Origin: Methanohalophilus sp.
GTDB taxonomy: Archaea; Halobacteriota; Methanosarcinia; Methanosarcinales; Methanosarcinaceae
Length of the DNA: 64,000 nt
NCBI RefSeq assembly: GCF_030156785.1
Contig: NZ_JASGLW010000003.1
Location: forward strand, 62,001-126,000
Reading direction: 5' to 3'
Below, one piece after another: positions 1 to 64,000 of this stretch; position 1 is the first letter of the stretch, and each line of letters begins with the position of its first letter. Made by a program: the position numbers and the translations under genes. A model generated the notes under the pieces. It was given only the letters and a program-made list of their open reading frames with translations. It was not told the origin of the DNA and ran no database searches.

Positions 1-22
1 TTGATGGAGTACCTTTTGACAT
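1..22 (-). CDS. rpl37e: 50S ribosomal protein L37e, N-terminal start only (partial)
   Basis: Read on the minus strand from position 22, the window edge begins an ORF MSKGTPS, the invariant N-terminus of archaeal/eukaryotic L37e, a zinc-finger ribosomal protein. A Shine-Dalgarno-like AGGTGA lies just upstream (about positions 30-36). It follows the Sm-like gene on the same strand, an arrangement widely conserved in archaea, which supports the call although only seven codons are visible. The remainder lies outside the window. Confidence 0.8.
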
Positions 23-102
23 CTCTTAGTCACCTTTTGTATCTCAATAATTGTGATTTAGTCGTGAGGGATCAGCCTTGATGTTCCTATTATTCATATA
101 GG

Positions 103-327
<225 letters not shown>

Positions 328-410
328 TTACTCCGAAATTATAATAGGCATAATTATTAATCATCCATAGTTCATAAAACCCATTGATGTGAATCTCTTT
401 TGTTGCAAAT

Positions 411-422
411 ACTATATATAAA
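411..422 (+). promoter_or_regulatory. TATA box for thiDN
   Basis: The run CTATATATAAA lies about 55 bases before the thiDN start codon. By archaeal rules transcription would begin about 25 bases downstream, giving a leader of roughly 30 bases that holds the ribosome binding site AGAGGTGA. No thiamine riboswitch fold was evident. Confidence 0.55.
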
Positions 423-476
423 ACTATCGAAGATAAAGTGAATTATTCTGATTAATTTCCTTAGAGGTGAATTGTT

Positions 477-1808
477 ATGAGTGGATCACAGGTTTTACTG
501 ACTATCGCAGGCTCAGATTCGGGTGGAGGTGCGGGCATTGAAGCGGATATTCGAACATTTGCAGCTTTGGGATATCACCCTTCATGCGCAATTACTTCAG
601 TAACTTCCCAGAATACCACCGGCGTACTGGATACTTTCGATATACCGGTTTCCCACATTGTTTCACAAATAGATGCAGTATGCACTGATATGCGTGTCAG
701 GTGGGCAAAAACGGGAATGCTTTCTAAAAACGAAATCGTAGAATCCGTTGCAGATTGCATCAGGAAACAGGGTTTGAAAGTTGTCGCTGACCCAGTAATG
801 GTTGCTGAATCAGGAGGGCAGCTACTCGAAGAAGACGCTGTTGATATAATACGAGACGTATTGCTACCTGTATGTCTGGTTACAACTCCCAATATTATGG
901 AAGCTGAAAAACTTTCCGGAGTTTCCATAAAATCATGGAAAGATGGTAAAAAAGCTGCCCGCAGAATTGCTGATTGTGGAATAAACAATGTAATCATAAC
1001 CGGAGGACATCTTGACGCTTCTGATCTGGTCTATGAAGCCGAAAACGACCGCTTTACCACCATTCCAGGAAAGTTTGTCAGTGGAGGAACTCATGGTTCA
1101 GGTTGTACATACTCTTCAGCACTGCTTGCATACCTTGCCAAAGGTCTTGATATGGCGGAAGCTGCAAGATGTGCAAAACGTTTTGTAGAGAATGCAATCT
1201 CCGGAAGTCCGCAGGTTGGCAGCGGCCAATCTCCGGTAGATCCGCTGGCATCACTACGGACGTCTGCACATCGCTACAATGTAATAAGAGATGTTATGAA
1301 GGCTTCAGACATGCTGGTTTCAGAACCCATATTTACAAAACTGATTCCTGAGGTGGGTACAAACATAGGCATGGCTATCCCAGGAGCATCTACCATTTAC
1401 GATATTGCAGGAATTACAGGACGGATAGTGCGTGCCGGTACCAGACCGGAAATGGCCGGGCATATTGATTTTGGAGCAAGCAGCCATGTGGCACGCATTA
1501 TTCTTGCTGCAATGGAGCAGGATCCTCGTTTCAGGGCGGCTATGAATATCAAATATTGTAGGGAAGTTCTGACTGTATGCAGCCAGATGGGACTTGGCAT
1601 ATCTTCTTTTGATCGCGAAGATGAACCTGAAGATACACATACTATAGATTGGGGTGTCACCTATTCTATTGAAAGATATGGTCGTGTTCCCGATATAATA
1701 TATGATGAAGGAGGTATCGGAAAAGAACCCATGATCCGTATCTTAGGCAGGGATGCAACTGCTGTGGCTTCAGTTGCGCTAGAGATTGCAGGCAGGCTTA
1801 AGGTTTAA
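477..1808 (+). CDS. thiDN: Bifunctional HMP/HMP-phosphate kinase and thiamine-phosphate synthase (ThiD-ThiN fusion)
   Basis: The 443-residue protein joins two thiamine enzymes. Residues about 1-255 are ThiD (ribokinase fold), with AGSDSGGGAGIEADI near the N-terminus and a GGTHGSGCTYSSA anion-hole/catalytic motif around 203. ThiD phosphorylates hydroxymethylpyrimidine twice. Residues about 265-443 match ThiN, the archaeal thiamine-phosphate synthase that replaces ThiE and joins HMP-PP to the thiazole phosphate. Such fusions are common in archaea. An AGAGGTGA site sits directly before the ATG. The gene appears to be a single transcription unit with its own TATA box. No oddities were seen. Confidence 0.94.
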   Translation: MSGSQVLLTIAGSDSGGGAGIEADIRTFAALGYHPSCAITSVTSQNTTGVLDTFDIPVSHIVSQIDAVCTDMRVRWAKTGMLSKNEIVESVADCIRKQGLKVVADPVMVAESGGQLLEEDAVDIIRDVLLPVCLVTTPNIMEAEKLSGVSIKSWKDGKKAARRIADCGINNVIITGGHLDASDLVYEAENDRFTTIPGKFVSGGTHGSGCTYSSALLAYLAKGLDMAEAARCAKRFVENAISGSPQVGSGQSPVDPLASLRTSAHRYNVIRDVMKASDMLVSEPIFTKLIPEVGTNIGMAIPGASTIYDIAGITGRIVRAGTRPEMAGHIDFGASSHVARIILAAMEQDPRFRAAMNIKYCREVLTVCSQMGLGISSFDREDEPEDTHTIDWGVTYSIERYGRVPDIIYDEGGIGKEPMIRILGRDATAVASVALEIAGRLKV

Positions 1809-1900
1809 ATCCCGTTACATCTAAACTTAAATACTGTAGAAAACAACACTTTTATGGGAGAGGTATTTGCCTCTCTCAATACAAGGGGGCTTTTGCAATC

Positions 1901-3133
1901 GTGCAGATTGAATTATTCTATTCAAGCATTACTATTTTTCTGATTACCATCGTACTGATACTTTTACTCCAGTATTTCTTCAGGAAAATCCCAATTTTTA
2001 AGATAGACCCCCTCATAAGGAATACCTTGCTTGTGATTGTCAGTTTCATTGGTTTAATGTTGCTGATCTTTACATTACCAATATCCGGAGAATCAAAACA
2101 GGTAATTGTTAGTGCAATTGGTATTGTGGTTGGTGCCACAGTCGCCCTTTCATCCACAACGTTTGTATCCAACGGCATGTCAGGGATTATGCTCAGGATT
2201 GCTCAACCGTTCAGTATAGGTGATTACATTCGCAGTGGTGATGTGTTTGGAAGAGTCTCAAGGAAAAATCTCCTTTATACAGAAGTTCAATCAATCGATC
2301 GTGATATAATCACAATACCCAACTTGAAACTGATGTCAAATCCTCTCACAACCATATTATCCTCTGGGACGATTATTTCGACAACTGTTTCACTGGGTTA
2401 TGAAAATTCTCATGATATTATAGAAAAAGCACTTCTCGATGCGGCTAAAAAGGCTGGACTTGAGAACCCATTTGTTCATATCCTCGAACTTGGTGATTTT
2501 TCTGTTACCTACAAAGTTGGGGGATTGCTGAAAGATGTGTCATCCCTTCTTACTGACAAATCAAATTTTAACAAAGCTGTCATAGACAGTCTCCATGAAT
2601 CAAAAATTGAAATAGTGTCTCCTGCATTCATGAATCAAAGAGTTTTCCCGGACAATCATCTTTTTATACCTAGGGTTGTGAAGAAAGCTGATATCCACAC
2701 AGCCGAAGAAGATTATATGATTAAGAAAAGTCCCGAAGATGTGATTTTTGATCTTGCAAATGAAGCCGAAGTTATAGAGAAAGCACAAGATGCAATTTCT
2801 GATTTTGAAGATCAGATTAAGGAACTTGAAAAGAATATGTCAACTCTACCGGCAGACGTTGCCTCCGAAAAAAAGCAAGTTCTTGAATCCATAAAAAACA
2901 AAGAAGTTGATCTTCAAAGGGTACTTGATGCAATTCAAAAAACTTCTGCACCGGAACATCTTAATAAACCTGAAGGCATTATTCGGTTGAAAGTTCTTGA
3001 GCACCTGAATTCACTTGTAGATACAATCAACTCTGATTTTGCTGCACTGTCTGAGGATGTAGAAAAACTCTCCTGCAACAGAGAGGAAGATGAGTTTTCT
3101 GAAAAATCCCGGAATGAAAGCAAATCTCTTTAA
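1901..3133 (+). CDS. MscS-family mechanosensitive channel-like protein with long coiled-coil C-terminus
   Basis: A 410-residue membrane protein. Hydrophobic helices lie at about 5-27, 40-62 and 68-95. The third (VSAIGIVVGATVALSSTTFVSN) is the pore-lining helix of the MscS fold. It leads into the beta domain (PFSIGDYIRSGDVFGRV, then ITIPN about 30 residues later). MscS channels release solutes on hypo-osmotic shock. After about residue 280 the tail is charged and predicted to be coiled coil (EKAQDAISDFEDQIKELEKN and on), which is not part of the core fold. The start is GTG with AAGGGGGC upstream. No obvious operon partner, although marC follows on the same strand. Confidence 0.85.
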   Translation: MQIELFYSSITIFLITIVLILLLQYFFRKIPIFKIDPLIRNTLLVIVSFIGLMLLIFTLPISGESKQVIVSAIGIVVGATVALSSTTFVSNGMSGIMLRIAQPFSIGDYIRSGDVFGRVSRKNLLYTEVQSIDRDIITIPNLKLMSNPLTTILSSGTIISTTVSLGYENSHDIIEKALLDAAKKAGLENPFVHILELGDFSVTYKVGGLLKDVSSLLTDKSNFNKAVIDSLHESKIEIVSPAFMNQRVFPDNHLFIPRVVKKADIHTAEEDYMIKKSPEDVIFDLANEAEVIEKAQDAISDFEDQIKELEKNMSTLPADVASEKKQVLESIKNKEVDLQRVLDAIQKTSAPEHLNKPEGIIRLKVLEHLNSLVDTINSDFAALSEDVEKLSCNREEDEFSEKSRNESKSL

Positions 3134-3185
3134 GATTAAACTGAAAAGTTAACTAAAATAAGCTATATTGAGTAAAGGGACAGAC

Positions 3186-3821
3186 ATGGACGTTATATCT
3201 TATTTCATATACTCTTTTATATCTCTCTTTGTTATTGTAAGTCCCATAGGAGTACTCATAACGTTCATTTCGTTAACCAGTACTATGACAGTGCAGGAAA
3301 AAAACCAGATTGCAAAAAAATCAGTTTTTTTGGCCTGTTTAATGTGTCTCTTTTTTGCCATAACTGGTGACGGAATTTTGGATTTTTTTGGAATAAATGT
3401 GGATTCTCTCCGGGTTGCCGGCGGCATCCTTCTTTTCAAAATTGCTTTTGACATGATGCTTGCGCATGTTTCCCGTGAAAGTATAACCGAGGGGGAAATC
3501 AATGAATCCATGAATCGCGAAGATATATGGATCTTTCCAATTGCAATGCCAATGATGACAGGGCCGGGTACCATTACCACTGTCATACTTCTTTCCGGGA
3601 GCTCAGAATCAGTTTTTCAGCAGCTAGCAGTGATTTTTGCAATCCTGCTGACCTTTTTAGCCTGTTTTTTAATACTGTTTTTTTCCAGAAGAGTCTATAA
3701 GTTAATTGGATATTCAGGAACACTTGTTATCAGCAGATTGCTTGGATTATTCTTGGCAGCCTTAGCTGTTGATTTCATTACAAAAGGGATCTGGAATATT
3801 TATACAGGGTTTATGAATTAA
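3186..3821 (+). CDS. MarC family integral membrane protein
   Basis: A 211-residue protein with about six hydrophobic segments and the MarC (UPF0056) pattern: IVSPIGVLITFISLT near the N-terminus, GGILLFKIAFDMM in the middle and FPIAMPMMTGPGTITTVILL around 115-135. The family resembles small-molecule transporters, but no substrate is established, and the old link to multiple antibiotic resistance is not supported. A TTG at 3168 would add six residues. ATG at 3186 is preferred because AAAGGGA sits at the right distance before it. It converges on valS with a shared hairpin between them. Confidence 0.88.
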   Translation: MDVISYFIYSFISLFVIVSPIGVLITFISLTSTMTVQEKNQIAKKSVFLACLMCLFFAITGDGILDFFGINVDSLRVAGGILLFKIAFDMMLAHVSRESITEGEINESMNREDIWIFPIAMPMMTGPGTITTVILLSGSSESVFQQLAVIFAILLTFLACFLILFFSRRVYKLIGYSGTLVISRLLGLFLAALAVDFITKGIWNIYTGFMN

Positions 3822-3829
3822 AACCCTGT
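3804..3829. terminator. Bidirectional hairpin between marC and valS
   Basis: CAGGGTTT (3805-3812) pairs perfectly with AAACCCTG (3821-3828) around an 8-base loop, overlapping the marC stop codon and lying 4 bases from the end of convergent valS. Its symmetry would serve both genes. Neither side has a strong U tract, so a terminator role is inferred from position. Confidence 0.5.
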
Positions 3830-3832
3830 GAT

Positions 3833-6424
3833 TTACCTTACAATTACAACAAGTACTTTCCCGAATTCAAGAACATCAACCGCCCTTCCGGCAGAAGTTA
3901 CTTCCCTTTCTATTTCCACGGCATCTGGTTCGATCTCGAATGTCTCTTCTCCCACTGTTACAGTAACTTTGCCGGTTTCAATCATTTTGGCAACTTCAGC
4001 AGGATCAAGTGCTTTGAGTGCTCCGATAATTGAACCTGCCTGCTTCCTGTATTTTGGCCCGATAATTCCCATGTTTGGCTTGATTTCCTTTGCCACATGT
4101 TCAAATTCAGGTTTTCCTTCCATTACTTCAACAGGTGAGTTAGTAACGCCTGCAAGATCTGCGGTATCTCCAAAACCTCCATATATCTCAATTTTTGAAA
4201 GGGGTGCATTAAGCGCAATTCCATGATCGGATTTGTAACGACGGATGCTGCTTGCAATCTCTTTAATGAGCTCTCCCTGTTTCTCCGCTTCATTGCTGAT
4301 CATGGTTTCATCTACCATTGGCCAGTCCTGAACATGCACACTTCCATTTCCGATGTGTGAATAAACTTCCTCTGCAAAGAAGGGTGCAAAGGGTGCAAGC
4401 ATTCTTGTGATGGCATTAAGGGTCACATATAGAGAGTATTTTGCAGCCATCTTTGCGGCTTCGTCATCCCCGTACAATCGCGGCTTTGCCAGCTCGATAT
4501 AGTTGTCAGCGAGGGTTTCCCATGCAAACCCGCGTATTGCCTTATAGGCTTCATCAAACTGGTGCCTGTCCATGCTGTCTGTAACATCTGCGATCAGGCG
4601 ATTCAGTTTGCTTAGTAACCATAGGTCCACGGCTCTAAGCTCAGCAGGCTTAGTAATGTTGCCAATAGAACCTTCCAGATGGTTCATTGAGAAACGGAAA
4701 ATACTCCACATTTTATTAAAGAATCGTGAGCCTGATACAACGTCCTTCCACCTGAACATGACATCTGATCCAGGTGTGCCTCCAATTGCAGCCCATTGCC
4801 TGAAGGCATCGGCACTGTATTCCTTTATTACTTCTTCAGGTGAGATGATGTTTCCTCTGGATTTACTCATCTTGTGCCCGTCTTCTCCCAGGACCATTCC
4901 ATTGATGAGAATTGATTCCCATGGTTTGCTGTTCTGCAGTGCCTTTGTTCTGAGGATAGTGTAGAATGACCATGTGCGGATTATATCATGCCCCTGCGGG
5001 CGAAGCTGTGTTGGAAGCCTCATTTCATGATCGCTGAGCCATCCAGAGACGTGAAGAGCTGTCAGCGAAGAGTCCATCCATGTATCAAGCACGTCTTCCT
5101 CTGCTTCAAATTTAGTAGAACCACATTTGCAGGCTTCAGGCGGCTGGGTTTGTGTGGGATCAAGGGGCAGCCATTCTTCTTTTGCAACCATTGTTTCTCC
5201 GCACTTCTTGCAGTACCAGACCGGAATAGGGGTTGCGAAAATCCTCTGTCTTGAAATACACCAATCCCATTCCATGGTGTTTGTCCAGTTCTGAAGGCGA
5301 ATTTTCATATATTCAGGAATCCATTCGATTTCATCGGCAGTTTCTAGTATTTCATCATTTATGATTTTCACAAACCATTGTCGCTCGGAAAGGATCTCGA
5401 TTGGTGTTTTGCAGCGCCAGCACATACCTACATTCTGCTCAAGGGGCTTCTGATCGTACAGGTAGCCTTCTGCGCGAAGGTCTTCGATAATAGCTTTCTT
5501 ACATTCAAAAGCGGACATTCCCTCGTATTTTCCGGCAATGGCAGTCATCCTTCCATTACGGTCAAGGGCTTTTCTTAGTGGCAGATCATGTTCAACCCAC
5601 CATCTGACATCCTGCTTGTCACCGAAAGTACAGATCATGACAACGCCTGTACCAAATTCAGGGTCCACTTCCTTGTCAGCAATAATTGGCACTTCGTGAC
5701 CAAAGATAGGTACTTTTAGTTTTTCACCTATTTTCTTATTATATCTCTCATCATCGGGGTGAATTGCAACTGCCACACAGGCAGCAATGAGTTCGGGCCT
5801 TGTGGTGGCGATATCAACTTTGTCAAAATGAAGGAAATTAAGAGTAGATTCTCTTTTCTCGTATTCCACCTCTGCAAAAGCGATTGCGGTTTCGCAGCGC
5901 GGACACCAGTTTACGGGATGGTCTGCCTGATAGATCCTCCCCATGTTTTTCATTTTCACAAAAGAACGCTGGGTCTTGACGTAATATTCCGGCTTCATTG
6001 TGATGAATTCGTTACTCCAGTCATTTGAAAAACCAAGACGAAGCATGGTTTTTTTCATTTTGTCAATGTTGCCGGCAGTAAGTTCTTCACAGAGCTTCCT
6101 GAATTCCATCCTTGGAATCTGGTTCTTTGTAATTCCGTGTATCTCTTCTACTTTTACTTCGGTAGGGAGGCCATGGCAATCCCAACCCTGTGGGAACATG
6201 ACATTGTATCCCCTCATACGTTTGTAACGTGCTTCGAAATCAATGTAACACCAGTTAAGTGCATTTCCAATGTGGAAATTACCTGTAGGATAGGGGGGAG
6301 GAGTGTCTATTATGTACTGTGGGCGTGTGTTATCTTCCCAGTCAAAATGGTACATGGATAAATCCCATGTATTTTGCCATTTTTCTTCAACTTCGCTGGC
6401 GTTATATTCTTTTGGAATTGTCAT
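3833..6424 (-). CDS. valS: Valyl-tRNA synthetase
   Basis: A class I aminoacyl-tRNA synthetase of 863 residues that charges tRNA-Val. Visible motifs: HIGN in [18 protein letters not shown] near residue 45, WDCHGLPTE soon after, a CP1 editing domain ([21 protein letters not shown]), a zinc ribbon-like segment ([11 protein letters not shown] with a later [18 protein letters not shown]), and KMSKSRGN of the active-site loop. The C-terminal part is the anticodon-binding helical domain. The frame is open 36 codons further upstream, but [17 protein letters not shown] is the natural family N-terminus and has GGAG just before it, so the start is placed at 6424. Confidence 0.96.
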
Positions 6425-6942
6425 CAGGATACTCCAATTATAATGATGTGTATAATATTTGCCGGGAATTGGCTTTCCGGCATTGTGTAATAAGGATGCT
6501 GCATTGTATTTGCAGTTAAATTTGAACAACATTTTATTTAATCATATATAAGTTGAATGGAATGTTTAACCCATATTTCACTTTTTATACAGTTGTGATG
6601 ATTTAGAGTTTACTTTCGCCATTGTGATGTCATGAAGTCTTTGTACTCTCCTTATTGGCATGTCTCTCCATCTACACCTGTAATTACACCCTGTGATTAA
6701 AACAAAAAAGACCATTTATGATCTGACATCATCAGCTCTTCTCCTACCAGTTATTGTAGTGAAAGAAAAACATTTCTGATTTTGTCATATATATTGTTGG
6801 TTAACTGTTGGGATATAGTAGTTATAAGAATTGCATTTTTATGAGCAATTTACTTAATGATAAAAAGATTGTTAGCTGATTTCAACATTTGTCACGAATT
6901 ATTTATCAATAATGGGCCGTATGAAATTAGCAGGAGATTATT
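6425..6942. other. Intergenic region between divergent valS and iorA
   Basis: About 520 AT-rich bases without a supported gene. A minus-strand TATA box (complement of CATATATAAG, 6543-6552) probably drives valS with a leader of about 95 bases. On the plus side an ATTTATCAATAA element near 6900-6912 could be the iorA TATA box, followed by GGAGATT before the iorA ATG. No tRNA, repeat or conserved fold was recognised. Confidence 0.6.
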
Positions 6943-8748
6943 ATGAACAAACGCGAATACATGTTAGGGAACGTTGCAATAGCCCGCGGAATTGTGGAAG
7001 GTGCTGTGGACGTTGTATCCGGCTATCCTGGTACTCCATCATCCGAAATTATCGGAACCCTGTCTTCAATGAAGGAAAGGGATTTTTACGTAGAATGGTC
7101 AGTCAACGAAAAAGTTGCCCTTGAGGTTGCAGCAGGTGCATCGATGGCAGGTGCTCGTTCTGTTGTTACCATGAAACACGTTGGACTCAATGTTGCTGCT
7201 GATCCCCTTATGACTCTTGCATACATGGGTGTAAAAGGTGGAATGATCATCATAGTAGCTGACGACCCTGCATGCCATTCTTCGCAGAATGAACAGGATT
7301 CAAGACGCTACTCCGTATTTTCCATGATACCATGTCTTGACCCTGCGACCCCTCAGCAGGCAAAGGACATGATCCCTTATGCATTTGAATTGTCTGAAAA
7401 ATTCGAAATACCTGTAATATTCAGATCCACTACCCGTGTATCTCACGGTAAATCGGACATTGAACTTGGAGAAATTCAGGAAAAGAACAGGGAGATCCAC
7501 TTTGAGAAGAATCCTGATCGCTGGGTAATGGTTCCAAAAAATGCCCGTGTTCGCCATCCGCACCTCCTGGCAATTCAGCCGGAAATCCAGAAAGAACTTG
7601 AGAGTTCTCCATGGAATGAGTTGTGTCTCAAAGAAGGGGCAAAGATCGGAGTCATAGCTTCAGGTGTTGCAAGTATCTATGCCGAAGAAGCTCTTGAAAA
7701 ACTAGGGGTAGAAGCATCCCTGCTCAAAATAGGCACGTACCCGATACCTGAAACAATGGTTAAGGAAATACTTTCCAGTACGGAAAAAGTGCTTGTTATT
7801 GAGGAACTTGAACCGATTGTGGAAGACATGTGCAAAGTGATTGCATATGATGCCGATATTCCTGCAAAGATTCTCGGCAAAGCAGACGGGCTGGTTACAA
7901 GGCTGGGAGAGCTTAACGTGCACCTTTGTGAGAAAGCCATTGCTGATGCATTTGGAATAGATGCGGATCTGGAATGTCCAGAACCTACAAGCCTTGAGTT
8001 GCCGATTCGTCCTCCTGCAATGTGTCCGGGATGCTCCCACAGGGGTGTATTCCATGCCATGAAGAAAGTATTCGGAAAAGATGCTATTTTTCCGAGTGAC
8101 ATCGGATGTTACACACTCGGTATTCAGCATGGGACGGTTGACACAACCCTCTGTATGGGTGCAAGTATCACCGTGGCATCAGGAATCTATAATGCCGGAG
8201 AAAAACGGCCAATATGCTGTACTATTGGAGACTCCACTTTTTTTCATACAGGAATTAACGGCCTTTTGAATGCTGTTTATAATAAATCAAATATCACAGT
8301 TCTTATTCTTGACAACCGCATCACTGCCATGACAGGTCATCAGGAAAACCCTGGCATGGGCAAGACTGCCACAGGTGACCCAACGGTGGAAATTGATTTT
8401 GAATTGCTGTGCCGTGGATTGGGAGCAGAATTTGTAGAAACGGTTGATGCTTATGACATGAGAGCCGTAGAAGATGTTTTGCAGAGAGCAAAAGATTACG
8501 AAGGTGTTTCCGTAGTTATTCCAAAGCGTGAATGTGTGATTTCCGCCAGAAGGGCAGGAACCCGCTTTAAGCCTTATACTGTTGTTGAGGAGAACTGCAT
8601 TGGTTGTCGCAAATGCCTTAGTTTTGGCTGTCCAGCAATTGAATTTGATCTGGAGTCCGGGAAAGCAAAGATCAATGCTACATGCAGTGGATGCGGGTTG
8701 TGTGTAGAAATATGTCCTGTCGGTGCAATCGTGGAGGTGCAAAAATGA
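6943..8748 (+). CDS. iorA: Indolepyruvate:ferredoxin oxidoreductase, alpha subunit
   Basis: The 601-residue alpha subunit oxidatively decarboxylates aryl pyruvates (from Trp, Phe, Tyr) to aryl-acetyl-CoA with ferredoxin, or runs in reverse for aromatic amino acid synthesis from aryl acetates. It has the pyruvate:ferredoxin oxidoreductase-type N-terminus (GYPGTPSSEIIGTL), a TPP-binding domain around 350-500 (CPGCSHRGVF, then GDSTFFHTGI) and two C-terminal [4Fe-4S] ferredoxin motifs (CIGCRKCLSFGCP and CSGCGLCVEICP). It overlaps iorB by 4 bases (ATGA), so the two are translationally coupled. Confidence 0.96.
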   Translation: MNKREYMLGNVAIARGIVEGAVDVVSGYPGTPSSEIIGTLSSMKERDFYVEWSVNEKVALEVAAGASMAGARSVVTMKHVGLNVAADPLMTLAYMGVKGGMIIIVADDPACHSSQNEQDSRRYSVFSMIPCLDPATPQQAKDMIPYAFELSEKFEIPVIFRSTTRVSHGKSDIELGEIQEKNREIHFEKNPDRWVMVPKNARVRHPHLLAIQPEIQKELESSPWNELCLKEGAKIGVIASGVASIYAEEALEKLGVEASLLKIGTYPIPETMVKEILSSTEKVLVIEELEPIVEDMCKVIAYDADIPAKILGKADGLVTRLGELNVHLCEKAIADAFGIDADLECPEPTSLELPIRPPAMCPGCSHRGVFHAMKKVFGKDAIFPSDIGCYTLGIQHGTVDTTLCMGASITVASGIYNAGEKRPICCTIGDSTFFHTGINGLLNAVYNKSNITVLILDNRITAMTGHQENPGMGKTATGDPTVEIDFELLCRGLGAEFVETVDAYDMRAVEDVLQRAKDYEGVSVVIPKRECVISARRAGTRFKPYTVVEENCIGCRKCLSFGCPAIEFDLESGKAKINATCSGCGLCVEICPVGAIVEVQK

Positions 8749-9338
8749 GCCCAAAAAATTCTGTTTTTGATCTGGTTATTACCGGAGTCGGAGGACAGGG
8801 TGCAGTTCTTGTGTCCGATATTATTGGTAAATCTGCGGTAAAAGAGGGAATCAGTGTAATGGCCGCGGAAACCCACGGAATGGCACAACGTGGTGGTTCT
8901 GTAATTAACCATGTTCGCCTTGGTTGCAAACTGGGTTCACTAATTCCATGTGGTTCAGCTCATGGAATACTGTCCCTTGAACCTGCCGAAACCCTGCGCT
9001 ACATAACAGACGTTGCAGAGGGAGCTGTTGTAGTGATGAATACATCTCCGATTTACCCTGTAACTGTAGCCTCAGGGTTGTGCGAATATCCAGATGTAAA
9101 TTTGATCATAGCCGAACTTAAGAAAAAATACAAGGTAATTGCATTTGATGGTGAGGCGCTTGCCCTTCAGGCCGGCACTGTCAAGGCATTGAATGTGGTC
9201 ATGCTGGGTGCAATTTCTAGATACCTTCCTCTTTCCGAAGAGGTAATTGTGGAATGTATCAAGACTATGGTTCCATCGAAGACCATTGACGTTAACCTTG
9301 AAGCATTCAGGCTTGGCAGGGAAGCCACAGAAGAGTGA
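8745..9338 (+). CDS. iorB: Indolepyruvate:ferredoxin oxidoreductase, beta subunit
   Basis: A 197-residue beta subunit of the gamma-type 2-oxoacid:ferredoxin oxidoreductase fold, with GVGGQGAVLVSDIIG at the N-terminus and AAETHGMAQRGGSVINHVRLG about 40 residues later. It partners IorA to form the active complex. A longer open frame begins at 8682, but ATG at 8745 has GGAGGTG at ideal spacing and gives the standard family N-terminus. It overlaps the iorA stop by 4 bases. Confidence 0.95.
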   Translation: MSPKNSVFDLVITGVGGQGAVLVSDIIGKSAVKEGISVMAAETHGMAQRGGSVINHVRLGCKLGSLIPCGSAHGILSLEPAETLRYITDVAEGAVVVMNTSPIYPVTVASGLCEYPDVNLIIAELKKKYKVIAFDGEALALQAGTVKALNVVMLGAISRYLPLSEEVIVECIKTMVPSKTIDVNLEAFRLGREATEE

Positions 9339-9357
9339 ACTAAACCGGAAGAATTTT

Positions 9358-10203
9358 ATGTACAACATACCTGCTCCATACTTTAATCTTGACTATACAC
9401 TTGATTGTGGGCAGGTATTTCGCTGGAATCTGGAAGATGAGTGGTGGCACGGTGTTGTTAAGGGTGAAATTGTTCATGCCTTCCATGACAGGGAAAACGA
9501 AACTCTGATTCTGGATTCCAAACTTCCGAAGGATTATCTTCACACCTATTTCAGATTGGATGATGATTTGCCTTTCATTTTTTCAGATATTGACAAAGAC
9601 CCTTACATCCATGAAGCAATATCCAAATACAGTGGGATGCGACTTATCTTACAGGAACCATGGGAATGTTTGATTTCGTACATGCTGGCTACGGCTTCCA
9701 ATATTCCGCGTATCAAAAAAAGTATCGAGAGAATGTCACGATTGCTCGGCGATGATCTTGGAGATGGCTTCTATTCGTTTCCCAAACCGAAATCCCTTGC
9801 AAGCTGCTACAATGAAGAGTTATGTGAATGCAAAATGGGTTTCCGTGCAAGAAGAATTGTCCAGGCTGCACAAATGGTTGTGGACAAAGAATTTGATCTC
9901 ACTGCACCTTATGAAATGGATTACGCAGATGCAAAACAATATCTTATGACCATAGAGGGAATAGGAGATAAAGTCGCTGATTGTGTACTTCTGTTTGCAT
10001 ACGATAAAATGGAAGCATTTCCTGTGGATACCCATGTCGAGAAAATAGTTAGGCAGTATTATTCAGATAGTTTCAAAGGGCCTTACGCAAAAGCAAAGAT
10101 GTCGAAATGGGGACATTCATATTTTGGGAAATACTGCGGTTATGCGCAACAATATCTTTTCTACCAGCTCCGTCTTGAAGGTGCACTGGGCACAGGTATT
10201 TGA
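9358..10203 (+). CDS. ogg: 8-oxoguanine DNA glycosylase/AP lyase (OGG1-like)
   Basis: A 281-residue HhH-GPD glycosylase that removes 8-oxoguanine and nicks the abasic site. The N-terminal domain carries the OGG_N signature FNLDYTLDCGQVFRW. The helix-hairpin-helix segment IEGIGDKVADCVLLFAYDK provides the catalytic Lys (in GDKVAD), and FPVDTHVEK provides the catalytic Asp about 20 residues on. The ATG at 9358 is preferred over upstream starts that overlap iorB, and CGGAAG lies before it. It starts 19 bases after iorB and may be cotranscribed. It converges with cca: their stops are only 4 bases apart once the cca amber codon is read through. Confidence 0.93.
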   Translation: MYNIPAPYFNLDYTLDCGQVFRWNLEDEWWHGVVKGEIVHAFHDRENETLILDSKLPKDYLHTYFRLDDDLPFIFSDIDKDPYIHEAISKYSGMRLILQEPWECLISYMLATASNIPRIKKSIERMSRLLGDDLGDGFYSFPKPKSLASCYNEELCECKMGFRARRIVQAAQMVVDKEFDLTAPYEMDYADAKQYLMTIEGIGDKVADCVLLFAYDKMEAFPVDTHVEKIVRQYYSDSFKGPYAKAKMSKWGHSYFGKYCGYAQQYLFYQLRLEGALGTGI

Positions 10204-10207
10204 AAGC

Positions 10208-11545
10208 TTACAGCAAATCCCTAAGATGAGCACGGTATCCAGCATCCTTGATCTGGAGAATATCTTCGCCTGCAAGGACTTCATATCCTTCCTAAATACT
10301 ACGATTAACGTGTTTACCAAGAGCGCAGTTATAAATCTCAGATTCCAGCAAATCCTTTGCATGAGAGAATTTGCGAGGTAATTCCGCAACGTATTTTCCA
10401 TCTTCAATGTAAAATTTAAATGTATCGGGATTGTTGATGTATTTATCTCTGAACTTCTCTGAATGCTCTTTTACCCACACAGGTGGCCCGAAATGTTTCC
10501 TTACATTTGACAGGCTCATATTCTCAAGTTCAATCGTCAACATAGACTTCTCATCTGCCCAAACCTTACTCTTGATTACATGAAAATCATGTTTTTCCAA
10601 TAGTGCTTCCACGGATTTCTGCATCTTGAAAAGCTGGGGATAAAGTATGTCTTCCACGGTATCAGGTGTTTTGAAGCATATTGCAACCAACCCGGTTTTC
10701 CTTTTTTTGAAGGAATCAAGGATTTCCTCATCCGACATGGGTATTGGATTTGCTTTCAGGAAAAATGTCTCTGATGGATTCCTGAGATAATCCCTTGAAA
10801 TGGAGATAAATTGAGTAAACCTTTCAAGTGTAAGGGCTGCTGCTACATTGCGGTTGGAGTCGATTGGGTCAACAACCACAAGTGGTTCTTCAAAACTATG
10901 TTTTGACTTGATCATTTCAATTGTCTCGCCCGGTTTCCATGAAGTAGCAGCCCTAAGCACTTTTTCAAAAGATCCATAGTGTATAACAAGTAGTTCACTC
11001 AGATACCCTGAAAAGCCACCAGTTCGGAGTTCTGACCCATATACTTCACCGGCTTTCATAAATTGCTTCAGGAGGAGAACATCATCCTCCAATCCTACAA
11101 TATGTTCCCTGACAAACAGATTATGGAAAGGGGTCCTATCGACGGCTGATATGATCTTCTCTGCACTTTCCACTCTGTAGCATGGAACGATATCAACATC
11201 AAATCCTGAAAATTTAAGTTTGGTATACGGATGTTCGGCATATCTTTCTTCCCAGCTTTCAGATTCCCTGGCAAGTTCCCGCCCTATCAAAAGACCATAT
11301 TCCTCAAGTTTATCTCTTGGAAGTGAAGGATCAAAGGAGATAAAAATATCCAGATCATGTGTGCCAGAAATCCAGGTCCCTCTCGCGGCAGAGCCTACCA
11401 ACTGGACTTCTACCCCCGGGATTTCATTTTCAGCTGCAATTTCCTCTGCCCTCTTCATAAGGTAAGAAGCAGTATTTTCAAGCCTTGTTTTTTCTTCATC
11501 TGAAGGCTTAATTTTTTCGAGAACCTGCTTTTCAATCGCATTCAT
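10208..11545 (-). CDS. cca: CCA-adding tRNA nucleotidyltransferase (archaeal class I), with one in-frame TAG
   Basis: Adds or repairs the 3' CCA of all tRNAs. The N-terminal nucleotidyltransferase motif is GSAARGTW followed by HDLDIFISF, whose Asp pair binds metal. The rest matches the archaeal class I enzyme. Conventional translation ends at TAG (10292-10294, codon 418) after LGKHVNRSI. The same frame continues for 27 codons (EGYEVLAGEDILQIKDAGY and on) to TAA at 10208, restoring a typical C-terminus and a usual length of 445 residues. UAG is most simply read as pyrrolysine. ATG at 11545 is chosen by family N-terminus; ATG 11554 and GTG 11566 are alternatives. A TATA box (CCTATAAATT) lies at about 11571-11582. 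Confidence 0.9.
10292..10294 (-). other. In-frame amber codon within cca, probable pyrrolysine
   Basis: TAG read on the minus strand at codon 418. The downstream 27 codons stay in frame without a further stop and resemble the end of the CCA-adding enzyme family. No ribosome binding site or start codon is visible for a separate downstream product. No obvious stem-loop (PYLIS-like) was recognised immediately 3' of it, and such an element is not required in archaea. Confidence 0.75.
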
Positions 11546-11668
11546 GTAGATCATTGCCGTAAACACTTAGTAATTTATAGGTTAATTTGGAATGTAAATG
11601 TTCCTTATCCTTCTCAACACTCTTTTCTGGAAATGGGATGTTCACTTATGTCAGAAAATAACAACTTT

Positions 11669-11801
11669 TTAGCAGCACAGCGATACTAATTTATAGTAAT
11701 CTCCACCTAACTATATTGGGTTTATGGAGTATGAGATTGGAGATATAATATCGCTGGCTTTCTTTTGCCTTTATGATATTTAATTCCTATAGGAGGATAT
11801 T
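11669..11801 (+). promoter_or_regulatory. Promoter region of the ferritin/SOR/peroxiredoxin operon
   Basis: GAGATATAATATCG (about 11739-11752) is the best TATA box and would start transcription near 11770. Just upstream, AATCTCCA and TTGGAGAT form an imperfect inverted pair around 11697-11745 that could be an operator. A strong AGGAGGATATT lies before the ferritin ATG. The regulator is not known. Confidence 0.4.
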
Positions 11802-12317
11802 ATGCTAAGCGAGAAAATTACCAAGGCATTGAATGAACAGATCAATAAAGAAATGTATTCTGCATACCTTTACATGGCAATGTCAGCCCATAGCACATAT
11901 GTAGGGCTTGACGGGTTTGCCAACTGGTTTATGGTACAGTATCAGGAAGAAATGACCCACGCAATGCGTATTTACAATTACCTGAAAGAACAGGGTGCAA
12001 GAATTGAACTTCAGGCTATTGATCAGCCACCAGTGGATTTTGGGACTCCCCTTGATATGTTTGAGAAAACTCTTGCGCATGAGCAGTTTATTACAAAATC
12101 AATCAATGATCTTCTAACTCTTGCAAACGAAGAAAAGGACTATGCTACGGCTATTTTCCTCCAATGGTTTGTAACTGAGCAGATCGAGGAAGAAAGTAAT
12201 GATAACGAAATAATTGCTAAATTAAAACTTGCCGGAGAAGATGGTAACGGTCTTTTCATGATAGACAAAGAACTTGGTGCACGTGTATTCGTGCCACCTG
12301 CAGCTGAAGGAAAATAA
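11802..12317 (+). CDS. ftn: Non-heme ferritin
   Basis: A 171-residue four-helix ferritin that oxidises and stores iron as a 24-mer. Ferroxidase ligands are visible: Glu in NEQINKEMYSAYLY (helix A), the EEMTHA pair in YQEEMTHAMRIYNYL (helix B), Glu in the helix C region, and Gln/Glu in QWFVTEQIEEE. The fold and length match FtnA-type ferritins of bacteria and methanogens. It opens a plus-strand operon with superoxide reductase, an AhpD-like protein and peroxiredoxin, which ties iron storage to oxygen defence. Confidence 0.95.
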   Translation: MLSEKITKALNEQINKEMYSAYLYMAMSAHSTYVGLDGFANWFMVQYQEEMTHAMRIYNYLKEQGARIELQAIDQPPVDFGTPLDMFEKTLAHEQFITKSINDLLTLANEEKDYATAIFLQWFVTEQIEEESNDNEIIAKLKLAGEDGNGLFMIDKELGARVFVPPAAEGK

Positions 12318-12333
12318 ATTAAGGAGTGCTTAA

Positions 12334-12681
12334 ATGAATATTGGAGACTTATTGAAAGGGAAAACTTCCGAAGGCAAAGAGAAACATGTACCGGAAATCG
12401 AAATCGGCAAATCACATGGTTCCGATGTTGAAGACCTTGTGTCTGTTATTGTAGGCAAGGAAATACCCCATCCAAACACAATAGAGCACCACATTGCATG
12501 GCTTGAACTCTATGGTGTAAAGCAGGACGGTCAGGTTGTAGAACTTGGTCGTGCAGAGTTTGGCCCATCCTTCACTGCTCCCCTTGCACGCTTCAAGGTT
12601 AATGTTGCAGACTTTAAGGCATTCTTTGCACTTTCATACTGTAACATCCACGGCCTCTGGCAAAATGTGGTTGAACTGTAA
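12334..12681 (+). CDS. Superoxide reductase (neelaredoxin type)
   Basis: A 115-residue class II superoxide reductase that reduces superoxide to peroxide without making oxygen. Iron ligands are visible: EKHVP near the N-terminus (the Glu and Lys act at the open site), HPNTIEHHIAW with two or three His, and SYCNIHGLW with the Cys and last His of the Fe(His)4Cys centre. There is no N-terminal desulforedoxin domain. GGAG precedes the ATG, and it lies 16 bases after ferritin. The peroxide it makes can be removed by the peroxiredoxin two genes on. Confidence 0.94.
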   Translation: MNIGDLLKGKTSEGKEKHVPEIEIGKSHGSDVEDLVSVIVGKEIPHPNTIEHHIAWLELYGVKQDGQVVELGRAEFGPSFTAPLARFKVNVADFKAFFALSYCNIHGLWQNVVEL

Positions 12682-12696
12682 GAACGGGTGGATTAT

Positions 12697-13056
12697 ATGG
12701 ACTCAATCGCAGATGAAGTAAAACAGATAAAAGGATTCCTGCCTCGCTCGATCCGCTATGCAAAAAGCATGGATGATGATTTTGGGGAAGCACTTGCCGG
12801 ATTTTATAAGGCGGTGTGGGCAGAGAGGGAAGGTGGTCTTTCACTCAAAGAAAAACACCTTCTTGTTTTCACCGTTGCCTGTGCGAACAATAACTCTGAA
12901 AGTGCAGTTAAGATTCTGGAGAGGCTTAAGAAATTTGATGCCACACGGGCTGAGATTCTTGATGCAATGATGATTGCTGCCTGGACTGGTGGAATCCAGA
13001 ATTTCACCGATTTCAGCAGAGTTGTACTTAAACATATGGACAAATTGGAAATTTAA
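12697..13056 (+). CDS. Carboxymuconolactone decarboxylase/AhpD-like family protein
   Basis: A 119-residue all-helical protein of the AhpD/CMD fold (EALAGFYKAVWAEREGGLSLKEKHLLVFTVACANN). The usual AhpD redox pair CxxC is replaced here by ACANN, with a single Cys, so a classic AhpD disulfide relay is not evident and its reaction is unknown. Its place between superoxide reductase and peroxiredoxin suggests a role in peroxide detoxification. GTG at 12688 is also in frame; ATG at 12697 is chosen because GGGTGG sits just before it. Confidence 0.85.
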   Translation: MDSIADEVKQIKGFLPRSIRYAKSMDDDFGEALAGFYKAVWAEREGGLSLKEKHLLVFTVACANNNSESAVKILERLKKFDATRAEILDAMMIAAWTGGIQNFTDFSRVVLKHMDKLEI

Positions 13057-13070
13057 AGAGGTGAAATTGT

Positions 13071-13748
13071 ATGACAGAAGAATGTACGACTATGCCACTA
13101 ATAGGCGATGATGCTCCTGCTTTTACAGCTAAAACCACACAGGGTGAAATAAAATTCCCTGATGATTACAAAGGGAAATGGGTAGTTTTTTTTAGTCATC
13201 CGGCTGATTTCACTCCTGTCTGTACAACTGAATTCATGACCTTTGCAAGCATGCAGGAAGAATTCAGGGAATTGAACACAGAATTGATTGGCCTGTCAAT
13301 TGACAGTATATATGCCCATATTGCATGGCTTCGTACTATCAAGGAAAAAATCGAGTACAAAGGCCTGAAAGATATTGAGGTAAATTTTCCCGTCATTGAA
13401 GATCTTACGATGGAAGTGGCAAAGAAGTACGGAATGCTACAACCAAATGCTTCCAATACACAGGCAGTACGTGCTGTTTTCATAATCGATCCGAAGGCAA
13501 AGGTACGCTGTATTCTTTATTACCCGTTGAGCAACGGTCGTAATATGGATGAAATCAAACGTATTCTGCTTGCCATGCAGAAATCCGATGCAGAACAGAT
13601 TGCAACTCCTGCAAACTGGCAGCCCGGCGATGATGTTATAATCCCACCACCTGGTTCATGTGGAACTGCCAAGGAAAGAGTTGAAACAGCCGAGGAAGGC
13701 AAATACTGCCTTGACTGGTTTATTTGTTTCAAGAAAGAATCTGAATAA
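13071..13748 (+). CDS. Peroxiredoxin (Prx6-type, archaeal)
   Basis: A 225-residue thiol peroxidase. The peroxidatic Cys is in HPADFTPVCTTEF near residue 46. A C-terminal arm carries further Cys (PPGSCGTAKE, then KYCLDWFICF), the arrangement seen in archaeal Prx6-type enzymes where C-terminal Cys resolve the sulfenic acid. It reduces hydrogen peroxide and organic peroxides, a natural partner of the upstream superoxide reductase. AGAGGTGA precedes the ATG; spacing to the previous gene is 14 bases. A hairpin follows its stop. Confidence 0.95.
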   Translation: MTEECTTMPLIGDDAPAFTAKTTQGEIKFPDDYKGKWVVFFSHPADFTPVCTTEFMTFASMQEEFRELNTELIGLSIDSIYAHIAWLRTIKEKIEYKGLKDIEVNFPVIEDLTMEVAKKYGMLQPNASNTQAVRAVFIIDPKAKVRCILYYPLSNGRNMDEIKRILLAMQKSDAEQIATPANWQPGDDVIIPPPGSCGTAKERVETAEEGKYCLDWFICFKKESE

Positions 13749-13773
13749 GCAGGCTTTGCCTGCTTTACTTTTT
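13748..13773 (+). terminator. Hairpin terminator after peroxiredoxin
   Basis: AGCAGGC (13748-13754) pairs perfectly with GCCTGCT (13758-13764) across a TTT loop and is followed by TTACTTTTT. It starts at the last base of the peroxiredoxin stop codon. It probably ends or weakens transcription before the small membrane gene 10 bases on. Confidence 0.65.
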
Positions 13774-13782
13774 GGTATACAC

Positions 13783-14007
13783 ATGAAACTAAGCGAAGTT
13801 CTTCTGGAAGAAAATGTGGGTGGGTATGATCTGTTCCTGCGAGCACTTATCGGATCAGCCTTGCTAATTGCCTTGGTCATGGATCTAATTGAAACATATC
13901 CCTGGGACTGGATTGCAGCGATTGTGGCATTTGGAAGTATTTTTTCTGCAATAATCCGGCACTGCACTCCATACTACTTTTTGGGAATAAATACCGCGAA
14001 GAAATAA
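13783..14007 (+). CDS. Small DUF2892-like membrane protein
   Basis: A 74-residue protein with two hydrophobic segments (about 19-37 and 42-60: LFLRALIGSALLIALVMDLI and WIAAIVAFGSIFSAIIR) ending in HCTPYYFLGINT. This resembles the DUF2892 pattern of membrane proteins that often accompany rhodanese or redox genes. Function is unknown. A longer frame reaches into the peroxiredoxin gene but the ATG at 13783 gives the family start. No strong ribosome binding site; the terminator hairpin lies just upstream, so expression may be reduced relative to the operon. Confidence 0.7.
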   Translation: MKLSEVLLEENVGGYDLFLRALIGSALLIALVMDLIETYPWDWIAAIVAFGSIFSAIIRHCTPYYFLGINTAKK

Positions 14008-14338
14008 GTACTTGCACCTGTCCTCGTCAACGTTTATTCGGAAGCTATCATCCCAATATGTAGAAATGGCATCACATAAGGTAATATGGTTGTGCACATG
14101 CGCTTCACACCATGGGCAATTTGCTATATTTTCACAGAACAGTAAAGGGAAACACCTTGTTTGAATTATGGGATAATAAGCAAGGTTTCTTGGCACTTCC
14201 ATTCGCTTCATTTTCTGAAGGTCTGGTTCACCAACTCTTTCTTCTTTATCCAGCACATTTCCTACTCATGGATGTGTTCAAGCCAAAGCTATAAGGATCA
14301 TCCTCCTGACAATTCAAATCAGAAAAATAAAAAACATG
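14008..14338. other. Intergenic region between convergent DUF2892 and ahbC genes
   Basis: No gene is supported. A minus-strand frame (about 13885-14256) is open and Cys-rich, but it overlaps DUF2892 in antisense and its only starts are GTG or internal ATG without a ribosome binding site. A GGAGGATG element at about 14303-14310 (minus strand) leads only to a 7-codon ORF. No fold or repeat was recognised. Confidence 0.5.
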
Positions 14339-15532
14339 TCAATCGTTAAAAATTTCTTCATCTGTCAGGTAACACGCTGGATCGTTGGCCCATACGTTGC
14401 CATATACAGCTTCTGCCCTTACCCTGAAGTTGCCGTTACATATATCCAGCCATTTGCATTTCCCGCACCTGTCCGCATGTTCCTTGAGCAAAGGTTTGCG
14501 ATCTTTAAGGCCGGCAAGCAATTCATCAGTTAAATCCGTCCAGATTTCACTGAATTTGCGTTCCCTAACATTGCCGATTGTATAATGCCTCCAGAACTGG
14601 TCAGGATGGACCGATCCGTCCCATGACACGCACCCGATGCCGATTCCCGTGGAGTTCCCGCCGTTCATCTTCAAAAGTTCAAGTACATCAGCAGCTCTTT
14701 CCGGGTTTTCTTCCAGTAGTTTCATATAAATGTATGGCCCATCACAGTGATTGTCTACGGTAAGTACTTCGGCTGCCATTCCTTTCTCATGAAGCCGGCG
14801 TGTTCTTTGCATAATGAGATCAAGTGTTTCACGGCTCTCCTCATGGGTCAGGTCTTCCTTAACAAGTTCGGTACCTCTCCCTGCATAAACCAGATGGTAG
14901 AAACAAATTCTGGGTATTTTTTCTTTTTCAAGAAGATCAAATATTGCAGGAATTTCTCTGAAATTGCTTTTGTTGATAGTAAACCGCAAGCCGACTTTAA
15001 TCCCTGCTTCCATACAATTGTGGACGCCTTCCATAGCTTTTTTGAATGCACCATCCACACCACGGAATTCATCATTTGTTTTTTCGGTGCCATCAATTGA
15101 AATACCAACATAGGATAGACCGATTTCCTTGAGTTTTTTCGCCATTCTGACATTTATCAAAGTACCATTGGTTGAAATTACTGCTCTCAATCCCTTTGAA
15201 ATGGCATACTCCGCAAGTTCAGGAAGGTCTTTGCGTACCAGTGGTTCTCCACCTGAAAACAGAATAACCGGACTTCCGAAATCTGCAAGGTCATCGATGA
15301 GTTTTTTTCCTTCTTCGGTAGTAAGTTCGTCGGGAAAATCCCTGTCATCTGCCTGTGCATAGCAATGCAAGCATTTAAGATTGCATCTGCGTGTTATGTT
15401 CCAGACAACTACCGGTTTTTTGTCCTTTGAGAATTGCAACAGGTGAGATGGCAGTTTTTTAGATACCCTTCCGTATCTTAGGGCATCGGATGGCTCAACG
15501 GTTGCACAATAGAGTTTCGATATGCCGATCAT
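14339..15532 (-). CDS. ahbC: Radical SAM 12,18-didecarboxysiroheme deacetylase (AhbC)
   Basis: A 397-residue radical SAM enzyme with a SPASM-like C-terminus. The SAM cluster motif is CNLKCLHCYA near residue 50, followed by FSGGEPL. C-terminal cysteines (GCVSWDGSVHPDQF, then CGKCKWLDICNG) would bind an auxiliary [4Fe-4S] cluster. The N-terminus MIGISKLYC...EPSDALRYG is characteristic of AhbC, which removes two acetate side chains from didecarboxysiroheme to give Fe-coproporphyrin in the archaeal heme pathway. NirJ of heme d1 synthesis is the closest alternative. It follows hemD and cobA on the same strand, which make the siroheme precursor. GGAGGT precedes the ATG. Confidence 0.88.
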   Translation of the reverse strand: MIGISKLYCATVEPSDALRYGRVSKKLPSHLLQFSKDKKPVVVWNITRRCNLKCLHCYAQADDRDFPDELTTEEGKKLIDDLADFGSPVILFSGGEPLVRKDLPELAEYAISKGLRAVISTNGTLINVRMAKKLKEIGLSYVGISIDGTEKTNDEFRGVDGAFKKAMEGVHNCMEAGIKVGLRFTINKSNFREIPAIFDLLEKEKIPRICFYHLVYAGRGTELVKEDLTHEESRETLDLIMQRTRRLHEKGMAAEVLTVDNHCDGPYIYMKLLEENPERAADVLELLKMNGGNSTGIGIGCVSWDGSVHPDQFWRHYTIGNVRERKFSEIWTDLTDELLAGLKDRKPLLKEHADRCGKCKWLDICNGNFRVRAEAVYGNVWANDPACYLTDEEIFND

Positions 15533-15553
15533 CAGCAGACCTCCAGATTGGTT

Positions 15554-16345
15554 TTAAAAACATTCCTTTTTGATGGTGGAAAGCATTTCTTCAAAAGTAT
15601 ACTTTCCTGGCTGAATGGCTGTTTTGATCCCGTATTCTCCCAGAGTTGATGCAGTAGGTCCGCCAATGGCAGAAACAATGGAAGTGTTTAGAATATCTGT
15701 TACCGCTTCAAGTTTACCCATGGATTGCGCAAGTTCAAAGAAATTGCGTACCATCATGGAACTGGTAAATGCAAAAACAGAGATTTTACCATCAAGCGCT
15801 TTTTCCATGAGATTTTTCTGTTTTTCTCCTTCAGGTCGTACCAGTGTATAAACCTGAGTCTCATAGATAATAGCATCGCATTTTTTAAGTCCTGATATAA
15901 GATAGGTAGATCCATATGCACTTCGTGCCACATCCACAGTTTTTCCTTTAACCATTGGGCATAGATATTTCACAAGACCTTCTGAGCTGTAAACCCCGGG
16001 CATTCCCATTACTTCAACACCAATGTCCAAGAGCCGTTTTTTGGTTGTGGGGCCAATTGCAACTACATTGGTCTGGTTTAGTTTATTCACAAGTTTTTTC
16101 TGATTTTGCGTATCGAGTTTACCAAGGGTATGTTCAATCCCATTTGCGCTGGTGAAAATCACATAATCAGATTTACCTGATAAAATATGCTCAATTACAA
16201 TATCGAACATTTCATCGCGTATAGCTTTCAATTCGATCATTGGAGCTTCAATAACATTAAATCCCATAGATTCTGCCAGTTCTCTTGATGCTGGCAGATA
16301 TCCTTCAGGTCTCATTATAGCTATGGTTGGTGCTTCTGGTTCCAT
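15554..16345 (-). CDS. hemD: Uroporphyrinogen-III synthase
   Basis: A 263-residue HemD: two alternating lobes with the characteristic FTSANGIEH around 82-90, VVAIGPTTKKRLLDIGVEV in the middle and a second lobe ending in ISVFAFTSSMMVRNFFE and VSAIGGPTASTLGEYGI. It cyclises hydroxymethylbilane with D-ring inversion to uroporphyrinogen III, the common precursor of siroheme, heme, B12 and F430. The frame is open 20 codons further into cobA, but the ATG at 16345 lies 10 bases after the cobA stop and gives the family start. Cotranscribed with cobA and ahbC. Confidence 0.93.
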   Translation of the reverse strand: MEPEAPTIAIMRPEGYLPASRELAESMGFNVIEAPMIELKAIRDEMFDIVIEHILSGKSDYVIFTSANGIEHTLGKLDTQNQKKLVNKLNQTNVVAIGPTTKKRLLDIGVEVMGMPGVYSSEGLVKYLCPMVKGKTVDVARSAYGSTYLISGLKKCDAIIYETQVYTLVRPEGEKQKNLMEKALDGKISVFAFTSSMMVRNFFELAQSMGKLEAVTDILNTSIVSAIGGPTASTLGEYGIKTAIQPGKYTFEEMLSTIKKECF

Positions 16346-16355
16346 AATTACAAAC

Positions 16356-17111
16356 TCATACTTTTTGTGTACCCAATATCCGATGTACGTTAACCACATC
16401 GCCAACTACAGTTATGGCAGGTGCTTTAACTCCTGCTTTTTCTGCAATGTCAGCAATATTAGCCACATTTCCTACAGTCACTCTTTGGTCAGGACGCGTG
16501 CCCCGTTCAATAAGTGCAACTGGCGTTTCCGGGTTTTTTCCGTTTTTGAGCAGTTCTTCCATATTTCTGCGAAGCATTTTGACTCCCATGAAAATCACAA
16601 GCGTGCCGGGGGAACTTGCAAGGTATCCCCAATCAAGAGCACTTTCTTCCTTGGTTGGATCTTCATGTCCTGTCAAAAAAGTTACCATTGATGCATGGTC
16701 ACGGTGTGTAACCGGGATTCCGGCATATGCAGGTACAGCAATCGCTGCAGATATTCCAGGTACTACTTCAAATTCAATACCTTCTTTTACGAGGACTTCA
16801 GCTTCTTCTCCACCACGTCCAAAAAGATATGGATCGCCTCCTTTCAGCCGCACCACATCTTTACCTTCTTTGGCTTTAGCAACCAACAGATCGTTTATTT
16901 CGCTCTGGGTTAGCCTATGGTCGCCTGCAAATTTTCCGGCGTCAATCTTTTCAGCTTTTTCCGGCATGCTGTCCAGAATAGCTTTTCCGGGAAGTTGATC
17001 GTAGACTATTACTTCGGCATTATCGATAAGCTTCCGGGCTTTCAGGGTAAGTAACTCTGGGTCACCGGGTCCTGATCCAACAAGATATACCTTTCCGTAA
17101 ACACTGCTCAT
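16356..17111 (-). CDS. cobA: Uroporphyrinogen-III C-methyltransferase
   Basis: A 251-residue SUMT that methylates uroporphyrinogen III at C2 and C7 to precorrin-2. It shows the SAM-binding VYLVGSGPGDPELLTLKA at the N-terminus, RLKGGDPYLFGRGGEEAE near 88-105, VPGISAAIAVPAYAGIPVTHR, and a GTLVIFMG segment. Length is that of stand-alone SUMT without a CysG fusion. Precorrin-2 feeds siroheme, archaeal heme, cobamides and coenzyme F430. It heads the cobA-hemD-ahbC unit. Confidence 0.96.
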   Translation of the reverse strand: MSSVYGKVYLVGSGPGDPELLTLKARKLIDNAEVIVYDQLPGKAILDSMPEKAEKIDAGKFAGDHRLTQSEINDLLVAKAKEGKDVVRLKGGDPYLFGRGGEEAEVLVKEGIEFEVVPGISAAIAVPAYAGIPVTHRDHASMVTFLTGHEDPTKEESALDWGYLASSPGTLVIFMGVKMLRRNMEELLKNGKNPETPVALIERGTRPDQRVTVGNVANIADIAEKAGVKAPAITVVGDVVNVHRILGTQKV

Positions 17112-17216
17112 AATAATCCTCTGTGGTTGCTGGAGAATGTAATGAACTGATAGTTTAAAAGGTTATATGAAAGGTTACATGCAGTCAACTAAAAGAAAAA
17201 AGAAGAGAATGTGGGT

Positions 17217-17615
17217 TTAGTTCCCGCCGAGAATATAGAGTAACATTTCCTTATTGAGCTTACTTTCTTTTGCAAGCTTGTTTGCAATTTCTTCATTATC
17301 CATTCCGGAAACTCTGAGATCTTTTATTTTTTCAGTGAATGAAGGTGATATTGTATAATATTCATTTATGTCCTTTCGATGTCCCCACACATCGCCTTCA
17401 ATTAGTTGCACCCCCTGCATTTCAAGAAACATTTCAGTGGATTTTGAAACGGTCTTTCGATACGATGTAGGTATCTGGATAACTTCAACATCTTTACACC
17501 GCCTTACAAGACTAAAAATGTCTTTGTTTGAAGGTCTGAATGCAAGGTGAATAACTTTCTCCCCGGGATCGAGATCTTCGATTTCATCTCGCTTGCTAAC
17601 GACTCTTATTTTCAT
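17217..17615 (-). CDS. DUF1699 family protein
   Basis: A 132-residue soluble protein matching DUF1699, a family known almost only from Methanosarcinales. The start MKIRVVSKRDEIEDLDPGEK is typical, followed by IHLAFRPSNKDIFSLVRRCK and a C-terminal helical part (MDNEEIANKLAKESKLNKEML) that could be a small helix-turn-helix. Function is unknown. The ATG at 17615 follows GAGGGTG; an upstream in-frame start would add 11 residues. It stands alone between cobA and hisD, with about 100 bases on either side. Confidence 0.85.
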   Translation of the reverse strand: MKIRVVSKRDEIEDLDPGEKVIHLAFRPSNKDIFSLVRRCKDVEVIQIPTSYRKTVSKSTEMFLEMQGVQLIEGDVWGHRKDINEYYTISPSFTEKIKDLRVSGMDNEEIANKLAKESKLNKEMLLYILGGN

Positions 17616-17715
17616 GGTACACCCTCTTAAGTTGCAATATTGCCGCAACTTAATAAATAATTATAGGATGAAGCCTTAAATAATTATCGATTTGAACTGT
17701 CTGTTGTGTTTAAAT

Positions 17716-18999
17716 TTATTTTTCTCTAAAACGGATTTTTACCGCTTCAGCATGAGCCGCCAACCCTTCTTTCTCTGCAATTGTCACTATTGTATCCTTT
17801 AACCCATTAAGTCCTTCTTCACTGAGTTTTTGTATCGTTGAGTATTTGATGAAGTGCTGGACATTGAGACCCGAATAGATTCGAGTATATCCTGAAGTCG
17901 GAAGAACGTGATTTGTTCCGGATGCATAGTCGCCAGTTGAGACTGGTGAATACTTGCCAATAAAAATTGAACCTGCGCTGGTGATTTTTTCCAGTATTTT
18001 GTCATCATCCGAAGTCATGATTTCAAGGTGCTCGGGTCCGAAGGCATTTGAAAATGCAACACAATCATCCATATTGTTGGCGATGAGGATTGCAGCATTG
18101 TTGAGAGATTGCTTTGCAATTTCAGTACGTGGTGTGGTTTCAACCTGTTGTTTAACTTCCTGCTTTACATTTTCAGCAAGGGAGTTTGACGTTGTAACCA
18201 AAACAGATATGGCATTTGGATCATGTTCCGCCTGTGCAATCATATCTGCTGCTATAAATGAAGCTTCAGAAGTTTCATCGGCAATTATCAAAACTTCACT
18301 TGGTCCGGCAGGGAAATCTATCTCTACATTGTTTCTCACAAGCATTTTTGCCACTGTGACATAAACATTGCCTGGACCAACTATTTTGTCTACTGCTTCC
18401 ACGCTTTCAGTACCATATGCAAGAGCACCGATAGCTTGAACTCCACCGATCTTATAGATGTGATCTGCACCTGCTATGCTTGCAGCTGCAAGGGTAATAG
18501 GTAGAACTTTCCCATCAGGTCCTGGAGGAGTACAAACTGATACATTTTTTACACCGGCTATTTTTGCGGGAATCACTGTCATAAGAGCAGTGGAAGGATA
18601 TGCTGCCCTTCCTCCCGGGACGTATGCTCCTACCGCATTAAGTGGTATTACTTTCTGGCCTGCCATTACACCGGGTGCAATTTCCATGAACCATTGCTTA
18701 TCCGGCATTTGAGCTTTATGAAACTTTCTGATATTATCAGCAGCTTTACGAAGGTGATCAATGAAATCCTCATCCACCAACTTCATTGCATCTTTGATCT
18801 CATCCTCGCTGACTTCGATGGTTTCAATTTCAGCTTTATCAAACTGCTTTGTTAATTTCCGAAGCGCAGCATCACCATCTGATTTAATTTCATCAAGTAT
18901 TGAAGCCACAGTCTCTTGTACATCCATAAGGTCGGAAGTTCGGGTAAGAAGTTGTTCTTTCTCTTGGGGGGTCAGATCACTGATGTGTTTGTAAAGCAT
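17716..18999 (-). CDS. hisD: Histidinol dehydrogenase
   Basis: A 427-residue enzyme of the last two steps of histidine synthesis (L-histidinol to L-histidine, two NAD+). Motifs: [47 protein letters not shown] and the signature [15 protein letters not shown], whose Gln and His bind zinc. Another zinc His is in FGPEHLEI, with TNHVLPTSG near the C-terminus. An upstream GTG would add 14 residues; ATG at 18999 has GGGTGG before it. It lies 25 bases after hel308 on the same strand, so it may be cotranscribed. Confidence 0.96.
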
Positions 19000-19024
19000 T
19001 GTATTGTTCCACCCTGATAGATTA

Positions 19025-21226
19025 TCAGTTAAAATCACCAAATGTCTTTTGTTTACTTAGATTGTTTGATGTTACATTATCTAAATAATCGTTGCTATTC
19101 TTTTCAAGATTGACCCCAAGAGCTTTAAGTATATTCCGGGCGGTTTTTGCCCCCACAAGTTTTTCAAGGGATTTAAGATCTGCTTTTCTGAGTTGATCGG
19201 TTGTCTTGAATCCGCTTTTGTATAATTTCCGTGCCCTGACCCTTCCGACTCCGGGTATCTTTACAAGTTCCATGAGTTCTGCTCCTGCACCGTAGTGGAT
19301 ACGTTTTTCCATTATGGCCGGAGCATTTGTTTCAATTTTTAGATGTCTGGAAAGTCTTGAAGTGGAATGCATAAGCCACTCAGCAAGTTCAACTATTGCA
19401 TGAACATCGCCTTCTCCGATCTGGAATCGTTTTGTAATATCATCCAGACTCATTTCCTCTACCCACTTTAAAAGCATCATTGCAGTTTTCACTTCTGAAA
19501 GGAACCACTCGTAATCCGTTGTCTTGAAAGGATCAGGAACGTCAATGAAACTTTCGTGGTGTGAAATAACATAATCATTAATCATTTCATAATCCCTGCT
19601 GCGCATATATAAAAGTCGCATATCAGGAGTACTGCAAATGAGTTGCAGTAAACCTATATCTGTCAGATGATCCGCTTTTTTCATTCCGTCAATAATCCTT
19701 GCTGCGGAAAGGGGATCAATGTAAAGCGTTGAAACAAGTTTTCCTAAACTGCTGGCAACAATGTGATTATCCTGCTTGATAATCATGTCCTTTGATTCAA
19801 GAAAATCCAGGCATTCCATCACCACGCTTTCAAGGCCGAAATCCCTTTGCTGGTAAGCAAAGAAAGTCGAGCTGAGAAACTCAAGGAGTCCGCTAAAACT
19901 ATTGGCAAAACCACTTGCGAGGGTTGAGAGTATATGTGTTCTTAATGCATTTTCAGTTCCCAGCTTAGACCATATATCCTCAGGACTGGCGTAAATATAA
20001 TTTTCAAAAAGTTCCTCCATCTCATCTAAACTTTTGGCAATCAGTATTGATTCACCATAAGGGTCAAGATGTGGTCTCCCTGCACGACCTGCCATCTGCT
20101 TGTACTCAAGTACCGGAATCGGCTGCATTCCCATGTTGGTGTCATAACGTTTGTAGCTTCGTATTATCACACGCCTTGCTGGCAGATTCAGGCCGGCTGC
20201 AAGGGTAGGAGTACTTACAATCATAAGAATCTGATTTGCCCTGAATGCATCTTCCACTATTTTCCTGTGGGCGGAATTCAAACCTGCATGGTGGAAAGCA
20301 ATCCCACCTTCTATGCACTTTGCAAGCAGTTCAGCGTTTTCTGTTTCTCCGTTTTCCCTGACGTTTTGTGCAATATCTTTCAAGTTCTCTTTTTGTTGCT
20401 TGTTTAGCAGCTTTGCAACCGCAAAGCTGGCTTTTTTTGCAAAAGAAGAGCAATTTCGCCGGCTGCTTTCAAATACAAGGGACTGGCTGCCTTCCCTGAT
20501 TGTATCAAGCACAATAGTTACAGCGTCATCACTATGAAGTCTTTTAATCTCTTTCTGACCATCAGGAAAATAGATAGCATCCCCCCAGAAGACACCTTCG
20601 TTTAGTTTTGTTGGTCTCCACTCACTTAGGATCAGATTGGCGGAAAGCCACCTTGCAATTTCATGGGCATTCCCTACCGTTGCAGACAGAGCGATAATCT
20701 GCGCTTGATTGTTGAGTTTTCGCAATTTTGTTATAACAATTTCAAGTGTAGGTCCCCTATGTGTCGAATTCAGTAAATGGACTTCATCTACAACTATACA
20801 GGTAATATCTTCCAGCCATAGAACACCGTTTCGAAGAAGTGAATCCACTTTTTCGGAAGTTGCTACAATAATATCATTTAAACCAAGCTTCTCATCTCTT
20901 GATTCAAAATCCCCAGTTGAAATCCCGGTTTTAACACCCATTGATGCCATTTTCAAAAACTGTACATATTTTTCGGATGCAAGAGCTCGGAGTGGTACGA
21001 TGTATAATGCCTTTCCACCTTTTTTAATGGTTTTAAGCATTGCAAGCTCAGCAAGCAATGTTTTACCGGAAGCGGTTGGAATTGCAGCGACAATGTTATT
21101 TCCATTAAGTAGGCCGGCTTTCACTGCATCTGCCTGTGGGGGATAAAGTTCCCTGATCCCCATTCCCTCGTAAAATTCGATGACTTTTTTATCTATGTCC
21201 AGTTCTTCGATTTTCATTTCAGACAC
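19025..21226 (-). CDS. hel308: Hel308 DNA helicase
   Basis: A 733-residue superfamily 2 Ski2-like helicase that unwinds lagging strands at stalled forks. Motifs: [56 protein letters not shown] and [10 protein letters not shown]. The C-terminal part holds the ratchet domain and a helix-hairpin-helix ([19 protein letters not shown]). The extreme C-terminus KQKTFGDFN resembles the QxxLxDF-type peptide used by Hel308 for partner binding (RPA or PCNA). The start is GTG at 21226; ATG at 21217, three codons on, is equally possible because no clear ribosome binding site is seen. Confidence 0.95.
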
Positions 21227-21563
21227 AAAATGTTGCTATTTTTGGTTGAGCCATGTAAATAAAGAATGGCACTTATGATTAGACGTATACATGAAGATTA
21301 CATCATTATAATCCTTTTTAGTGCACTATAAGATGAAAATCTTTCAGATTTTGATGCCGTCACATAACATGAATTGCTGAATCAATTAACTTTTATGGCA
21401 TTAGTGTTTCCATATCAGTTGAAATTATGGGTATTTACACTATACGAATCATTTTCAATTATACCCCCTGTGATAAACTTAGGACTTTGCAATTGCTATC
21501 CAAGTACCTTTGATGCAATGGCTTAATTAGAAAAATTAATGTATCTCCTAAAAACATAAGAAA

Positions 21564-21848
21564 ATGATGAAAAACCAAATTTTCCAAGATTTGGTGGATT
21601 CGTGGTATCGGAAGTTGTATTGTTTAAATAATCAGGTCACAATCTCAGGACATAGTTAAGTTTGCCGATCTTCTGGGATGTAATGAAACATCAGCCATAT
21701 CTTATTTGAAAGATATAATGTTAGTGGGAAAACAACATTGCCTCTTGTGAATGAAGTTACAATATCCGCAAAGGGCCTGTATGTTGTTATGTAGTCGATG
21801 TACTCGAATAAGAAATCGGAATTAGCCACCAAATATAAAAAGTTTTGA
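21564..21848 (+). pseudogene. Frameshifted winged-helix protein remnant
   Basis: Stitching three frame segments gives a winged-helix-like protein of about 95 residues: frame 1 from ATG 21564 (MMKNQIFQDLVDSWYRKLYC), then a shift of one base to IVKFADLLGCNETSAISYLKD (about 21646-21712, a likely recognition helix), then back to the first frame for GKTTLPLVNEVTISAKGLYVVM, a wing strand pattern, up to TAG at 21792 and TGA at 21846. Two compensating frame changes and a TAG suggest decay. The parent family is not identified. The rest of the 700-base gap (21227-21935) shows no gene. Confidence 0.4.
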
Positions 21849-21935
21849 ATACCTATCAAAAACCAAATAACCTATAGTTTAATTATCTTTATATATGGGT
21901 TAATAATCTTTATAAAATCTTATGGAATTGTAGTT

Positions 21936-22874
21936 ATGGCAGAAGAGAATTTATCAAATGCGCCTCTTTTAGATGATATATATGGTAGCATCGTAGATTC
22001 TATACATATTTCTGATTTAATATTTATTCTGATAGTAATCATCTTGACAATTTTTGTTTCAAAGATTGTGGATAAGCTGCTTAAAAACCAATTCAAAATA
22101 ATAAGCCAGAAACTCAATGTTGATGAAACCATTTACAGGATATTTCGCCATGTAACTGTCGCATTTGTCTATCTTTTTGGCATCATTGTAATAGTTGCAA
22201 AGATCCCAACACTCCAGAATATATCCATTGCATTGTTTGCAGGTGCCGGATTTGCGGGTATCGTCGTAGGTCTTGCTGCACAGACTACTCTTGCAAACAT
22301 TATTTCAGGACTCTCTTTAGCTCTGTTCAGACCATTTCGGGTAGGGGATCGGGTCAACATTCAAGGTGAATATGGCACGATTTCAGACATTACCCTGCGT
22401 CATACGGTTATAAAAACATGGGACAACAGACGGCTTATATTGCCTAATCACATAATAAGTGATGAGGTAATAATTAACTGGTCCATTGAAGATCCAACAG
22501 TCTCATGGCCGGTTGATATTGGTATAAGTTATGATTCAAATATTGATCATGCTCGTAAGATTATGATCGAGGAAGCAAAGAAGCATTATAATGTAATGAC
22601 TTATTCGCAGATCCGCAGATATGATCCTTCTATTCAGGAAGGAGAAGAGGTCACAGTTCGCTTAACTGAGCTGGGTGATTTTGCGGTGAACTTGCGTTTG
22701 CTTTTCTGGGTGGAAGATCGTTCAGTTGCATATACTACCGGTTGTGACATACGGGAGGCAATAAAGAAACGTTTTGATGCCGAAGGAATTGAGATTCCAT
22801 TCCCGTACAGGACTATTGTCTACAAGAATTATCCTGAAAAAGAAGAAAAAAGATTTGATGAAAAGGCCGATTGA
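21936..22874 (+). CDS. MscS-family mechanosensitive ion channel
   Basis: A 312-residue small-conductance mechanosensitive channel of canonical length. Membrane helices are at about 25-45, 68-90 and 94-125. The pore helix is Gly/Ala rich (ALFAGAGFAGIVVGLAAQTTLANIISGLSLALFRPF), the pattern expected for TM3, followed by the beta domain FRVGDRVNIQGEYGTISDITLRHTVIKTWDNRRLILPN. It opens under membrane tension to release osmolytes. The ATG follows a TATA-like AATTATCTTTATATATGGG near 21880-21900. It converges on trpB2 with a shared hairpin. Confidence 0.93.
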   Translation: MAEENLSNAPLLDDIYGSIVDSIHISDLIFILIVIILTIFVSKIVDKLLKNQFKIISQKLNVDETIYRIFRHVTVAFVYLFGIIVIVAKIPTLQNISIALFAGAGFAGIVVGLAAQTTLANIISGLSLALFRPFRVGDRVNIQGEYGTISDITLRHTVIKTWDNRRLILPNHIISDEVIINWSIEDPTVSWPVDIGISYDSNIDHARKIMIEEAKKHYNVMTYSQIRRYDPSIQEGEEVTVRLTELGDFAVNLRLLFWVEDRSVAYTTGCDIREAIKKRFDAEGIEIPFPYRTIVYKNYPEKEEKRFDEKAD

Positions 22875-22885
22875 AGCCTTTTCAT
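22860..22885. terminator. Bidirectional hairpin between mscS and trpB2
   Basis: GAAAAGGC (22860-22867) and GCCTTTTC (22876-22883) form a perfect 8-base stem with an 8-base loop across the mscS stop codon. It is followed by ATTTATT on the plus side and lies 3 bases from the trpB2 stop on the minus side. It probably terminates both convergent genes. Confidence 0.6.
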
Positions 22886-24190
22886 TTATTCGTTTGAAAG
22901 TTCACCATTGAAGTACTTGTCATAGGAAGTCATATCAAAGTGACCGTGTCCACTGAGGTTAAACAGGATAGTCTTCTCCTCTCCGGTTACCTTACACTTA
23001 AGGGCTTCATCAATGGCACATTTAATTGCATGTGTGGACTCAGGAGCGGGTGCAATTCCTTCTGTCCTTGCAAACAACACGCCTGCTTCGAAGACTTCCT
23101 GTTGGTGATAGGTAGTTGCCTCCATAAGGCCCTCAGCAACCAGAGCACTGACGGTTGGTGCACAGCCATGATACCTTAGACCACCCGCATGAATAGCAGG
23201 AGGTACGAAATCATAACCAAGGGAGTACATTTTGAGAAGTGGTGTCATCTTCCCGGTGTCTCCGTAGTCATATTCATATTTTCCTTTATTAAGGGTTGGA
23301 CATGCGGAAGGTTCCACGGCAATAATTCTCGGATCCTGTGTACCATCAATTTTCTCCTTCATGAAGGGGAAACTAATGCCTGCAAGATTACTTCCTCCCC
23401 CACAGCACCCAATAACTATGTCAGGATACTCCTCCGCCATCTTCATCTGTTCCTGACATTCAAGACCTATGATTGTCTGGTGGAGCATGACATGGTTAAG
23501 CACGCTTCCAAGTGCATATTTAGTATTTTCATTGAGGGCAGCATCTTCAACTGCTTCTCCAATTGCAATTCCCAGGCTTCCGGTGGTGTCAGGTAATTCT
23601 TCGAGTACTTTCCTTCCAAACTGGGTATCCGGGCTTGGGGATGGCACAACTTTACCTCCCCAGAGGTTGATCAGGGATTTCCTGTACGGTTTCTGATAGA
23701 AACTTGAAGTCACCATGTAAACTTTACACTCTATATCAAAATAGTTACATGCAAAAGAGAGTGCACTTCCCCACTGTCCTGCTCCTGTTTCAGTGGTAAT
23801 TCTTTCGGTCCCTTCTTTCATATTGTAATAAGTCTGTGCCACTGAAGTGTTAGGTTTATGGCTTCCCGGGGGACTTACTCCTTCATTTTTGTAATATATG
23901 TGAGCAGGAGTCTTCAGTTTTTCTTCCAACCTTTTTGCTCTATAAAGAGGTGCCGGTCTCCATATTTTATATATTTCGCGAATTTCCTCTGGAATCTTAA
24001 TATATCGTTGAGTGGTTAATTCCTGTTTTATCAGTTCTTTTGGAAATATCGGTTCAAGATCTTTGGGATCTATAGGTTCCTTTGTCAAAGGATTTAATGG
24101 GGGTGCAAGTGGGGTTGGAAGATCTGCAAGTATGTTGTACCACTTGTCGGGCATTTCATTTTCATCAATAATATATTTTATACGATCCAA
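22886..24190 (-). CDS. trpB2: Tryptophan synthase beta chain-like protein (TrpB2)
   Basis: A 434-residue PLP enzyme of the TrpB2 subgroup, longer at the N-terminus than TrpB1. The PLP Lys is in [16 protein letters not shown], the glutamate region in [13 protein letters not shown], and the phosphate-binding loop in [11 protein letters not shown]. TrpB2 makes tryptophan from indole and serine (or phosphoserine) without needing TrpA. It is an orphan here, with no trp genes nearby, which is common for TrpB2. The start is TTG at 24190; the N-terminus [22 protein letters not shown] is the family pattern, so a later ATG (24154) would cut it. Confidence 0.93.
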
Positions 24191-24729
24191 AATAAGTCAC
24201 ATCCTAAATGTACAATTAAGTACTTTGGTGTATGCAAATGATTGATATACAGTTTACGCCATCTTTAACATTGTGAATACTTCATATTTTTTAAAAGCAC
24301 TTGTCAGGAGCAACCTGTTTAATATTTTATACCTGAAAAAGCTTTGTGTAATTTCAAAATTTGTAGATTATTGTAATTATTTTTACTTAAAGTATTCAAT
24401 AAGTAGCCATGCTTTTTGATTGTATCACTTATTCATGGGTTGATGTGATATCAACTCTTCAGCTTCTTTACACCTATTCATATTTTTTCAGACTCTCTGT
24501 AATTGAAACGATACTCTCACGATCATGACGAATTAACTGCTTATGAATGAAATCGGTATCCATCTATAGTTGATCAATAGTCTGCCAGCCTTTTTCGTGA
24601 TTCCTTAGCTCTTTTGGTAGTAATGCTCATAAGAATAATTTATAATACTAAGTAAGCGAGAACTATTTGTGTCTTCAGGCAACTATAAATTAAAATGATC
24701 TTATTATTTCATAATATTGTGGTGTGATA
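24191..24729. other. Intergenic region between divergent trpB2 and hmgA
   Basis: About 540 AT-rich bases. On the plus strand TTTATAATAC (24638-24647) is the likely hmgA TATA box, giving a leader near 60 bases. Two very short minus-strand frames occur (24574-24630, MSITTKRAKESRKRLADY; and 24474-24563, 29 codons ending in TAG). They are in different frames and could be remnants of one small gene, but this is not supported enough to call. No RNA gene was recognised. Confidence 0.5.
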
Positions 24730-25977
24730 ATGATGGATAATAAATACTTTTTTTCTTCAGATGAACAAAAACTTCTGGATGCTCTGGTAAGAGGGGATAT
24801 ATCTTTTCACAAAGTTGGAAAACAAACGAACCTCCAGACAGCTATCAAAATAAGAAGGGCAGCACTGGAAAAACTGACCGGAACAGATCTGGATACACTC
24901 GGGCAATTTACAATTGACTCGGAAGATGCTTCCCAACGCAATATTGAAAATATGATAGGAGCTATTCAGATACCAGTTGGTGTTGCAGGACCCGTTTGCA
25001 TTAAAGGGGAATTTGCCAAAGGGAATTACTATCTCCCTCTTGCCACAACTGAAGGAGCTCTCGTGGCCAGCGTTAACCGGGGATGTTCTGCAATTACTTC
25101 ATCTGGTGGCAGTACTGTAAGAATTTTTAAGGATCAGATGACCAGAGCTCCCGTTTATTGTCTGGATGGTGTTAAACAATCAAGGGAATTTGTGGATTGG
25201 ATTAAGCTGCCTGAAGTTTTTGTGAAACTTAAGAAGAAAGCATCTGAAACTACACGTTTTGGTGAATTGACGGCTGTTGAACCTTATGTGACAGGAAATA
25301 ATGTTTACCTGCGTTTCTGTTTTGATACAAAGGATGCAATGGGAATGAATATGGTAACCATTGCAACCCAGGCTATTGTGGATCTCATAGGAGATGAGAT
25401 TGGTATTTATCCAATATCGCTTTCTGGAAACATGTGTGCCGACAAAAAACCCGCTGCAATAAATAGTATTCTAGGAAGGGGCAAGACGGTTATAGCAGAA
25501 GTAGAACTTACTCCTGAAATAGTCAAAAACAAACTGAAAACAACTCCTGAAGCCATTGCAGAAGTAAATTATCGTAAGAATCTTCTCGGTTCAGCAAGGG
25601 CTGTTTCGCTTGGATTCAATGCACATGCAGCAAATATCATCGCTGCAATGTTCATTGCCTGTGGGCAGGATCCTGCACATGTTGTTGAAGGCAGCAATAC
25701 AATTACGACAATGGAAGTCACAAAATACGGTTCACTCTATTGCTCGGTGACATTACCTTCCCTGCAGATTGGGACAGTGGGTGGAGGCACAAAAATCGCC
25801 ACCCAGAATGAATGTCTCAGGATTCTGGACGCTGCCGGTGCAGGGGAAATCCCCGGTTATAATTCAAAAAAGTTGGCTGAAATAATTGCTTCGGCAGTTC
25901 TCGCAGGTGAAATATCCTTAGTTGGAGCGCAGGCAGCAGGTCATCTTGCACGTGCTCATGCGGAGCTAGGTCGTTAA
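24730..25977 (+). CDS. hmgA: Hydroxymethylglutaryl-CoA reductase (NADPH, class I)
   Basis: A 415-residue HMG-CoA reductase, the committed step to mevalonate and archaeal isoprenoid lipids. Class I motifs are clear: ENMIGAIQIPVGVAGP, the catalytic Glu in TTEGALVASVNRGC, the catalytic Lys in ADKKPAAIN, the Asp in ACGQDPAHV, GTVGGGT, and the His in HLARAHAELGR at the C-terminus. Possible starts are GTG 24724, ATG 24730 and ATG 24733; GTGGTGTG before 24730 favours it. It converges with the DNA ligase gene 7 bases away. Confidence 0.96.
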   Translation: MMDNKYFFSSDEQKLLDALVRGDISFHKVGKQTNLQTAIKIRRAALEKLTGTDLDTLGQFTIDSEDASQRNIENMIGAIQIPVGVAGPVCIKGEFAKGNYYLPLATTEGALVASVNRGCSAITSSGGSTVRIFKDQMTRAPVYCLDGVKQSREFVDWIKLPEVFVKLKKKASETTRFGELTAVEPYVTGNNVYLRFCFDTKDAMGMNMVTIATQAIVDLIGDEIGIYPISLSGNMCADKKPAAINSILGRGKTVIAEVELTPEIVKNKLKTTPEAIAEVNYRKNLLGSARAVSLGFNAHAANIIAAMFIACGQDPAHVVEGSNTITTMEVTKYGSLYCSVTLPSLQIGTVGGGTKIATQNECLRILDAAGAGEIPGYNSKKLAEIIASAVLAGEISLVGAQAAGHLARAHAELGR

Positions 25978-25984
25978 TCCGGTT

Positions 25985-27670
25985 TCATTTCCATTGTGAT
26001 TTATAGATCTGTGAAATACGTTCAAGTGTTTCGGCTTCTTCCGGGGATTTGTCTTCCCGGACTCCCACAAATCTGGGAAATCTGAGAGCATAACCGGATT
26101 CATAGTTGGAACTTTTCTGGATTTCTTCAAATGCAATTTCAAAGACAATTTCAGGACGGATTTCGATTTGTGTTCCAGATTCCATTACAATGAGATCTTT
26201 AAACATCTCGGTAAGTTCAGCAAGTTTCTCATCTGTAAAACCAGTGGCTACTTTTCCAATGGGTAAAAATCTCCCACTTTTAGGTTCATAGGCAGCCAAT
26301 GAATATGAACCTATCAGGTTTGCACGTCGTCCGTATCCCCATTCGCCACCGATTACTACAAGGTCGAGCGTTTCCATTATCGGTTTCTTCTTGAGCCAGT
26401 TCTTTCCGCGTTTGCCTGGTGTGTATGGAGCATCTGGGTTTTTCAGCATGATGCCTTCATGACCGGCATTAAGGGCTTCCTCATAAATACGCTGGATTTC
26501 TTCTTCATCATCTGTAATTTTCTGGATGTCAACGTGAATACGTTCATCGTTGTCAACGCACTGGATTAGTTTTTCTCGCCTGTCCCGAAGAGACATGTCC
26601 AGTAAGCTTTCCCCATTGAGATACAATATATCAAAAAGATTGAGAGTCAGTGGAATTGACTTGATCGCCTTTTCCACATCGTACTTACGTCTGAAACGTT
26701 TCAGGATTTCCTGGAATGCACGGGGTCGACCGTTTTCGTCGACTGCCACAGCTTCACCATCGAGGATCGCAGACTCTGCTTTTACTCTTTTCTTTACAGA
26801 CTCCACAATATCCGGGAGCGAAGCGGTAACATCTTCGAGCCTGCGGGAAAAAATCCTTATTTTATCCCCGTTTTTATGGATTTGTACCCTTGCTCCATCA
26901 AACTTCCATTCAACAGCAACTTTACCGATATCATTTATGGCACTCTTAATACTTGGCGTTACCTGTGCCAGCATCATTTTAATTGGCCTGTTTAGCTGGA
27001 TATCAAGTTTTGCAACTTCCTCTGCCCCACCACGTTTCGCAGCTACTGCAACAGTGCCAAGATCATTGGTTAGCATGAATGCACGCTCAACAATTTCTAC
27101 AGGTACTTCAAAAGCTTTGGATATTGCATCCCTTACAATTCCCTCCCCTACTCCAATTCGCATTTCTTCGACTACAAGCCGTGAAAGGTATCTTGCCTCA
27201 ACTGCACTTGTTGCATTAAAGAGGTATTGCAAAATCTTAACTTTTGTTGCCTGTGAATTCTTTCCGGAAGCATTTGCTATCTGGTTTAATCTATCGTACA
27301 CTTCAAGAATCGTAAGTTCTTTTTTCTCTTCAATATAGGAATCAAAAGTAAGTTGTGTTGAAGAATCCCTTTTCAGGGCTTCTACCGCAGTCTCGCCGAT
27401 GTCTCCGGTTTTCCGGATTATGTTCTCAATTTCCTTTTCCGAAGTTCCTGCAGATTTTGCAAGTGCTGTATAAAGTGTGCGAATTCCGATTCCAAGCAAC
27501 TTTGTGCTCCATGGAGGAAACACGATTCCCATTATAAAATTGGTAATAACCGGCAGTTCATCTTCCTCAACTTCTCTTAACATAGTGGCAACAACATCTG
27601 TCGTTTCAAGAGAGCCGGAGATATTCTCAATTTTTGCACACATCTCTGCAAAATAGCGGAAAAGAGTCAT
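25985..27670 (-). CDS. lig: ATP-dependent DNA ligase (archaeal)
   Basis: A 561-residue replicative DNA ligase. The N-terminal DNA-binding domain (about 1-210) leads to the adenylation domain with the nucleotidyl-Lys motif [13 protein letters not shown] near 245, motif [14 protein letters not shown], motif [11 protein letters not shown] and motif [11 protein letters not shown], then an OB-fold. It seals Okazaki fragments using ATP. ATG at 27670 ([15 protein letters not shown]) is the family start, with GGGTTGA before it; the frame extends 17 codons further into hom. It lies 19 bases after hom on the same strand. Confidence 0.96.
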
Positions 27671-27689
27671 CAAATCAACCCGGTTTAGT

Positions 27690-28688
27690 TTATCTCTCCC
27701 TGTATAGTGACATGATGTCACTCAGGATAGCGCTTGCAGTCTCAATGGATCCTGCACCAAGCCCACTTACGGTAATATCTCCTGCCAGATCAGTTTGTAT
27801 GTAGGCTACATTCAACGTACCTCCTACTGCAAGAGGATGATCAAGTGGGACCAATCTTGGTGATGCTTTTAGTGTACCGTCTTTCACTTCTCCGATAAGT
27901 CTCACAGCATACCCTTCATCATGGGCGAGCATAAGTGCTTCTGGAGTGATTTTTGTAATTCCCGTAACATCTACGTCGTGATAATTTACATCCATACCAA
28001 ACACACTGTTTGCAATAATTACAAGTTTTGAGGCCGTATCAATTCCTTCAACGTCATAGGTGGGATCCGTTTCTGCTATTCCAAGCTCCTGTGCCTCGGC
28101 AAGCATTTGTTCATAGGGAGCTTTTTCTTCCATCATCCTGCTTATAATGTAATTGCAGGTGCCGTTGAGTATTCCCTGAATACTCTTTATTTCATTTCCT
28201 GCAAGAGTTTCCCTGACCAGATTCAAGATCGGCATTGCTCCTCCAACAGTTGCTTCGTAGAGGAATTTCGAGCCATTTGCTTTAGCATAATTGATGAGTT
28301 CACTGAATCTAAGTGCCAGAGGTCCCTTGTTTGAAGTAATTACATCTCTTCCCTTGCTAAAAGCCATGCGCATATTTTCCAGTCCGACGCCGCCTGTTTG
28401 AATATCAGAGGGAGTGGTTTCAATTACCAGTTCATGCTCAATGTTTTCTATAATTTCAATACCGGAAAGCCTTTCTTCGGAAACCCTGCCAGTGCTGTCC
28501 TTGTGCTTTAGAATCTCTTCAAGATCCAATCCATCTGGGTCAACAATGCCACTACTGGAATCAGCAATTCCAACAACCTTGACCTCAAAACCTGCTTTTT
28601 TTATCTCATCCTCTTTCTGGATCAGGGTCCGGGCAACACCCCTTCCAACAGAACCAAATCCTATTATTGATGCACGTATTGTTTTCAT
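27690..28688 (-). CDS. hom: Homoserine dehydrogenase
   Basis: A 332-residue NAD(P)-dependent enzyme that reduces aspartate semialdehyde to homoserine for Thr and Met. It shows the Rossmann start [17 protein letters not shown], the SNKGPLAL segment, the substrate site [13 protein letters not shown] and the signature [14 protein letters not shown] with [16 protein letters not shown]. It lacks a C-terminal ACT domain, which is supplied by the separate ACT protein encoded 8 bases upstream, suggesting allosteric control in trans. GAGGTC precedes the ATG. Confidence 0.95.
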
Positions 28689-28696
28689 ATTTGACC

Positions 28697-29197
28697 TCAG
28701 GTTAGCTGTATTGGTTCTATAACAAGCAAGTCCTTCTTATTGGCTATATTTTTCAGGAGTTCGATTGCATTGTATAATTCTTGCCTTCCAACTGCATCAA
28801 TCTTTAGGGAGGCGGATGATGATGACTCTATATGCGGCATTGAAAGAGAGATATCAACAACTTCAGCATAGCCTGTTTTATCAATACTTTCAATTGTGTC
28901 TTGTATATCGGTATGAACAATGTGGCCTATTAACAAGACTGCTCCGTGTTCTATCATTCGCTCCTCATCAACACGAATAATGCCAATTCCATTTTCTTCC
29001 AGTCTTTTAATAATACTATCGACGTTGCTGGGTTCAGCTTCAAAAACAAGCTGTACAGGTATGGTTCCTCTTGGCGTGTGTTTTTCGTGATGATGCACTA
29101 TAGATTTCAGATTACCTTTTAACTCTGATATCGGCTAAAGAACATTAAGGAGTTGTCCGGGCGTGTCCTTAAGCTCAATGTCCATTGATACTCTCAT
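28697..29197 (-). CDS. ACT-domain amino-acid-binding protein, with one in-frame TAG
   Basis: A 166-residue ACT-domain protein. From ATG 29197, with GAGGAAAGG just upstream, it reads [20 protein letters not shown], then TAG at codon 21 (29135-29137), then [20 protein letters not shown] and on to TGA at 28697. The N-terminal beta-alpha-beta unit of the ACT fold spans the TAG, so the reading frame is one gene. An ORF caller would start at GTG 29098 and lose the first 33 residues. In homologues the TAG position is, from memory, usually Gln (CAG). Pyrrolysine is the likely amino acid. It lies 8 bases before hom and probably senses threonine or a related amino acid for it. Confidence 0.87.
29135..29137 (-). 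other. In-frame amber codon within the ACT-domain gene, probable pyrrolysine
   Basis: TAG at codon 21, between LLNVL and PISELKGN, inside the first ACT beta-alpha-beta unit. Frame, ribosome binding site and protein similarity hold on both sides. Termination here would leave a 20-residue peptide; restart at GTG 29098 would lack a good ribosome binding site and the first ACT strand. Confidence 0.78.
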
Positions 29198-29279
29198 ACC
29201 TTTCCTCACATAATTCATCTAAAATACTAATTTCGTATCACTAAAGCACAAATGCAGTTATACATTTTGGTATTTGTCT

Positions 29280-30074
29280 TTAGGAAAGAATTATAATGTT
29301 TCCTCTCCCCTTTTTGAATTTCCGGATAATGCCCCTGTTCTCAAGATCTGCGATCATTAGACTGACTTTGGCTTCGGAATAATCGACTTTCTGCCGCAGT
29401 TCTTTCTGCGTAATTCTTCCACCATTTGATTTGATTATTTCAACTATTTTTTCAAGATCTTCTGGAAGTTCTTTGTCCTCATTTTTCTCATTTGAAGTGA
29501 CTTCTTTCACAAATTCTTCTTTGGGAAATGATTCTTCATCCGTGAACACTGTTTTCAATCTGCCTGTTTCAGAAATCAACTTGTTTTCTTTCTTGCGGAT
29601 CGCGTATATAACAATAATCAATAGAATCAAAATAATTGGTAAGTAATAGAGGTAAACAGGGAATTCGTCACCTTCTTCTATTATTCCTGTTCCTTCTTCT
29701 ATGGAACTTGTTATGTCGTCCTCAATATACTCTTCAAACGGACTTTCATAAGTCGGATACAGTAATAGATCTACAATATAATCTCCGTCATCACTTATCG
29801 TTATTATTTCTTCGGTAGAGTATTCCAGGGTATTTCCACTGTAATAATACGCGTTTACTTTGTAGGTCCCTTCTGCGAGATCAAATGAATATATGCCGTA
29901 TTTTGCAACGATTCTCTGAGCAGGTGTCGAATTAACTTCAACAATTGCGTCATCCAGCAATTCAAGGCTATTCCATTCATACACAGCACCATGTACAGTT
30001 GCTGTGCCGCTGGCAAAAGTTGGCGTAAGTGAGAGAATTAGCAAAAAAACAACAATGACCTTCAGGGGATTCAT
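29280..30074 (-). CDS. Membrane-anchored winged-helix protein with extracellular beta domain
   Basis: A 264-residue protein in four parts. A signal peptide (about 1-22, MNPLKVIVVFLLILSLTPTF) is followed by an extracytoplasmic carboxypeptidase-regulatory-like beta domain (GAVYEWNSLELLDDAIVEVN, about 28-110). A transmembrane helix lies at about 142-162 (VYLYYLPIILILLIIVIYAI). A cytoplasmic winged helix at about 205-264 (LEKIVEIIKSNGGRITQKEL, ending KGRGNIIILS) is MarR-like. The layout suggests a one-component sensor-regulator that couples an external signal to DNA binding. Targets are unknown. GAGGT precedes the ATG. It is monocistronic. Confidence 0.85.
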   Translation of the reverse strand: MNPLKVIVVFLLILSLTPTFASGTATVHGAVYEWNSLELLDDAIVEVNSTPAQRIVAKYGIYSFDLAEGTYKVNAYYYSGNTLEYSTEEIITISDDGDYIVDLLLYPTYESPFEEYIEDDITSSIEEGTGIIEEGDEFPVYLYYLPIILILLIIVIYAIRKKENKLISETGRLKTVFTDEESFPKEEFVKEVTSNEKNEDKELPEDLEKIVEIIKSNGGRITQKELRQKVDYSEAKVSLMIADLENRGIIRKFKKGRGNIIILS

Positions 30075-30188
30075 TTAGACCTCTTTTAAATTATTCGCAA
30101 AGTACATATTATCGGTTTTTTAACAATGATTGCGAATTAACTTTTTTGTTTCTCATAACATTGTGTGGGGTAAATTCAGTTATTCTAC

Positions 30189-30543
30189 TGAGCCTGTTTC
30201 TAAAATATAAAAAGTATTTATCCTAATTATAGTTTGAGGGGATATTGAATAAAATTTAGAAAACGTTCTGATGATCAATGGGAATTTATCAAAGCTTTTC
30301 TACCACCACTGCCAAACTGGCAGAAGAAGAGCTTATGACCACACGATCATCAATGGTATTATCTTTGTTTTAATTACAGGGTATAGGTGGAAAGATATTC
30401 CTAAAATATATGGATCACTGGTAACTGCCATGAGAAGATTAAGACATTGGTCAAGTAAAAAGCATGTCAGCAATTTGAGGATACTGATTAATCATACCAC
30501 TACCGCGTCTGTAGATGCTCTTGAGACATATAAATTGTCATAA
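30189..30543 (+). mobile_element. Decayed IS5-family transposase remnant, copy 1
   Basis: TGAGCCTGTTTC at 30189 resembles the left inverted repeat of copy 2 (44782). After the shared leader (GTTTGAGGGG) the transposase N-terminus reads KRSDDQWEFIKAFLPPLP in one frame and GRRRAYDHTIINGIIFVLIT, GYRWKDIPKIYGS, RRLRHW in another, so there is a frameshift near 30320. These are typical of IS5-type transposases with the DUF4096 N-terminal region. After RRLRHW the similarity is lost, the DDE catalytic core is absent, and the frame stops at 30541. It cannot be active. No right inverted repeat was found. Confidence 0.75.
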
Positions 30544-30680
30544 TTTTATAGTTTATAGAGAGGATAATATCTGCACACATCATTAGATTTTATGGTATGA
30601 TTTATGACATCATAGATTTACTGAATGAAATACCTTCAAAAAACGATACATTCATAAGAATAAATCACCATTCATTACAT

Positions 30681-31421
30681 ATGCATCTTTACGAAGTGCT
30701 AAGCACACTTAAAGAAATTGCGCCTCCCGATTTGGCAGAAGATTTCGACAAAGTAAAGATTGGTCTTAATCTTGATCTCGATAATGAGATCAATAAAATA
30801 GCCGTTGCACTCGATGCCACAGAATATGTTATCGAAAGGGCTGCGGACATTGATGCCGACCTTCTTGTGGTACATCATCCCTTCATATTCCACTCCATAA
30901 ACAGCATTTCCAGTAGCTTCGCAGCATTGCTAGAAAAAGCCCTTGCAAACCGGATATCCATTTACTCAATGCATACCAACTTCGATAAGGCATCCGGAGG
31001 AATCAATGATGTCCTTGCACATCGGCTTGGGCTGAAAGATGTGGAAGAGTTAGATGTGGGTAGGATTGGATTTGTTGATGAATGTGCTGCTGATGTTTTT
31101 GTAAAGCATATTTCCAAATCCCTGAATACAACGGTTCAGTATGTCGGTAAAAAGAAAACAGTCCGCAAGGTAATGGTTTTTGGAGGTAGTGGATTTAAGT
31201 CGGAATATCTGCAACTTGCCCGAAAAATGAGGGTTGATGCATATGTTTCTGCCGAGCTTAAGCACAACATTATTCGTGAATTTCAGGATATGTTGCTTGT
31301 GGACGCTACTCATTATGCAACAGAAAATCCTGGCATGGAAGAACTGACAACTATACTTCAAGACAAAACCGGTATTGATACTGAATTTATAGATCATGAC
31401 CCGCTCATAAAAATGCTTTGA
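30681..31421 (+). CDS. Nif3-like dinuclear metal center protein (DUF34)
   Basis: A 246-residue NIF3/DUF34 protein. Metal ligands are visible in LLVVHHPFIFH near residue 68-78, SMHTNFDKASGGIND near 100, and a C-terminal DATHYATENPGMEEL that supplies the last His and Glu. Family members form hexamers with a bound metal pair; the cellular function is not firmly established, though GTP cyclohydrolase type 2-like activity has been reported for some. Frame is open upstream to 30597, but MHLYEVLSTLKEIAPPDLAEDFD is the family start. The gene is followed 10 bases on by a small conserved-looking gene. Confidence 0.88.
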   Translation: MHLYEVLSTLKEIAPPDLAEDFDKVKIGLNLDLDNEINKIAVALDATEYVIERAADIDADLLVVHHPFIFHSINSISSSFAALLEKALANRISIYSMHTNFDKASGGINDVLAHRLGLKDVEELDVGRIGFVDECAADVFVKHISKSLNTTVQYVGKKKTVRKVMVFGGSGFKSEYLQLARKMRVDAYVSAELKHNIIREFQDMLLVDATHYATENPGMEELTTILQDKTGIDTEFIDHDPLIKML

Positions 31422-31431
31422 GGGAGATCCT

Positions 31432-31605
31432 GTGGATGTGGGCAAAGAAAAATCAAAAAACGAAGAAGATCTAACCGAGGATAAACTGGAAGAAATGCTT
31501 GCAACCCAGTTCAGCAAGCAGATAAATAAAAAGCACCGCGGGTATGGTGGATATGAAAGAAAAGCTTTGCATAGAAGACCAAAAGCAGAGAAAAAAGAAA
31601 ATTAA
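31432..31605 (+). CDS. Small basic protein of unknown function
   Basis: A 57-residue ORF starting at GTG 31432 with GGGAGATC before it, 10 bases after the Nif3-like gene. The sequence is acidic at first ([20 protein letters not shown]) and very basic after residue 30 ([20 protein letters not shown]), with no hydrophobic segment, so it may bind nucleic acid or a partner. Its stop shares 4 bases with the end of convergent trm56. Spacing and ribosome binding site make it a likely real gene, but I recognise no family. Confidence 0.6.
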
Positions 31606-32153
31606 TCCGATTTTTCAATTACCTTTTTCCCGCATTCCATGGGAACTACTTCCAGTTTTGCCCCTTCAAACTTTGTCTTAAGTGGATCGTTGCCCTCTGA
31701 AAGCCTGTCAAGTGTTACAGCAACTGCTGCAACTTCCGAATGTGGCTGGCTTCCAACTGCAACATTCCAGTCTGCGAGTTCATATATTTCAAACGGGACT
31801 TTTTCTGCACCTACAACAATCATAAGTTTTTCAGGCTGGCACATGGAATCAATTGCATCAGGTAGGTTAATCCCGTACATAGAAAGATGGCAGATTTTCC
31901 CACCTTCTTGCCTCCATTCCCTGATTGCAGATCGCCAGTTAACGTTATGTTTGATGTAAAAATCGCCTCCCCATCGTTCGACCACATCCTTTACCGATCG
32001 GACAATTCCTTTATCCTCTGAAGCGAGAAGCATCCCTTCCGCACCAAAAGCCCTTGCAGTAAGTGCTACATGTGTGGTAATCCGTTTATCACGCTCGGGA
32101 CGATGACCAAGGCGAAGTATAACGATCCTTTGTTCAGTCGAGGAATCAGACAT
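31602..32153 (-). CDS. trm56: tRNA (cytidine(56)-2'-O)-methyltransferase
   Basis: A 183-residue SPOUT methyltransferase that 2'-O-methylates C56 in the T-loop of archaeal tRNAs. The archaeal Trm56 start [22 protein letters not shown] is distinctive. The knotted SAM site includes [37 protein letters not shown]. It lies 10 bases after the AMP phosphorylase gene, whose stop codon is part of its GAGGTT ribosome binding site, so the two are cotranscribed. Confidence 0.94.
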
Positions 32154-32163
32154 AAGATTAACC

Positions 32164-33684
32164 TCAAATTTCCCTTATAGAAGGAACTTTCTCAAGCAAC
32201 ATGCCTTCGACAACTATTGGAAGATCTCGCTGGGCATTTTTTAATGCATCCTCCAGCTTTTTCTCTTTGTCAGCATAAATGGTCAAAATCGGCTCACCTT
32301 TCTTAACAACTTCACCATGTTTTTTGTGAATCAGGACACCTGCACCCTTGTCATTGGGAGCGCCAGCTACTCTTGCAATCTGGACTATACGTTTATTCCT
32401 GAACTCAATAACATATCCTGTAGCTGGAGATACAAGATCCGCAGTAAATTCTCCCGGCTGGATGTCCTTGTAGGAAACATTAGGATCACCACCTTGAACT
32501 TCAATGATCTCTTTCATCTTGGCCAAAGCTTTGCCATTTCTCAAAGTTTCAAGGGCAAGCTCCTGACCCTGACCCGGAGATGCTGCGCCACCCATCTCAA
32601 GCAGCATTCCTGCCAGAACAGTGCTTTTTTCAATCAGACTGTTTGGTCCTTCCATTGTTTCAAGAACCTTCAATGCTTCTCGAACTTCAAGAGCCGGACC
32701 TACGGTCCTTCCCACAGGAGACGCACCGTATGTAAGAGCACAATCTACATTCATGCCCAGCCTTTCTCCCAGATTAATCAGATCCCGGGAAAGTTTCCTG
32801 CCTTCATGAATATTCTTAATCTTGGTTCCGGGACCGGTCGGAATATCCATTACAACATGAGTTGCACCTACAGCACCTTTTTTTGCCATGATGGAAGCCA
32901 GCATCTGGCAATGTGGATCAATGGAAAGTGGGTATTCGACTTTAATGAGCTTATCATCTGCCGGAGCAATATTCGTGGCACCACCCCATACAAGAACTCC
33001 ACCTACTTTCTCGGTCATTTCCTTGACTTCAGCCGAAGAAAACTCCACAGGAGCAAGGACCTCCATTAAATCTGCTGTCCCAGCGGCACCGGTAATGGCA
33101 CGAGAGCTGGTCTTTGGGATCAGTAGACCATTGGCAGCTACAATCGGAACAATAAGCAGTGATATTTTGTTACCTGGAACTCCGCCGATTGAATGTTTAT
33201 CCATTATGGGACTGCTGTTGAACTCCAGTTTTTCACCTGTATCAATCATTGCCCTTGTGAGCCATTCAGTTTCATCATCCGTCATATCGTTGATATAGGA
33301 GGATGCAAGAAATGCGGCAATTTCAATTTCACTGAGATTCTCTTCAACAATATCCTTCACAAGCTCATGTATTTCGTCCTGCTCCAGCTTATTCCTATCC
33401 ATTATTTTGCGGATTATACGTGCAGAGCGTGGTTTTTCAGCCGGCTCTACCTTAACAATTTCAGTCCATTCACGCTTCAGATCTTCTTTAATTTCATGAT
33501 AAAGACCGATCATTCCGGGAGGAATCAGATCATCTGTAAAATCCACTATTGCTGTTACTGTGATATGACCTGTAACGCGTACCCTGTCACCCTCATACAC
33601 ACCGAGTTCTTTTGCATCAATGGAATTGAGAATTACCTTATATTTACCTACATGAATGTCTATTGGTTGAACCTTAAGCTCCAT
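32164..33684 (-). CDS. deoA: AMP phosphorylase (archaeal type, DeoA-related)
   Basis: A 506-residue nucleoside phosphorylase-fold protein with the archaeal N-terminal extension of about 80 residues that distinguishes AMP phosphorylase from thymidine phosphorylase. Motifs: [15 protein letters not shown] (phosphate site), [20 protein letters not shown], and [18 protein letters not shown]. It converts AMP or CMP and phosphate to the free base and ribose-1,5-bisphosphate, which feeds ribose-1,5-bisphosphate isomerase and type III RubisCO in archaea. Those partners are not in the window. AAGGTGA precedes the ATG; the promoter carries a tandem repeat. Confidence 0.93.
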
Positions 33685-33742
33685 TTATTTTCACCTTGAA
33701 TTAAATATCGTTAACTTCAGTAGTTTACCAATTTTAACATAA

Positions 33743-33753
33743 TACTATATAAT
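33743..33753 (-). promoter_or_regulatory. TATA box for deoA
   Basis: The minus strand reads TTATATAGTA about 60 bases before the deoA start. Transcription would begin near 33720, leaving a leader of about 37 bases. The 17-base tandem repeat abuts it directly upstream, where archaeal activators or BRE-blocking repressors bind. Confidence 0.5.
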
Positions 33754-33783
33754 CAGCACTTATCGGTAATCAGCACTTATCGG
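33750..33783. repeat. Perfect tandem duplication of a 17-base unit
   Basis: TAATCAGCACTTATCGG occurs twice head to tail (33750-33766 and 33767-33783). It sits between the minus-strand TATA box of deoA and a plus-strand TATA-like CTTATATACATAA (33788-33800). Position suggests paired operator sites, though a chance slippage duplication is possible. Confidence 0.85.
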
Positions 33784-34244
33784 CACACTTATATACATAA
33801 AAAGTGCCACTCACATCTTAACTACAATTCGAATTACACCTACTAATTGCATTAAAGCTGTTTTACTACCTCTTCTTGAGAATATACACATTTCGATCGT
33901 ATGCTCACCAACAAGGGTCTTTTTACCAATGTTCCTAAGATGCCAGCGGGAAATGTTCAATCCATTCTGTTAGTAAACAGTATCCATAACACCATATAAA
34001 ATATAATGATACATCTACATAAGATAAAGTCCTTGAATGTAATTTTAAATATTTTAATCTTCACTTAAAACCCTTGATCAAAACAAAAAATATGACATGG
34101 CTGTTGACTACACAAATGACCATATTATGGAGAGATAAATGTTACTAACAAAAGCTATGTATTAGAGAGAAGCAAAAAAAATGAGTTATTTATTCCATAT
34201 TGAATTGGAGAGAACAAACATAAATACCCAACTCAATGTTGAGA
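33784..34244. other. Intergenic region between deoA promoter and the fpo operon end
   Basis: No gene is supported. A plus-strand TATA-like element at 33788-33800 points into this empty stretch, so a noncoding RNA is possible but no fold was recognised. A minus-strand frame (33811-33969) is open for about 50 codons (ISRWHLRNIGKKTLVGEHTI) without a good start and may be a gene remnant. Confidence 0.45.
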
Positions 34245-34280
34245 AAATTTAAAAAAGAAACGCGGGGGGAAACCCCCCTA
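34245..34280 (-). terminator. Terminator of the fpo operon
   Basis: GGGGGG (34264-34269) and CCCCCC (34273-34278) form a perfect stem around AAA. Read on the minus strand it starts 11 bases after the fpoO stop and is followed by GCGTTTCTTTTTT. This is a strong intrinsic-type terminator for the whole fpo transcript. Confidence 0.8.
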
Positions 34281-34288
34281 AAACCAAA

Positions 34289-34660
34289 TTAATGGTGTTC
34301 TCCAAAACACTCTCCCTTTCTGGAATATGCTTCATTGCAACCTTCAAGGCATTTCCTGCAGAGATGCTTTGTTTCGTTTTCATAGACCTTTGTAAAGGAT
34401 GGAATCTTAACCTCCACATCATATAACTGAGTAGCGTTTCCACAAAAGTCACAGGTTCCGAATGAATCACCTGGCATCATGCAAACATTTCCCTCGGATT
34501 CCTGAGCATGTTTATCATACACTTCTTTTGCTGAATCCAGACAGCGTTCACAAAGCCCTTTCCATTTGCCTGCAGGGTAGGAGTGTTCGAATTTGGGTTC
34601 GAACACTTTTACAGGGCATACAGTTGGAATGGACACTCCACATAGATCACAATCTGCCAT
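34289..34660 (-). CDS. fpoO: F420H2 dehydrogenase subunit FpoO
   Basis: A 123-residue hydrophilic protein found only with Fpo in Methanosarcinales. It has four CxxC-type pairs (CDLCG, CERC, CDFCG, CRKC), suggesting zinc or iron-sulfur binding; the family has been proposed to bind a [2Fe-2S] cluster. It is the last gene of the operon. Its role may be assembly or electron input with FpoF, the F420H2-oxidising subunit that is encoded elsewhere. It starts 14 bases after fpoN and is followed by a strong terminator. Confidence 0.92.
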   Translation of the reverse strand: MADCDLCGVSIPTVCPVKVFEPKFEHSYPAGKWKGLCERCLDSAKEVYDKHAQESEGNVCMMPGDSFGTCDFCGNATQLYDVEVKIPSFTKVYENETKHLCRKCLEGCNEAYSRKGECFGEHH

Positions 34661-34674
34661 ATCTTATTACCTCC

Positions 34675-36123
34675 TTAGAGTGGCAGCAGGACCTCCGCTG
34701 CCTGCATAGCCATGTTTATGAACGGTTCTGGCCAGATGCCGATTGCGAGCACTCCTGCAAGAGCAATGAGAAGAGCTACCAAATAAGGAGCAGGTTCCGA
34801 GAACCTTTCCCCTTCAGCCGGCATGAAGTACATGTACTTGACAACTCTGGCATAGTAGTACAATGAAATTGCACTGTTTAATATTGCAATTACCGCAAGC
34901 CAAACAAGCCCTGCTTCAATTGTGGAAGAGAAGAGGACAAACTTGCTCATAAAACCTGCTGTTGGCGGAATGCCCGCAAGTGCAAACAAGAATATCATCA
35001 GGCAGAATGCAGTAATCGGCATTTTTTTGCCAAGGCCTTTAAAGCTGTCAAGATGATCCGGAACTTCGGAATCCTTGTTCTTTGCCATTACCATGTACAC
35101 AACTGCACCCACTGCAATGAATGCACCACCTTTCATGAAACCATGTGCAAGGGTGTAAAGGATACCACCGGTAAGGGCCATTGGAGTCAAAACCACAAAT
35201 GCCATGGTAATGTATCCTGCCTGTGCAAGAGAAGAGTATGCAAGCATTCTTTTGACACTTGTTTGTGACAAGGCTACCACATTACCATAGGTCATGGTGA
35301 CTACCGCAAGGGCTGCAAAAGCTATTTTCCAGTCAGCCTGAAGAGCTATCAGAGCCACAATAAATACCTTGAAAGCTGCTATGATTCCCATTTTCTTGGA
35401 ACCTGCTGCCAGAAGTGCTGATACAACCGATGGTGCACCCTGATATGTGTCAGGAGCCCACATGTGGAATGGAACAAGAGCTATCTTGAAACCAAATCCT
35501 GCAATCAGCAACACAATGGCAAGAATTCCAACGGTATTGTTGAGTAATACATCAATGTTTTCAGCAATTCCGGGTATTGATGTTGTGGATGTTGCTCCGT
35601 AAACAAAAGATATACCAAGTAACAATAAAGCAGATGAAAGAGCCCCGATAAGGATGTATTTCATTGCTGCTTCCACGGATCTTGCATTCTTCTTTTCAAA
35701 TCCTGCCAGTGCATAGGTGGACAGACTGGCAAGTTCGAATGAAACATAGAGTGTGATGAGATCGTTTGCAGATGCTACGAACATCATACCAAGCGTACCG
35801 AAGAGCACGAGGCCAAAGAAGACCTCTGCATTATCATTGCCCTCTGTGTACTTGATAGATGCGATACAGACAATCAAAGCAACTGCAAGGAACACCAGTT
35901 TGAAGAACTGAGACAGTGCATCTATTACCAATGCCTCTGCAAGCAAAGAACCTGTCGTTGCGAAGCTGCTAATGGTCAGAGCAATGGCTGAAAGACAACC
36001 CAGCACTGCTAGGTAACCAAGGGCATTCTTGGAAGATCTTCCCATAAAGAGACCGGCTAGAACTATAATCAAACCGGTTATTCCTATGATCAGTTCAGGT
36101 GCAATTAACATCAAATCTGACAT
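34675..36123 (-). CDS. fpoN: F420H2 dehydrogenase subunit FpoN (NuoN-like)
   Basis: A 482-residue antiporter-like membrane subunit with about 14 hydrophobic helices, homologous to NuoN. Proton-path features are visible: Lys in KLVFLAVALIVCIASIKYTEGN, PFHMWAPDTYQGAP in the central part, and VKRMLAYSSLAQAGYI. It is one of three antiporter-like subunits (L, M, N) that translocate protons while electrons pass from F420H2 to methanophenazine. It starts 3 bases after fpoM. Confidence 0.95.
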   Translation of the reverse strand: MSDLMLIAPELIIGITGLIIVLAGLFMGRSSKNALGYLAVLGCLSAIALTISSFATTGSLLAEALVIDALSQFFKLVFLAVALIVCIASIKYTEGNDNAEVFFGLVLFGTLGMMFVASANDLITLYVSFELASLSTYALAGFEKKNARSVEAAMKYILIGALSSALLLLGISFVYGATSTTSIPGIAENIDVLLNNTVGILAIVLLIAGFGFKIALVPFHMWAPDTYQGAPSVVSALLAAGSKKMGIIAAFKVFIVALIALQADWKIAFAALAVVTMTYGNVVALSQTSVKRMLAYSSLAQAGYITMAFVVLTPMALTGGILYTLAHGFMKGGAFIAVGAVVYMVMAKNKDSEVPDHLDSFKGLGKKMPITAFCLMIFLFALAGIPPTAGFMSKFVLFSSTIEAGLVWLAVIAILNSAISLYYYARVVKYMYFMPAEGERFSEPAPYLVALLIALAGVLAIGIWPEPFINMAMQAAEVLLPL

Positions 36124-36126
36124 TTG

Positions 36127-37614
36127 TTACACCCCCAAAACAGCCATTAGGCTGGCAATTTGATTCGAGCTCGTTAACATCATCTCAAACACCGGATTGG
36201 GATTCAATCCGAAGTAAAGGATAAGGAGGGCAATGATTGCCATAGGTACCAGCTGATACATAGACACATCACTAACATCTCCAAGTTTTTCGTTATACAC
36301 ACCGAACATAGCTCTTTGCATTGCCCACAGGTGATAGGCTGCAGTGATTACTATAGCAAGAAGTGCAACAATAACGTATGTTGGGACATTAGCATAACTG
36401 AACGCCAGTACGTTGACTTCAGCAACAAAACCTGTGAGACCCGGCAGACCCAGAGATGCCATAAATGTAAGCATCATGATTACCGCCAGTTTGGGCATTT
36501 TGCTTGCAAGCCCTCCAAGTTCGTTGATAATCCTTGTACCAGTGGTAGCCTGGATTACTCCGACTGACATGAACATGATTGCCATGATCAGACCGTGGGA
36601 GAACTGCTGGAACATTGCACCTGAAATTGAATAGGCAACAAATCCTGCACAACCCAAGGAAACAAATCCCATATGGCTGATACTGGAGTAAGCGATCATC
36701 CTCTTTAGATCCTGCTGTGAAAGTGCTACCAGTGCACCATATAGGATGCTGACTGCACCGAGGAGACCAAGGATGGAAATCATCAAAGACGGGTTGGATG
36801 TGTCCGGGAGAATCGGAAGGATTACACGGAACATTCCATAACCTGCTATCTTCAGTAAGATGAAGAGCACACTTCCCGCAACCGGCGCCTCAACATAAGC
36901 ATCCGGTAGCCAAGAATGGAATGGAACTGAGGGCATCTTTACAAGGAAACCAAAGAGCAGAGCAAGGAAAATTCCGTCTCTTAGCATTCCGTCCTCAATT
37001 AGCGGGAACTGGCTGAGCAGATATGGAATATCCATACTCGGGAAACCGCTCTGGAACCATGAAGCAAAGTAAATGCCAAAGATCCCGAGGAGCATTACAA
37101 GGGAGGCAACATGAGTATAGATGAAAAATTTCATCGAAGCATGTGCCTTGTTGGGACCTCCCCATATATTCACCATGAAGAAGAGAGGTATGAGTGTAAG
37201 TTCCCAGAATATGTAAAAGAGGAAGAAATCCAGGGATACGAACACACCAATGACAGCAGCCTGCATTGCAAGGATAAGAGCGTAGAACCTGTTAGGTGCA
37301 GACCTTACATCATCCCATGTAAAGATCAGCATTAATGGGATTACTATTGTGTTTAGCAGTATGAGAGGCATAGCTATACCATCTACACCTAGGTGGTAAC
37401 TGATACCCAGAGATGGAATCCAAGATCTCATCTCCTCAAATTGCATTGAGGCACTGCTGCTGTCAAATGTGAAGTACATGTAAAGAGACAGGGCCAAGGT
37501 CGCTAGTGCACCCACAAAGGCCACTACACGAGCCTGTTCCCGACTCTTTGTGAATAATGTGATTCCTGAGAATATCAGGGGAATCAAGATCAATAGTGAA
37601 AGAAACGGCAACAT
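36127..37614 (-). CDS. fpoM: F420H2 dehydrogenase subunit FpoM (NuoM-like)
   Basis: A 495-residue antiporter-like membrane subunit, NuoM homologue. Features: YHLGVDGIAMPLILL near the N-terminus, FWELTLIPLFFMV with the key Glu on helix 5, PFHSWLPDAYVEAPVAGSVLF and LKRMIAYSSISHMGFV. It forms part of the proton-pumping arm. Its ATG overlaps the fpoL stop (TAATG), indicating translational coupling. Confidence 0.95.
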   Translation of the reverse strand: MLPFLSLLILIPLIFSGITLFTKSREQARVVAFVGALATLALSLYMYFTFDSSSASMQFEEMRSWIPSLGISYHLGVDGIAMPLILLNTIVIPLMLIFTWDDVRSAPNRFYALILAMQAAVIGVFVSLDFFLFYIFWELTLIPLFFMVNIWGGPNKAHASMKFFIYTHVASLVMLLGIFGIYFASWFQSGFPSMDIPYLLSQFPLIEDGMLRDGIFLALLFGFLVKMPSVPFHSWLPDAYVEAPVAGSVLFILLKIAGYGMFRVILPILPDTSNPSLMISILGLLGAVSILYGALVALSQQDLKRMIAYSSISHMGFVSLGCAGFVAYSISGAMFQQFSHGLIMAIMFMSVGVIQATTGTRIINELGGLASKMPKLAVIMMLTFMASLGLPGLTGFVAEVNVLAFSYANVPTYVIVALLAIVITAAYHLWAMQRAMFGVYNEKLGDVSDVSMYQLVPMAIIALLILYFGLNPNPVFEMMLTSSNQIASLMAVLGV

Positions 37615-39626
37615 TAGATTACCTCCATGACAAGCTTAACAAGTACAACCAGAAGACTCATTCCCAGCACTACAGCTGTAGCATAGTGACGTACATTCCC
37701 TGTCTGCACCTTCCTGAACGAGTCACCTGCTTCGAAGACTATGTAACTGAGGACGCTGACTATCCAGTCAAATCCGCGGTCCAGATAGTAGGTTGCCATT
37801 GAAATGCTCTCATATACTATCTTTACTGCAAAGAACTCAGTGAGGATTTCGTTCTGGTAGTATCTGTTGTAAAGCAGCCTGTACAGCGGATTATCACGTG
37901 TAACAAACCTGCTTACATCTACTGCTTTCTGGTAGTAGATAACATAAGCAAGTAACAGACCCAACGTTGCGACGATAATAGGCATCCATACAATCAGGAG
38001 AGGCTCATGACCGTGCCCTGCAGCAAGTTCATAGTGACCCAATTCCGCTAGGGCATGAATATCCATATGTACGAAATTGTTGACAAAAGTCTCACTTACA
38101 AAGTGCTTGAAGGTTTCTGAGGATATAGCTCCAAAGAAAAGAGCAAAGATACTCAGAATTGCCAGAGGCACTGTCATTGTTGCTGGTGATTCATGACCTC
38201 CGTAATCAGTACGAGGTTCGCCTGTAAAGGTCATGAAGATCAACCTGAAAATATAGAAGGATGTTAGCAAGGCAGCTACAATTGCAAATATGTATGGCAA
38301 CCAGCTTCCGCTTTCTGCTCCAAAAAGGTAAGCAGATTCAATTATTGGATCCTTACTGAAGAAACCGGAAGTCCCGATAATCGTCTTTGGTATACCAAAC
38401 CCTGCCAGTGCAAGGGACGCTGCGACCATTGTTGCGGCTGTAATCGGCATTACCTTTGCAACTCCACCGAGTTCCCTCATATCATGGGTACCCACTGCGT
38501 GGATTACACTGCCTGCACAAAGGAACAAAAGCGCTTTGAAGAAAGCGTGGCTTACTAGGTGGAATATAGAAATACCAACTGCTTCCGCGCCTATAACCGC
38601 ACCCATTCCAAGACCAAGCATCATATAACCGAGCTGGCTGATTGTGGAATAAGCAAGCACACGTTTGATGTCATTCATCACAATCCCCATTGTAGCTGCA
38701 AAGATAGCTGTGAAAGCACCAAGATAAGCAACTATTATAAGGGAACCTGGAGCCGCGATGAACATCGGGAAAGTACGTGCTACAAGATACACACCCGCAG
38801 TAACCATGGTAGCTGCATGGATGAGTGCCGAAACAGTTGTTGGACCTTCCATTGCATCCGGAAGCCACACATGAAGTGGGAACTGACCTGATTTACCTAC
38901 AGCACCTCCGAAAAACAACAGTGTAATGAGTGTCAGGTGAGTTACCTCAAACCCAAGAACTGTTGTGTTCATGGCAGAAAGCTGTGGAATGTATGAAAAT
39001 ATTACGTCAAAGCGCAACAGATAGAGCTGCTCAGGAATGGTGCCGTTAACCATCCTGAAAAGATCGGTAGTGAGCAGGACAATGCCTGCGAGGAACATTA
39101 CGTCACCAATTCTGGTGGTCAGGAACGCTTTCTTTGCTGCTGATGCTGCGCTTGGCTTCTGGTACCAGAAACCGATAAGCAGGTATGAACACAGACCTAC
39201 AAGTTCCCAGCTTATGAACAGCTGGAGAATGTTATCAGATAGTACAAGACTCAACATTGAGGCTGTGAACAGTGCAGTTTCCGCAAAGTATCTTGGTTTT
39301 GCAGGATCATGAGACATATAACCCACTGAATAGATGTGAATCAGCAAGCTGACTAAAGTCACCATTGTAAGCATAACCGCTGCAAGCGGATCTATCAAAA
39401 TACCCACATTAAAAGCAGAGAACCACTGGTAGGATTGTGTTATTACCTCTTCAGGGTTCTGGAGCAGATTTATTGTTATAATCAGGGAGATTATAAACGA
39501 AACTGCAATTGCTGTGATGGGGATAATAGCACCGCCCTGTGGCAATTTCTTCCCGAAGAAGAAAGTCAATACAAAAGCAAGTGCCGGTAATACGGGGATC
39601 ATAAATGCAAAATCTCCAATAGGCAT
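37614..39626 (-). CDS. fpoL: F420H2 dehydrogenase subunit FpoL (NuoL-like)
   Basis: A 670-residue antiporter-like subunit, NuoL homologue and the distal end of the membrane arm. Motifs: IDPLAAVMLTMVTLVSLLIHIYSVGYM, FISWELVGLCSYLLIGFW with the key Glu, FPLHVWLPDAMEGPTTVSALIHAATMVTAGVYL and IKRVLAYSTISQLGYMMLG. The C-terminal lateral helix region and final membrane helix are present. A GTG three codons upstream (39635) is in frame, but GAGGTGG is placed for the ATG at 39626. It overlaps the end of fpoK slightly depending on start choice. Confidence 0.95.
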   Translation of the reverse strand: MPIGDFAFMIPVLPALAFVLTFFFGKKLPQGGAIIPITAIAVSFIISLIITINLLQNPEEVITQSYQWFSAFNVGILIDPLAAVMLTMVTLVSLLIHIYSVGYMSHDPAKPRYFAETALFTASMLSLVLSDNILQLFISWELVGLCSYLLIGFWYQKPSAASAAKKAFLTTRIGDVMFLAGIVLLTTDLFRMVNGTIPEQLYLLRFDVIFSYIPQLSAMNTTVLGFEVTHLTLITLLFFGGAVGKSGQFPLHVWLPDAMEGPTTVSALIHAATMVTAGVYLVARTFPMFIAAPGSLIIVAYLGAFTAIFAATMGIVMNDIKRVLAYSTISQLGYMMLGLGMGAVIGAEAVGISIFHLVSHAFFKALLFLCAGSVIHAVGTHDMRELGGVAKVMPITAATMVAASLALAGFGIPKTIIGTSGFFSKDPIIESAYLFGAESGSWLPYIFAIVAALLTSFYIFRLIFMTFTGEPRTDYGGHESPATMTVPLAILSIFALFFGAISSETFKHFVSETFVNNFVHMDIHALAELGHYELAAGHGHEPLLIVWMPIIVATLGLLLAYVIYYQKAVDVSRFVTRDNPLYRLLYNRYYQNEILTEFFAVKIVYESISMATYYLDRGFDWIVSVLSYIVFEAGDSFRKVQTGNVRHYATAVVLGMSLLVVLVKLVMEVI

Positions 39627-39628
39627 CG

Positions 39629-39931
39629 TTACCACCTCAACAGGTTAAGTTCATCAATATTGATTGAATCCCGCATCCTGTAAATGGACATCATTACTGC
39701 AAATCCTATTGCAGCTTCTGCTGCCGCCAGTGCAATCGCAAAGAGAGCAAAAACCTGACCAGTCATATCATCGTTGTAACTTGAAAATGCTACAAGGTTG
39801 ATATTCGCAGAGTTAAGCATGAGTTCCACGCACATAAGAATGCGGATACCGTTTTTCTGCGTAATGAAACCATAGAGACCTATGGTGAATACAATAGCAG
39901 ACAATGCAAGATAAAAGTTTAGAGGAATCAT
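39629..39931 (-). CDS. fpoK: F420H2 dehydrogenase subunit FpoK (NuoK-like)
   Basis: A 100-residue subunit with three membrane helices, NuoK homologue. The conserved Glu residues of the proton path are seen in [18 protein letters not shown] and in [17 protein letters not shown]. It contacts FpoJ and FpoN in the membrane arm. It overlaps the preceding fpoJ C-terminal gene by 4 bases (ATGA). Confidence 0.96.
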
Positions 39932-40284
39932 TGGCTATCCTCTCCTTTTGCCATGTAAATTGCACCCATCAGTGAAGCCAGCAGCACAAAGGACAGAATC
40001 TCAAAGGGTGCTACGAAATCAGTGAATAGAAGAGTACCAATAGCTTTGATATTACTTTGATCTTCCAGATTCTGGGGCAGCTGATCAACTGTAACCCACG
40101 AAGTTTCATAAAGTGATACTAAAACTACTGCAAGGAACAGTAAAACAATACTTGCTCTTGCAAATGCTCTTACAATAACACGCCACGATGGAACTTCCAT
40201 GTGAGCGAGTTGTATTATATATCTTCTGGGGCTGAACTGGTGCTTGAATGATTCCCAGATAGTAACTTTGTCATCTGCCATCAT
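39928..40284 (-). CDS. fpoJ: F420H2 dehydrogenase subunit FpoJ, C-terminal part (NuoJ-like)
   Basis: A 118-residue protein with two membrane helices (about 40-60 and 90-112: [17 protein letters not shown] and [22 protein letters not shown]). It corresponds to the C-terminal half of NuoJ. The [19 protein letters not shown] helix is the conserved last helix of NuoJ. An N-terminal cytoplasmic segment of about 35 residues is not in bacterial NuoJ. FpoJ is split into two genes here, as in other Methanosarcinales. It overlaps the N-terminal gene by 4 bases. Confidence 0.92.
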
Positions 40285-40544
40285 TCATCACCTCGTAGTG
40301 TATTCTTTGTGAGCATCACGGCAAAGAGTATAAGAACTCCGACTGCACCCACATATACCAGAACCTGTATTACACCTAGGAACTGTGCATTGAGGGTCAC
40401 AAATATGCCAGCTACTGTAAACATTGCAAATACCATTCCAAGTGCAGCTCTGACAATATCCCTTGACAGCACAGTTGCAAGGGAGAAAAATATGAGTACG
40501 ACTGACATTATAGCAAAGACCAGTCCTTCACCTATTCCAATCAT
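40281..40544 (-). CDS. fpoJ: F420H2 dehydrogenase subunit FpoJ, N-terminal part (NuoJ-like)
   Basis: An 87-residue protein with three hydrophobic helices that match the first half of NuoJ (GLVFAIMSVVLIFFSLATVLS, then RAALGMVFAMFTVAGIFVTLNAQFLGVIQVLVYVGAVGVLILFAVML). The NuoJ pi-bulge helix pattern VLVYVGAVGVLILFAVML is clear. Its start overlaps the fpoI stop (TAATG) and its stop overlaps the C-terminal gene (ATGA), so the two halves are translated in step and probably assemble as one subunit. Confidence 0.93.
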   Translation of the reverse strand: MIGIGEGLVFAIMSVVLIFFSLATVLSRDIVRAALGMVFAMFTVAGIFVTLNAQFLGVIQVLVYVGAVGVLILFAVMLTKNTLRGDE

Positions 40545-40951
40545 TATTCATCCTCCTCTCCGATGGGTACTTCCCTGGCCAGCATATCCGGAGTAAAAAG
40601 AAGTTCTTCGTGAGTCCAACGTATTACACCTGTTGTGAAAACACCTGTGCTTGAAAGAGCATTCTGTGGACACTGATCAATACACAGACCACAGAATAAG
40701 CAATGACCTATGTCGATTTCAGGGAACCATCGTGTCTTCTCACTGATCAAGCTTACCCTTGCCCTCACAATTTTGATTGCGTTATTGGGACAGTTATTAG
40801 CGCAGATCCCACATCCAATGCACTTGCTTTTATCCAGTTTCTGCAATCCTCTAAATCTTTCAGGTAGTTTGGGGCGCACTTCAGGATACATTCTGGTTAC
40901 ACGAGGCTTCCAGATGTTCTTTATTGCTTGTATAATATTTTGCAGAACCAT
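40544..40951 (-). CDS. fpoI: F420H2 dehydrogenase subunit FpoI (NuoI-like ferredoxin subunit)
   Basis: A 135-residue peripheral subunit with two [4Fe-4S] motifs: CIGCGICANNCP near residue 44 and CLFCGLCIDQCP near 82. They correspond to clusters N6a and N6b of complex I and pass electrons to FpoB. A longer frame into fpoH exists; ATG at 40951 is chosen because GGGGGTC precedes it and the fpoH stop lies 4 bases upstream. Confidence 0.95.
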   Translation of the reverse strand: MVLQNIIQAIKNIWKPRVTRMYPEVRPKLPERFRGLQKLDKSKCIGCGICANNCPNNAIKIVRARVSLISEKTRWFPEIDIGHCLFCGLCIDQCPQNALSSTGVFTTGVIRWTHEELLFTPDMLAREVPIGEEDE

Positions 40952-40955
40952 CTTT

Positions 40956-41978
40956 TCAGACCCCCAAGTATATTCCAAGTGCCATAGCCCATCCAAGGTT
41001 TATCAGGGACAATGGCAGGAGTCTCTTCCAGCTCAGATCGACAACCTGATCAATCCTAAATCTTGGCAGAGCCCATCTTAGCATGATGATAAACATCATT
41101 ACGATTGTTGCCTTGGCCACAAGGAACGCTGTTGGAAGGATTAATCCAAGTATAAAGTTGTTGGTTATGAATCCCGGCAAGTTCCAGCCCCCAAGGAAAA
41201 GCAATGAAATCAGGAAGGAACCAAGAATCATGTGGAAATATTCAGAGAAGAAAGCCAAACCGAATCTCATTCCGCTGTATTCTGTAAATACACCTGCCTG
41301 AAGTTCTTCTTCTGCCTCATTCTGATCAAAAGGAAGACGTCCCATATCAGCCACCATTGCAATGAAGAAGATTACAAAACCAAGAGGCTGGAGTATAGCA
41401 AACCAGAGGGGATTTTGTGAATTTACAATTTCCACAATATCAAGGGAATTAGCCATTATGGCAACACTTACAATTGTGATTCCAAGAGGAAGTTCATATC
41501 CGATCATTCTTGCAATGTTACGGAAAGTACCCATCATAGCGTACTTATTATTCTGTCCGTAACCCAACACGAAGATACCAATAACGGAAATCGCGGATAT
41601 AGCTTCTATGTAGAGGACACTGATATCCATCTCGGTTACTACAAGAGGATACTCGACACCGTTGATGTAGACAGCACCTATAGGAATTGCCACAAGCATC
41701 AGGAAAATTGAACCCATGATAATAATCGGAGCAGATACGTAAAGCAGCTTGTCTACGTTTTTGGGAATAATATCTTCTTTGGTAAACAGCTTGATAGCAT
41801 CTGCAACCAGCTGGAAAATACCCATGGGTCCAACCCTGTTTGGGCCATACCTTTCCTGAATATCACCGGCGAGTTTACGCTCGATCCAGATCGCGGCCAT
41901 TCCGGCTCCAAAAAGACCACCAATCAAAACCAGACCAACTATCCCTCTAAGCCATGGAATAAGACTTGCATCTACCAT
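40956..41978 (-). CDS. fpoH: F420H2 dehydrogenase subunit FpoH (NuoH-like)
   Basis: A 340-residue membrane subunit with about eight helices, the NuoH homologue that forms the quinone-like (methanophenazine) binding channel with FpoD and FpoB. The family signatures ERKLAGDIQERYGPNRVGP and DMGRLPFDQNEAEEELQAGVFTEYSG are present. The frame is open 27 codons upstream inside fpoD; ATG at 41978 has GGTGAGA before it and gives the standard start. Confidence 0.95.
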   Translation of the reverse strand: MVDASLIPWLRGIVGLVLIGGLFGAGMAAIWIERKLAGDIQERYGPNRVGPMGIFQLVADAIKLFTKEDIIPKNVDKLLYVSAPIIIMGSIFLMLVAIPIGAVYINGVEYPLVVTEMDISVLYIEAISAISVIGIFVLGYGQNNKYAMMGTFRNIARMIGYELPLGITIVSVAIMANSLDIVEIVNSQNPLWFAILQPLGFVIFFIAMVADMGRLPFDQNEAEEELQAGVFTEYSGMRFGLAFFSEYFHMILGSFLISLLFLGGWNLPGFITNNFILGLILPTAFLVAKATIVMMFIIMLRWALPRFRIDQVVDLSWKRLLPLSLINLGWAMALGIYLGV

Positions 41979-41982
41979 GATC

Positions 41983-43107
41983 TCACCTGTCAGCCTCGCT
42001 TGTACATGCGTCCATGCTTCCTGCAATTCCCACGACATCGGCAAGCTGCACACCCTCAATAAGTGGTGGTAAGGCTTGCATTGTCGGGTAGACAGGACCT
42101 CTGATCTTCACACGGTAAGGTTTGTCCGAACCATCGGAAACCATGTAGAAGCCCATTTCTCCTCTCGGATCTTCAACCCTATAAAATACCTCACCTGGCG
42201 GAATCCGCATAATTGGAGTCCTCTTGCCATACGGCGTCTCTTCATTGAAAAGTGGACCTGGAGGCATCTGGTCAAGGGCTTGTTCTATGATATACATACT
42301 TTCGCGGATTTCTGCAAACCGTACCTTTATACGTGCGAATATGTCACCTGCTGTTTCAGTGCACACCTTGAAATCAAGATCGTTGTATACAAGGTATGGT
42401 TCATCCTTCCTTATATCAAAAGGAACACCTGTTGCACGGAGAGGTGGTCCGGCTACGCCAAGATCTTTCGCAACGTCTGCGGTCAGTACTCCCACACCTA
42501 CAGTACGTTTCTTGTAAATAAGATCGGTTTCCATCATGTTCTCCCATTCCTGAAGAGCTTTTTCAACGTTTGCAAATACTTCTTTTGCTTTTTCTCTGAA
42601 ACCTTCCGGAAGGTCGTCACGTACACCACCAAATCTCAGGAATGAGTGTGTAATACGGGCACCTGTAGTCATTTCAAGCAAATCAAGTATTTGTTCCCTT
42701 ACAGCTATGGGGTACATGAACATTGAAACAAAACCAACGAAAGAAGCATATTCTCCATATCCGAGAAGATGGCTTTGTATCCTTGAAAGCTCTTCAACAA
42801 TAACCCGGATATACTGCGACCTTTCGGTTGGTTCAATTCCTGCAAGCCTTTCAACGCTGCCTACGAATGCTTCTTCGTTGGTAAGCGCAGCAAGATAACA
42901 TATCCTGTCAACTATTGGGATGCCCTGAAGATATGTTTTGCTTTCCAGTATTTTTTCAATTCCTTTGTGGATGAAACCCAACTCGACCTCTGAATCTACC
43001 ACAGTTTCACCTTTAAGCTTTACATTAAGCCTGAAAGGTCCAGGCTGTGCGACATGCTGAGGTCCCATGTGGATAATCATCTCATCTGGACCGACATTAG
43101 TATCCAT
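41983..43107 (-). CDS. fpoD: F420H2 dehydrogenase subunit FpoD (NuoD-like)
   Basis: A 374-residue peripheral subunit homologous to NuoD and to the large subunit of [NiFe] hydrogenases. It carries the family segments IIHMGPQHVAQPGPFRLN, ELGFIHKGIEKILE and GRV-like VDRICYLAALTNEEAF. It lacks the nickel-binding Cys pairs. It lines the methanophenazine reduction site. GTG at 43116 is in frame; ATG 43107 fits the ribosome binding site better. It ends 5 bases before the fpoH start, which lies downstream in the transcript. Confidence 0.95.
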   Translation of the reverse strand: MDTNVGPDEMIIHMGPQHVAQPGPFRLNVKLKGETVVDSEVELGFIHKGIEKILESKTYLQGIPIVDRICYLAALTNEEAFVGSVERLAGIEPTERSQYIRVIVEELSRIQSHLLGYGEYASFVGFVSMFMYPIAVREQILDLLEMTTGARITHSFLRFGGVRDDLPEGFREKAKEVFANVEKALQEWENMMETDLIYKKRTVGVGVLTADVAKDLGVAGPPLRATGVPFDIRKDEPYLVYNDLDFKVCTETAGDIFARIKVRFAEIRESMYIIEQALDQMPPGPLFNEETPYGKRTPIMRIPPGEVFYRVEDPRGEMGFYMVSDGSDKPYRVKIRGPVYPTMQALPPLIEGVQLADVVGIAGSMDACTSEADR

Positions 43108-43116
43108 AATTATCAC

Positions 43117-43593
43117 TCACACCAGGTTTTTAGCAGTCCTGTTAGGGAATCCTTTGTAATCCTTGCGAAGTGGCCAGTCTCCAAGCAATTCGTCCGGAAG
43201 AACAAGGTTTCTCAGATCGGGGTGGTTTTTGAATTGCACACCGAACAACTCATACGTTTCTCTTTCATACCAGTTGGCATTCCAGTAAACAGGTACAATT
43301 GACTCTATTTCCGGATTGTCTCTTGGAAGTCTTGCCTTGAGTTTCAATACAACCGGATGATCATAGGAAGCAATGAGATATACAACATCAATTTCATTCT
43401 TCTGGATCTGGTCAATGGCAGTTACTGCAGAAAGGTGGCCAAACTGGAGTTCTTCCTTGAGGTATTTGCAGACTTCTACAATCTTCTCTGCCTCAGAATA
43501 TGCAGATATGCGAATATCAGAATCAACTTTTGCGTCTGATATGACATCCGGGAATTTTGTAGTCAGTGATTTGATTATCTGTTCAGCATCCAT
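43117..43593 (-). CDS. fpoC: F420H2 dehydrogenase subunit FpoC (NuoC-like)
   Basis: A 158-residue peripheral subunit, NuoC homologue. The 30 kDa-subunit signature is visible in WNANWYERETYELFGVQFKNHPDLRNLVLPD. It has a structural role in the connecting module with FpoD. GTG at 43602 is in frame, but GAGGTG lies at the right distance from ATG 43593. That ribosome binding site overlaps the fpoB stop codon, so the two are coupled. Confidence 0.95.
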   Translation of the reverse strand: MDAEQIIKSLTTKFPDVISDAKVDSDIRISAYSEAEKIVEVCKYLKEELQFGHLSAVTAIDQIQKNEIDVVYLIASYDHPVVLKLKARLPRDNPEIESIVPVYWNANWYERETYELFGVQFKNHPDLRNLVLPDELLGDWPLRKDYKGFPNRTAKNLV

Positions 43594-43598
43594 TGAAA

Positions 43599-44198
43599 TC
43601 ACCTCATGTACGCCGTACCCTTGTCTTTCTTAGCTGCAATTTTTTTCTGGAGCTCAAGGAATCCTTGAATCAATGCTTCGGGTCTTGGGGGACACCCTGG
43701 AATGTATACATCGACTGGAAAAATCTTGTCAATATTCTGTACAGTACTGTAAGATTCATAGAATGGACCGCCGCTTATTGAGCAATCACCCATGCAGATA
43801 ATCCATTTAGGGGCAGGCATCTGATCCCACAGTCTCTTGAGAGCAGGTAGATATTTTTTGGTAACATAACCGCTGATGATCATAACATCTGCATGCCGTG
43901 GAGAGTTCCTCGGGATGATTCCAAAACGGTCAGTATCCATTGGAGACATACCTGTTACGATAATTTCCACACCACAACATCCCATAGCTTGAGCCATAAA
44001 CCAAAGGGAGTTCTTACGTCCCCAGTTGATAAGATCCTGGATTTTAGTAGTCTTAAGAAACTCTGTGATTCCCTGAGAAGTTGTGGTTATAACTCCTGGA
44101 ATTTCGTTATGAATAATGTTTTCCATATCCATATCTTCCCCAGCTAATTGCTGATCTTCGTTGATATTTTCCTGTGGTTTTTCATTTAGCGGATCCAT
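43599..44198 (-). CDS. fpoB: F420H2 dehydrogenase subunit FpoB (NuoB-like)
   Basis: A 199-residue peripheral subunit that binds the terminal [4Fe-4S] cluster (N2 in complex I). Cluster Cys are visible in MAQAMGCCGVEI, WIICMGDCSISGG and VYIPGCPPRPEAL. It hands electrons to methanophenazine at the FpoB/D/H interface. It has an acidic N-terminal extension of about 40 residues. It overlaps the end of fpoA by 13 bases. Confidence 0.95.
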   Translation of the reverse strand: MDPLNEKPQENINEDQQLAGEDMDMENIIHNEIPGVITTTSQGITEFLKTTKIQDLINWGRKNSLWFMAQAMGCCGVEIIVTGMSPMDTDRFGIIPRNSPRHADVMIISGYVTKKYLPALKRLWDQMPAPKWIICMGDCSISGGPFYESYSTVQNIDKIFPVDVYIPGCPPRPEALIQGFLELQKKIAAKKDKGTAYMR

Positions 44199-44584
44199 TC
44201 AAGGGCCCCCTTTTTCCACAGAAATACATAGCCGAATAGCAGAACAAAGATGAAAATTAATATCTCAATAACTGCCAATGTTGTGCTTACTCCAGTATCA
44301 CCCTGATAAACCATTGCCCACGGATAGAGGAAAAGAATCTCAATATCAAAAAGGACAAAGGCAATAGCATACAGATAATATTCCACATTGAACTGGATCC
44401 GGGCAGGCCCTGTAGGGATTGAACCGGATTCATAGGTAGAATACTTCTCAGCCCCTCTGCTTCTAGGACTAAGCAACTTGACGATTAACATCGTCATCGG
44501 GGGCATTAGAAGTGATACAATGAGGAATACAGCAACCGGAATGTAACTGTTGATAATATTAGTGGTCTCAATAATTCCTGACAT
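44186..44584 (-). CDS. fpoA: F420H2 dehydrogenase subunit FpoA (NuoA-like)
   Basis: A 132-residue membrane subunit with three helices, NuoA homologue. The conserved segment is KYSTYESGSIPTGPARIQFNVEYYLYAIAFVLFDIEILFLYPWA, with the Cys of bacterial NuoA replaced by Ser in YESGS. It is the first gene of the 13-gene fpoABCDHIJJKLMNO unit. GTG at 44593 is in frame; ATG 44584 is preferred because CAGGTG precedes it. FpoF is encoded elsewhere. Confidence 0.95.
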   Translation of the reverse strand: MSGIIETTNIINSYIPVAVFLIVSLLMPPMTMLIVKLLSPRSRGAEKYSTYESGSIPTGPARIQFNVEYYLYAIAFVLFDIEILFLYPWAMVYQGDTGVSTTLAVIEILIFIFVLLFGYVFLWKKGALEWIR

Positions 44585-44648
44585 GCCATTCACCTGATAA
44601 TAACCTATGAAATTGCATAGATATTGATGACTTTTCAGATTTATTCAG

Positions 44649-44662
44649 GTAATTTATATGAT
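44649..44662 (-). promoter_or_regulatory. TATA box for the fpo operon
   Basis: The minus strand reads CATATAAATTACC about 70 bases before fpoA. Transcription would begin near 44627, leaving a leader of about 40 bases with the AGGTG site. No other promoter of this quality was seen inside the operon. Confidence 0.55.
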
Positions 44663-44781
44663 TGCGACTAAATCTGAATCAGAACCAACTATTAAATCAT
44701 TACATAAAAACATATTGTTTTCCGACTCTGTAGAAAAACCCTTTCTCGAATTCTAACTTCCACATGCTACTAAACCGATAC

Positions 44782-45159
44782 TGAACCGGTTTCAAAAATA
44801 TAACTGATAATTCTCCCAATTATATAGTTTGAGGGGTATTGAATAAAACTTAGAACACTTTCTGCTGAATAATTAGAATTTATTAACTCGGTCCTAGCAT
44901 CAAAACCAATAACTGATATGATAAGAGCTGTTGGCCGCAAGATCATCAAGTGTATTCTCTTTGTTTTAATTACAGGGTATAGATAGAAGAGAAAACTATC
45001 AAATGAACCAGTATTGAAACATTGGTTGAAGATGGGATTTAGAAGATTAGCACGCAGATATGAAAAAAGGCTCAATGTTGGTTTTCAAGGGATTGCCGGA
45101 TATTGCGTGTTTCATGTTGTGCTGGAAAAAATGATAATAAGGATAATGAAACAGGTTCA
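44782..45159. mobile_element. Decayed IS5-family element, copy 2, with terminal inverted repeats
   Basis: TGAACCGGTTTCA (44782-44794) and TGAAACAGGTTCA (45147-45159) are inverted repeats with 12 of 13 matches. Inside, the left part shares GTTTGAGGGG, ATTGAATAAAA and TTTGTTTTAATTACAGGG with copy 1 at 30.2 kb. The right part reads GFRRLARRYEKRLNV on the plus strand (about 45031-45080), the usual end of an IS5 transposase. The middle of the transposase, including most of the DDE core, is missing, and there are many stops. At 378 bases it resembles a short nonautonomous derivative. Confidence 0.78.
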
Positions 45160-45191
45160 TTTATTACAATGATTTTGAAATACTTCTGAAT

Positions 45192-45383
45192 TTAATCTGC
45201 AATGCGGCTATAAATAAAGCCACCAAGCCAATAACCAATCATTCCGACAAAAAAAGCTACTGGGACAAATATCAATGAGTAGTAACCAAAAGAAAAGAGC
45301 CAATCAAAAAACACAACTACAAAAGACAGCACAAATACGAAATAACCATAATACTGAGCTCTCCTTTTACTAAAGATAGACAT
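45192..45383 (-). CDS. Small two-helix membrane protein of unknown function
   Basis: A 63-residue protein with two hydrophobic helices (YYGYFVFVLSFVVVFFDWLF and LIFVPVAFFVGMIGYWLGGFI) separated by a short loop, with a basic N-terminus (FSKRRAQ) that suggests an inside N-terminus. I recognise no family. ATG at 45383 is chosen because AAGGA lies 9 bases before it; frames open at 45392 and 45422 would overlap the preceding gene. It starts 13 bases after that gene and is probably cotranscribed with it. Confidence 0.6.
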   Translation of the reverse strand: MSIFSKRRAQYYGYFVFVLSFVVVFFDWLFSFGYYSLIFVPVAFFVGMIGYWLGGFIYSRIAD

Positions 45384-45396
45384 ATTTTTCATATCC

Positions 45397-45675
45397 TTAA
45401 ACACATTTTTTCCCAAAACCACATCTCAACAACATTAGATCAATCTGCTCTTCTGAAACTATTTTTTCATATGCTTTTTCAGCGTCTTCTGCCGAAGAAA
45501 ACATCTTTGCAGATACACAATCCCATTTCCTATCACCGCTTCGAATGAATGTATTGAGATTATGTTCGCTGGTTTTCATCCAGATCATCAAGTACCCGCC
45601 TTTTTCCGGATCAGTACCAGCTTCAACATGATATTTTCCCAAGTCTTTTGAAAATTGAGATGTTTGAGATTCCAT
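45397..45675 (-). CDS. Conserved-looking 92-residue protein of unknown function
   Basis: A soluble 92-residue protein (HVEAGTDPEKGGYLMIWMKT, SGDRKWDCVSAKMFSSAEDAEKAYEKIV) with three Cys, two near the C-terminus (LRCGFGKKCV). I recognise no family; the alternation looks alpha/beta. A strong AAGGAGGC before the ATG and coupling to the next membrane gene support it being real. It lies just beside a decayed IS element, so it may be an acquired accessory gene. Confidence 0.65.
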   Translation of the reverse strand: MESQTSQFSKDLGKYHVEAGTDPEKGGYLMIWMKTSEHNLNTFIRSGDRKWDCVSAKMFSSAEDAEKAYEKIVSEEQIDLMLLRCGFGKKCV

Positions 45676-45968
45676 AGAGCCTCCTTATGTACCGATCCAA
45701 TTTTAAGTTGTTGATATCTCTGTCCGATCAAACCTTTTTGTGCCAAACACACTATCAAAAAATCGACAGTTACTTAAGCAATATCGCAAAAAGATTATGG
45801 GTATAGATCAATTCAACTATGCCTTGGAAGAAACAAAATAGTTCATATTAAAACCAAGTAGTTGTTTTCCTTTGGATGGCAGAGGAAGAAACGGGATAAT
45901 AAGGGATAAAATTGATATCGACTTTATATCAGGGAATAATAGAAGAAGTACAATCTTGAACAGAAAAT
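45676..45968. other. Intergenic region upstream of the DUF1614 gene
   Basis: About 290 AT-rich bases between divergent genes. CGACTTTATATCAGG (45919-45933) is the likely TATA box for the plus-strand gene, giving a start of transcription near 45958 and a very short or absent leader. No other feature was seen. Confidence 0.45.
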
Positions 45969-46706
45969 TTGAATAAGGTTAAATATGATCCACTTCAATA
46001 CCGGATGAGAGACATGAGAGGTTTCCTCAACAATACCGACTACAGGCATTTTGCAATATATGCCTTCATTTTATTGCCCATTGCAGTATTATGTTATCAT
46101 GATAAACTATCACTTGGACCAATTCCATCAGCAATTTTATTTGGGGTATTGCTTTTAATTCCAATTGCAAGCAATGTCGAGATACCTGTCATAAAAATCC
46201 GGACACGCAAACAGGAGCATCTTAAGCGCGATGCCCTCTTGCTGGAAAAAATATTCTCAGTTCCTGTTGTGAAGGAGTTATCCACCGGAACCAGAATGAT
46301 ATTTGAAACGATGATAACAGTCAATCTCGGAGGATTTATAATCCCGCTTTTCCTTGCAGCCTTCCTTCTTGCATTTGAGATGAATTTTGTAGCTCTGGAG
46401 ATTGCACTTATCGTGATGGTTGTTGTAGCCTTAGTTGCAGAAATGATCGATGGGGTCGGTATAGTAGTTCCTGATTACATCGGCATTGTAGCGATTCCAT
46501 TTGCATTGTTGCTGGATCCGGTAAACGCCGATATTATCATCTTTGTCGCCGGAACAATGGGGATACTGGCTGGAACAATTGCACACCTTTTTGCACTTAA
46601 CAGGGAACAAAGGGGAAGTGCCTTTATAAATATTGGAGGAGCAGGCAGCTTTCGTGCAATTTACATAACCATAATTCTTGCAGGCTTAATATCCCAGTTT
46701 ATTTGA
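45969..46706 (+). CDS. DUF1614 family membrane protein
   Basis: A 245-residue protein with about six hydrophobic helices. It matches DUF1614 by the central VNLGGFIIPLFLAAFLL, the DYIGIVAIPFALLLDP region and the C-terminal INIGGAGSFRAIYITIILAGLI. Function is unknown. TTG at 45969 is the first start after the TATA box and would be nearly leaderless; ATG at 46005 is an alternative that removes 12 residues and keeps the fold. The last 21 bases overlap the end of the convergent RAD55-like gene. Confidence 0.8.
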   Translation: MNKVKYDPLQYRMRDMRGFLNNTDYRHFAIYAFILLPIAVLCYHDKLSLGPIPSAILFGVLLLIPIASNVEIPVIKIRTRKQEHLKRDALLLEKIFSVPVVKELSTGTRMIFETMITVNLGGFIIPLFLAAFLLAFEMNFVALEIALIVMVVVALVAEMIDGVGIVVPDYIGIVAIPFALLLDPVNADIIIFVAGTMGILAGTIAHLFALNREQRGSAFINIGGAGSFRAIYITIILAGLISQFI

Positions 46707-47600
46707 AGATTTATCATAGCCTCTCTCCATCGATGAAGCACCAAGGCGTTTCTGCAGTCTTGATTCAAGATGAATAGAACGATTTTTTACAATGCCATGC
46801 TCTCCAAATCTGAAAGGCTGTGGAGTAATATCCACTTTGGTAGCACGCATTTTCTGTACTGCCAGAACAGGAGATAACATAGTATCCACTTCATTTATCT
46901 TCATTGAGTCAAGGAAAATAATTCCATCACCAAAGAAATCATATTCATCAAAATGTTTTGTCTCAATTCCATGGTGCTTTTCAGTAATAAGGAAAGATGT
47001 TATCTTACGCTGCTTCATAAGCCTGTGAGAAGAACGCCATGCTGTAGATTTACGGAAATCTTCCGGATTGGTAAAAGCGTTAAGAGAATCAAAAACCAAA
47101 CGGTTGGGTTTATAGGTTTCAAGTATCTCAGTGATTTCTTCTAAAGTGAGCATTGACATCCCGAAAACTTCTAGGTATCCATCATCAATGTATTTTCCAA
47201 GATCCCATCCAAATCTCATGAAATGCTGGACAAGTTGTTGTAAACTTTCCTCAAAAGAGAAAAAGATGCATTTTTCACCTTTCTTGATACCATCAACCAA
47301 AAACTGCATGGACAATGTTGTTTTTCCGGTTCCTGGGGGACCGGTAACAATCACTGAAAAACCTTCGGGAACACCCCCTTCGAGCATATCATCCAGTCCC
47401 ATCACGCCGGTACTGATACGCTTTATTGCAATATCAAGATTCAGTGTATCGAGTTTGGATTTAAACCTTTCTGTGTCAAGGGACAGGAGAGCCTTTTCAA
47501 GAACCAGATTCTTCGCCCCAAGTTCCTTCTCATACCTTTCAAGAACCTTTATGGCATCACCACTAAGGGTTGTGTGGACTGGATACTTGTTTCTGGCCAT
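46686..47600 (-). CDS. RAD55/KaiC-family ATPase with ribbon-helix-helix-like N-terminus
   Basis: A 304-residue RecA-fold protein. The N-terminal 45 residues (YPVHTTLSGDAIKVLERYEKELG) look like a ribbon-helix-helix DNA-binding unit. The ATPase shows Walker A GPPGTGKTTLSMQFL near 87, FFSFEESLQQL and Walker B RLVFDSLNAF. Such single-domain KaiC-like (RAD55) ATPases are abundant in methanogens and are linked to signalling or motility, but roles are mostly unknown. It lacks a C-terminal second KaiC domain. No ribosome binding site is seen; a TATA-like CTATATTTAATT about 20 bases before the ATG suggests a leaderless mRNA. Confidence 0.85.
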   Translation of the reverse strand: MARNKYPVHTTLSGDAIKVLERYEKELGAKNLVLEKALLSLDTERFKSKLDTLNLDIAIKRISTGVMGLDDMLEGGVPEGFSVIVTGPPGTGKTTLSMQFLVDGIKKGEKCIFFSFEESLQQLVQHFMRFGWDLGKYIDDGYLEVFGMSMLTLEEITEILETYKPNRLVFDSLNAFTNPEDFRKSTAWRSSHRLMKQRKITSFLITEKHHGIETKHFDEYDFFGDGIIFLDSMKINEVDTMLSPVLAVQKMRATKVDITPQPFRFGEHGIVKNRSIHLESRLQKRLGASSMERGYDKSSNKLGY

Positions 47601-47656
47601 GACAAATAATTAAATATAGAAGGTATAAAAGGTTTCTTTGAATTAAAAAAGCGCTT

Positions 47657-49021
47657 TTACTTTTCATCTTCAGGGAAACCCTGTCCCTTAAGGAACTTAC
47701 CACGACCTTTTTTAGCAGTTATTTCACCGTCCCAGATTATTTCCCCTCTTGAAAAAGTAAATTTGGGAAAAATGCCTTCCATATCTTCATAAGGCGTCCA
47801 TCCAGCCTTGCTGTGCAATTCATCACCCTTTATTTTGTGAACATCTCGTGGGTCAATAATCACCAGGTCGGCATCAAAACCTTCAGCAAAAGACCCTTTG
47901 CCATGCCTATCCAGTCCAAATATTCTTGCAGGAGCTCCACTAGTCAGGTCGATCATGCGCCCCAACGGGAGTATATTTCGCTTCACAGCTACAAGCATCA
48001 GTGGTAAAAGAGTTTCAACTCCCGGAACCCCGGAAGGAGCGGATTTAATATCTCCTTCTTTTTCAAATTCACGATGAGGAGCATGATCTGAAGCAATCAT
48101 GTCAATAGTACCATCATTGATGGCATTTACCAATGCTTTCACGTTGCGCCTGTCTCTGAGAGGAGGGTTCATTTTTCCAAAAACACCAAGGTTATTCCAA
48201 TCCTTTGTAGAGAGGAACAAATGATGAGGAGCCACTTCTGCTGTCAGGGATGTGACACCGTTCTCCGAATTGATGAACTTCTGATATCGGATTTGCCCCA
48301 CTGCCTCCATTGTACTGATATGACAAAAATGACCCTTTACACTGGTTTTATTGAATTCATCGATTGCTTTTTTTACAGCAACACTCTCACATAAGTTTGA
48401 ACGAATCCTTGAATGTGACTCAAAGGAAAAATCCTTTTTCAAGAGGGTTTCATTTTTGAGACGTGTTTCCTCGTCTTCTGCATGAATACAGGCTATTGCA
48501 CCCAATCCACTTATTGATTCCAGTGCTTCATGAAGTATTTCATCATCAATACTCAAACCACCGGTTGATTGTGCCATGAAAATTTCACCAAAAGCACTAA
48601 CACCCAGTTCCCATAATTCAGGGAGCTGATCAACAGACTCAGTGACTCCACCATTAATCCCAAAATCAACAATGGATTTTCGGTTTGCAAGCTTAAGTTT
48701 TTGCTTGAATGATTTCCTGTCAATTGTCGGTGGCATTGTATTCGGATGATCAAAAACAGTCGTAATTCCTCCAGCTGCTGCCGCACAACTCCCCGTATAC
48801 CAATCTTCTTTGTGCTCAGAGCCAGGTTCCCTGAAATGCACGTGAACGTCGATTCCCGAAGGAATGGTAAGTCCACCTTTAGCATCAATTACCTGATCTA
48901 CATTCTCACCTTTCAGATCCTTTGCAATCCTTTTGATTTTGCCATCTTCAATCAGGACTTCACCTGGTTGCAGAAGATTGTTGTAAAAAACTCTGGTATT
49001 TGTGATCAGGATATCGCCCAT
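47657..49021 (-). CDS. pyrC: Dihydroorotase
   Basis: A 454-residue amidohydrolase that cyclises carbamoyl aspartate to dihydroorotate in pyrimidine synthesis. Metal and active-site residues: HVH (60-62) in IDVHVHFREPG, HPNTMPP, CIHAEDEE, GHFCHIST and the Asp of IASDHAPH. At the position of the usual carboxylated Lys (KIFM in many type I enzymes) it has Glu146 in FGEIFMAQSTGG. Pyrimidine partners pyrBI lie at 59.5-61 kb, not adjacent. GAGATGAGAG precedes the ATG. A minus-strand TATA (TTATATAAAG) lies near 49150-49160. Confidence 0.93.
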   Translation of the reverse strand: MGDILITNTRVFYNNLLQPGEVLIEDGKIKRIAKDLKGENVDQVIDAKGGLTIPSGIDVHVHFREPGSEHKEDWYTGSCAAAAGGITTVFDHPNTMPPTIDRKSFKQKLKLANRKSIVDFGINGGVTESVDQLPELWELGVSAFGEIFMAQSTGGLSIDDEILHEALESISGLGAIACIHAEDEETRLKNETLLKKDFSFESHSRIRSNLCESVAVKKAIDEFNKTSVKGHFCHISTMEAVGQIRYQKFINSENGVTSLTAEVAPHHLFLSTKDWNNLGVFGKMNPPLRDRRNVKALVNAINDGTIDMIASDHAPHREFEKEGDIKSAPSGVPGVETLLPLMLVAVKRNILPLGRMIDLTSGAPARIFGLDRHGKGSFAEGFDADLVIIDPRDVHKIKGDELHSKAGWTPYEDMEGIFPKFTFSRGEIIWDGEITAKKGRGKFLKGQGFPEDEK

Positions 49022-49181
49022 ACAACTCTCATCTCCATAACGAGAAATGGATTCAATAAAGATATGTATTTCTATGTCTTGCCCAAGCTACAAAGCAACC
49101 CAAAGCGGCTTGGTATAAAATAGGTTATACTTCGCTGCTAGGCTCTTTATATAATAAAGTCCCCTGTGACTGTTTGCCAAC

Positions 49182-49209
49182 AAAAACACAAGGGTATGAT
49201 TGTGTTTTT
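49182..49209. terminator. Perfect 10-base hairpin after gatE
   Basis: AAAAACACAA (49182-49191) and TTGTGTTTTT (49200-49209) form a perfect 10-base stem with loop GGGTATGA. It lies 30 bases downstream of the gatE stop on the minus strand, and its own 3' arm ends in a T run in either direction. It also separates gatE from the pyrC promoter. Confidence 0.65.
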
Positions 49210-49238
49210 AGTATGGGCGAGATTTTCTGCAAACCCCT

Positions 49239-51143
49239 TTATTTGCTATTTAAAAATGTGTCAATTTTCTTTTTAAGCACTTCACTTACAAGCTTACCAT
49301 CTGCTTTTCCACGGAACTGTCCCATAACAATTCCCATGAGTGGACCTACCGCACCAAGGCCTTTTTCCGAAACAAAATCAGCCCTTTCCGCGACAATTTT
49401 CTCAGAAAACTCTTCTATCTCTGAAACATCAACTCCCGTGAATCCAAGGGATTTAAGAATTGATTCAAGACTCTCTCCGGGTTTTTCCGCAAACATGCGC
49501 AGCATTTCACCGATCCCTTCCTTGGCAGCTTTGCCTTTTGCCACCGCATCAAAAACATTCATAAAATGTGAATCCGTGAGTTTATCGGTTTCAACACCGT
49601 CACGACGCAGTTCGGGTATCATTCCAGTAAGGATCCGGGACACAAGAGTAGGGGTAATCATAGCGTTCCCATTGAATTTTTCCATTAGTTCCTCAAATAG
49701 CGGGAGGTATTGTGAGTACACTATTTTTTCTGCAAGCTCTTCGTTTAAACCATATTCCTGCACAAACCGAGCACATTTTTCCGTAAGCAATTCCGGAATA
49801 GCAATTGATTCATAGTATTCTTTTGAAATGTCAATAGGAGGGACATCTGTTTCAGGATACATCCTTGAAGCACCCGGGAGTGGTCTCATGTATGCACTGT
49901 TGCCATCTGGAAGAGCACGGCGTGTTTCTTCCGGGACAAATTCAAGAGCTTGTTTTGCTCTTATTAAGACGCTTTCCATTGCCCCATATGCCCTCTCTTT
50001 CCTGTCAGCAACAAATGCTACTGCATCCCCTTCTTTAGCACCAACTGTATCTCTTAGGGCATCTACTTCTTTCTGTGTAATACCATATTTAGGCAATTCA
50101 TCCGTGTGGAAAATACCACCAACACCCGATGTTTTTGCCCTGTCGGAAAACTCTGTCCCAAGTCTTCTGCCAGGCTGTACTTCTCTGCCAACCAAGCCGT
50201 CAAAACCACGTAGTAGGACAGCATAGACTTTGCCTTTCTTGAGGGATTTCTTAATGACCTTGGACTCCGTGTCCTTGAAAATATCGGTTACATCGAATAT
50301 TTCATCAACAACAGATGCGTTTCTGGAAAGCAATTCACTGCGGATTTTTAGCAGGTTCACCTGACGTTCCACTTCCCTTTCCACAATGGTTTCAATCATG
50401 TCAAGAGCCTGTACACCTTTGATTTCAACCCTTGCTCCCTCTGCAATTGAAATATTAACATCCTGACGAATCGTTCCCAGACCACGCTTCACTCTTCCGG
50501 TAGAACGCAGGAGCATTCCAATTTTTTCTGCAGTTTCCCTTGCATGGGAAGGAGAAATAATATCTGGAGCTGTCCCGATTTCTACAAGCGGTATCCCTAG
50601 CCTATCAAGGGAATAAATAATTGTATCCCCGGCATCCTCCAGTTTCTGGGAAGCTTCTTCTTCAAGACAAAGGACATCCACCCCGACATCAACTTCACTT
50701 GTAGGGATTACACCTGCATTTGCAAGGAAAGCAGTCCGCTGGAAACCGGAAGTATTTGATCCATCCACAACAATTTTCCGCATTACATGAAGCTGGTCAA
50801 CCGGCTGCATTCCAAGTAGTTTTGCAACTGTAAGCGCGATTTCAAGGGCTTCAGGATTCAATTCTGATGGTGGTTCTTCATCGTACTCCACCAGACAGGT
50901 TGTATCATATCCCTTGTAGATATATCGGCGATTTATCTTAAGCTGCTCCACAGCGGCCCTGTCCTTTTCACCCATCTCGCTTTCAGTAGCACGCATGTAA
51001 CGGAAAAACTCAACATTGGATTCTGAAGTGTCGCGAAGAACCGTAGGACAATGGCAAAACAGTTTTTCTTTAGAATCAAGTTGCTGGTGGATTTCTAGCC
51101 CGCATTTTAAACCTAGTTTCCTGTAATCAATTTCAGCGCTCAT
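49239..51143 (-). CDS. gatE: Glutamyl-tRNA(Gln) amidotransferase subunit E
   Basis: A 634-residue archaeal GatE. It starts with the GatB/GatE signature [24 protein letters not shown] and continues with [33 protein letters not shown] and [18 protein letters not shown] AspRS-like insertion domain (about 270-400) distinguishes GatE from GatB, and the tail is YqeY-like helical. With GatD it converts Glu-tRNA(Gln) to Gln-tRNA(Gln). gatD is not adjacent in the window. GGTGATG precedes the ATG. Confidence 0.96.
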
Positions 51144-51455
51144 GAGAACATCACCGATAATAAGAATCCGCTATTATGCAATTGATAAATTAATAGAAAT
51201 TTGTATCTGAGTTGTAATTACAGTTCATCATTAAAGGTATAGGTTGTATTAAACTTCACCCGTTGTTTTGGTGAAGTATTCTAAGAAGTTATCTGCCCCT
51301 CATACTGAAAAAAGGATTTATTTGATCACAGAAAAGTAAATGATAGAATTAGTGTTTCTTATCAGGTACCCCTATTGTGTAGTCAGATTTCAGTTTCCGA
51401 TACCAATAGAACATTTTTTACATGTTTTTCTATGTCCGGATTAATAAAATATCTT
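51144..51455. other. Intergenic region between the polyferredoxin gene and gatE
   Basis: No gene. ACTTCACC (51253-51260) and GGTGAAGT (51270-51277) form a perfect 8-base inverted repeat with a 9-base spacer and no T run, so it is more likely an operator or mRNA hairpin than a terminator. A minus-strand ATTAATTTATC near 51185-51197 may be the gatE TATA box. Confidence 0.45.
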
Positions 51456-52772
51456 TTATGGTTTTCCATTGTGTCCAAAATTAATAATTTCCTCAATATG
51501 TCCACGTTCTTCTTTCTTTTTTTCTTCCCATTTCCTTCGGGTGGCGACATTGCGAAGCTTGGGACGTGCCTTATCCATACGTTCTTTCAAGGCTTTCATA
51601 ATATATTCATCCGTCTCAGGGAACTGGATATCAAGGTGCTCTCGTGGTGGCTCTTCCTCGGCTTCAAGAATACGTGACATATCAGGTCTTTTTCGCACTT
51701 CACCGGAAATTGAAGCAATAGCATCCTTCCACTGGGAAGCCCATGGTTTGTCCGGGATTTCGGAATGACGGACTTCATCCCTTTTCACTTTCATCACATC
51801 ATCCGGACAGGCATTGACACATGCACCGCAATAGGTGCACATTTCAGTCCTTGCCGCAATCTTGGTACCGTCTTTAGGGACATACCACAAATGGGACGGA
51901 CAGATATTAAAACATGCATGACATCCCGAAGGGTCGCATTTACTGACATTGGTGTCAATTAGCATCAACTCGCCTTCGAAGGGTTTAGAAATATCCACTG
52001 CATCATAAGGGCATACTATTTTACACCAGCCGCATACAGTACACTTTTCAGGATCGACTTTTGCCTCTCCCTTGATTTCAGGTGCCTCACCTCTTCTTTC
52101 TCCCTTCACAGTAATGGCATCTTCGGGGCAGAGATCGGCACACATGACGCAATAATCACAAAGATCCTCATCAACAAGCAACTGCTCAAACGGGAAAGGT
52201 TCCTCAGGAACACTATCTTTTTCCAGAAACAGAAAGGCATCGCAGAATCTGGCACAGAGACCACACAGGGTACATTTGTCCATATTTATTTTGATATCCC
52301 CTTCTTCGCCTTCTTTAAACGGTGCAATTTTTTCCTTGGCTGGGAAATCATATTCAACTGATATTGCATCTTCGGGGCAGGAAGTCATACAAATGTCGCA
52401 AGGAAGACATTTATCATTAAATGAGACATCCCATTCAAGCCGGGGGTACTCTTTGTCCTCCGGAAAATCCCCTTCCGATTCCATTTTGAAAGCTGAAGCC
52501 GGACACAGATTTGCACACATGGAACAAAAAGTACATTTGTCAAGATCAAGCATCACAGGCGGAATGTCCATACCTTTTGCGATTTCATGAATTGGACCCA
52601 GCTCAAGCGCCTCGGTGGGACAGGCTTCTACACATATGCCACATCCTGTACAACGTTTGTAATCGTAATTGAGAGTCTTGTTGCCCTTGTCTGTTTTCAA
52701 CCAGTAAAGCAAATGTGTGCCATCCACATTCATATCCCTTAATACCTCAAGGGATTTTTCCTCATCACTCAT
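51456..52772 (-). CDS. Polyferredoxin associated with HdrA
   Basis: A 438-residue iron-sulfur protein with eight [4Fe-4S] motifs. They run from CTGCGICVEACP and CTFCSMCANLCP at the N-terminus, through CLPCDICMTSCP, CTLCGLCARFCD, CDYCVMCADLCP and CTVCGWCKIVCP, to a variant CDPSGCHACFNICP and CTYCGACVNACP. The C-terminal 100 residues are charged and helical, without Cys. It overlaps hdrA by 8 bases, with GGAGG before its ATG. It is thus cotranslated with HdrA and probably wires that subunit to ferredoxin or other donors. The fourth motif ends in Asp instead of Pro. Confidence 0.9.
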   Translation of the reverse strand: MSDEEKSLEVLRDMNVDGTHLLYWLKTDKGNKTLNYDYKRCTGCGICVEACPTEALELGPIHEIAKGMDIPPVMLDLDKCTFCSMCANLCPASAFKMESEGDFPEDKEYPRLEWDVSFNDKCLPCDICMTSCPEDAISVEYDFPAKEKIAPFKEGEEGDIKINMDKCTLCGLCARFCDAFLFLEKDSVPEEPFPFEQLLVDEDLCDYCVMCADLCPEDAITVKGERRGEAPEIKGEAKVDPEKCTVCGWCKIVCPYDAVDISKPFEGELMLIDTNVSKCDPSGCHACFNICPSHLWYVPKDGTKIAARTEMCTYCGACVNACPDDVMKVKRDEVRHSEIPDKPWASQWKDAIASISGEVRKRPDMSRILEAEEEPPREHLDIQFPETDEYIMKALKERMDKARPKLRNVATRRKWEEKKKEERGHIEEIINFGHNGKP

Positions 52773-55116
52773 GCTTAACCTCCGGCAACTCAGAACCTAC
52801 CGGACCGAGATCACTTAGCTCATCAACAAAATTCTCAATGGTACGGGCAAATCTTTCTCCCTCTGATGCCGAAATCCATTCAACCCTCAACCTGTGTGGA
52901 TCAAGTTCCATCTCTTCCAGCAAGGAAGCAATATTCCTCATTCTCGTTGCTGCATGATAATTACCGTTAACGTAATGACATTCTCCCAATCTGCAACCTG
53001 CAATCATTACTCCATCTGCACCCTTTTCAAGAGAATGAAGCACAAAATCCGGATCAACTCTTCCTGCACACATTAACTTGATTATACGGACATTTGTGGG
53101 ATACTGGATGCGAGAAGTCCCCGCAAGGTCCGCGGCAGCATAACTGCACCAGTTGCACAGGAATGCAATTATCAGCGGGAACTCGTCCTTGACTTCCAAA
53201 GCTGCATCAATCTGAGCATATATCTGGACATCACTATACTGGTTCATGTAAATTGCATCAGCCGGACAGGAAGCACTGCACGTACCACAACCACTGCATG
53301 AAATTTCATCCACTACTGCCTTACCATCTTTTATCGTGATGTTTCCGTAATCACATACTTCAGTACATACACCGCAACCGATGCACTTTTCGGGGATGAC
53401 AAAAGCAGTAAGGGGATCGGTTTTTAGTTCACCTTGCCCTAAAAGGCGAACTGCCCGTGCAGCCGCTGCGGTGCCCTGTGCAATTGAAAGCTGTATTTCC
53501 TTTGGGCCGGAAACACAACCTGCCACAAAGATACCGTTTATATGGGAATCAACAGGTCGCATCTTGGGATGTGCAACTGCCAAAAAGCGATCTTCCCTGC
53601 AGGTAAGCTTGAGTTTGCGTATCAGATCGGAATCCTTGTTTGCTTCCATGCCCGTAGAAAGAATGACCATGTCATAGGGATCTTCACGGATTGTACATTC
53701 CAGTGTATCCTCATAACGAAGCAGGAGAATGCCTTTCTCACCGATTATCTCAGCGACTTTGCCTCTCACAAAATTAATGCCCATTGATTGGGTTTTTGTG
53801 TAGTATTCTTCGTACATCTCACCAGAGGCACGGATGTCTATGTAATGAATTGTAATTTCAATATCAGGGTAACGTTCCTTGAGTAGCTGGGCATTTTTCA
53901 TTGCCGCCATGCAACAAACACGGGAACAATAGGGATTCCCTACGGATTCATCCCTTGAACCCACACACTGAATAAATGCAACCCTTGAAGGAATGTTACC
54001 AGAGGATGGACACACAACCTTCCCCCTTGTGGGTCCTGCTGCATTTAACAATCTCTCAAGTTCCAAATTTGTGAGAACATCAGGATAGACCCCATAGCCG
54101 TACTCTTCCTTGCGATGGGGATCAAAGAGTTCACAGCCCGTAGATACTATTATTGCACCTATTTGCAGGTTAATTTCCTCTGTTTTCTGATCAAATTCCA
54201 CAGCATCTGAAGGACATGCCTGTACACAAAGTCCGCATCCCACACAATATTCGGAATCAATAACTGCTACCTGAGGCACAGCCTGTGGGATAGGAATATT
54301 GATTGCTTTAGTTTTACCCATGCCCTGATCAAATCTGGAAGGAATAATCACCGGACAAACGCGTGAGCATTCATCGATACATCCCTTGCATTTTTCTTCG
54401 GATACGTAGCGAGGACGGCGTGTTATTGTTACGTGGAAGTTACCTGCATTGCCTGAAAGAGAAGTGACCTCTGAAAGAGTATAAAGATTAATATTTGGAT
54501 GATTCTGGACATCGGTCATCTTCGGGGCAAGTACGCAGATAGAACAATCATTTGTTGGAAATACTTCATTAAGCAATGCCATCCTGCCGCCAATTGTGGG
54601 TTCTTTCTCAACCATGTAAACATGGTATCCTGAGTCTGCAAGATTTAGGGCGGCTTCAATTCCCGCGACTCCTCCGCCCACAACCAGAATATCCTTGAGT
54701 ACGGACATTGTTCGGATCTGGAGAGGAATACGATTGTTGAGTCTTCCTAGACCCATTTTGATAAGATCATAAGATTTCCTGGTAGCTGCCTGCGGATTTT
54801 CCATATGTACCCACGAACATTGCTCCCTGATGTTGACAATTTCAAGCATATAAGGATTCAAACCGGCTTTTTCCATTACTTTCCTGAAAGTTGTTTCATG
54901 GAGTTTAGGAGTACATGCTGCGATCAGGATCCTGTCAAGCTTATGTTCCTTTATGTCCTCAATAATACTTTCCTGACCTGAATCGGAACACATAAACTGG
55001 ATATCTCTTGTCACTTCAATGCCAGATACTGATCCCAGCATCTCGAGAAGCTGCTTGATATCAATAACACCTGCAATATTGAGTCCGCAGTGGCAAATGT
55101 AAACTCCAACTCTCAT
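52765..55116 (-). CDS. hdrA: Heterodisulfide reductase subunit A fused to MvhD (HdrA2-type)
   Basis: A 783-residue flavoprotein. After an N-terminal Cys domain, an FAD site (DILVVGGGVAGIEAALNLAD, 143-162) leads to NDCSICVLAPKM (189-200). [4Fe-4S] motifs follow at 243-254 and 291-301. Two more ferredoxin motifs lie at about 575-630 (CIGCGVCTEVC and CSGCGTCSASCP). The last 130 residues match MvhD (AFLCNWCSYAAADLAG, LMCAGRVDPDFVLHSL, GCRLGECHYVNGN). HdrA-MvhD fusions are electron-bifurcating subunits of soluble heterodisulfide reductase in Methanosarcinales, linking F420H2, ferredoxin and CoM-S-S-CoB. hdrB and hdrC are not in the window. Confidence 0.93.
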   Translation of the reverse strand: MRVGVYICHCGLNIAGVIDIKQLLEMLGSVSGIEVTRDIQFMCSDSGQESIIEDIKEHKLDRILIAACTPKLHETTFRKVMEKAGLNPYMLEIVNIREQCSWVHMENPQAATRKSYDLIKMGLGRLNNRIPLQIRTMSVLKDILVVGGGVAGIEAALNLADSGYHVYMVEKEPTIGGRMALLNEVFPTNDCSICVLAPKMTDVQNHPNINLYTLSEVTSLSGNAGNFHVTITRRPRYVSEEKCKGCIDECSRVCPVIIPSRFDQGMGKTKAINIPIPQAVPQVAVIDSEYCVGCGLCVQACPSDAVEFDQKTEEINLQIGAIIVSTGCELFDPHRKEEYGYGVYPDVLTNLELERLLNAAGPTRGKVVCPSSGNIPSRVAFIQCVGSRDESVGNPYCSRVCCMAAMKNAQLLKERYPDIEITIHYIDIRASGEMYEEYYTKTQSMGINFVRGKVAEIIGEKGILLLRYEDTLECTIREDPYDMVILSTGMEANKDSDLIRKLKLTCREDRFLAVAHPKMRPVDSHINGIFVAGCVSGPKEIQLSIAQGTAAAARAVRLLGQGELKTDPLTAFVIPEKCIGCGVCTEVCDYGNITIKDGKAVVDEISCSGCGTCSASCPADAIYMNQYSDVQIYAQIDAALEVKDEFPLIIAFLCNWCSYAAADLAGTSRIQYPTNVRIIKLMCAGRVDPDFVLHSLEKGADGVMIAGCRLGECHYVNGNYHAATRMRNIASLLEEMELDPHRLRVEWISASEGERFARTIENFVDELSDLGPVGSELPEVKHE

Positions 55117-55251
55117 TATAGCACTCCTTATTGAAAGGAGAATACATTTTTAGACAAATTATAGTTTTGGATTAGTCTATGTGATTGGAAAATAATAATA
55201 AAGATGAGAAGTATAGTTATCGATTGAAGATTTTAAAGGAGATATTACATA
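55117..55251. promoter_or_regulatory. Divergent promoter region of hdrA and thioredoxin genes
   Basis: In 135 bases lie a minus-strand TATA-like ACTATAATTTG (about 55155-55165) with AAGGAGTG before hdrA, and a plus-strand AATAATAATAAAG (about 55190-55203) with AAAGGAGATATT before the thioredoxin gene. The shared short spacer makes coordinated control likely. Confidence 0.5.
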
Positions 55252-55668
55252 ATGGGAATGGGAGACGTATTTGCCAAGATTCTGAGAAAAGAAACAAGTA
55301 CTGAAAAGGCCATTCCAGAGGTGGAAAAAATAAACGATAACCTCTATAAAGTAAATGCAGCTGCCTTTGATGAGGAAGTCCTGAGATCAGAACTACCTGT
55401 GATTGTTGACTTTTTTTCTAAAAAATGTAGGCCATGTAAGAAAATAGCTCCGGTGTTTGAGAAAATGGCACTTGAGTATGAAGGACAGGTCAAGTTTGTA
55501 AAAGTAGATGTGGATCAGGCACGTGACATTGCAAAAGATTACGGACTTATGGCTGTTCCAACACTCATGCTTTTTAAAGATGGAGAACTTCAGGATAAAT
55601 TAATAGGAAATATGGCGGAAGATAAAGTAAAGTCCACCATTGAAAAAACCTTTGGGACAATATTGTAA
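55252..55668 (+). CDS. Thioredoxin with N-terminal extension and CRPC active site
   Basis: A 138-residue thioredoxin-fold protein. About 35 N-terminal residues (GDVFAKILRKETSTEKAIPE) precede the domain. The active site is FFSKKCRPCKKIAPVFEKMA, CRPC in place of the classic CGPC, and the cis-Pro loop is MAVPTLMLFKDGE. It should reduce protein disulfides. It is followed by a ferredoxin:thioredoxin reductase catalytic subunit, making a two-gene unit, and faces hdrA divergently. AAAGGAGATATT precedes the ATG. Confidence 0.92.
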   Translation: MGMGDVFAKILRKETSTEKAIPEVEKINDNLYKVNAAAFDEEVLRSELPVIVDFFSKKCRPCKKIAPVFEKMALEYEGQVKFVKVDVDQARDIAKDYGLMAVPTLMLFKDGELQDKLIGNMAEDKVKSTIEKTFGTIL

Positions 55669-55681
55669 TCAGGTGAGTTAC

Positions 55682-55957
55682 ATGGATGAAAAAGAGAAAG
55701 TAAAACAAGATATCTATGAATGGACTGCAAAATATGCAGAGAAAAAAGGGCTCCAGCTAAATGCTGACAGTGAAATGCTGGATCTTGTAATAGAAGGACT
55801 TGCTAATAATAAAATTAAATATGGCAAAAATTACTGCCCCTGCAGGATAATCAGTGAAGATGATAAGGAAAACAGAAAAATAATTTGTCCCTGCATATAT
55901 CATCTTGATGAGATTGAAAAAGATGGTTCCTGCCATTGTGAACTTTTCTTTAAATGA
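55682..55957 (+). CDS. Ferredoxin:thioredoxin reductase catalytic (beta) subunit-like protein
   Basis: A 91-residue protein with the full Cys pattern of FTR-beta: NYCPCRI, IICPCIYHL and CHCELFF. In the family these bind a [4Fe-4S] cluster next to a redox disulfide that takes electrons from ferredoxin one at a time and reduces thioredoxin. No variable (alpha) subunit is seen nearby, which is usual in methanogens. It starts 13 bases after the thioredoxin gene with CAGGTGAG before it; an in-frame ATG at 55640 inside the thioredoxin gene is rejected. The neighbour is its likely substrate. Confidence 0.92.
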   Translation: MDEKEKVKQDIYEWTAKYAEKKGLQLNADSEMLDLVIEGLANNKIKYGKNYCPCRIISEDDKENRKIICPCIYHLDEIEKDGSCHCELFFK

Positions 55958-56021
55958 TAAATGGTTAAACTTGAACAAAATCACTCATGGTTTATCTTAT
56001 GGCACACGCCAATAAGTATTG

Positions 56022-57155
56022 TCATTCTTTATGTGCTGGGAATGAACAATTTGCCATTCCTTTAAATTGCTCTGCATCAAAAAAGTCATCAAGGCGCTTC
56101 TGCCGTTCATCCATTTTTACAAGGTTTGAAACTCCAATACCCACAAGCCTGAAAATTCCCATGCCTTCAAATTTTGAAAACATCCGTAAAGCTGTCCTGT
56201 ATATGGACATTTTATCATTGCTGTAAGCACTCAGGGTAACAGATCTTGTATAGGTTGTAAAATCAGAAAACCTGACCTTGAGGTTTACAGTTTTGAAAAC
56301 AAACCCTTTGCGAAGAAGCCGTGCATGCACCTGTTCAGAAAGCATTGCAAGTGTCTTTTTTACAACGTTGATATCTGCTACATCCTCTTCAAACGTAACT
56401 TCCTTACTTATGGATTTGACTAAACGATGCCGCAACAGTTCTGAGGAATAGGTCCCGTTGGCGATCTGTTTGAGGCGGATGCCACTTTTTCCGAACTTTG
56501 CGATAAGAAGCTGGATATCACACTTTCCAATATCACCGATAGTCTTTATGCCCATATTTTCAAGCGTCATCCGGGTTTTTGTACCGACGCCGGGAATCTT
56601 AGAGACATCAAGTGGATAAAGAAAATCACAGAGTGAATCAGGTCGTACCACTGTTAACCCGTTGGGTTTCTCATAATCTGAAGCAATTTTAGCAACTATT
56701 TTATTAGGCGCAATCCCTATTGAACAGGTAATTCCCTCGGCACTCTTAATATGATTCTTAATCTTCCTTGCGAGTTTTTCAGCTTTTTCGTAATCAGATA
56801 CAATCCCTGTAACATCCATATAAGCCTCATCCACACTGACCTGCTGGAATGCAGACACACAACTTTTCAGAATTTCCATAATGTTCTTTGAGACCTGATG
56901 GTAGAGTTGCATATTGACAGGCAAAAAAACTGCATCCGGACAGAGCCTATAAGCTTTAGAAATGGGCATTGCAGAATGAATACCATATTCACGGGCTTCG
57001 TAGGAACATGTGCTGACCACACCTCTACCTTCCCCACCCTTTGGATCTGACCCCACAATGACCGGCCTTCCTCTCAATGCAGGATTTTCTCTTACCTCCA
57101 CAGAGGAAAAGAAGCTGTCCATATCGATATGAAAAATAATAGAGGGAGGATTCAT
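56022..57155 (-). CDS. dinB: DNA polymerase IV (Y-family, DinB/Dbh)
   Basis: A 377-residue translesion polymerase. Catalytic acids lie in FHIDMDSFFSSVE near residue 8 and in QVSVDEAYMDVTG near 105. The steric and finger region reads VVSTCSYEAREYGIHSAMP. The helix-hairpin-helix is VSKIPGVGTKTRMTLENMGI and the little finger domain follows. The PCNA-binding box QKRLDDFFD is near the C-terminus. It copies past damaged bases at low fidelity. No ribosome binding site is seen before the ATG; a leaderless mRNA is possible. Confidence 0.95.
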   Translation of the reverse strand: MNPPSIIFHIDMDSFFSSVEVRENPALRGRPVIVGSDPKGGEGRGVVSTCSYEAREYGIHSAMPISKAYRLCPDAVFLPVNMQLYHQVSKNIMEILKSCVSAFQQVSVDEAYMDVTGIVSDYEKAEKLARKIKNHIKSAEGITCSIGIAPNKIVAKIASDYEKPNGLTVVRPDSLCDFLYPLDVSKIPGVGTKTRMTLENMGIKTIGDIGKCDIQLLIAKFGKSGIRLKQIANGTYSSELLRHRLVKSISKEVTFEEDVADINVVKKTLAMLSEQVHARLLRKGFVFKTVNLKVRFSDFTTYTRSVTLSAYSNDKMSIYRTALRMFSKFEGMGIFRLVGIGVSNLVKMDERQKRLDDFFDAEQFKGMANCSFPAHKE

Positions 57156-57252
57156 TGGATAATCTATGGCGATTTATCAAATAAAAATAATTTCATTCGC
57201 TGACTAAAAGAAAGTACAAAACTTTTTTAATAATCCCTTCTCATTATCATCT

Positions 57253-57564
57253 ATGTATATTTACATTGCAGCAGTTGCTTATTTTGTTACAATTTTTCTG
57301 ACTATCAGGGATATTAGGATCTATAGACGCACTGCTTTTGCTTCTTATCGCAAAGGTGCAATGAAGGGAATTGTTGCATCTACAATCATTCTAATAGGAC
57401 TGCTTATTGTTTCGGCATATCCTGATGCCGGATTATTGTTTGTATTGGTAGGCCTTTTTGTAAACAAAAAGGGAACAAGGGAAAAAATCTTTACCAGTGC
57501 AACTGCCCTCGAGAGGTTTTTAGGTAAAACGGATATCGTGAAAGAAAATACAAATTTAGAATAA
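57253..57564 (+). CDS. Small membrane protein of unknown function
   Basis: A 103-residue protein with three hydrophobic segments (IYIAAVAYFVTIFLTI, MKGIVASTIILIGLLIVSAY, AGLLFVLVGLFVN) and a hydrophilic C-terminus. I recognise no family. A TATA-like TTTTTTAATAA lies about 28 bases before the ATG and there is no ribosome binding site, so it is probably leaderless. It lies 84 bases upstream of rps17e on the same strand. Confidence 0.6.
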   Translation: MYIYIAAVAYFVTIFLTIRDIRIYRRTAFASYRKGAMKGIVASTIILIGLLIVSAYPDAGLLFVLVGLFVNKKGTREKIFTSATALERFLGKTDIVKENTNLE

Positions 57565-57647
57565 TCCAAAAGCTATAAATACATAAAACCGGTTCACATA
57601 ACGCAGATTATATTATAATGCTTACTAATATTAATTGGAGATACAAC

Positions 57648-57842
57648 ATGGGAAATATTAGACCGACAAATATCAAAAGGATTGCATTTAAGCTGATCAA
57701 CGAGTACGGAGATTCATTTACAGACGACTTTGATGAAAACAAGAAGCTAGTCGAGAAATTCACCACCATAGAAAGTAAAGTGATCAGAAACCGTGTAGCT
57801 GGTTATGTTTCCAGAAAAATTAACCGCAAACAGGCAATCTAA
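57648..57842 (+). CDS. rps17e: 30S ribosomal protein S17e
   Basis: A 64-residue archaeal/eukaryotic ribosomal protein with the standard start [17 protein letters not shown] and end [16 protein letters not shown]. It is part of the small subunit. TTGGAGAT lies before the ATG; an upstream in-frame ATG (57618) is rejected because the family begins at MGNIRPT. dapA begins 12 bases after the stop, an S17e-dapAB linkage common in methanogens. Confidence 0.97.
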
Positions 57843-57854
57843 GGCCGTGATCCT

Positions 57855-58730
57855 ATGTTCCAGGGTGTCCTACCTGCTCTAATAACTCCTTTTAATGACG
57901 ATAACAAAATTGACAGGGATGGTCTCAAACGGAACATTGAATTTGTTGAAAATGGAGGAGTTTCCGGAGTAGTAACATGTGGAACTACCGGAGAATCCGC
58001 AACCCTTTCTACTACAGAGCATAAAGAACTAATTGATCTTACTATTGAGTACGCCAGCGTGCCAGTTATTGCTGGAACCGGGTCTAATAACACTGCTGAG
58101 GCAATTGAACTAACAAAATATGCTGCTGATACAGGAGCCGACGGAGCTCTTGTCATATCTCCCTATTATAATAAACCAAATCCAGAAGGGCTTATCAGAC
58201 ATTTTAAGGCGATTGCAGGCTCTGCGGATATACCTGTGATTCTCTACAATGTTCCATCCCGAACAGCTCAGGATATACCTATTGAAGTAATAACTGAACT
58301 ATCAAAGGTCAGTAATGTCGTGGGAATCAAGGAAGCCAGCGGGAGTATCCCGAAAATCACAAGAATACTCGAGGAAACCGCTGATGAGGATTTTGTTGTT
58401 TTTTCAGGAGAAGATGATCTAATCTTCCCAATTGTTGCACTTGGAGGTGTTGGAGTTATTTCCGTGGTTGCAAATGTGGCTCCTGTAAAAACAGTAGAAC
58501 TCGTAAAAGCCACTCAACAAGGAGATTTTGAAACTGCAAAAAAACTGCACTTTGAGCTTGCACCCCTTATAAGACAATTATTTGCAGAGACAAATCCCAT
58601 TCCTGTAAAACGTGCAATGGAAATTATGGGGCTTGCCGCAGGACCTCTTCGGCTTCCACTTGCACCACTTAGTAATGAGAATGAGAAAAACCTTGTTGAA
58701 GCATTAAAGAATGCGGGGTGTCTTGGTTGA
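57855..58730 (+). CDS. dapA: 4-hydroxy-tetrahydrodipicolinate synthase
   Basis: A 291-residue class I aldolase that condenses pyruvate with aspartate semialdehyde in lysine synthesis. Motifs: GVLPALITPFND, VTCGTTGESATLS, SPYYNKPNPEGLIRHF, VILYNVPSRTAQDI (Tyr and Arg of the active site) and the Schiff-base Lys in NVVGIKEASGSI. The start follows the rps17e stop by 12 bases and the stop overlaps the dapB start (TTGA). Confidence 0.96.
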   Translation: MFQGVLPALITPFNDDNKIDRDGLKRNIEFVENGGVSGVVTCGTTGESATLSTTEHKELIDLTIEYASVPVIAGTGSNNTAEAIELTKYAADTGADGALVISPYYNKPNPEGLIRHFKAIAGSADIPVILYNVPSRTAQDIPIEVITELSKVSNVVGIKEASGSIPKITRILEETADEDFVVFSGEDDLIFPIVALGGVGVISVVANVAPVKTVELVKATQQGDFETAKKLHFELAPLIRQLFAETNPIPVKRAMEIMGLAAGPLRLPLAPLSNENEKNLVEALKNAGCLG

Positions 58731-59521
58731 TTAAGGTAGGCGTGCTCGGAGCTGCCGGAAGGATGGGTGGCTTAATTATACAGAATATTGTCAAAAACGG
58801 GAATCTACAACTTGTGTCCGCTTTTGATCTCACGAAAATAGGAGCTGATGCAGGAGAAGTTGCACAAGCAGGTAATCTTGGAGTTCCAATATCAGATATT
58901 AATGATCTTGGAACAATTCTCAATGACACAAAAACAGATGTCCTTATTGATTTTACAATTGCCGATGCCACAGCCGCTAATGCACCCATAGCAGCATCTT
59001 GTGGAGTCAACCTGGTAATCGGCACTACCGGACTTAATCCCGAGCAGCAAGAAATTGTAAAAGGTTCAATCACCGAAAATAATATTTCCGCTGTTATTGC
59101 ACCCAACTATGCAGTTGGGGTGAATGTTTTTTTCAGGATAATCAGGGAAGCGGCAAAATACCTTGCTGACAACGATATTGAGATTATTGAAGTACATCAT
59201 AATCAAAAACAGGACGCTCCCAGTGGGACTGCTTTGAAAGCCGCAGAAGTTATTGCAGAGGAACTCAACAAAACCGAATTTGTTTACGGAAGACATGGCA
59301 AAGCCCCAAGAGGCGATGAAATTGGGATCCATGCAGTTAGAGGCGGTGACATTGCTGGTGACCACACAGTTCTTTTTGCCGGGGACGGCGAGAGAATAGA
59401 AATCAAACATCAGGCACATACCAGACAGGCTTTTGCAGCAGGTGCTGTGAAAGCTGCAGAATGGATATCTTCAAAAGAACCCGGTATTTATTCCATAGAA
59501 GACATCCTTGGATTTGATTGA
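58727..59521 (+). CDS. dapB: 4-hydroxy-tetrahydrodipicolinate reductase
   Basis: A 264-residue NAD(P)H enzyme acting directly after DapA. The N-terminal Rossmann motif is VGVLGAAGRMGGLIIQN. The catalytic region reads IEVHHNQKQDAPSGTALKAAEVI with the key His and Lys, and GIHAVRGGDIAGDHTVLFAG follows. TTG at 58727 is chosen: it overlaps the dapA TGA by 4 bases and has GGGGTG just upstream. GTG at 58718 would add three residues and lacks a site. It converges on pyrI with only 2 bases between. Confidence 0.95.
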   Translation: MIKVGVLGAAGRMGGLIIQNIVKNGNLQLVSAFDLTKIGADAGEVAQAGNLGVPISDINDLGTILNDTKTDVLIDFTIADATAANAPIAASCGVNLVIGTTGLNPEQQEIVKGSITENNISAVIAPNYAVGVNVFFRIIREAAKYLADNDIEIIEVHHNQKQDAPSGTALKAAEVIAEELNKTEFVYGRHGKAPRGDEIGIHAVRGGDIAGDHTVLFAGDGERIEIKHQAHTRQAFAAGAVKAAEWISSKEPGIYSIEDILGFD

Positions 59522-59523
59522 TA

Positions 59524-59994
59524 TCAGAGCAGGTGTTCTGCAATATTTTCTGAGATCACACGTTCGCAGTAGTCACATCTGAGTTCAATGCCTGATTTAA
59601 GGTTACGAACTTCAAATTTGGATGCCACAGGTTCATTACTGTTTGAAATACAATTTGAATTTATACATTTTACAATGCCTTCAACATGTCTGGGAATTTC
59701 CACATTCTTTTTTTCCTGGACCTCAAAGTCACGTATTATATTTATAGTTGCATTAGGTGCTATCAGTGATATTCGGTCAGCTTCATCGGCTTCAAGCTCC
59801 CTTCCTTCAATTTTAACAACGTCTTTATTTCCAGCTTCACCGGGAGCATTGATAAGAACACTGACTACTCCGCTGGATACACCGGAAATCCCGAGGATCT
59901 TCAGCACATTAAGAGCCTGTCCTGCTGTTATGTGATCAATGACAGTACCGTTTTCAATCGGTTGGACCCTGATTTCTTTTTTGGAAGCACTCAT
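59524..59994 (-). CDS. pyrI: Aspartate carbamoyltransferase regulatory subunit
   Basis: A 156-residue regulatory chain. The allosteric N-terminal domain (IRVQPIENGTVIDHITAGQALNVLKIL) binds nucleotides, and the C-terminal zinc domain shows CINSNCISN and RCDYCERVI, the four zinc Cys that contact PyrB. It imposes CTP/ATP control on the catalytic trimer. It overlaps the pyrB stop by 4 bases (ATGA). Confidence 0.96.
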   Translation of the reverse strand: MSASKKEIRVQPIENGTVIDHITAGQALNVLKILGISGVSSGVVSVLINAPGEAGNKDVVKIEGRELEADEADRISLIAPNATINIIRDFEVQEKKNVEIPRHVEGIVKCINSNCISNSNEPVASKFEVRNLKSGIELRCDYCERVISENIAEHLL

Positions 59995-60917
59995 TCCATC
60001 GCCCCCATAACAAGTGCCAAGAGTGCCATGCGAACTGGAACACCATAAAATGACTGCTGGAAGTAACAGGCATGAGGTGTAGCATCAACGCCTGGATCTA
60101 TTTCAGTTGTTCGTGGAAGAGGATGCATGATTTTCATTTCGGAACGCGCGCTTTCAAGAAGTTCAGGTGTTATTTTCAACCTGTTTGCAACCTTCTGGTA
60201 CTCTGCATCATCAGGGAACCGCTCTTTTTGCACCCGCGTCATGTACAGAACATCAACATCCTTGATAGCAGATTCCATAGAATCTGTTTCAGTCACATTG
60301 AGACCCCTGTTTTTGAGATCATTGATGATTTCCTGTGGCATTCGCAATTCTTCAGGTGACACAAGAGTGATATCTGCACCATAATGAGAAAGGGCATAGC
60401 ACAGGGAATGTACCGTGCGCCCATATTTAAGATCACCTGCAAGAGCAATCTTCAAGCCTTCCAGATGACTCTCCCTTCTGATGGTATAAAGATCAAGGAA
60501 TGTCTGTGTAGGATGATGGCCCGCCCCATCACCTGCATTGAGAATTGGGACAGAAGAAAACTCAGATGCAAGCTTTGCAGCACCTTCCATCGGATGCCGT
60601 AGTACTATTGCATTGGAATATCCTGCCACCACCCTGATGGTATCCGCAAGGGATTCTCCTTTTGCAATTGAACTTATATCCACTGAACCAAGATTTAGGA
60701 CATTACCTCCAAGCCTCATGATCGCTGTTTCAAAGGACATTCTAGTACGAGTGCTTGGTTCGAAAAACAACACTGCAAGAATCTTGCCGGCTAATATGTC
60801 GGATTGTTCCTTGTTGCGGGCAATATCTTCCAGTTGTTCGGCAGTGTCAAGTATATGATCTATCATCTTCCGGGAAAAATTTTTCATGGAAATGATATGC
60901 ATGCCTTTAAACATCAT
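59991..60917 (-). CDS. pyrB: Aspartate carbamoyltransferase catalytic subunit
   Basis: A 308-residue transcarbamoylase that makes carbamoyl aspartate in pyrimidine synthesis. The carbamoyl-phosphate site [14 protein letters not shown] is near residue 50, with [33 protein letters not shown] and [10 protein letters not shown] further on. The start may be either of two adjacent ATGs (60917 or 60914). It is cotranslated with pyrI. The product is the substrate of PyrC at 47.7 kb. Confidence 0.96.
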
Positions 60918-61024
60918 CCCATAGAAATGTACGCCAAAGGGATATAATTTTTGCTAACGACATTACAGGTAAATTTATTATCTGTTTTATAGTACTACTA
61001 ACAAATACTCACCAAAGTGATTCT

Positions 61025-62305
61025 ATGCGCCCGATAATACAACTAGCCCTTGACATCCTTGAAATTGAGAGGGGAATCCAGATAGCAAACGAAGCGTTAA
61101 ATGGAGGAATTGACTGGATAGAAGTCGGTACGCCTCTCATTAAAAGCGAAGGCATGAACGCCGTCCGTGTTTTGAGAAGAGAATTTCCTGAAAACACTTT
61201 GCTTGCGGATATGAAAATTGCGGATACTGGCGCAATTGAAGTTGAAATGGCGGCAAAAGCCGGTGCAGATATTGTAATGATACTGGGAGAAGCAGATAAT
61301 TCCACAATTACCGACGCAGTAGAGTCTGCAAGAAAATATGGTATTCGTCTGATGGCAGACCTTATGAATGTGGATGATCCGATTACAAGAGCAAAGGAAC
61401 TCGAAGAGTTTGGCATTGATATTATCAACATTCATTGCGGCATTGACCAGCAGATGACAGGAAAAACTCCTGTTGATATCGTAAGTCAGATTGTAGAGCA
61501 GGTAAGCATTCCGGTAGCAGCTGCCGGAGGATTGGATGCTGAAAATGCTGCAAGGGCTGTGAAAGCCGGAGCAGAAATTGTGATTGTCGGAGGATACATA
61601 ATCCGATCTGACAATGTCACCTTAGCAGCATCTCGAATCAGGAACAGTGTAGATAACCTTGAAATCACACCGGAAACCATCTTGTCAACTCATGAACAGA
61701 TCATTTCACTTTTCAGAAATACATCAACCCCAAACATCTCCGATGCAATGCATCGCAAAGGAGCCATGTGTAATATTCACCCTCTGATACCTGGTGTTAA
61801 AATGGTTGGCAAAGCCATTACCGTCCAGACATTTGAAGGAGACTGGGCAAAAACCGTGGAAGCTATTGATGAAGCAGAAGAAGGAGATGTTATTGTAATC
61901 TACAATGGCAGTTCGCATATAGCTCCATGGGGAGGATTAGCAAGCTTAAGCTGTCTCAATAAAGGCATTGCAGGAGTGGTGATTGAAGGAGCTGTCCGGG
62001 ATATAGATGAAATCAGAAAACTGAAATTTCCAGTTTTTACCTCAAATATTGTGCCAAATGCCGGAGAACCTAAAGGTTTTGGAGAGATTAATGCCGAAAT
62101 CCAATGTGGTGGACAGGTTGTCAAACCCGGGGATTATATCATCGGTGATGATAACGGTGTTGTTGCAGTTCCCAAAGAGAAAGCATACGAAATTGCTCGC
62201 CGTGCAAATGAGGTAAAGAAAACGGAAATGCGCCTTTATGATGAAATCAAAAGAGGAAGTACTCTTTCAGAAATCCTGAAGCTCAAAAAATGGGAGAAAT
62301 ACTAA
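61025..62305 (+). CDS. 3-hexulose-6-phosphate synthase fused to RraA-like domain
   Basis: A 426-residue two-domain protein. Residues about 1-210 are a hexulose-phosphate synthase of the orotidine decarboxylase superfamily ([40 protein letters not shown]). In archaea it makes or cleaves hexulose-6-phosphate as a source of ribose-5-phosphate or to fix formaldehyde. Residues about 215-420 are RraA-like ([44 protein letters not shown]). That family includes RNase E regulators and class II 4-hydroxy-4-methyl-2-oxoglutarate aldolases. Its role in archaea is not established. The fusion is known in archaea. GTGA lies before the ATG. Confidence 0.9.
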
Positions 62306-63067
62306 ATGATAGAGATAGCCAAAATCCTTCTGTGCATGCCTTTTTTATTTTATGCATGTTATTCAGACATCAAAAGCAGAAGGGTAGCAAACCAGGTATG
62401 GATTGTAATGCTGGCAGTATTCTCCCCTTTTATTCTTTATGAAATCATAACCTACGGTCTCTCACACCTCTTATTGATAGGATTATCATTTACCATTATT
62501 TTTGTATTAGTATACATCCTGTTTTACGCAGGAGCTTTTGGAGGAGCAGACGCAAAAGCATTGATGACTATGGCCATTATTTTTCCGGTATACCCAACCA
62601 TCATGATCGGGAACACCACATTTCCACTGGAAGGAATTCCAATAATCAACCTCTTTACCATGACGGTTTTTGGAAATTCTGTACTTTTGACAATTATCGT
62701 GCCTATAGGTCTTTTTCTGTACAATCTAACAAGGCCGCAGCTTTCTAAAACCCTGAAGAAACCTTATTTTATGTTTATAGGATACCGGTGTGACGTCGAT
62801 AAACTCGGAAAACAAAAACATGTCCGTCTGCTCGAAAAAATAGAGGAAAAGGATGGAGTTGTCAAGACAAGATATTCAAGAGGCGGAGAAACCATCGATG
62901 AGGAAACTATTCAGACTATACAATCATACGCAAGCAGCGGAAAAATCGAGAACCAAGTATGGGTCACTCCCGGGCTTCCTTTCATGGTCCCCATAACCGC
63001 AGGATTTATCACTGCAATATTCTACGGTGATCTTATATTCAAGATTACATCCCTGTTGATGAATTAA
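62306..63067 (+). CDS. Archaeal prepilin/preflagellin peptidase (A24 family)
   Basis: A 253-residue membrane aspartic protease of the FlaK/PibD/EppA type. The two catalytic Asp are in CYSDIKSRRVANQVW (near residue 20) and GGADAKALMTMAI (near 88), each at the end of a membrane helix. About six helices are seen, with a large soluble loop (about 150-215) between the last two. It cleaves class III signal peptides of archaellins and pilins. The start codon directly follows the previous stop (TAAATG) with GGGAGA in place, so the gene is coupled to the HPS fusion. It converges with recQ, overlapping by 23 bases. Confidence 0.9.
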   Translation: MIEIAKILLCMPFLFYACYSDIKSRRVANQVWIVMLAVFSPFILYEIITYGLSHLLLIGLSFTIIFVLVYILFYAGAFGGADAKALMTMAIIFPVYPTIMIGNTTFPLEGIPIINLFTMTVFGNSVLLTIIVPIGLFLYNLTRPQLSKTLKKPYFMFIGYRCDVDKLGKQKHVRLLEKIEEKDGVVKTRYSRGGETIDEETIQTIQSYASSGKIENQVWVTPGLPFMVPITAGFITAIFYGDLIFKITSLLMN

Positions 63068-64000
63068 TTGTTTCCATGCGATAATTATTGATTTCAGAAA
63101 GGAAAATATCTCCGTATTTTTTCACTCGTATTTTCCCCACACCATTAAGCTTCATCATCTGCTCATGAGTCTCGGGAAGTGTAGCAGACATCTGCCTTAA
63201 GCTAGTATCCGCAAAAACAACATATGGTTTTACTTTTGCGTCCCGGGCAATTGAAGTGCGAAGGTTTTTCAGTCTGTCAAATAGTTCAGCGGAGTCATTC
63301 TTCAGAATATCATTTGTGTATGGAGGGGAAGTTGAACTTTCTGATTTAGGGAGAATGCTTTTGAGTTGCACGGAGCATTTCCCTGAAAGGATATCACGGC
63401 TTTTCTGGTTCATCTTCAGAACAGGATATCTTGAACCCTTCACTTCCAGCATTCCATGGCTTATCATTTCCCTTGCCATATTCTTCCACACGGCTTTAGG
63501 AATCCCAGAACCCTTCCCATAAGATCTTAAACGATGGTGAGAATATCTGGTTACTTTCTGTGAACGTGAACCACTAATAATATCCACAACATGATTTATC
63601 CCGAATTGCTGTTTTACTTCTTTTACACAATTGATCAGGATCTGTGCCTCTTTGGTTGCATCATAGAGTGTGGGAGGATCCCGGCAAACATCACAAGTCC
63701 CACAATCCTCTTCCATGGATTCACCAAAGTATTCCAGAAGCATCCGCCTCCGGCATTTAGTTGCCTCACAATAGCGCATCATCTGCTGCAATTTGGAGAA
63801 AGCCACATCCCTTTCTCTGTGGGATTCCATGCTGTCGATAAAGTACCTCAAACGATGCCAGTCCTTTTCGCTGAGGAAAAGAAGGCAATCGCAGGGTAAA
63901 CCATCGCGACCCCCCCGCCCAGTCTGCTGGTAATAGCTTTCAAGATTGGAAGGAGGGCTATAGTGTATAACAAATCTTACATCCGGTTTGTCTACACCCA
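63045..64000 (-). CDS. recQ: RecQ family DNA helicase, C-terminal part (5' end outside window)
   Basis: 318 codons of a RecQ helicase that runs beyond the window edge. Motif VI is seen at the 5' side (YYQQTGRGGRDGLPCDCLL, about 63860-63920), preceded by GVDKPDVRFVIHYSPPSN. The RecQ zinc domain follows (RYCEATKCRRRMLLEYFGE, then CGTCDVCRDP), then the winged helix and an HRDC domain (LRTSIARDAKVKPYVVFADTSLRQM, LNGVGKIRVKKYG). ORF callers that need a start inside the window would begin at an internal ATG at 63851. RecQ unwinds forked DNA in recombination and repair. Confidence 0.95.
   Translation of the reverse strand, partial: GVDKPDVRFVIHYSPPSNLESYYQQTGRGGRDGLPCDCLLFLSEKDWHRLRYFIDSMESHRERDVAFSKLQQMMRYCEATKCRRRMLLEYFGESMEEDCGTCDVCRDPPTLYDATKEAQILINCVKEVKQQFGINHVVDIISGSRSQKVTRYSHHRLRSYGKGSGIPKAVWKNMAREMISHGMLEVKGSRYPVLKMNQKSRDILSGKCSVQLKSILPKSESSTSPPYTNDILKNDSAELFDRLKNLRTSIARDAKVKPYVVFADTSLRQMSATLPETHEQMMKLNGVGKIRVKKYGDIFLSEINNYRMETINSSTGM

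What the first reader, a model, noticed from the sequence alone, without database searches (positions are those of the whole stretch)
29099..29197. Second in-frame UAG, hidden in the ACT protein beside homoserine dehydrogenase
Upstream of the apparent GTG start at 29098 the frame continues through TAG (29135-29137) to ATG 29197 with a good ribosome binding site. The peptide [30 protein letters not shown] completes the first beta-alpha-beta unit of the ACT fold. A CAG to TAG change would explain it. Without readthrough the regulator loses a third of a domain. The product level of this amino acid sensor could thus depend on pyrrolysine supply, which would tie aspartate-family amino acid control to methylamine metabolism.
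Basis: partly seen in the sequence, partly recalled or inferred. Interest (0 to 1): 0.85.

Follow-up and report, generated by a model that had tools for sequence, protein, structure and literature searches.

The report
Pyrrolysine codon inside an amino-acid sensor
In a methane-making archaeon the gene for a small amino-acid sensor next to homoserine dehydrogenase carries an in-frame UAG codon that is most likely read as the 22nd amino acid, pyrrolysine; several ordinary genes of this genome carry such codons, so it looks like tolerated drift in a loosened genetic code rather than a dedicated switch.

Summary
On the minus strand, ATG 29197 to TGA 28697 is one 166-residue frame broken only by TAG at 29137-29135 (codon 21). 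The homologue is found in 90 of 99 genomes, own included; none of the other 89 has a stop. In the 54 loci read, the homologue aligns from the same ATG with GAGG before it, and codon 21 is a polar sense codon, CAA in the nearest relative. The genome has pylTSBCD and TAG-bearing mtmB and mttB. The case is not isolated: in 42% of the genome, six more genes have in-frame TAG with homology on both sides (CCA-adding enzyme, HtrA-like protease, radical-SAM protein, ModE-like regulator, aconitase, a corrinoid protein). Among 205 ortholog matches, after sorting by my judgement, the clear internal stops were five TAG, no TAA, no TGA, which argues against random error or decay. Best reading: tRNA-Pyl reads through the UAG, which arose by near-neutral drift, as described for Thg1 of Methanosarcina acetivorans. 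A regulatory link to methylamines is possible, but nothing shows it was selected. Translation was not tested.

The parts
28697..29197 (-). ACT-domain protein gene, 166 residues plus stop, single copy, tandem ACT-like fold, directly upstream of hom
29135..29137 (-). in-frame TAG, codon 21; CAA (Gln) in G005
29204..29207 (-). GAGG, likely ribosome binding site for ATG 29197; same motif 5-7 bases before the ATG in 55 of 55 loci
29096..29098 (-). internal GTG, the first ATG/GTG/TTG after the TAG, which a standard-code annotation could take as start
27690..28688 (-). hom, homoserine dehydrogenase; its ATG follows the ACT stop codon after 8 bases; the pair is adjacent in 54 of 54 loci
10208..11566 (-). 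CCA-adding enzyme with another in-frame TAG at 10294-10292 (codon 425 of 452); related case, not part of the same operon

Best explanation
The TAG works as a sense codon: tRNA-Pyl (anticodon CUA), charged by PylS with pyrrolysine made by PylBCD, reads it in competition with the release factor and gives a full-length 166-residue ACT protein with pyrrolysine at residue 21, in the helix of the first ACT domain. The codon arose in this lineage by near-neutral drift (Gln codon to TAG), tolerated because TAG is little used as a terminator here and the position accepts several polar residues. The same has happened in other unrelated genes of the genome. Shown: intact frame, conservation, machinery genes, other TAG genes, TAG bias among the clear internal stops. 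Inferred: actual translation, its efficiency, that the residue is pyrrolysine, and neutrality.
For: pylT-S-B-C-D cluster (PylS over cut-off) and mtmB and mttB with in-frame TAG. Homologues in 90 of 99 genomes, own included, only this one with a stop. Constraint after the TAG (dN 0.039, dS 1.065) and a near-identical N-terminus. Sample of 644 of 1551 kb: in 205 non-overlapping ortholog matches to G005 the clear internal stops are TAG in ACT, CCA enzyme, HtrA-like, radical-SAM and ModE-like genes and none TAA or TGA. Two further TAG genes: aconitase codon 151 and a corrinoid protein codon 161. A second genome of the genus, G003, has a TAG at another aconitase codon (375). Precedent: 20-30% amber readthrough of a uidA reporter and pyrrolysine observed in Thg1 of M. 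acetivorans (PMC2933860, passages and one section).
Against: No protein or read data. One assembly; the codon could not be resequenced. TAG ends pylB in both G000 and G005, so UAG may also terminate and the yield may be partial. The codon differs from the nearest relative's CAA by two bases and no intermediate was seen. The five-to-none count rests on my sorting of 30 raw stop positions in G000 (12 TAG, 11 TAA, 7 TGA).
Confidence: 0.84

Rival explanations
1. Sequencing or assembly error: the true codon is CAG or CAA and the gene is ordinary.
For: Single assembly, TAG seen in one genome only; raw reads not available.
Against: Errors should also make TAA and TGA; the clear internal stops in 205 ortholog matches were five TAG, no TAA, no TGA. 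Taking one third as a generous chance of TAG, five of five has p about 0.004; leaving out the two window genes, three of three has p about 0.04. Both numbers rest on my sorting.
Confidence: 0.05
2. Gene decay or a shortened protein: the N-terminus is lost and translation starts at the internal GTG 29098, or the gene is dying.
For: Open frame of 133 codons from the GTG; hom has its own start region.
Against: It would lose strand 1, helix 1 and most of strand 2 of the first ACT domain; 54 of 54 loci align from the upstream ATG; the upstream 20 codons differ by one residue from G005 and GAGG is kept; no second copy in the genome.
Confidence: 0.05
3. Selected regulatory switch: pyrrolysine supply sets the level of the full-length sensor and so ties the homoserine branch to methylamine or lysine status.
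For: Readthrough yield should depend on charged tRNA-Pyl; UAG reading depends on growth substrate in Acetohalobium (PMC8211752, section 6); pyrrolysine is made from two lysines (same section), and lysine comes from the aspartate family (recalled).
Against: TAG absent from the 89 other genomes with the gene; no structure in the next 100 nt; six other unrelated genes carry TAG.
Confidence: 0.05

Closest known systems
Thg1 (tRNA-His guanylyltransferase) of Methanosarcina acetivorans, pyrrolysine by neutral evolution (Heinemann et al. 2009, not held; known to me here only as cited in PMC2933860, PMC8211752, PMC3639795)
   Same: In-frame TAG in one species only, in a gene that is not a methylamine methyltransferase, in a Pyl-using methanogen
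   Different: There pyrrolysine was physically observed (PMC2933860); here another gene, sequence evidence only, but several such genes in one genome
Methylamine methyltransferases MtmB and MttB
   Same: In-frame TAG; both present in this genome
   Different: There TAG is conserved and the residue is in the active site (PMC8211752); here it is lineage-specific and at a variable site
Archaea in which TAG is generally pyrrolysine (a 2025 report by Kivenson and colleagues, recalled; not found in the library)
   Same: TAG rare as terminator and present as internal codon of ordinary genes
   Different: Here TAG still ends pylB and perhaps three other frames, 42% of the genome was sampled, and there is no proteomics
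Tandem ACT-domain regulatory proteins (aspartate kinase and AHAS regulatory subunits, GcvR-like)
   Same: Fold matches with E down to 1e-8; ACT PF01842 E 0.00037 but 20.7 bits against a cut-off of 27; beside hom
   Different: 8-17% identity, TM-scores at most 0.43 of the query; ligand and partner not tested

Membership tests
Protein with ectopic pyrrolysine (Thg1 kind) | Intact homologous frame on both sides of one TAG | tested here: met
Protein with ectopic pyrrolysine (Thg1 kind) | Genome encodes tRNA-Pyl, PylS and PylBCD | tested here: met
   tRNA-Pyl by ARAGORN, PylS by TIGR02367 over cut-off; PylB, C, D named from order and recalled features, not scanned against families
Protein with ectopic pyrrolysine (Thg1 kind) | TAG restricted to few genomes, position tolerant | tested here: met
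   (1 of 90 genomes with the gene); column 21 in 23 homologues: N 6, K 6, Q 4, T 3, R 3, D 1
Protein with ectopic pyrrolysine (Thg1 kind) | Pyrrolysine physically present in the protein | not testable with these tools
   needs mass spectrometry
Regulated (programmed) pyrrolysine recoding | TAG conserved across relatives | tested here: not met
   0 of 89 other genomes with the gene
Regulated (programmed) pyrrolysine recoding | Stable RNA element downstream of TAG | tested here: not met
   z -0.13 for the 100 nt from the TAG on; longer stretches not tried
Genome-wide code with TAG only as pyrrolysine | TAG absent as terminator | tested here: inconclusive
   TAG ends 10 of 477 picked frames of 150 codons or more; six of the ten lie inside longer genes (CCA, HtrA-like, mttB, aconitase, mtmB, corrinoid), one is pylB, three are unresolved
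ACT-domain regulator of homoserine dehydrogenase | ACT fold and hom neighbour | tested here: met
   pTM 0.48, moderate; the five models range from pLDDT 78.8 to 56.6; 54 of 54 loci; Pfam match below cut-off
ACT-domain regulator of homoserine dehydrogenase | Binds an amino acid and controls HSD | not testable with these tools
   biochemistry needed

The most novel reading that the evidence does not exclude
In this lineage TAG has become a general sense codon for pyrrolysine, and its presence in the sensor of the homoserine branch (and in aconitase and the CCA enzyme) makes core metabolism depend on pyrrolysine, itself made from lysine of the same aspartate family, so that the sensor's level reports lysine or methylamine status.
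Probability: 0.06. Interest if true: 0.8.

Novelty: new member of a known kind. Interest (0 to 1): 0.45.

Why it matters
A 2021 review (PMC8211752, section 6) names methylamine methyltransferases, some transposases and Thg1 as the known pyrrolysine proteins. A genome with in-frame TAG in genes such as aconitase, the CCA enzyme and an ACT sensor makes it directly testable how far a stop codon can drift to sense. It predicts that tRNA-Pyl is needed here even without methylamines, whereas M. acetivorans without pylT grew normally on methanol and acetate (PMC2933860). It also means that standard-code annotation would cut such genes short.

Tried and rejected
Frames with TAG that I dropped: one search lists 30 picked frames with an internal TAG in 256 kb; ten were scanned with Pfam, ACT apart. 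Dihydroorotase at 47657-49189 (TAG codon 34), a chlorohydrolase-like gene in L078 (65), a TGT-domain gene in L071 (52) and an ABC-type gene in L074 (43): the family matches begin after the TAG, so the start is probably downstream. L078:18062-18988 (216): relatives have TGA and other stops in the frame, so I take it as an antisense shadow. L076:439-1038, GNAT-like (104): a weak Pfam match spans the TAG; left open. The rest of the 30 were not examined one by one.

Ortholog scan, raw counts. G000 stops in matches of G005 frames: first 20 residues TAG 3, TAA 4, TGA 1; middle TAG 9, TAA 4, TGA 5; last 20 residues TAA 3, TGA 1. G005 stops in matches of G000 frames: first 20 TAG 1, TAA 2, TGA 2; middle TAA 6, TGA 3; last 20 TAA 1. 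I kept five middle TAGs in G000 and dropped the rest by judgement, from mismatches by codon position and frames on the other strand. Dropped TAGs: one at residue 25 of 269 and three in two short frames of C9 135-137 kb with several stops. Cases against me: a TAA on C4 (21518) and, in G005, a TAA and a TGA had coding-like patterns on both sides; I take them as antisense shadows because a frame on the other strand covers them (933 codons on C4 in G000; frames of similar size kept in both genomes for the other two). An 86-residue frame on C10 with TGA and TAA is treated alike. The ACT TAG, at residue 21, is only just past my 20-residue cut and rests on its own evidence. G012's HtrA homologue has one TAG and one TAA in its match, not followed up.

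Other: stops between long frames without homology were uninformative. No RNA structure after the TAG. One aRF1 over the cut-off in each of 8 genomes, so no loss or doubling of it. Searches for a general archaeal pyrrolysine code: no paper; some searches gave lists in which I saw none on it. Heinemann 2009 is not held. A search on hom and ACT in Methanosarcina gave one paper, not opened.

Full report
What is there. The minus strand of the window holds, from ATG 29197 to the TGA ending at 28697, a 166-residue frame interrupted once by TAG at 29137-29135. After 8 more bases comes the ATG of hom (27690-28688), homoserine dehydrogenase by NCBIfam NF004912 over its cut-off. The pair is adjacent and in the same orientation in 54 of 54 loci, L002-L055; some of these are probably the same genomes fetched by two tools. 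The window lies in G000, 1,550,882 bases in 19 contigs, 94.55% complete. The tool gives it no name. The best named hits are Methanohalophilus euhalobius at 80% and, at 79%, two more Methanohalophilus and Methanococcoides vulcani; I take the genus to be Methanohalophilus or near it. G005, of the same genus, is nearest at 92%.

The codon in relatives. Of 99 genomes, own included, 90 have the gene and 9 gave no match; only the own copy has a stop inside. In the 54 loci read, the homologue aligns from the same ATG with MRVSMD, and GAGG lies 5-7 bases before it (55 of 55 with the own). Codon 21 there is AAT 11, ACA 9, AGA 7, AAC 6, AGG 5, AAA 5, AAG 4, GAT 2, CAG 2, CAA 2, CGA 1. In 23 of these 54 chosen for alignment the residue is N 6, K 6, Q 4, T 3, R 3, D 1. 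So the site is variable and polar. The step from CAA needs two base changes; CAG as an intermediate is inferred.

Selection and fold. Against G005, codons 22-164 give dN 0.039 and dS 1.065; codons 2-20 give 1.0 nonsynonymous and 3.0 synonymous differences. This shows long-term constraint; it cannot date the TAG. The model (24 sequences, mean pLDDT 78.8 for the best of five that range down to 56.6, pTM 0.48) has two ACT-like repeats; strand 2-10, helix 15-25 and strand 29-35 come first, and residue 21 is in that helix. Fold matches include tandem ACT proteins and AHAS and aspartate kinase regulatory subunits, with TM-scores of about 0.3-0.4, perhaps because the placement of the two domains is uncertain. 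Starting at GTG 29098 would leave 133 codons and remove strand 1, helix 1 and most of strand 2.

Machinery. L067 (C9:30000-49000) holds tRNA-Pyl 6923-6994, anticodon CTA, pylS 7087-8307, and three genes that I name pylB, pylC and pylD from their order and recalled features. PylS is over its cut-off in 8 of 8 genomes of the genus, own included. mtmB has one TAG; mttB, TIGR02369 over its cut-off, has TAG at codon 334 of the frame listed. One aRF1 is over the cut-off in each of 8 genomes.

Not an isolated event. In 644 kb of G000 I looked for in-frame stops in matches to frames from 511 kb of G005. Of 205 non-overlapping matches, after removal of start-near, end-near, antisense and many-stop cases by judgement, five clear internal stops remain in G000 and each is TAG: ACT (G005 codon CAA), CCA-adding enzyme (CAA), HtrA-like protease (AAG), radical-SAM protein (AAA), ModE-like regulator (GAG). 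Raw counts and contrary cases are in Tried and rejected. For the CCA enzyme the TAG (codon 425) lies after the end of the TIGR03671 match (11-418) but inside Pfam's C-terminal domain match (289-433), and the matches in the 29 other genomes searched reach residue 439 or beyond. The HtrA-like gene has a match in 15 of 29 other genomes. In the converse scan G005 has no middle TAG.

Two more came from TAG-ended frames with long extensions: aconitase, codon 151, TAT in G005; and a corrinoid protein, codon 161, GAA in the three relatives read. These were sought among TAG only, so they do not count in the TAG-versus-other comparison. The corrinoid protein has an intact paralogue of 61% identity in the genome. 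G003 has a TAG at codon 375 of its aconitase, a different place. G005 has candidates of its own in the same list: two beta-helix/NosD proteins and a lipocalin-like protein; in the second beta-helix protein and the lipocalin-like one a Pfam stretch spans the TAG. They were not compared with relatives.

Chance. If an error or decay gave TAG in one of three stops, five of five has p 0.004; by the share of TAG among stop trinucleotides in the 256 kb sample, 4033 of 23384, p is about 0.0002. The ACT and CCA genes lie in the window and are not independent of the finding; the other three alone give 0.04 and 0.005. All four numbers depend on my sorting.

How it works. A review (passages and one section read, PMC2933860) reports that a bacterial uidA gene with an amber codon gave mostly terminated product but also 20-30% full-length product with pyrrolysine in M. 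acetivorans, that UAG appears to be both sense and stop in such archaea, that pylB ends with TAG in several species, and that Thg1 carries pyrrolysine in M. acetivorans only. Another review (passages and one section read, PMC8211752) states that no cis element was found or required in E. coli and that transposases and Thg1 were the only further known cases. A 2013 prediction paper (passages, PMC3639795) discusses neutral candidates and includes Methanohalophilus mahii; the words homoserine and ACT domain do not occur in its main text. So plain competition between tRNA-Pyl and the release factor is enough to explain full-length ACT protein here, perhaps beside a useless 20-residue peptide. The 100 nt from the TAG on fold no better than shuffles (z -0.13).

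The regulatory idea. If reading depends on competition, the yield should vary with charged tRNA-Pyl, so a physiological effect may exist. Nothing shows selection for it: the TAG is in one genome, at a tolerant site, and in company with at least six unrelated genes. I give it 5%.

Limits. A 2025 report of archaea with TAG only as pyrrolysine is recalled, not read; searches did not find it in the library, which says nothing about print elsewhere. If that report covers this genus, the genome-level picture is already known.

Noticed in passing
window 10292-10294 (-): In-frame TAG at codon 425 of the CCA-adding enzyme; matches in 29 of 29 other genomes searched, none with a stop inside.
   Followed up: yes
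L135:7986-10760 (-) (G000 C10:27986-30760): Aconitase with in-frame TAG at codon 151 (Tyr in G005); another genome of the genus, G003, has a TAG at codon 375.
   Followed up: yes
L147:5514-6275 (+): B12-binding corrinoid protein with TAG at codon 161, Glu in three relatives read; an intact paralogue is nearby.
   Followed up: partly
L072:864-2108 (-): HtrA-like serine protease with TAG inside the trypsin domain, Lys in G005.
   Followed up: partly
L141:533-1090 (+): ModE-like regulator (HTH_1 plus TOBE) with TAG in the HTH part, Glu in G005.
   Followed up: partly
L067:8312-9364 (+): pylB ends with TAG in both G000 and G005, with 39 further open codons that overlap pylC.
   Followed up: partly
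L151:10300-11814 (-), L080:11248-14334 (+), L119:14184-14864 (+): G005 frames interrupted by TAG: two beta-helix/NosD-type proteins and a lipocalin-like protein; possible pyrrolysine sites in the relative.
   Followed up: partly
L076:439-1038 (-): GNAT-like frame of G000 with TAG at codon 104 inside a weak Pfam match.
   Followed up: no
window 30271-30543 (+): Looks like a transposase N-terminal fragment (recalled resemblance); a short stretch near it (window 30198-30353) resembles stretches elsewhere in the genome.
   Followed up: no
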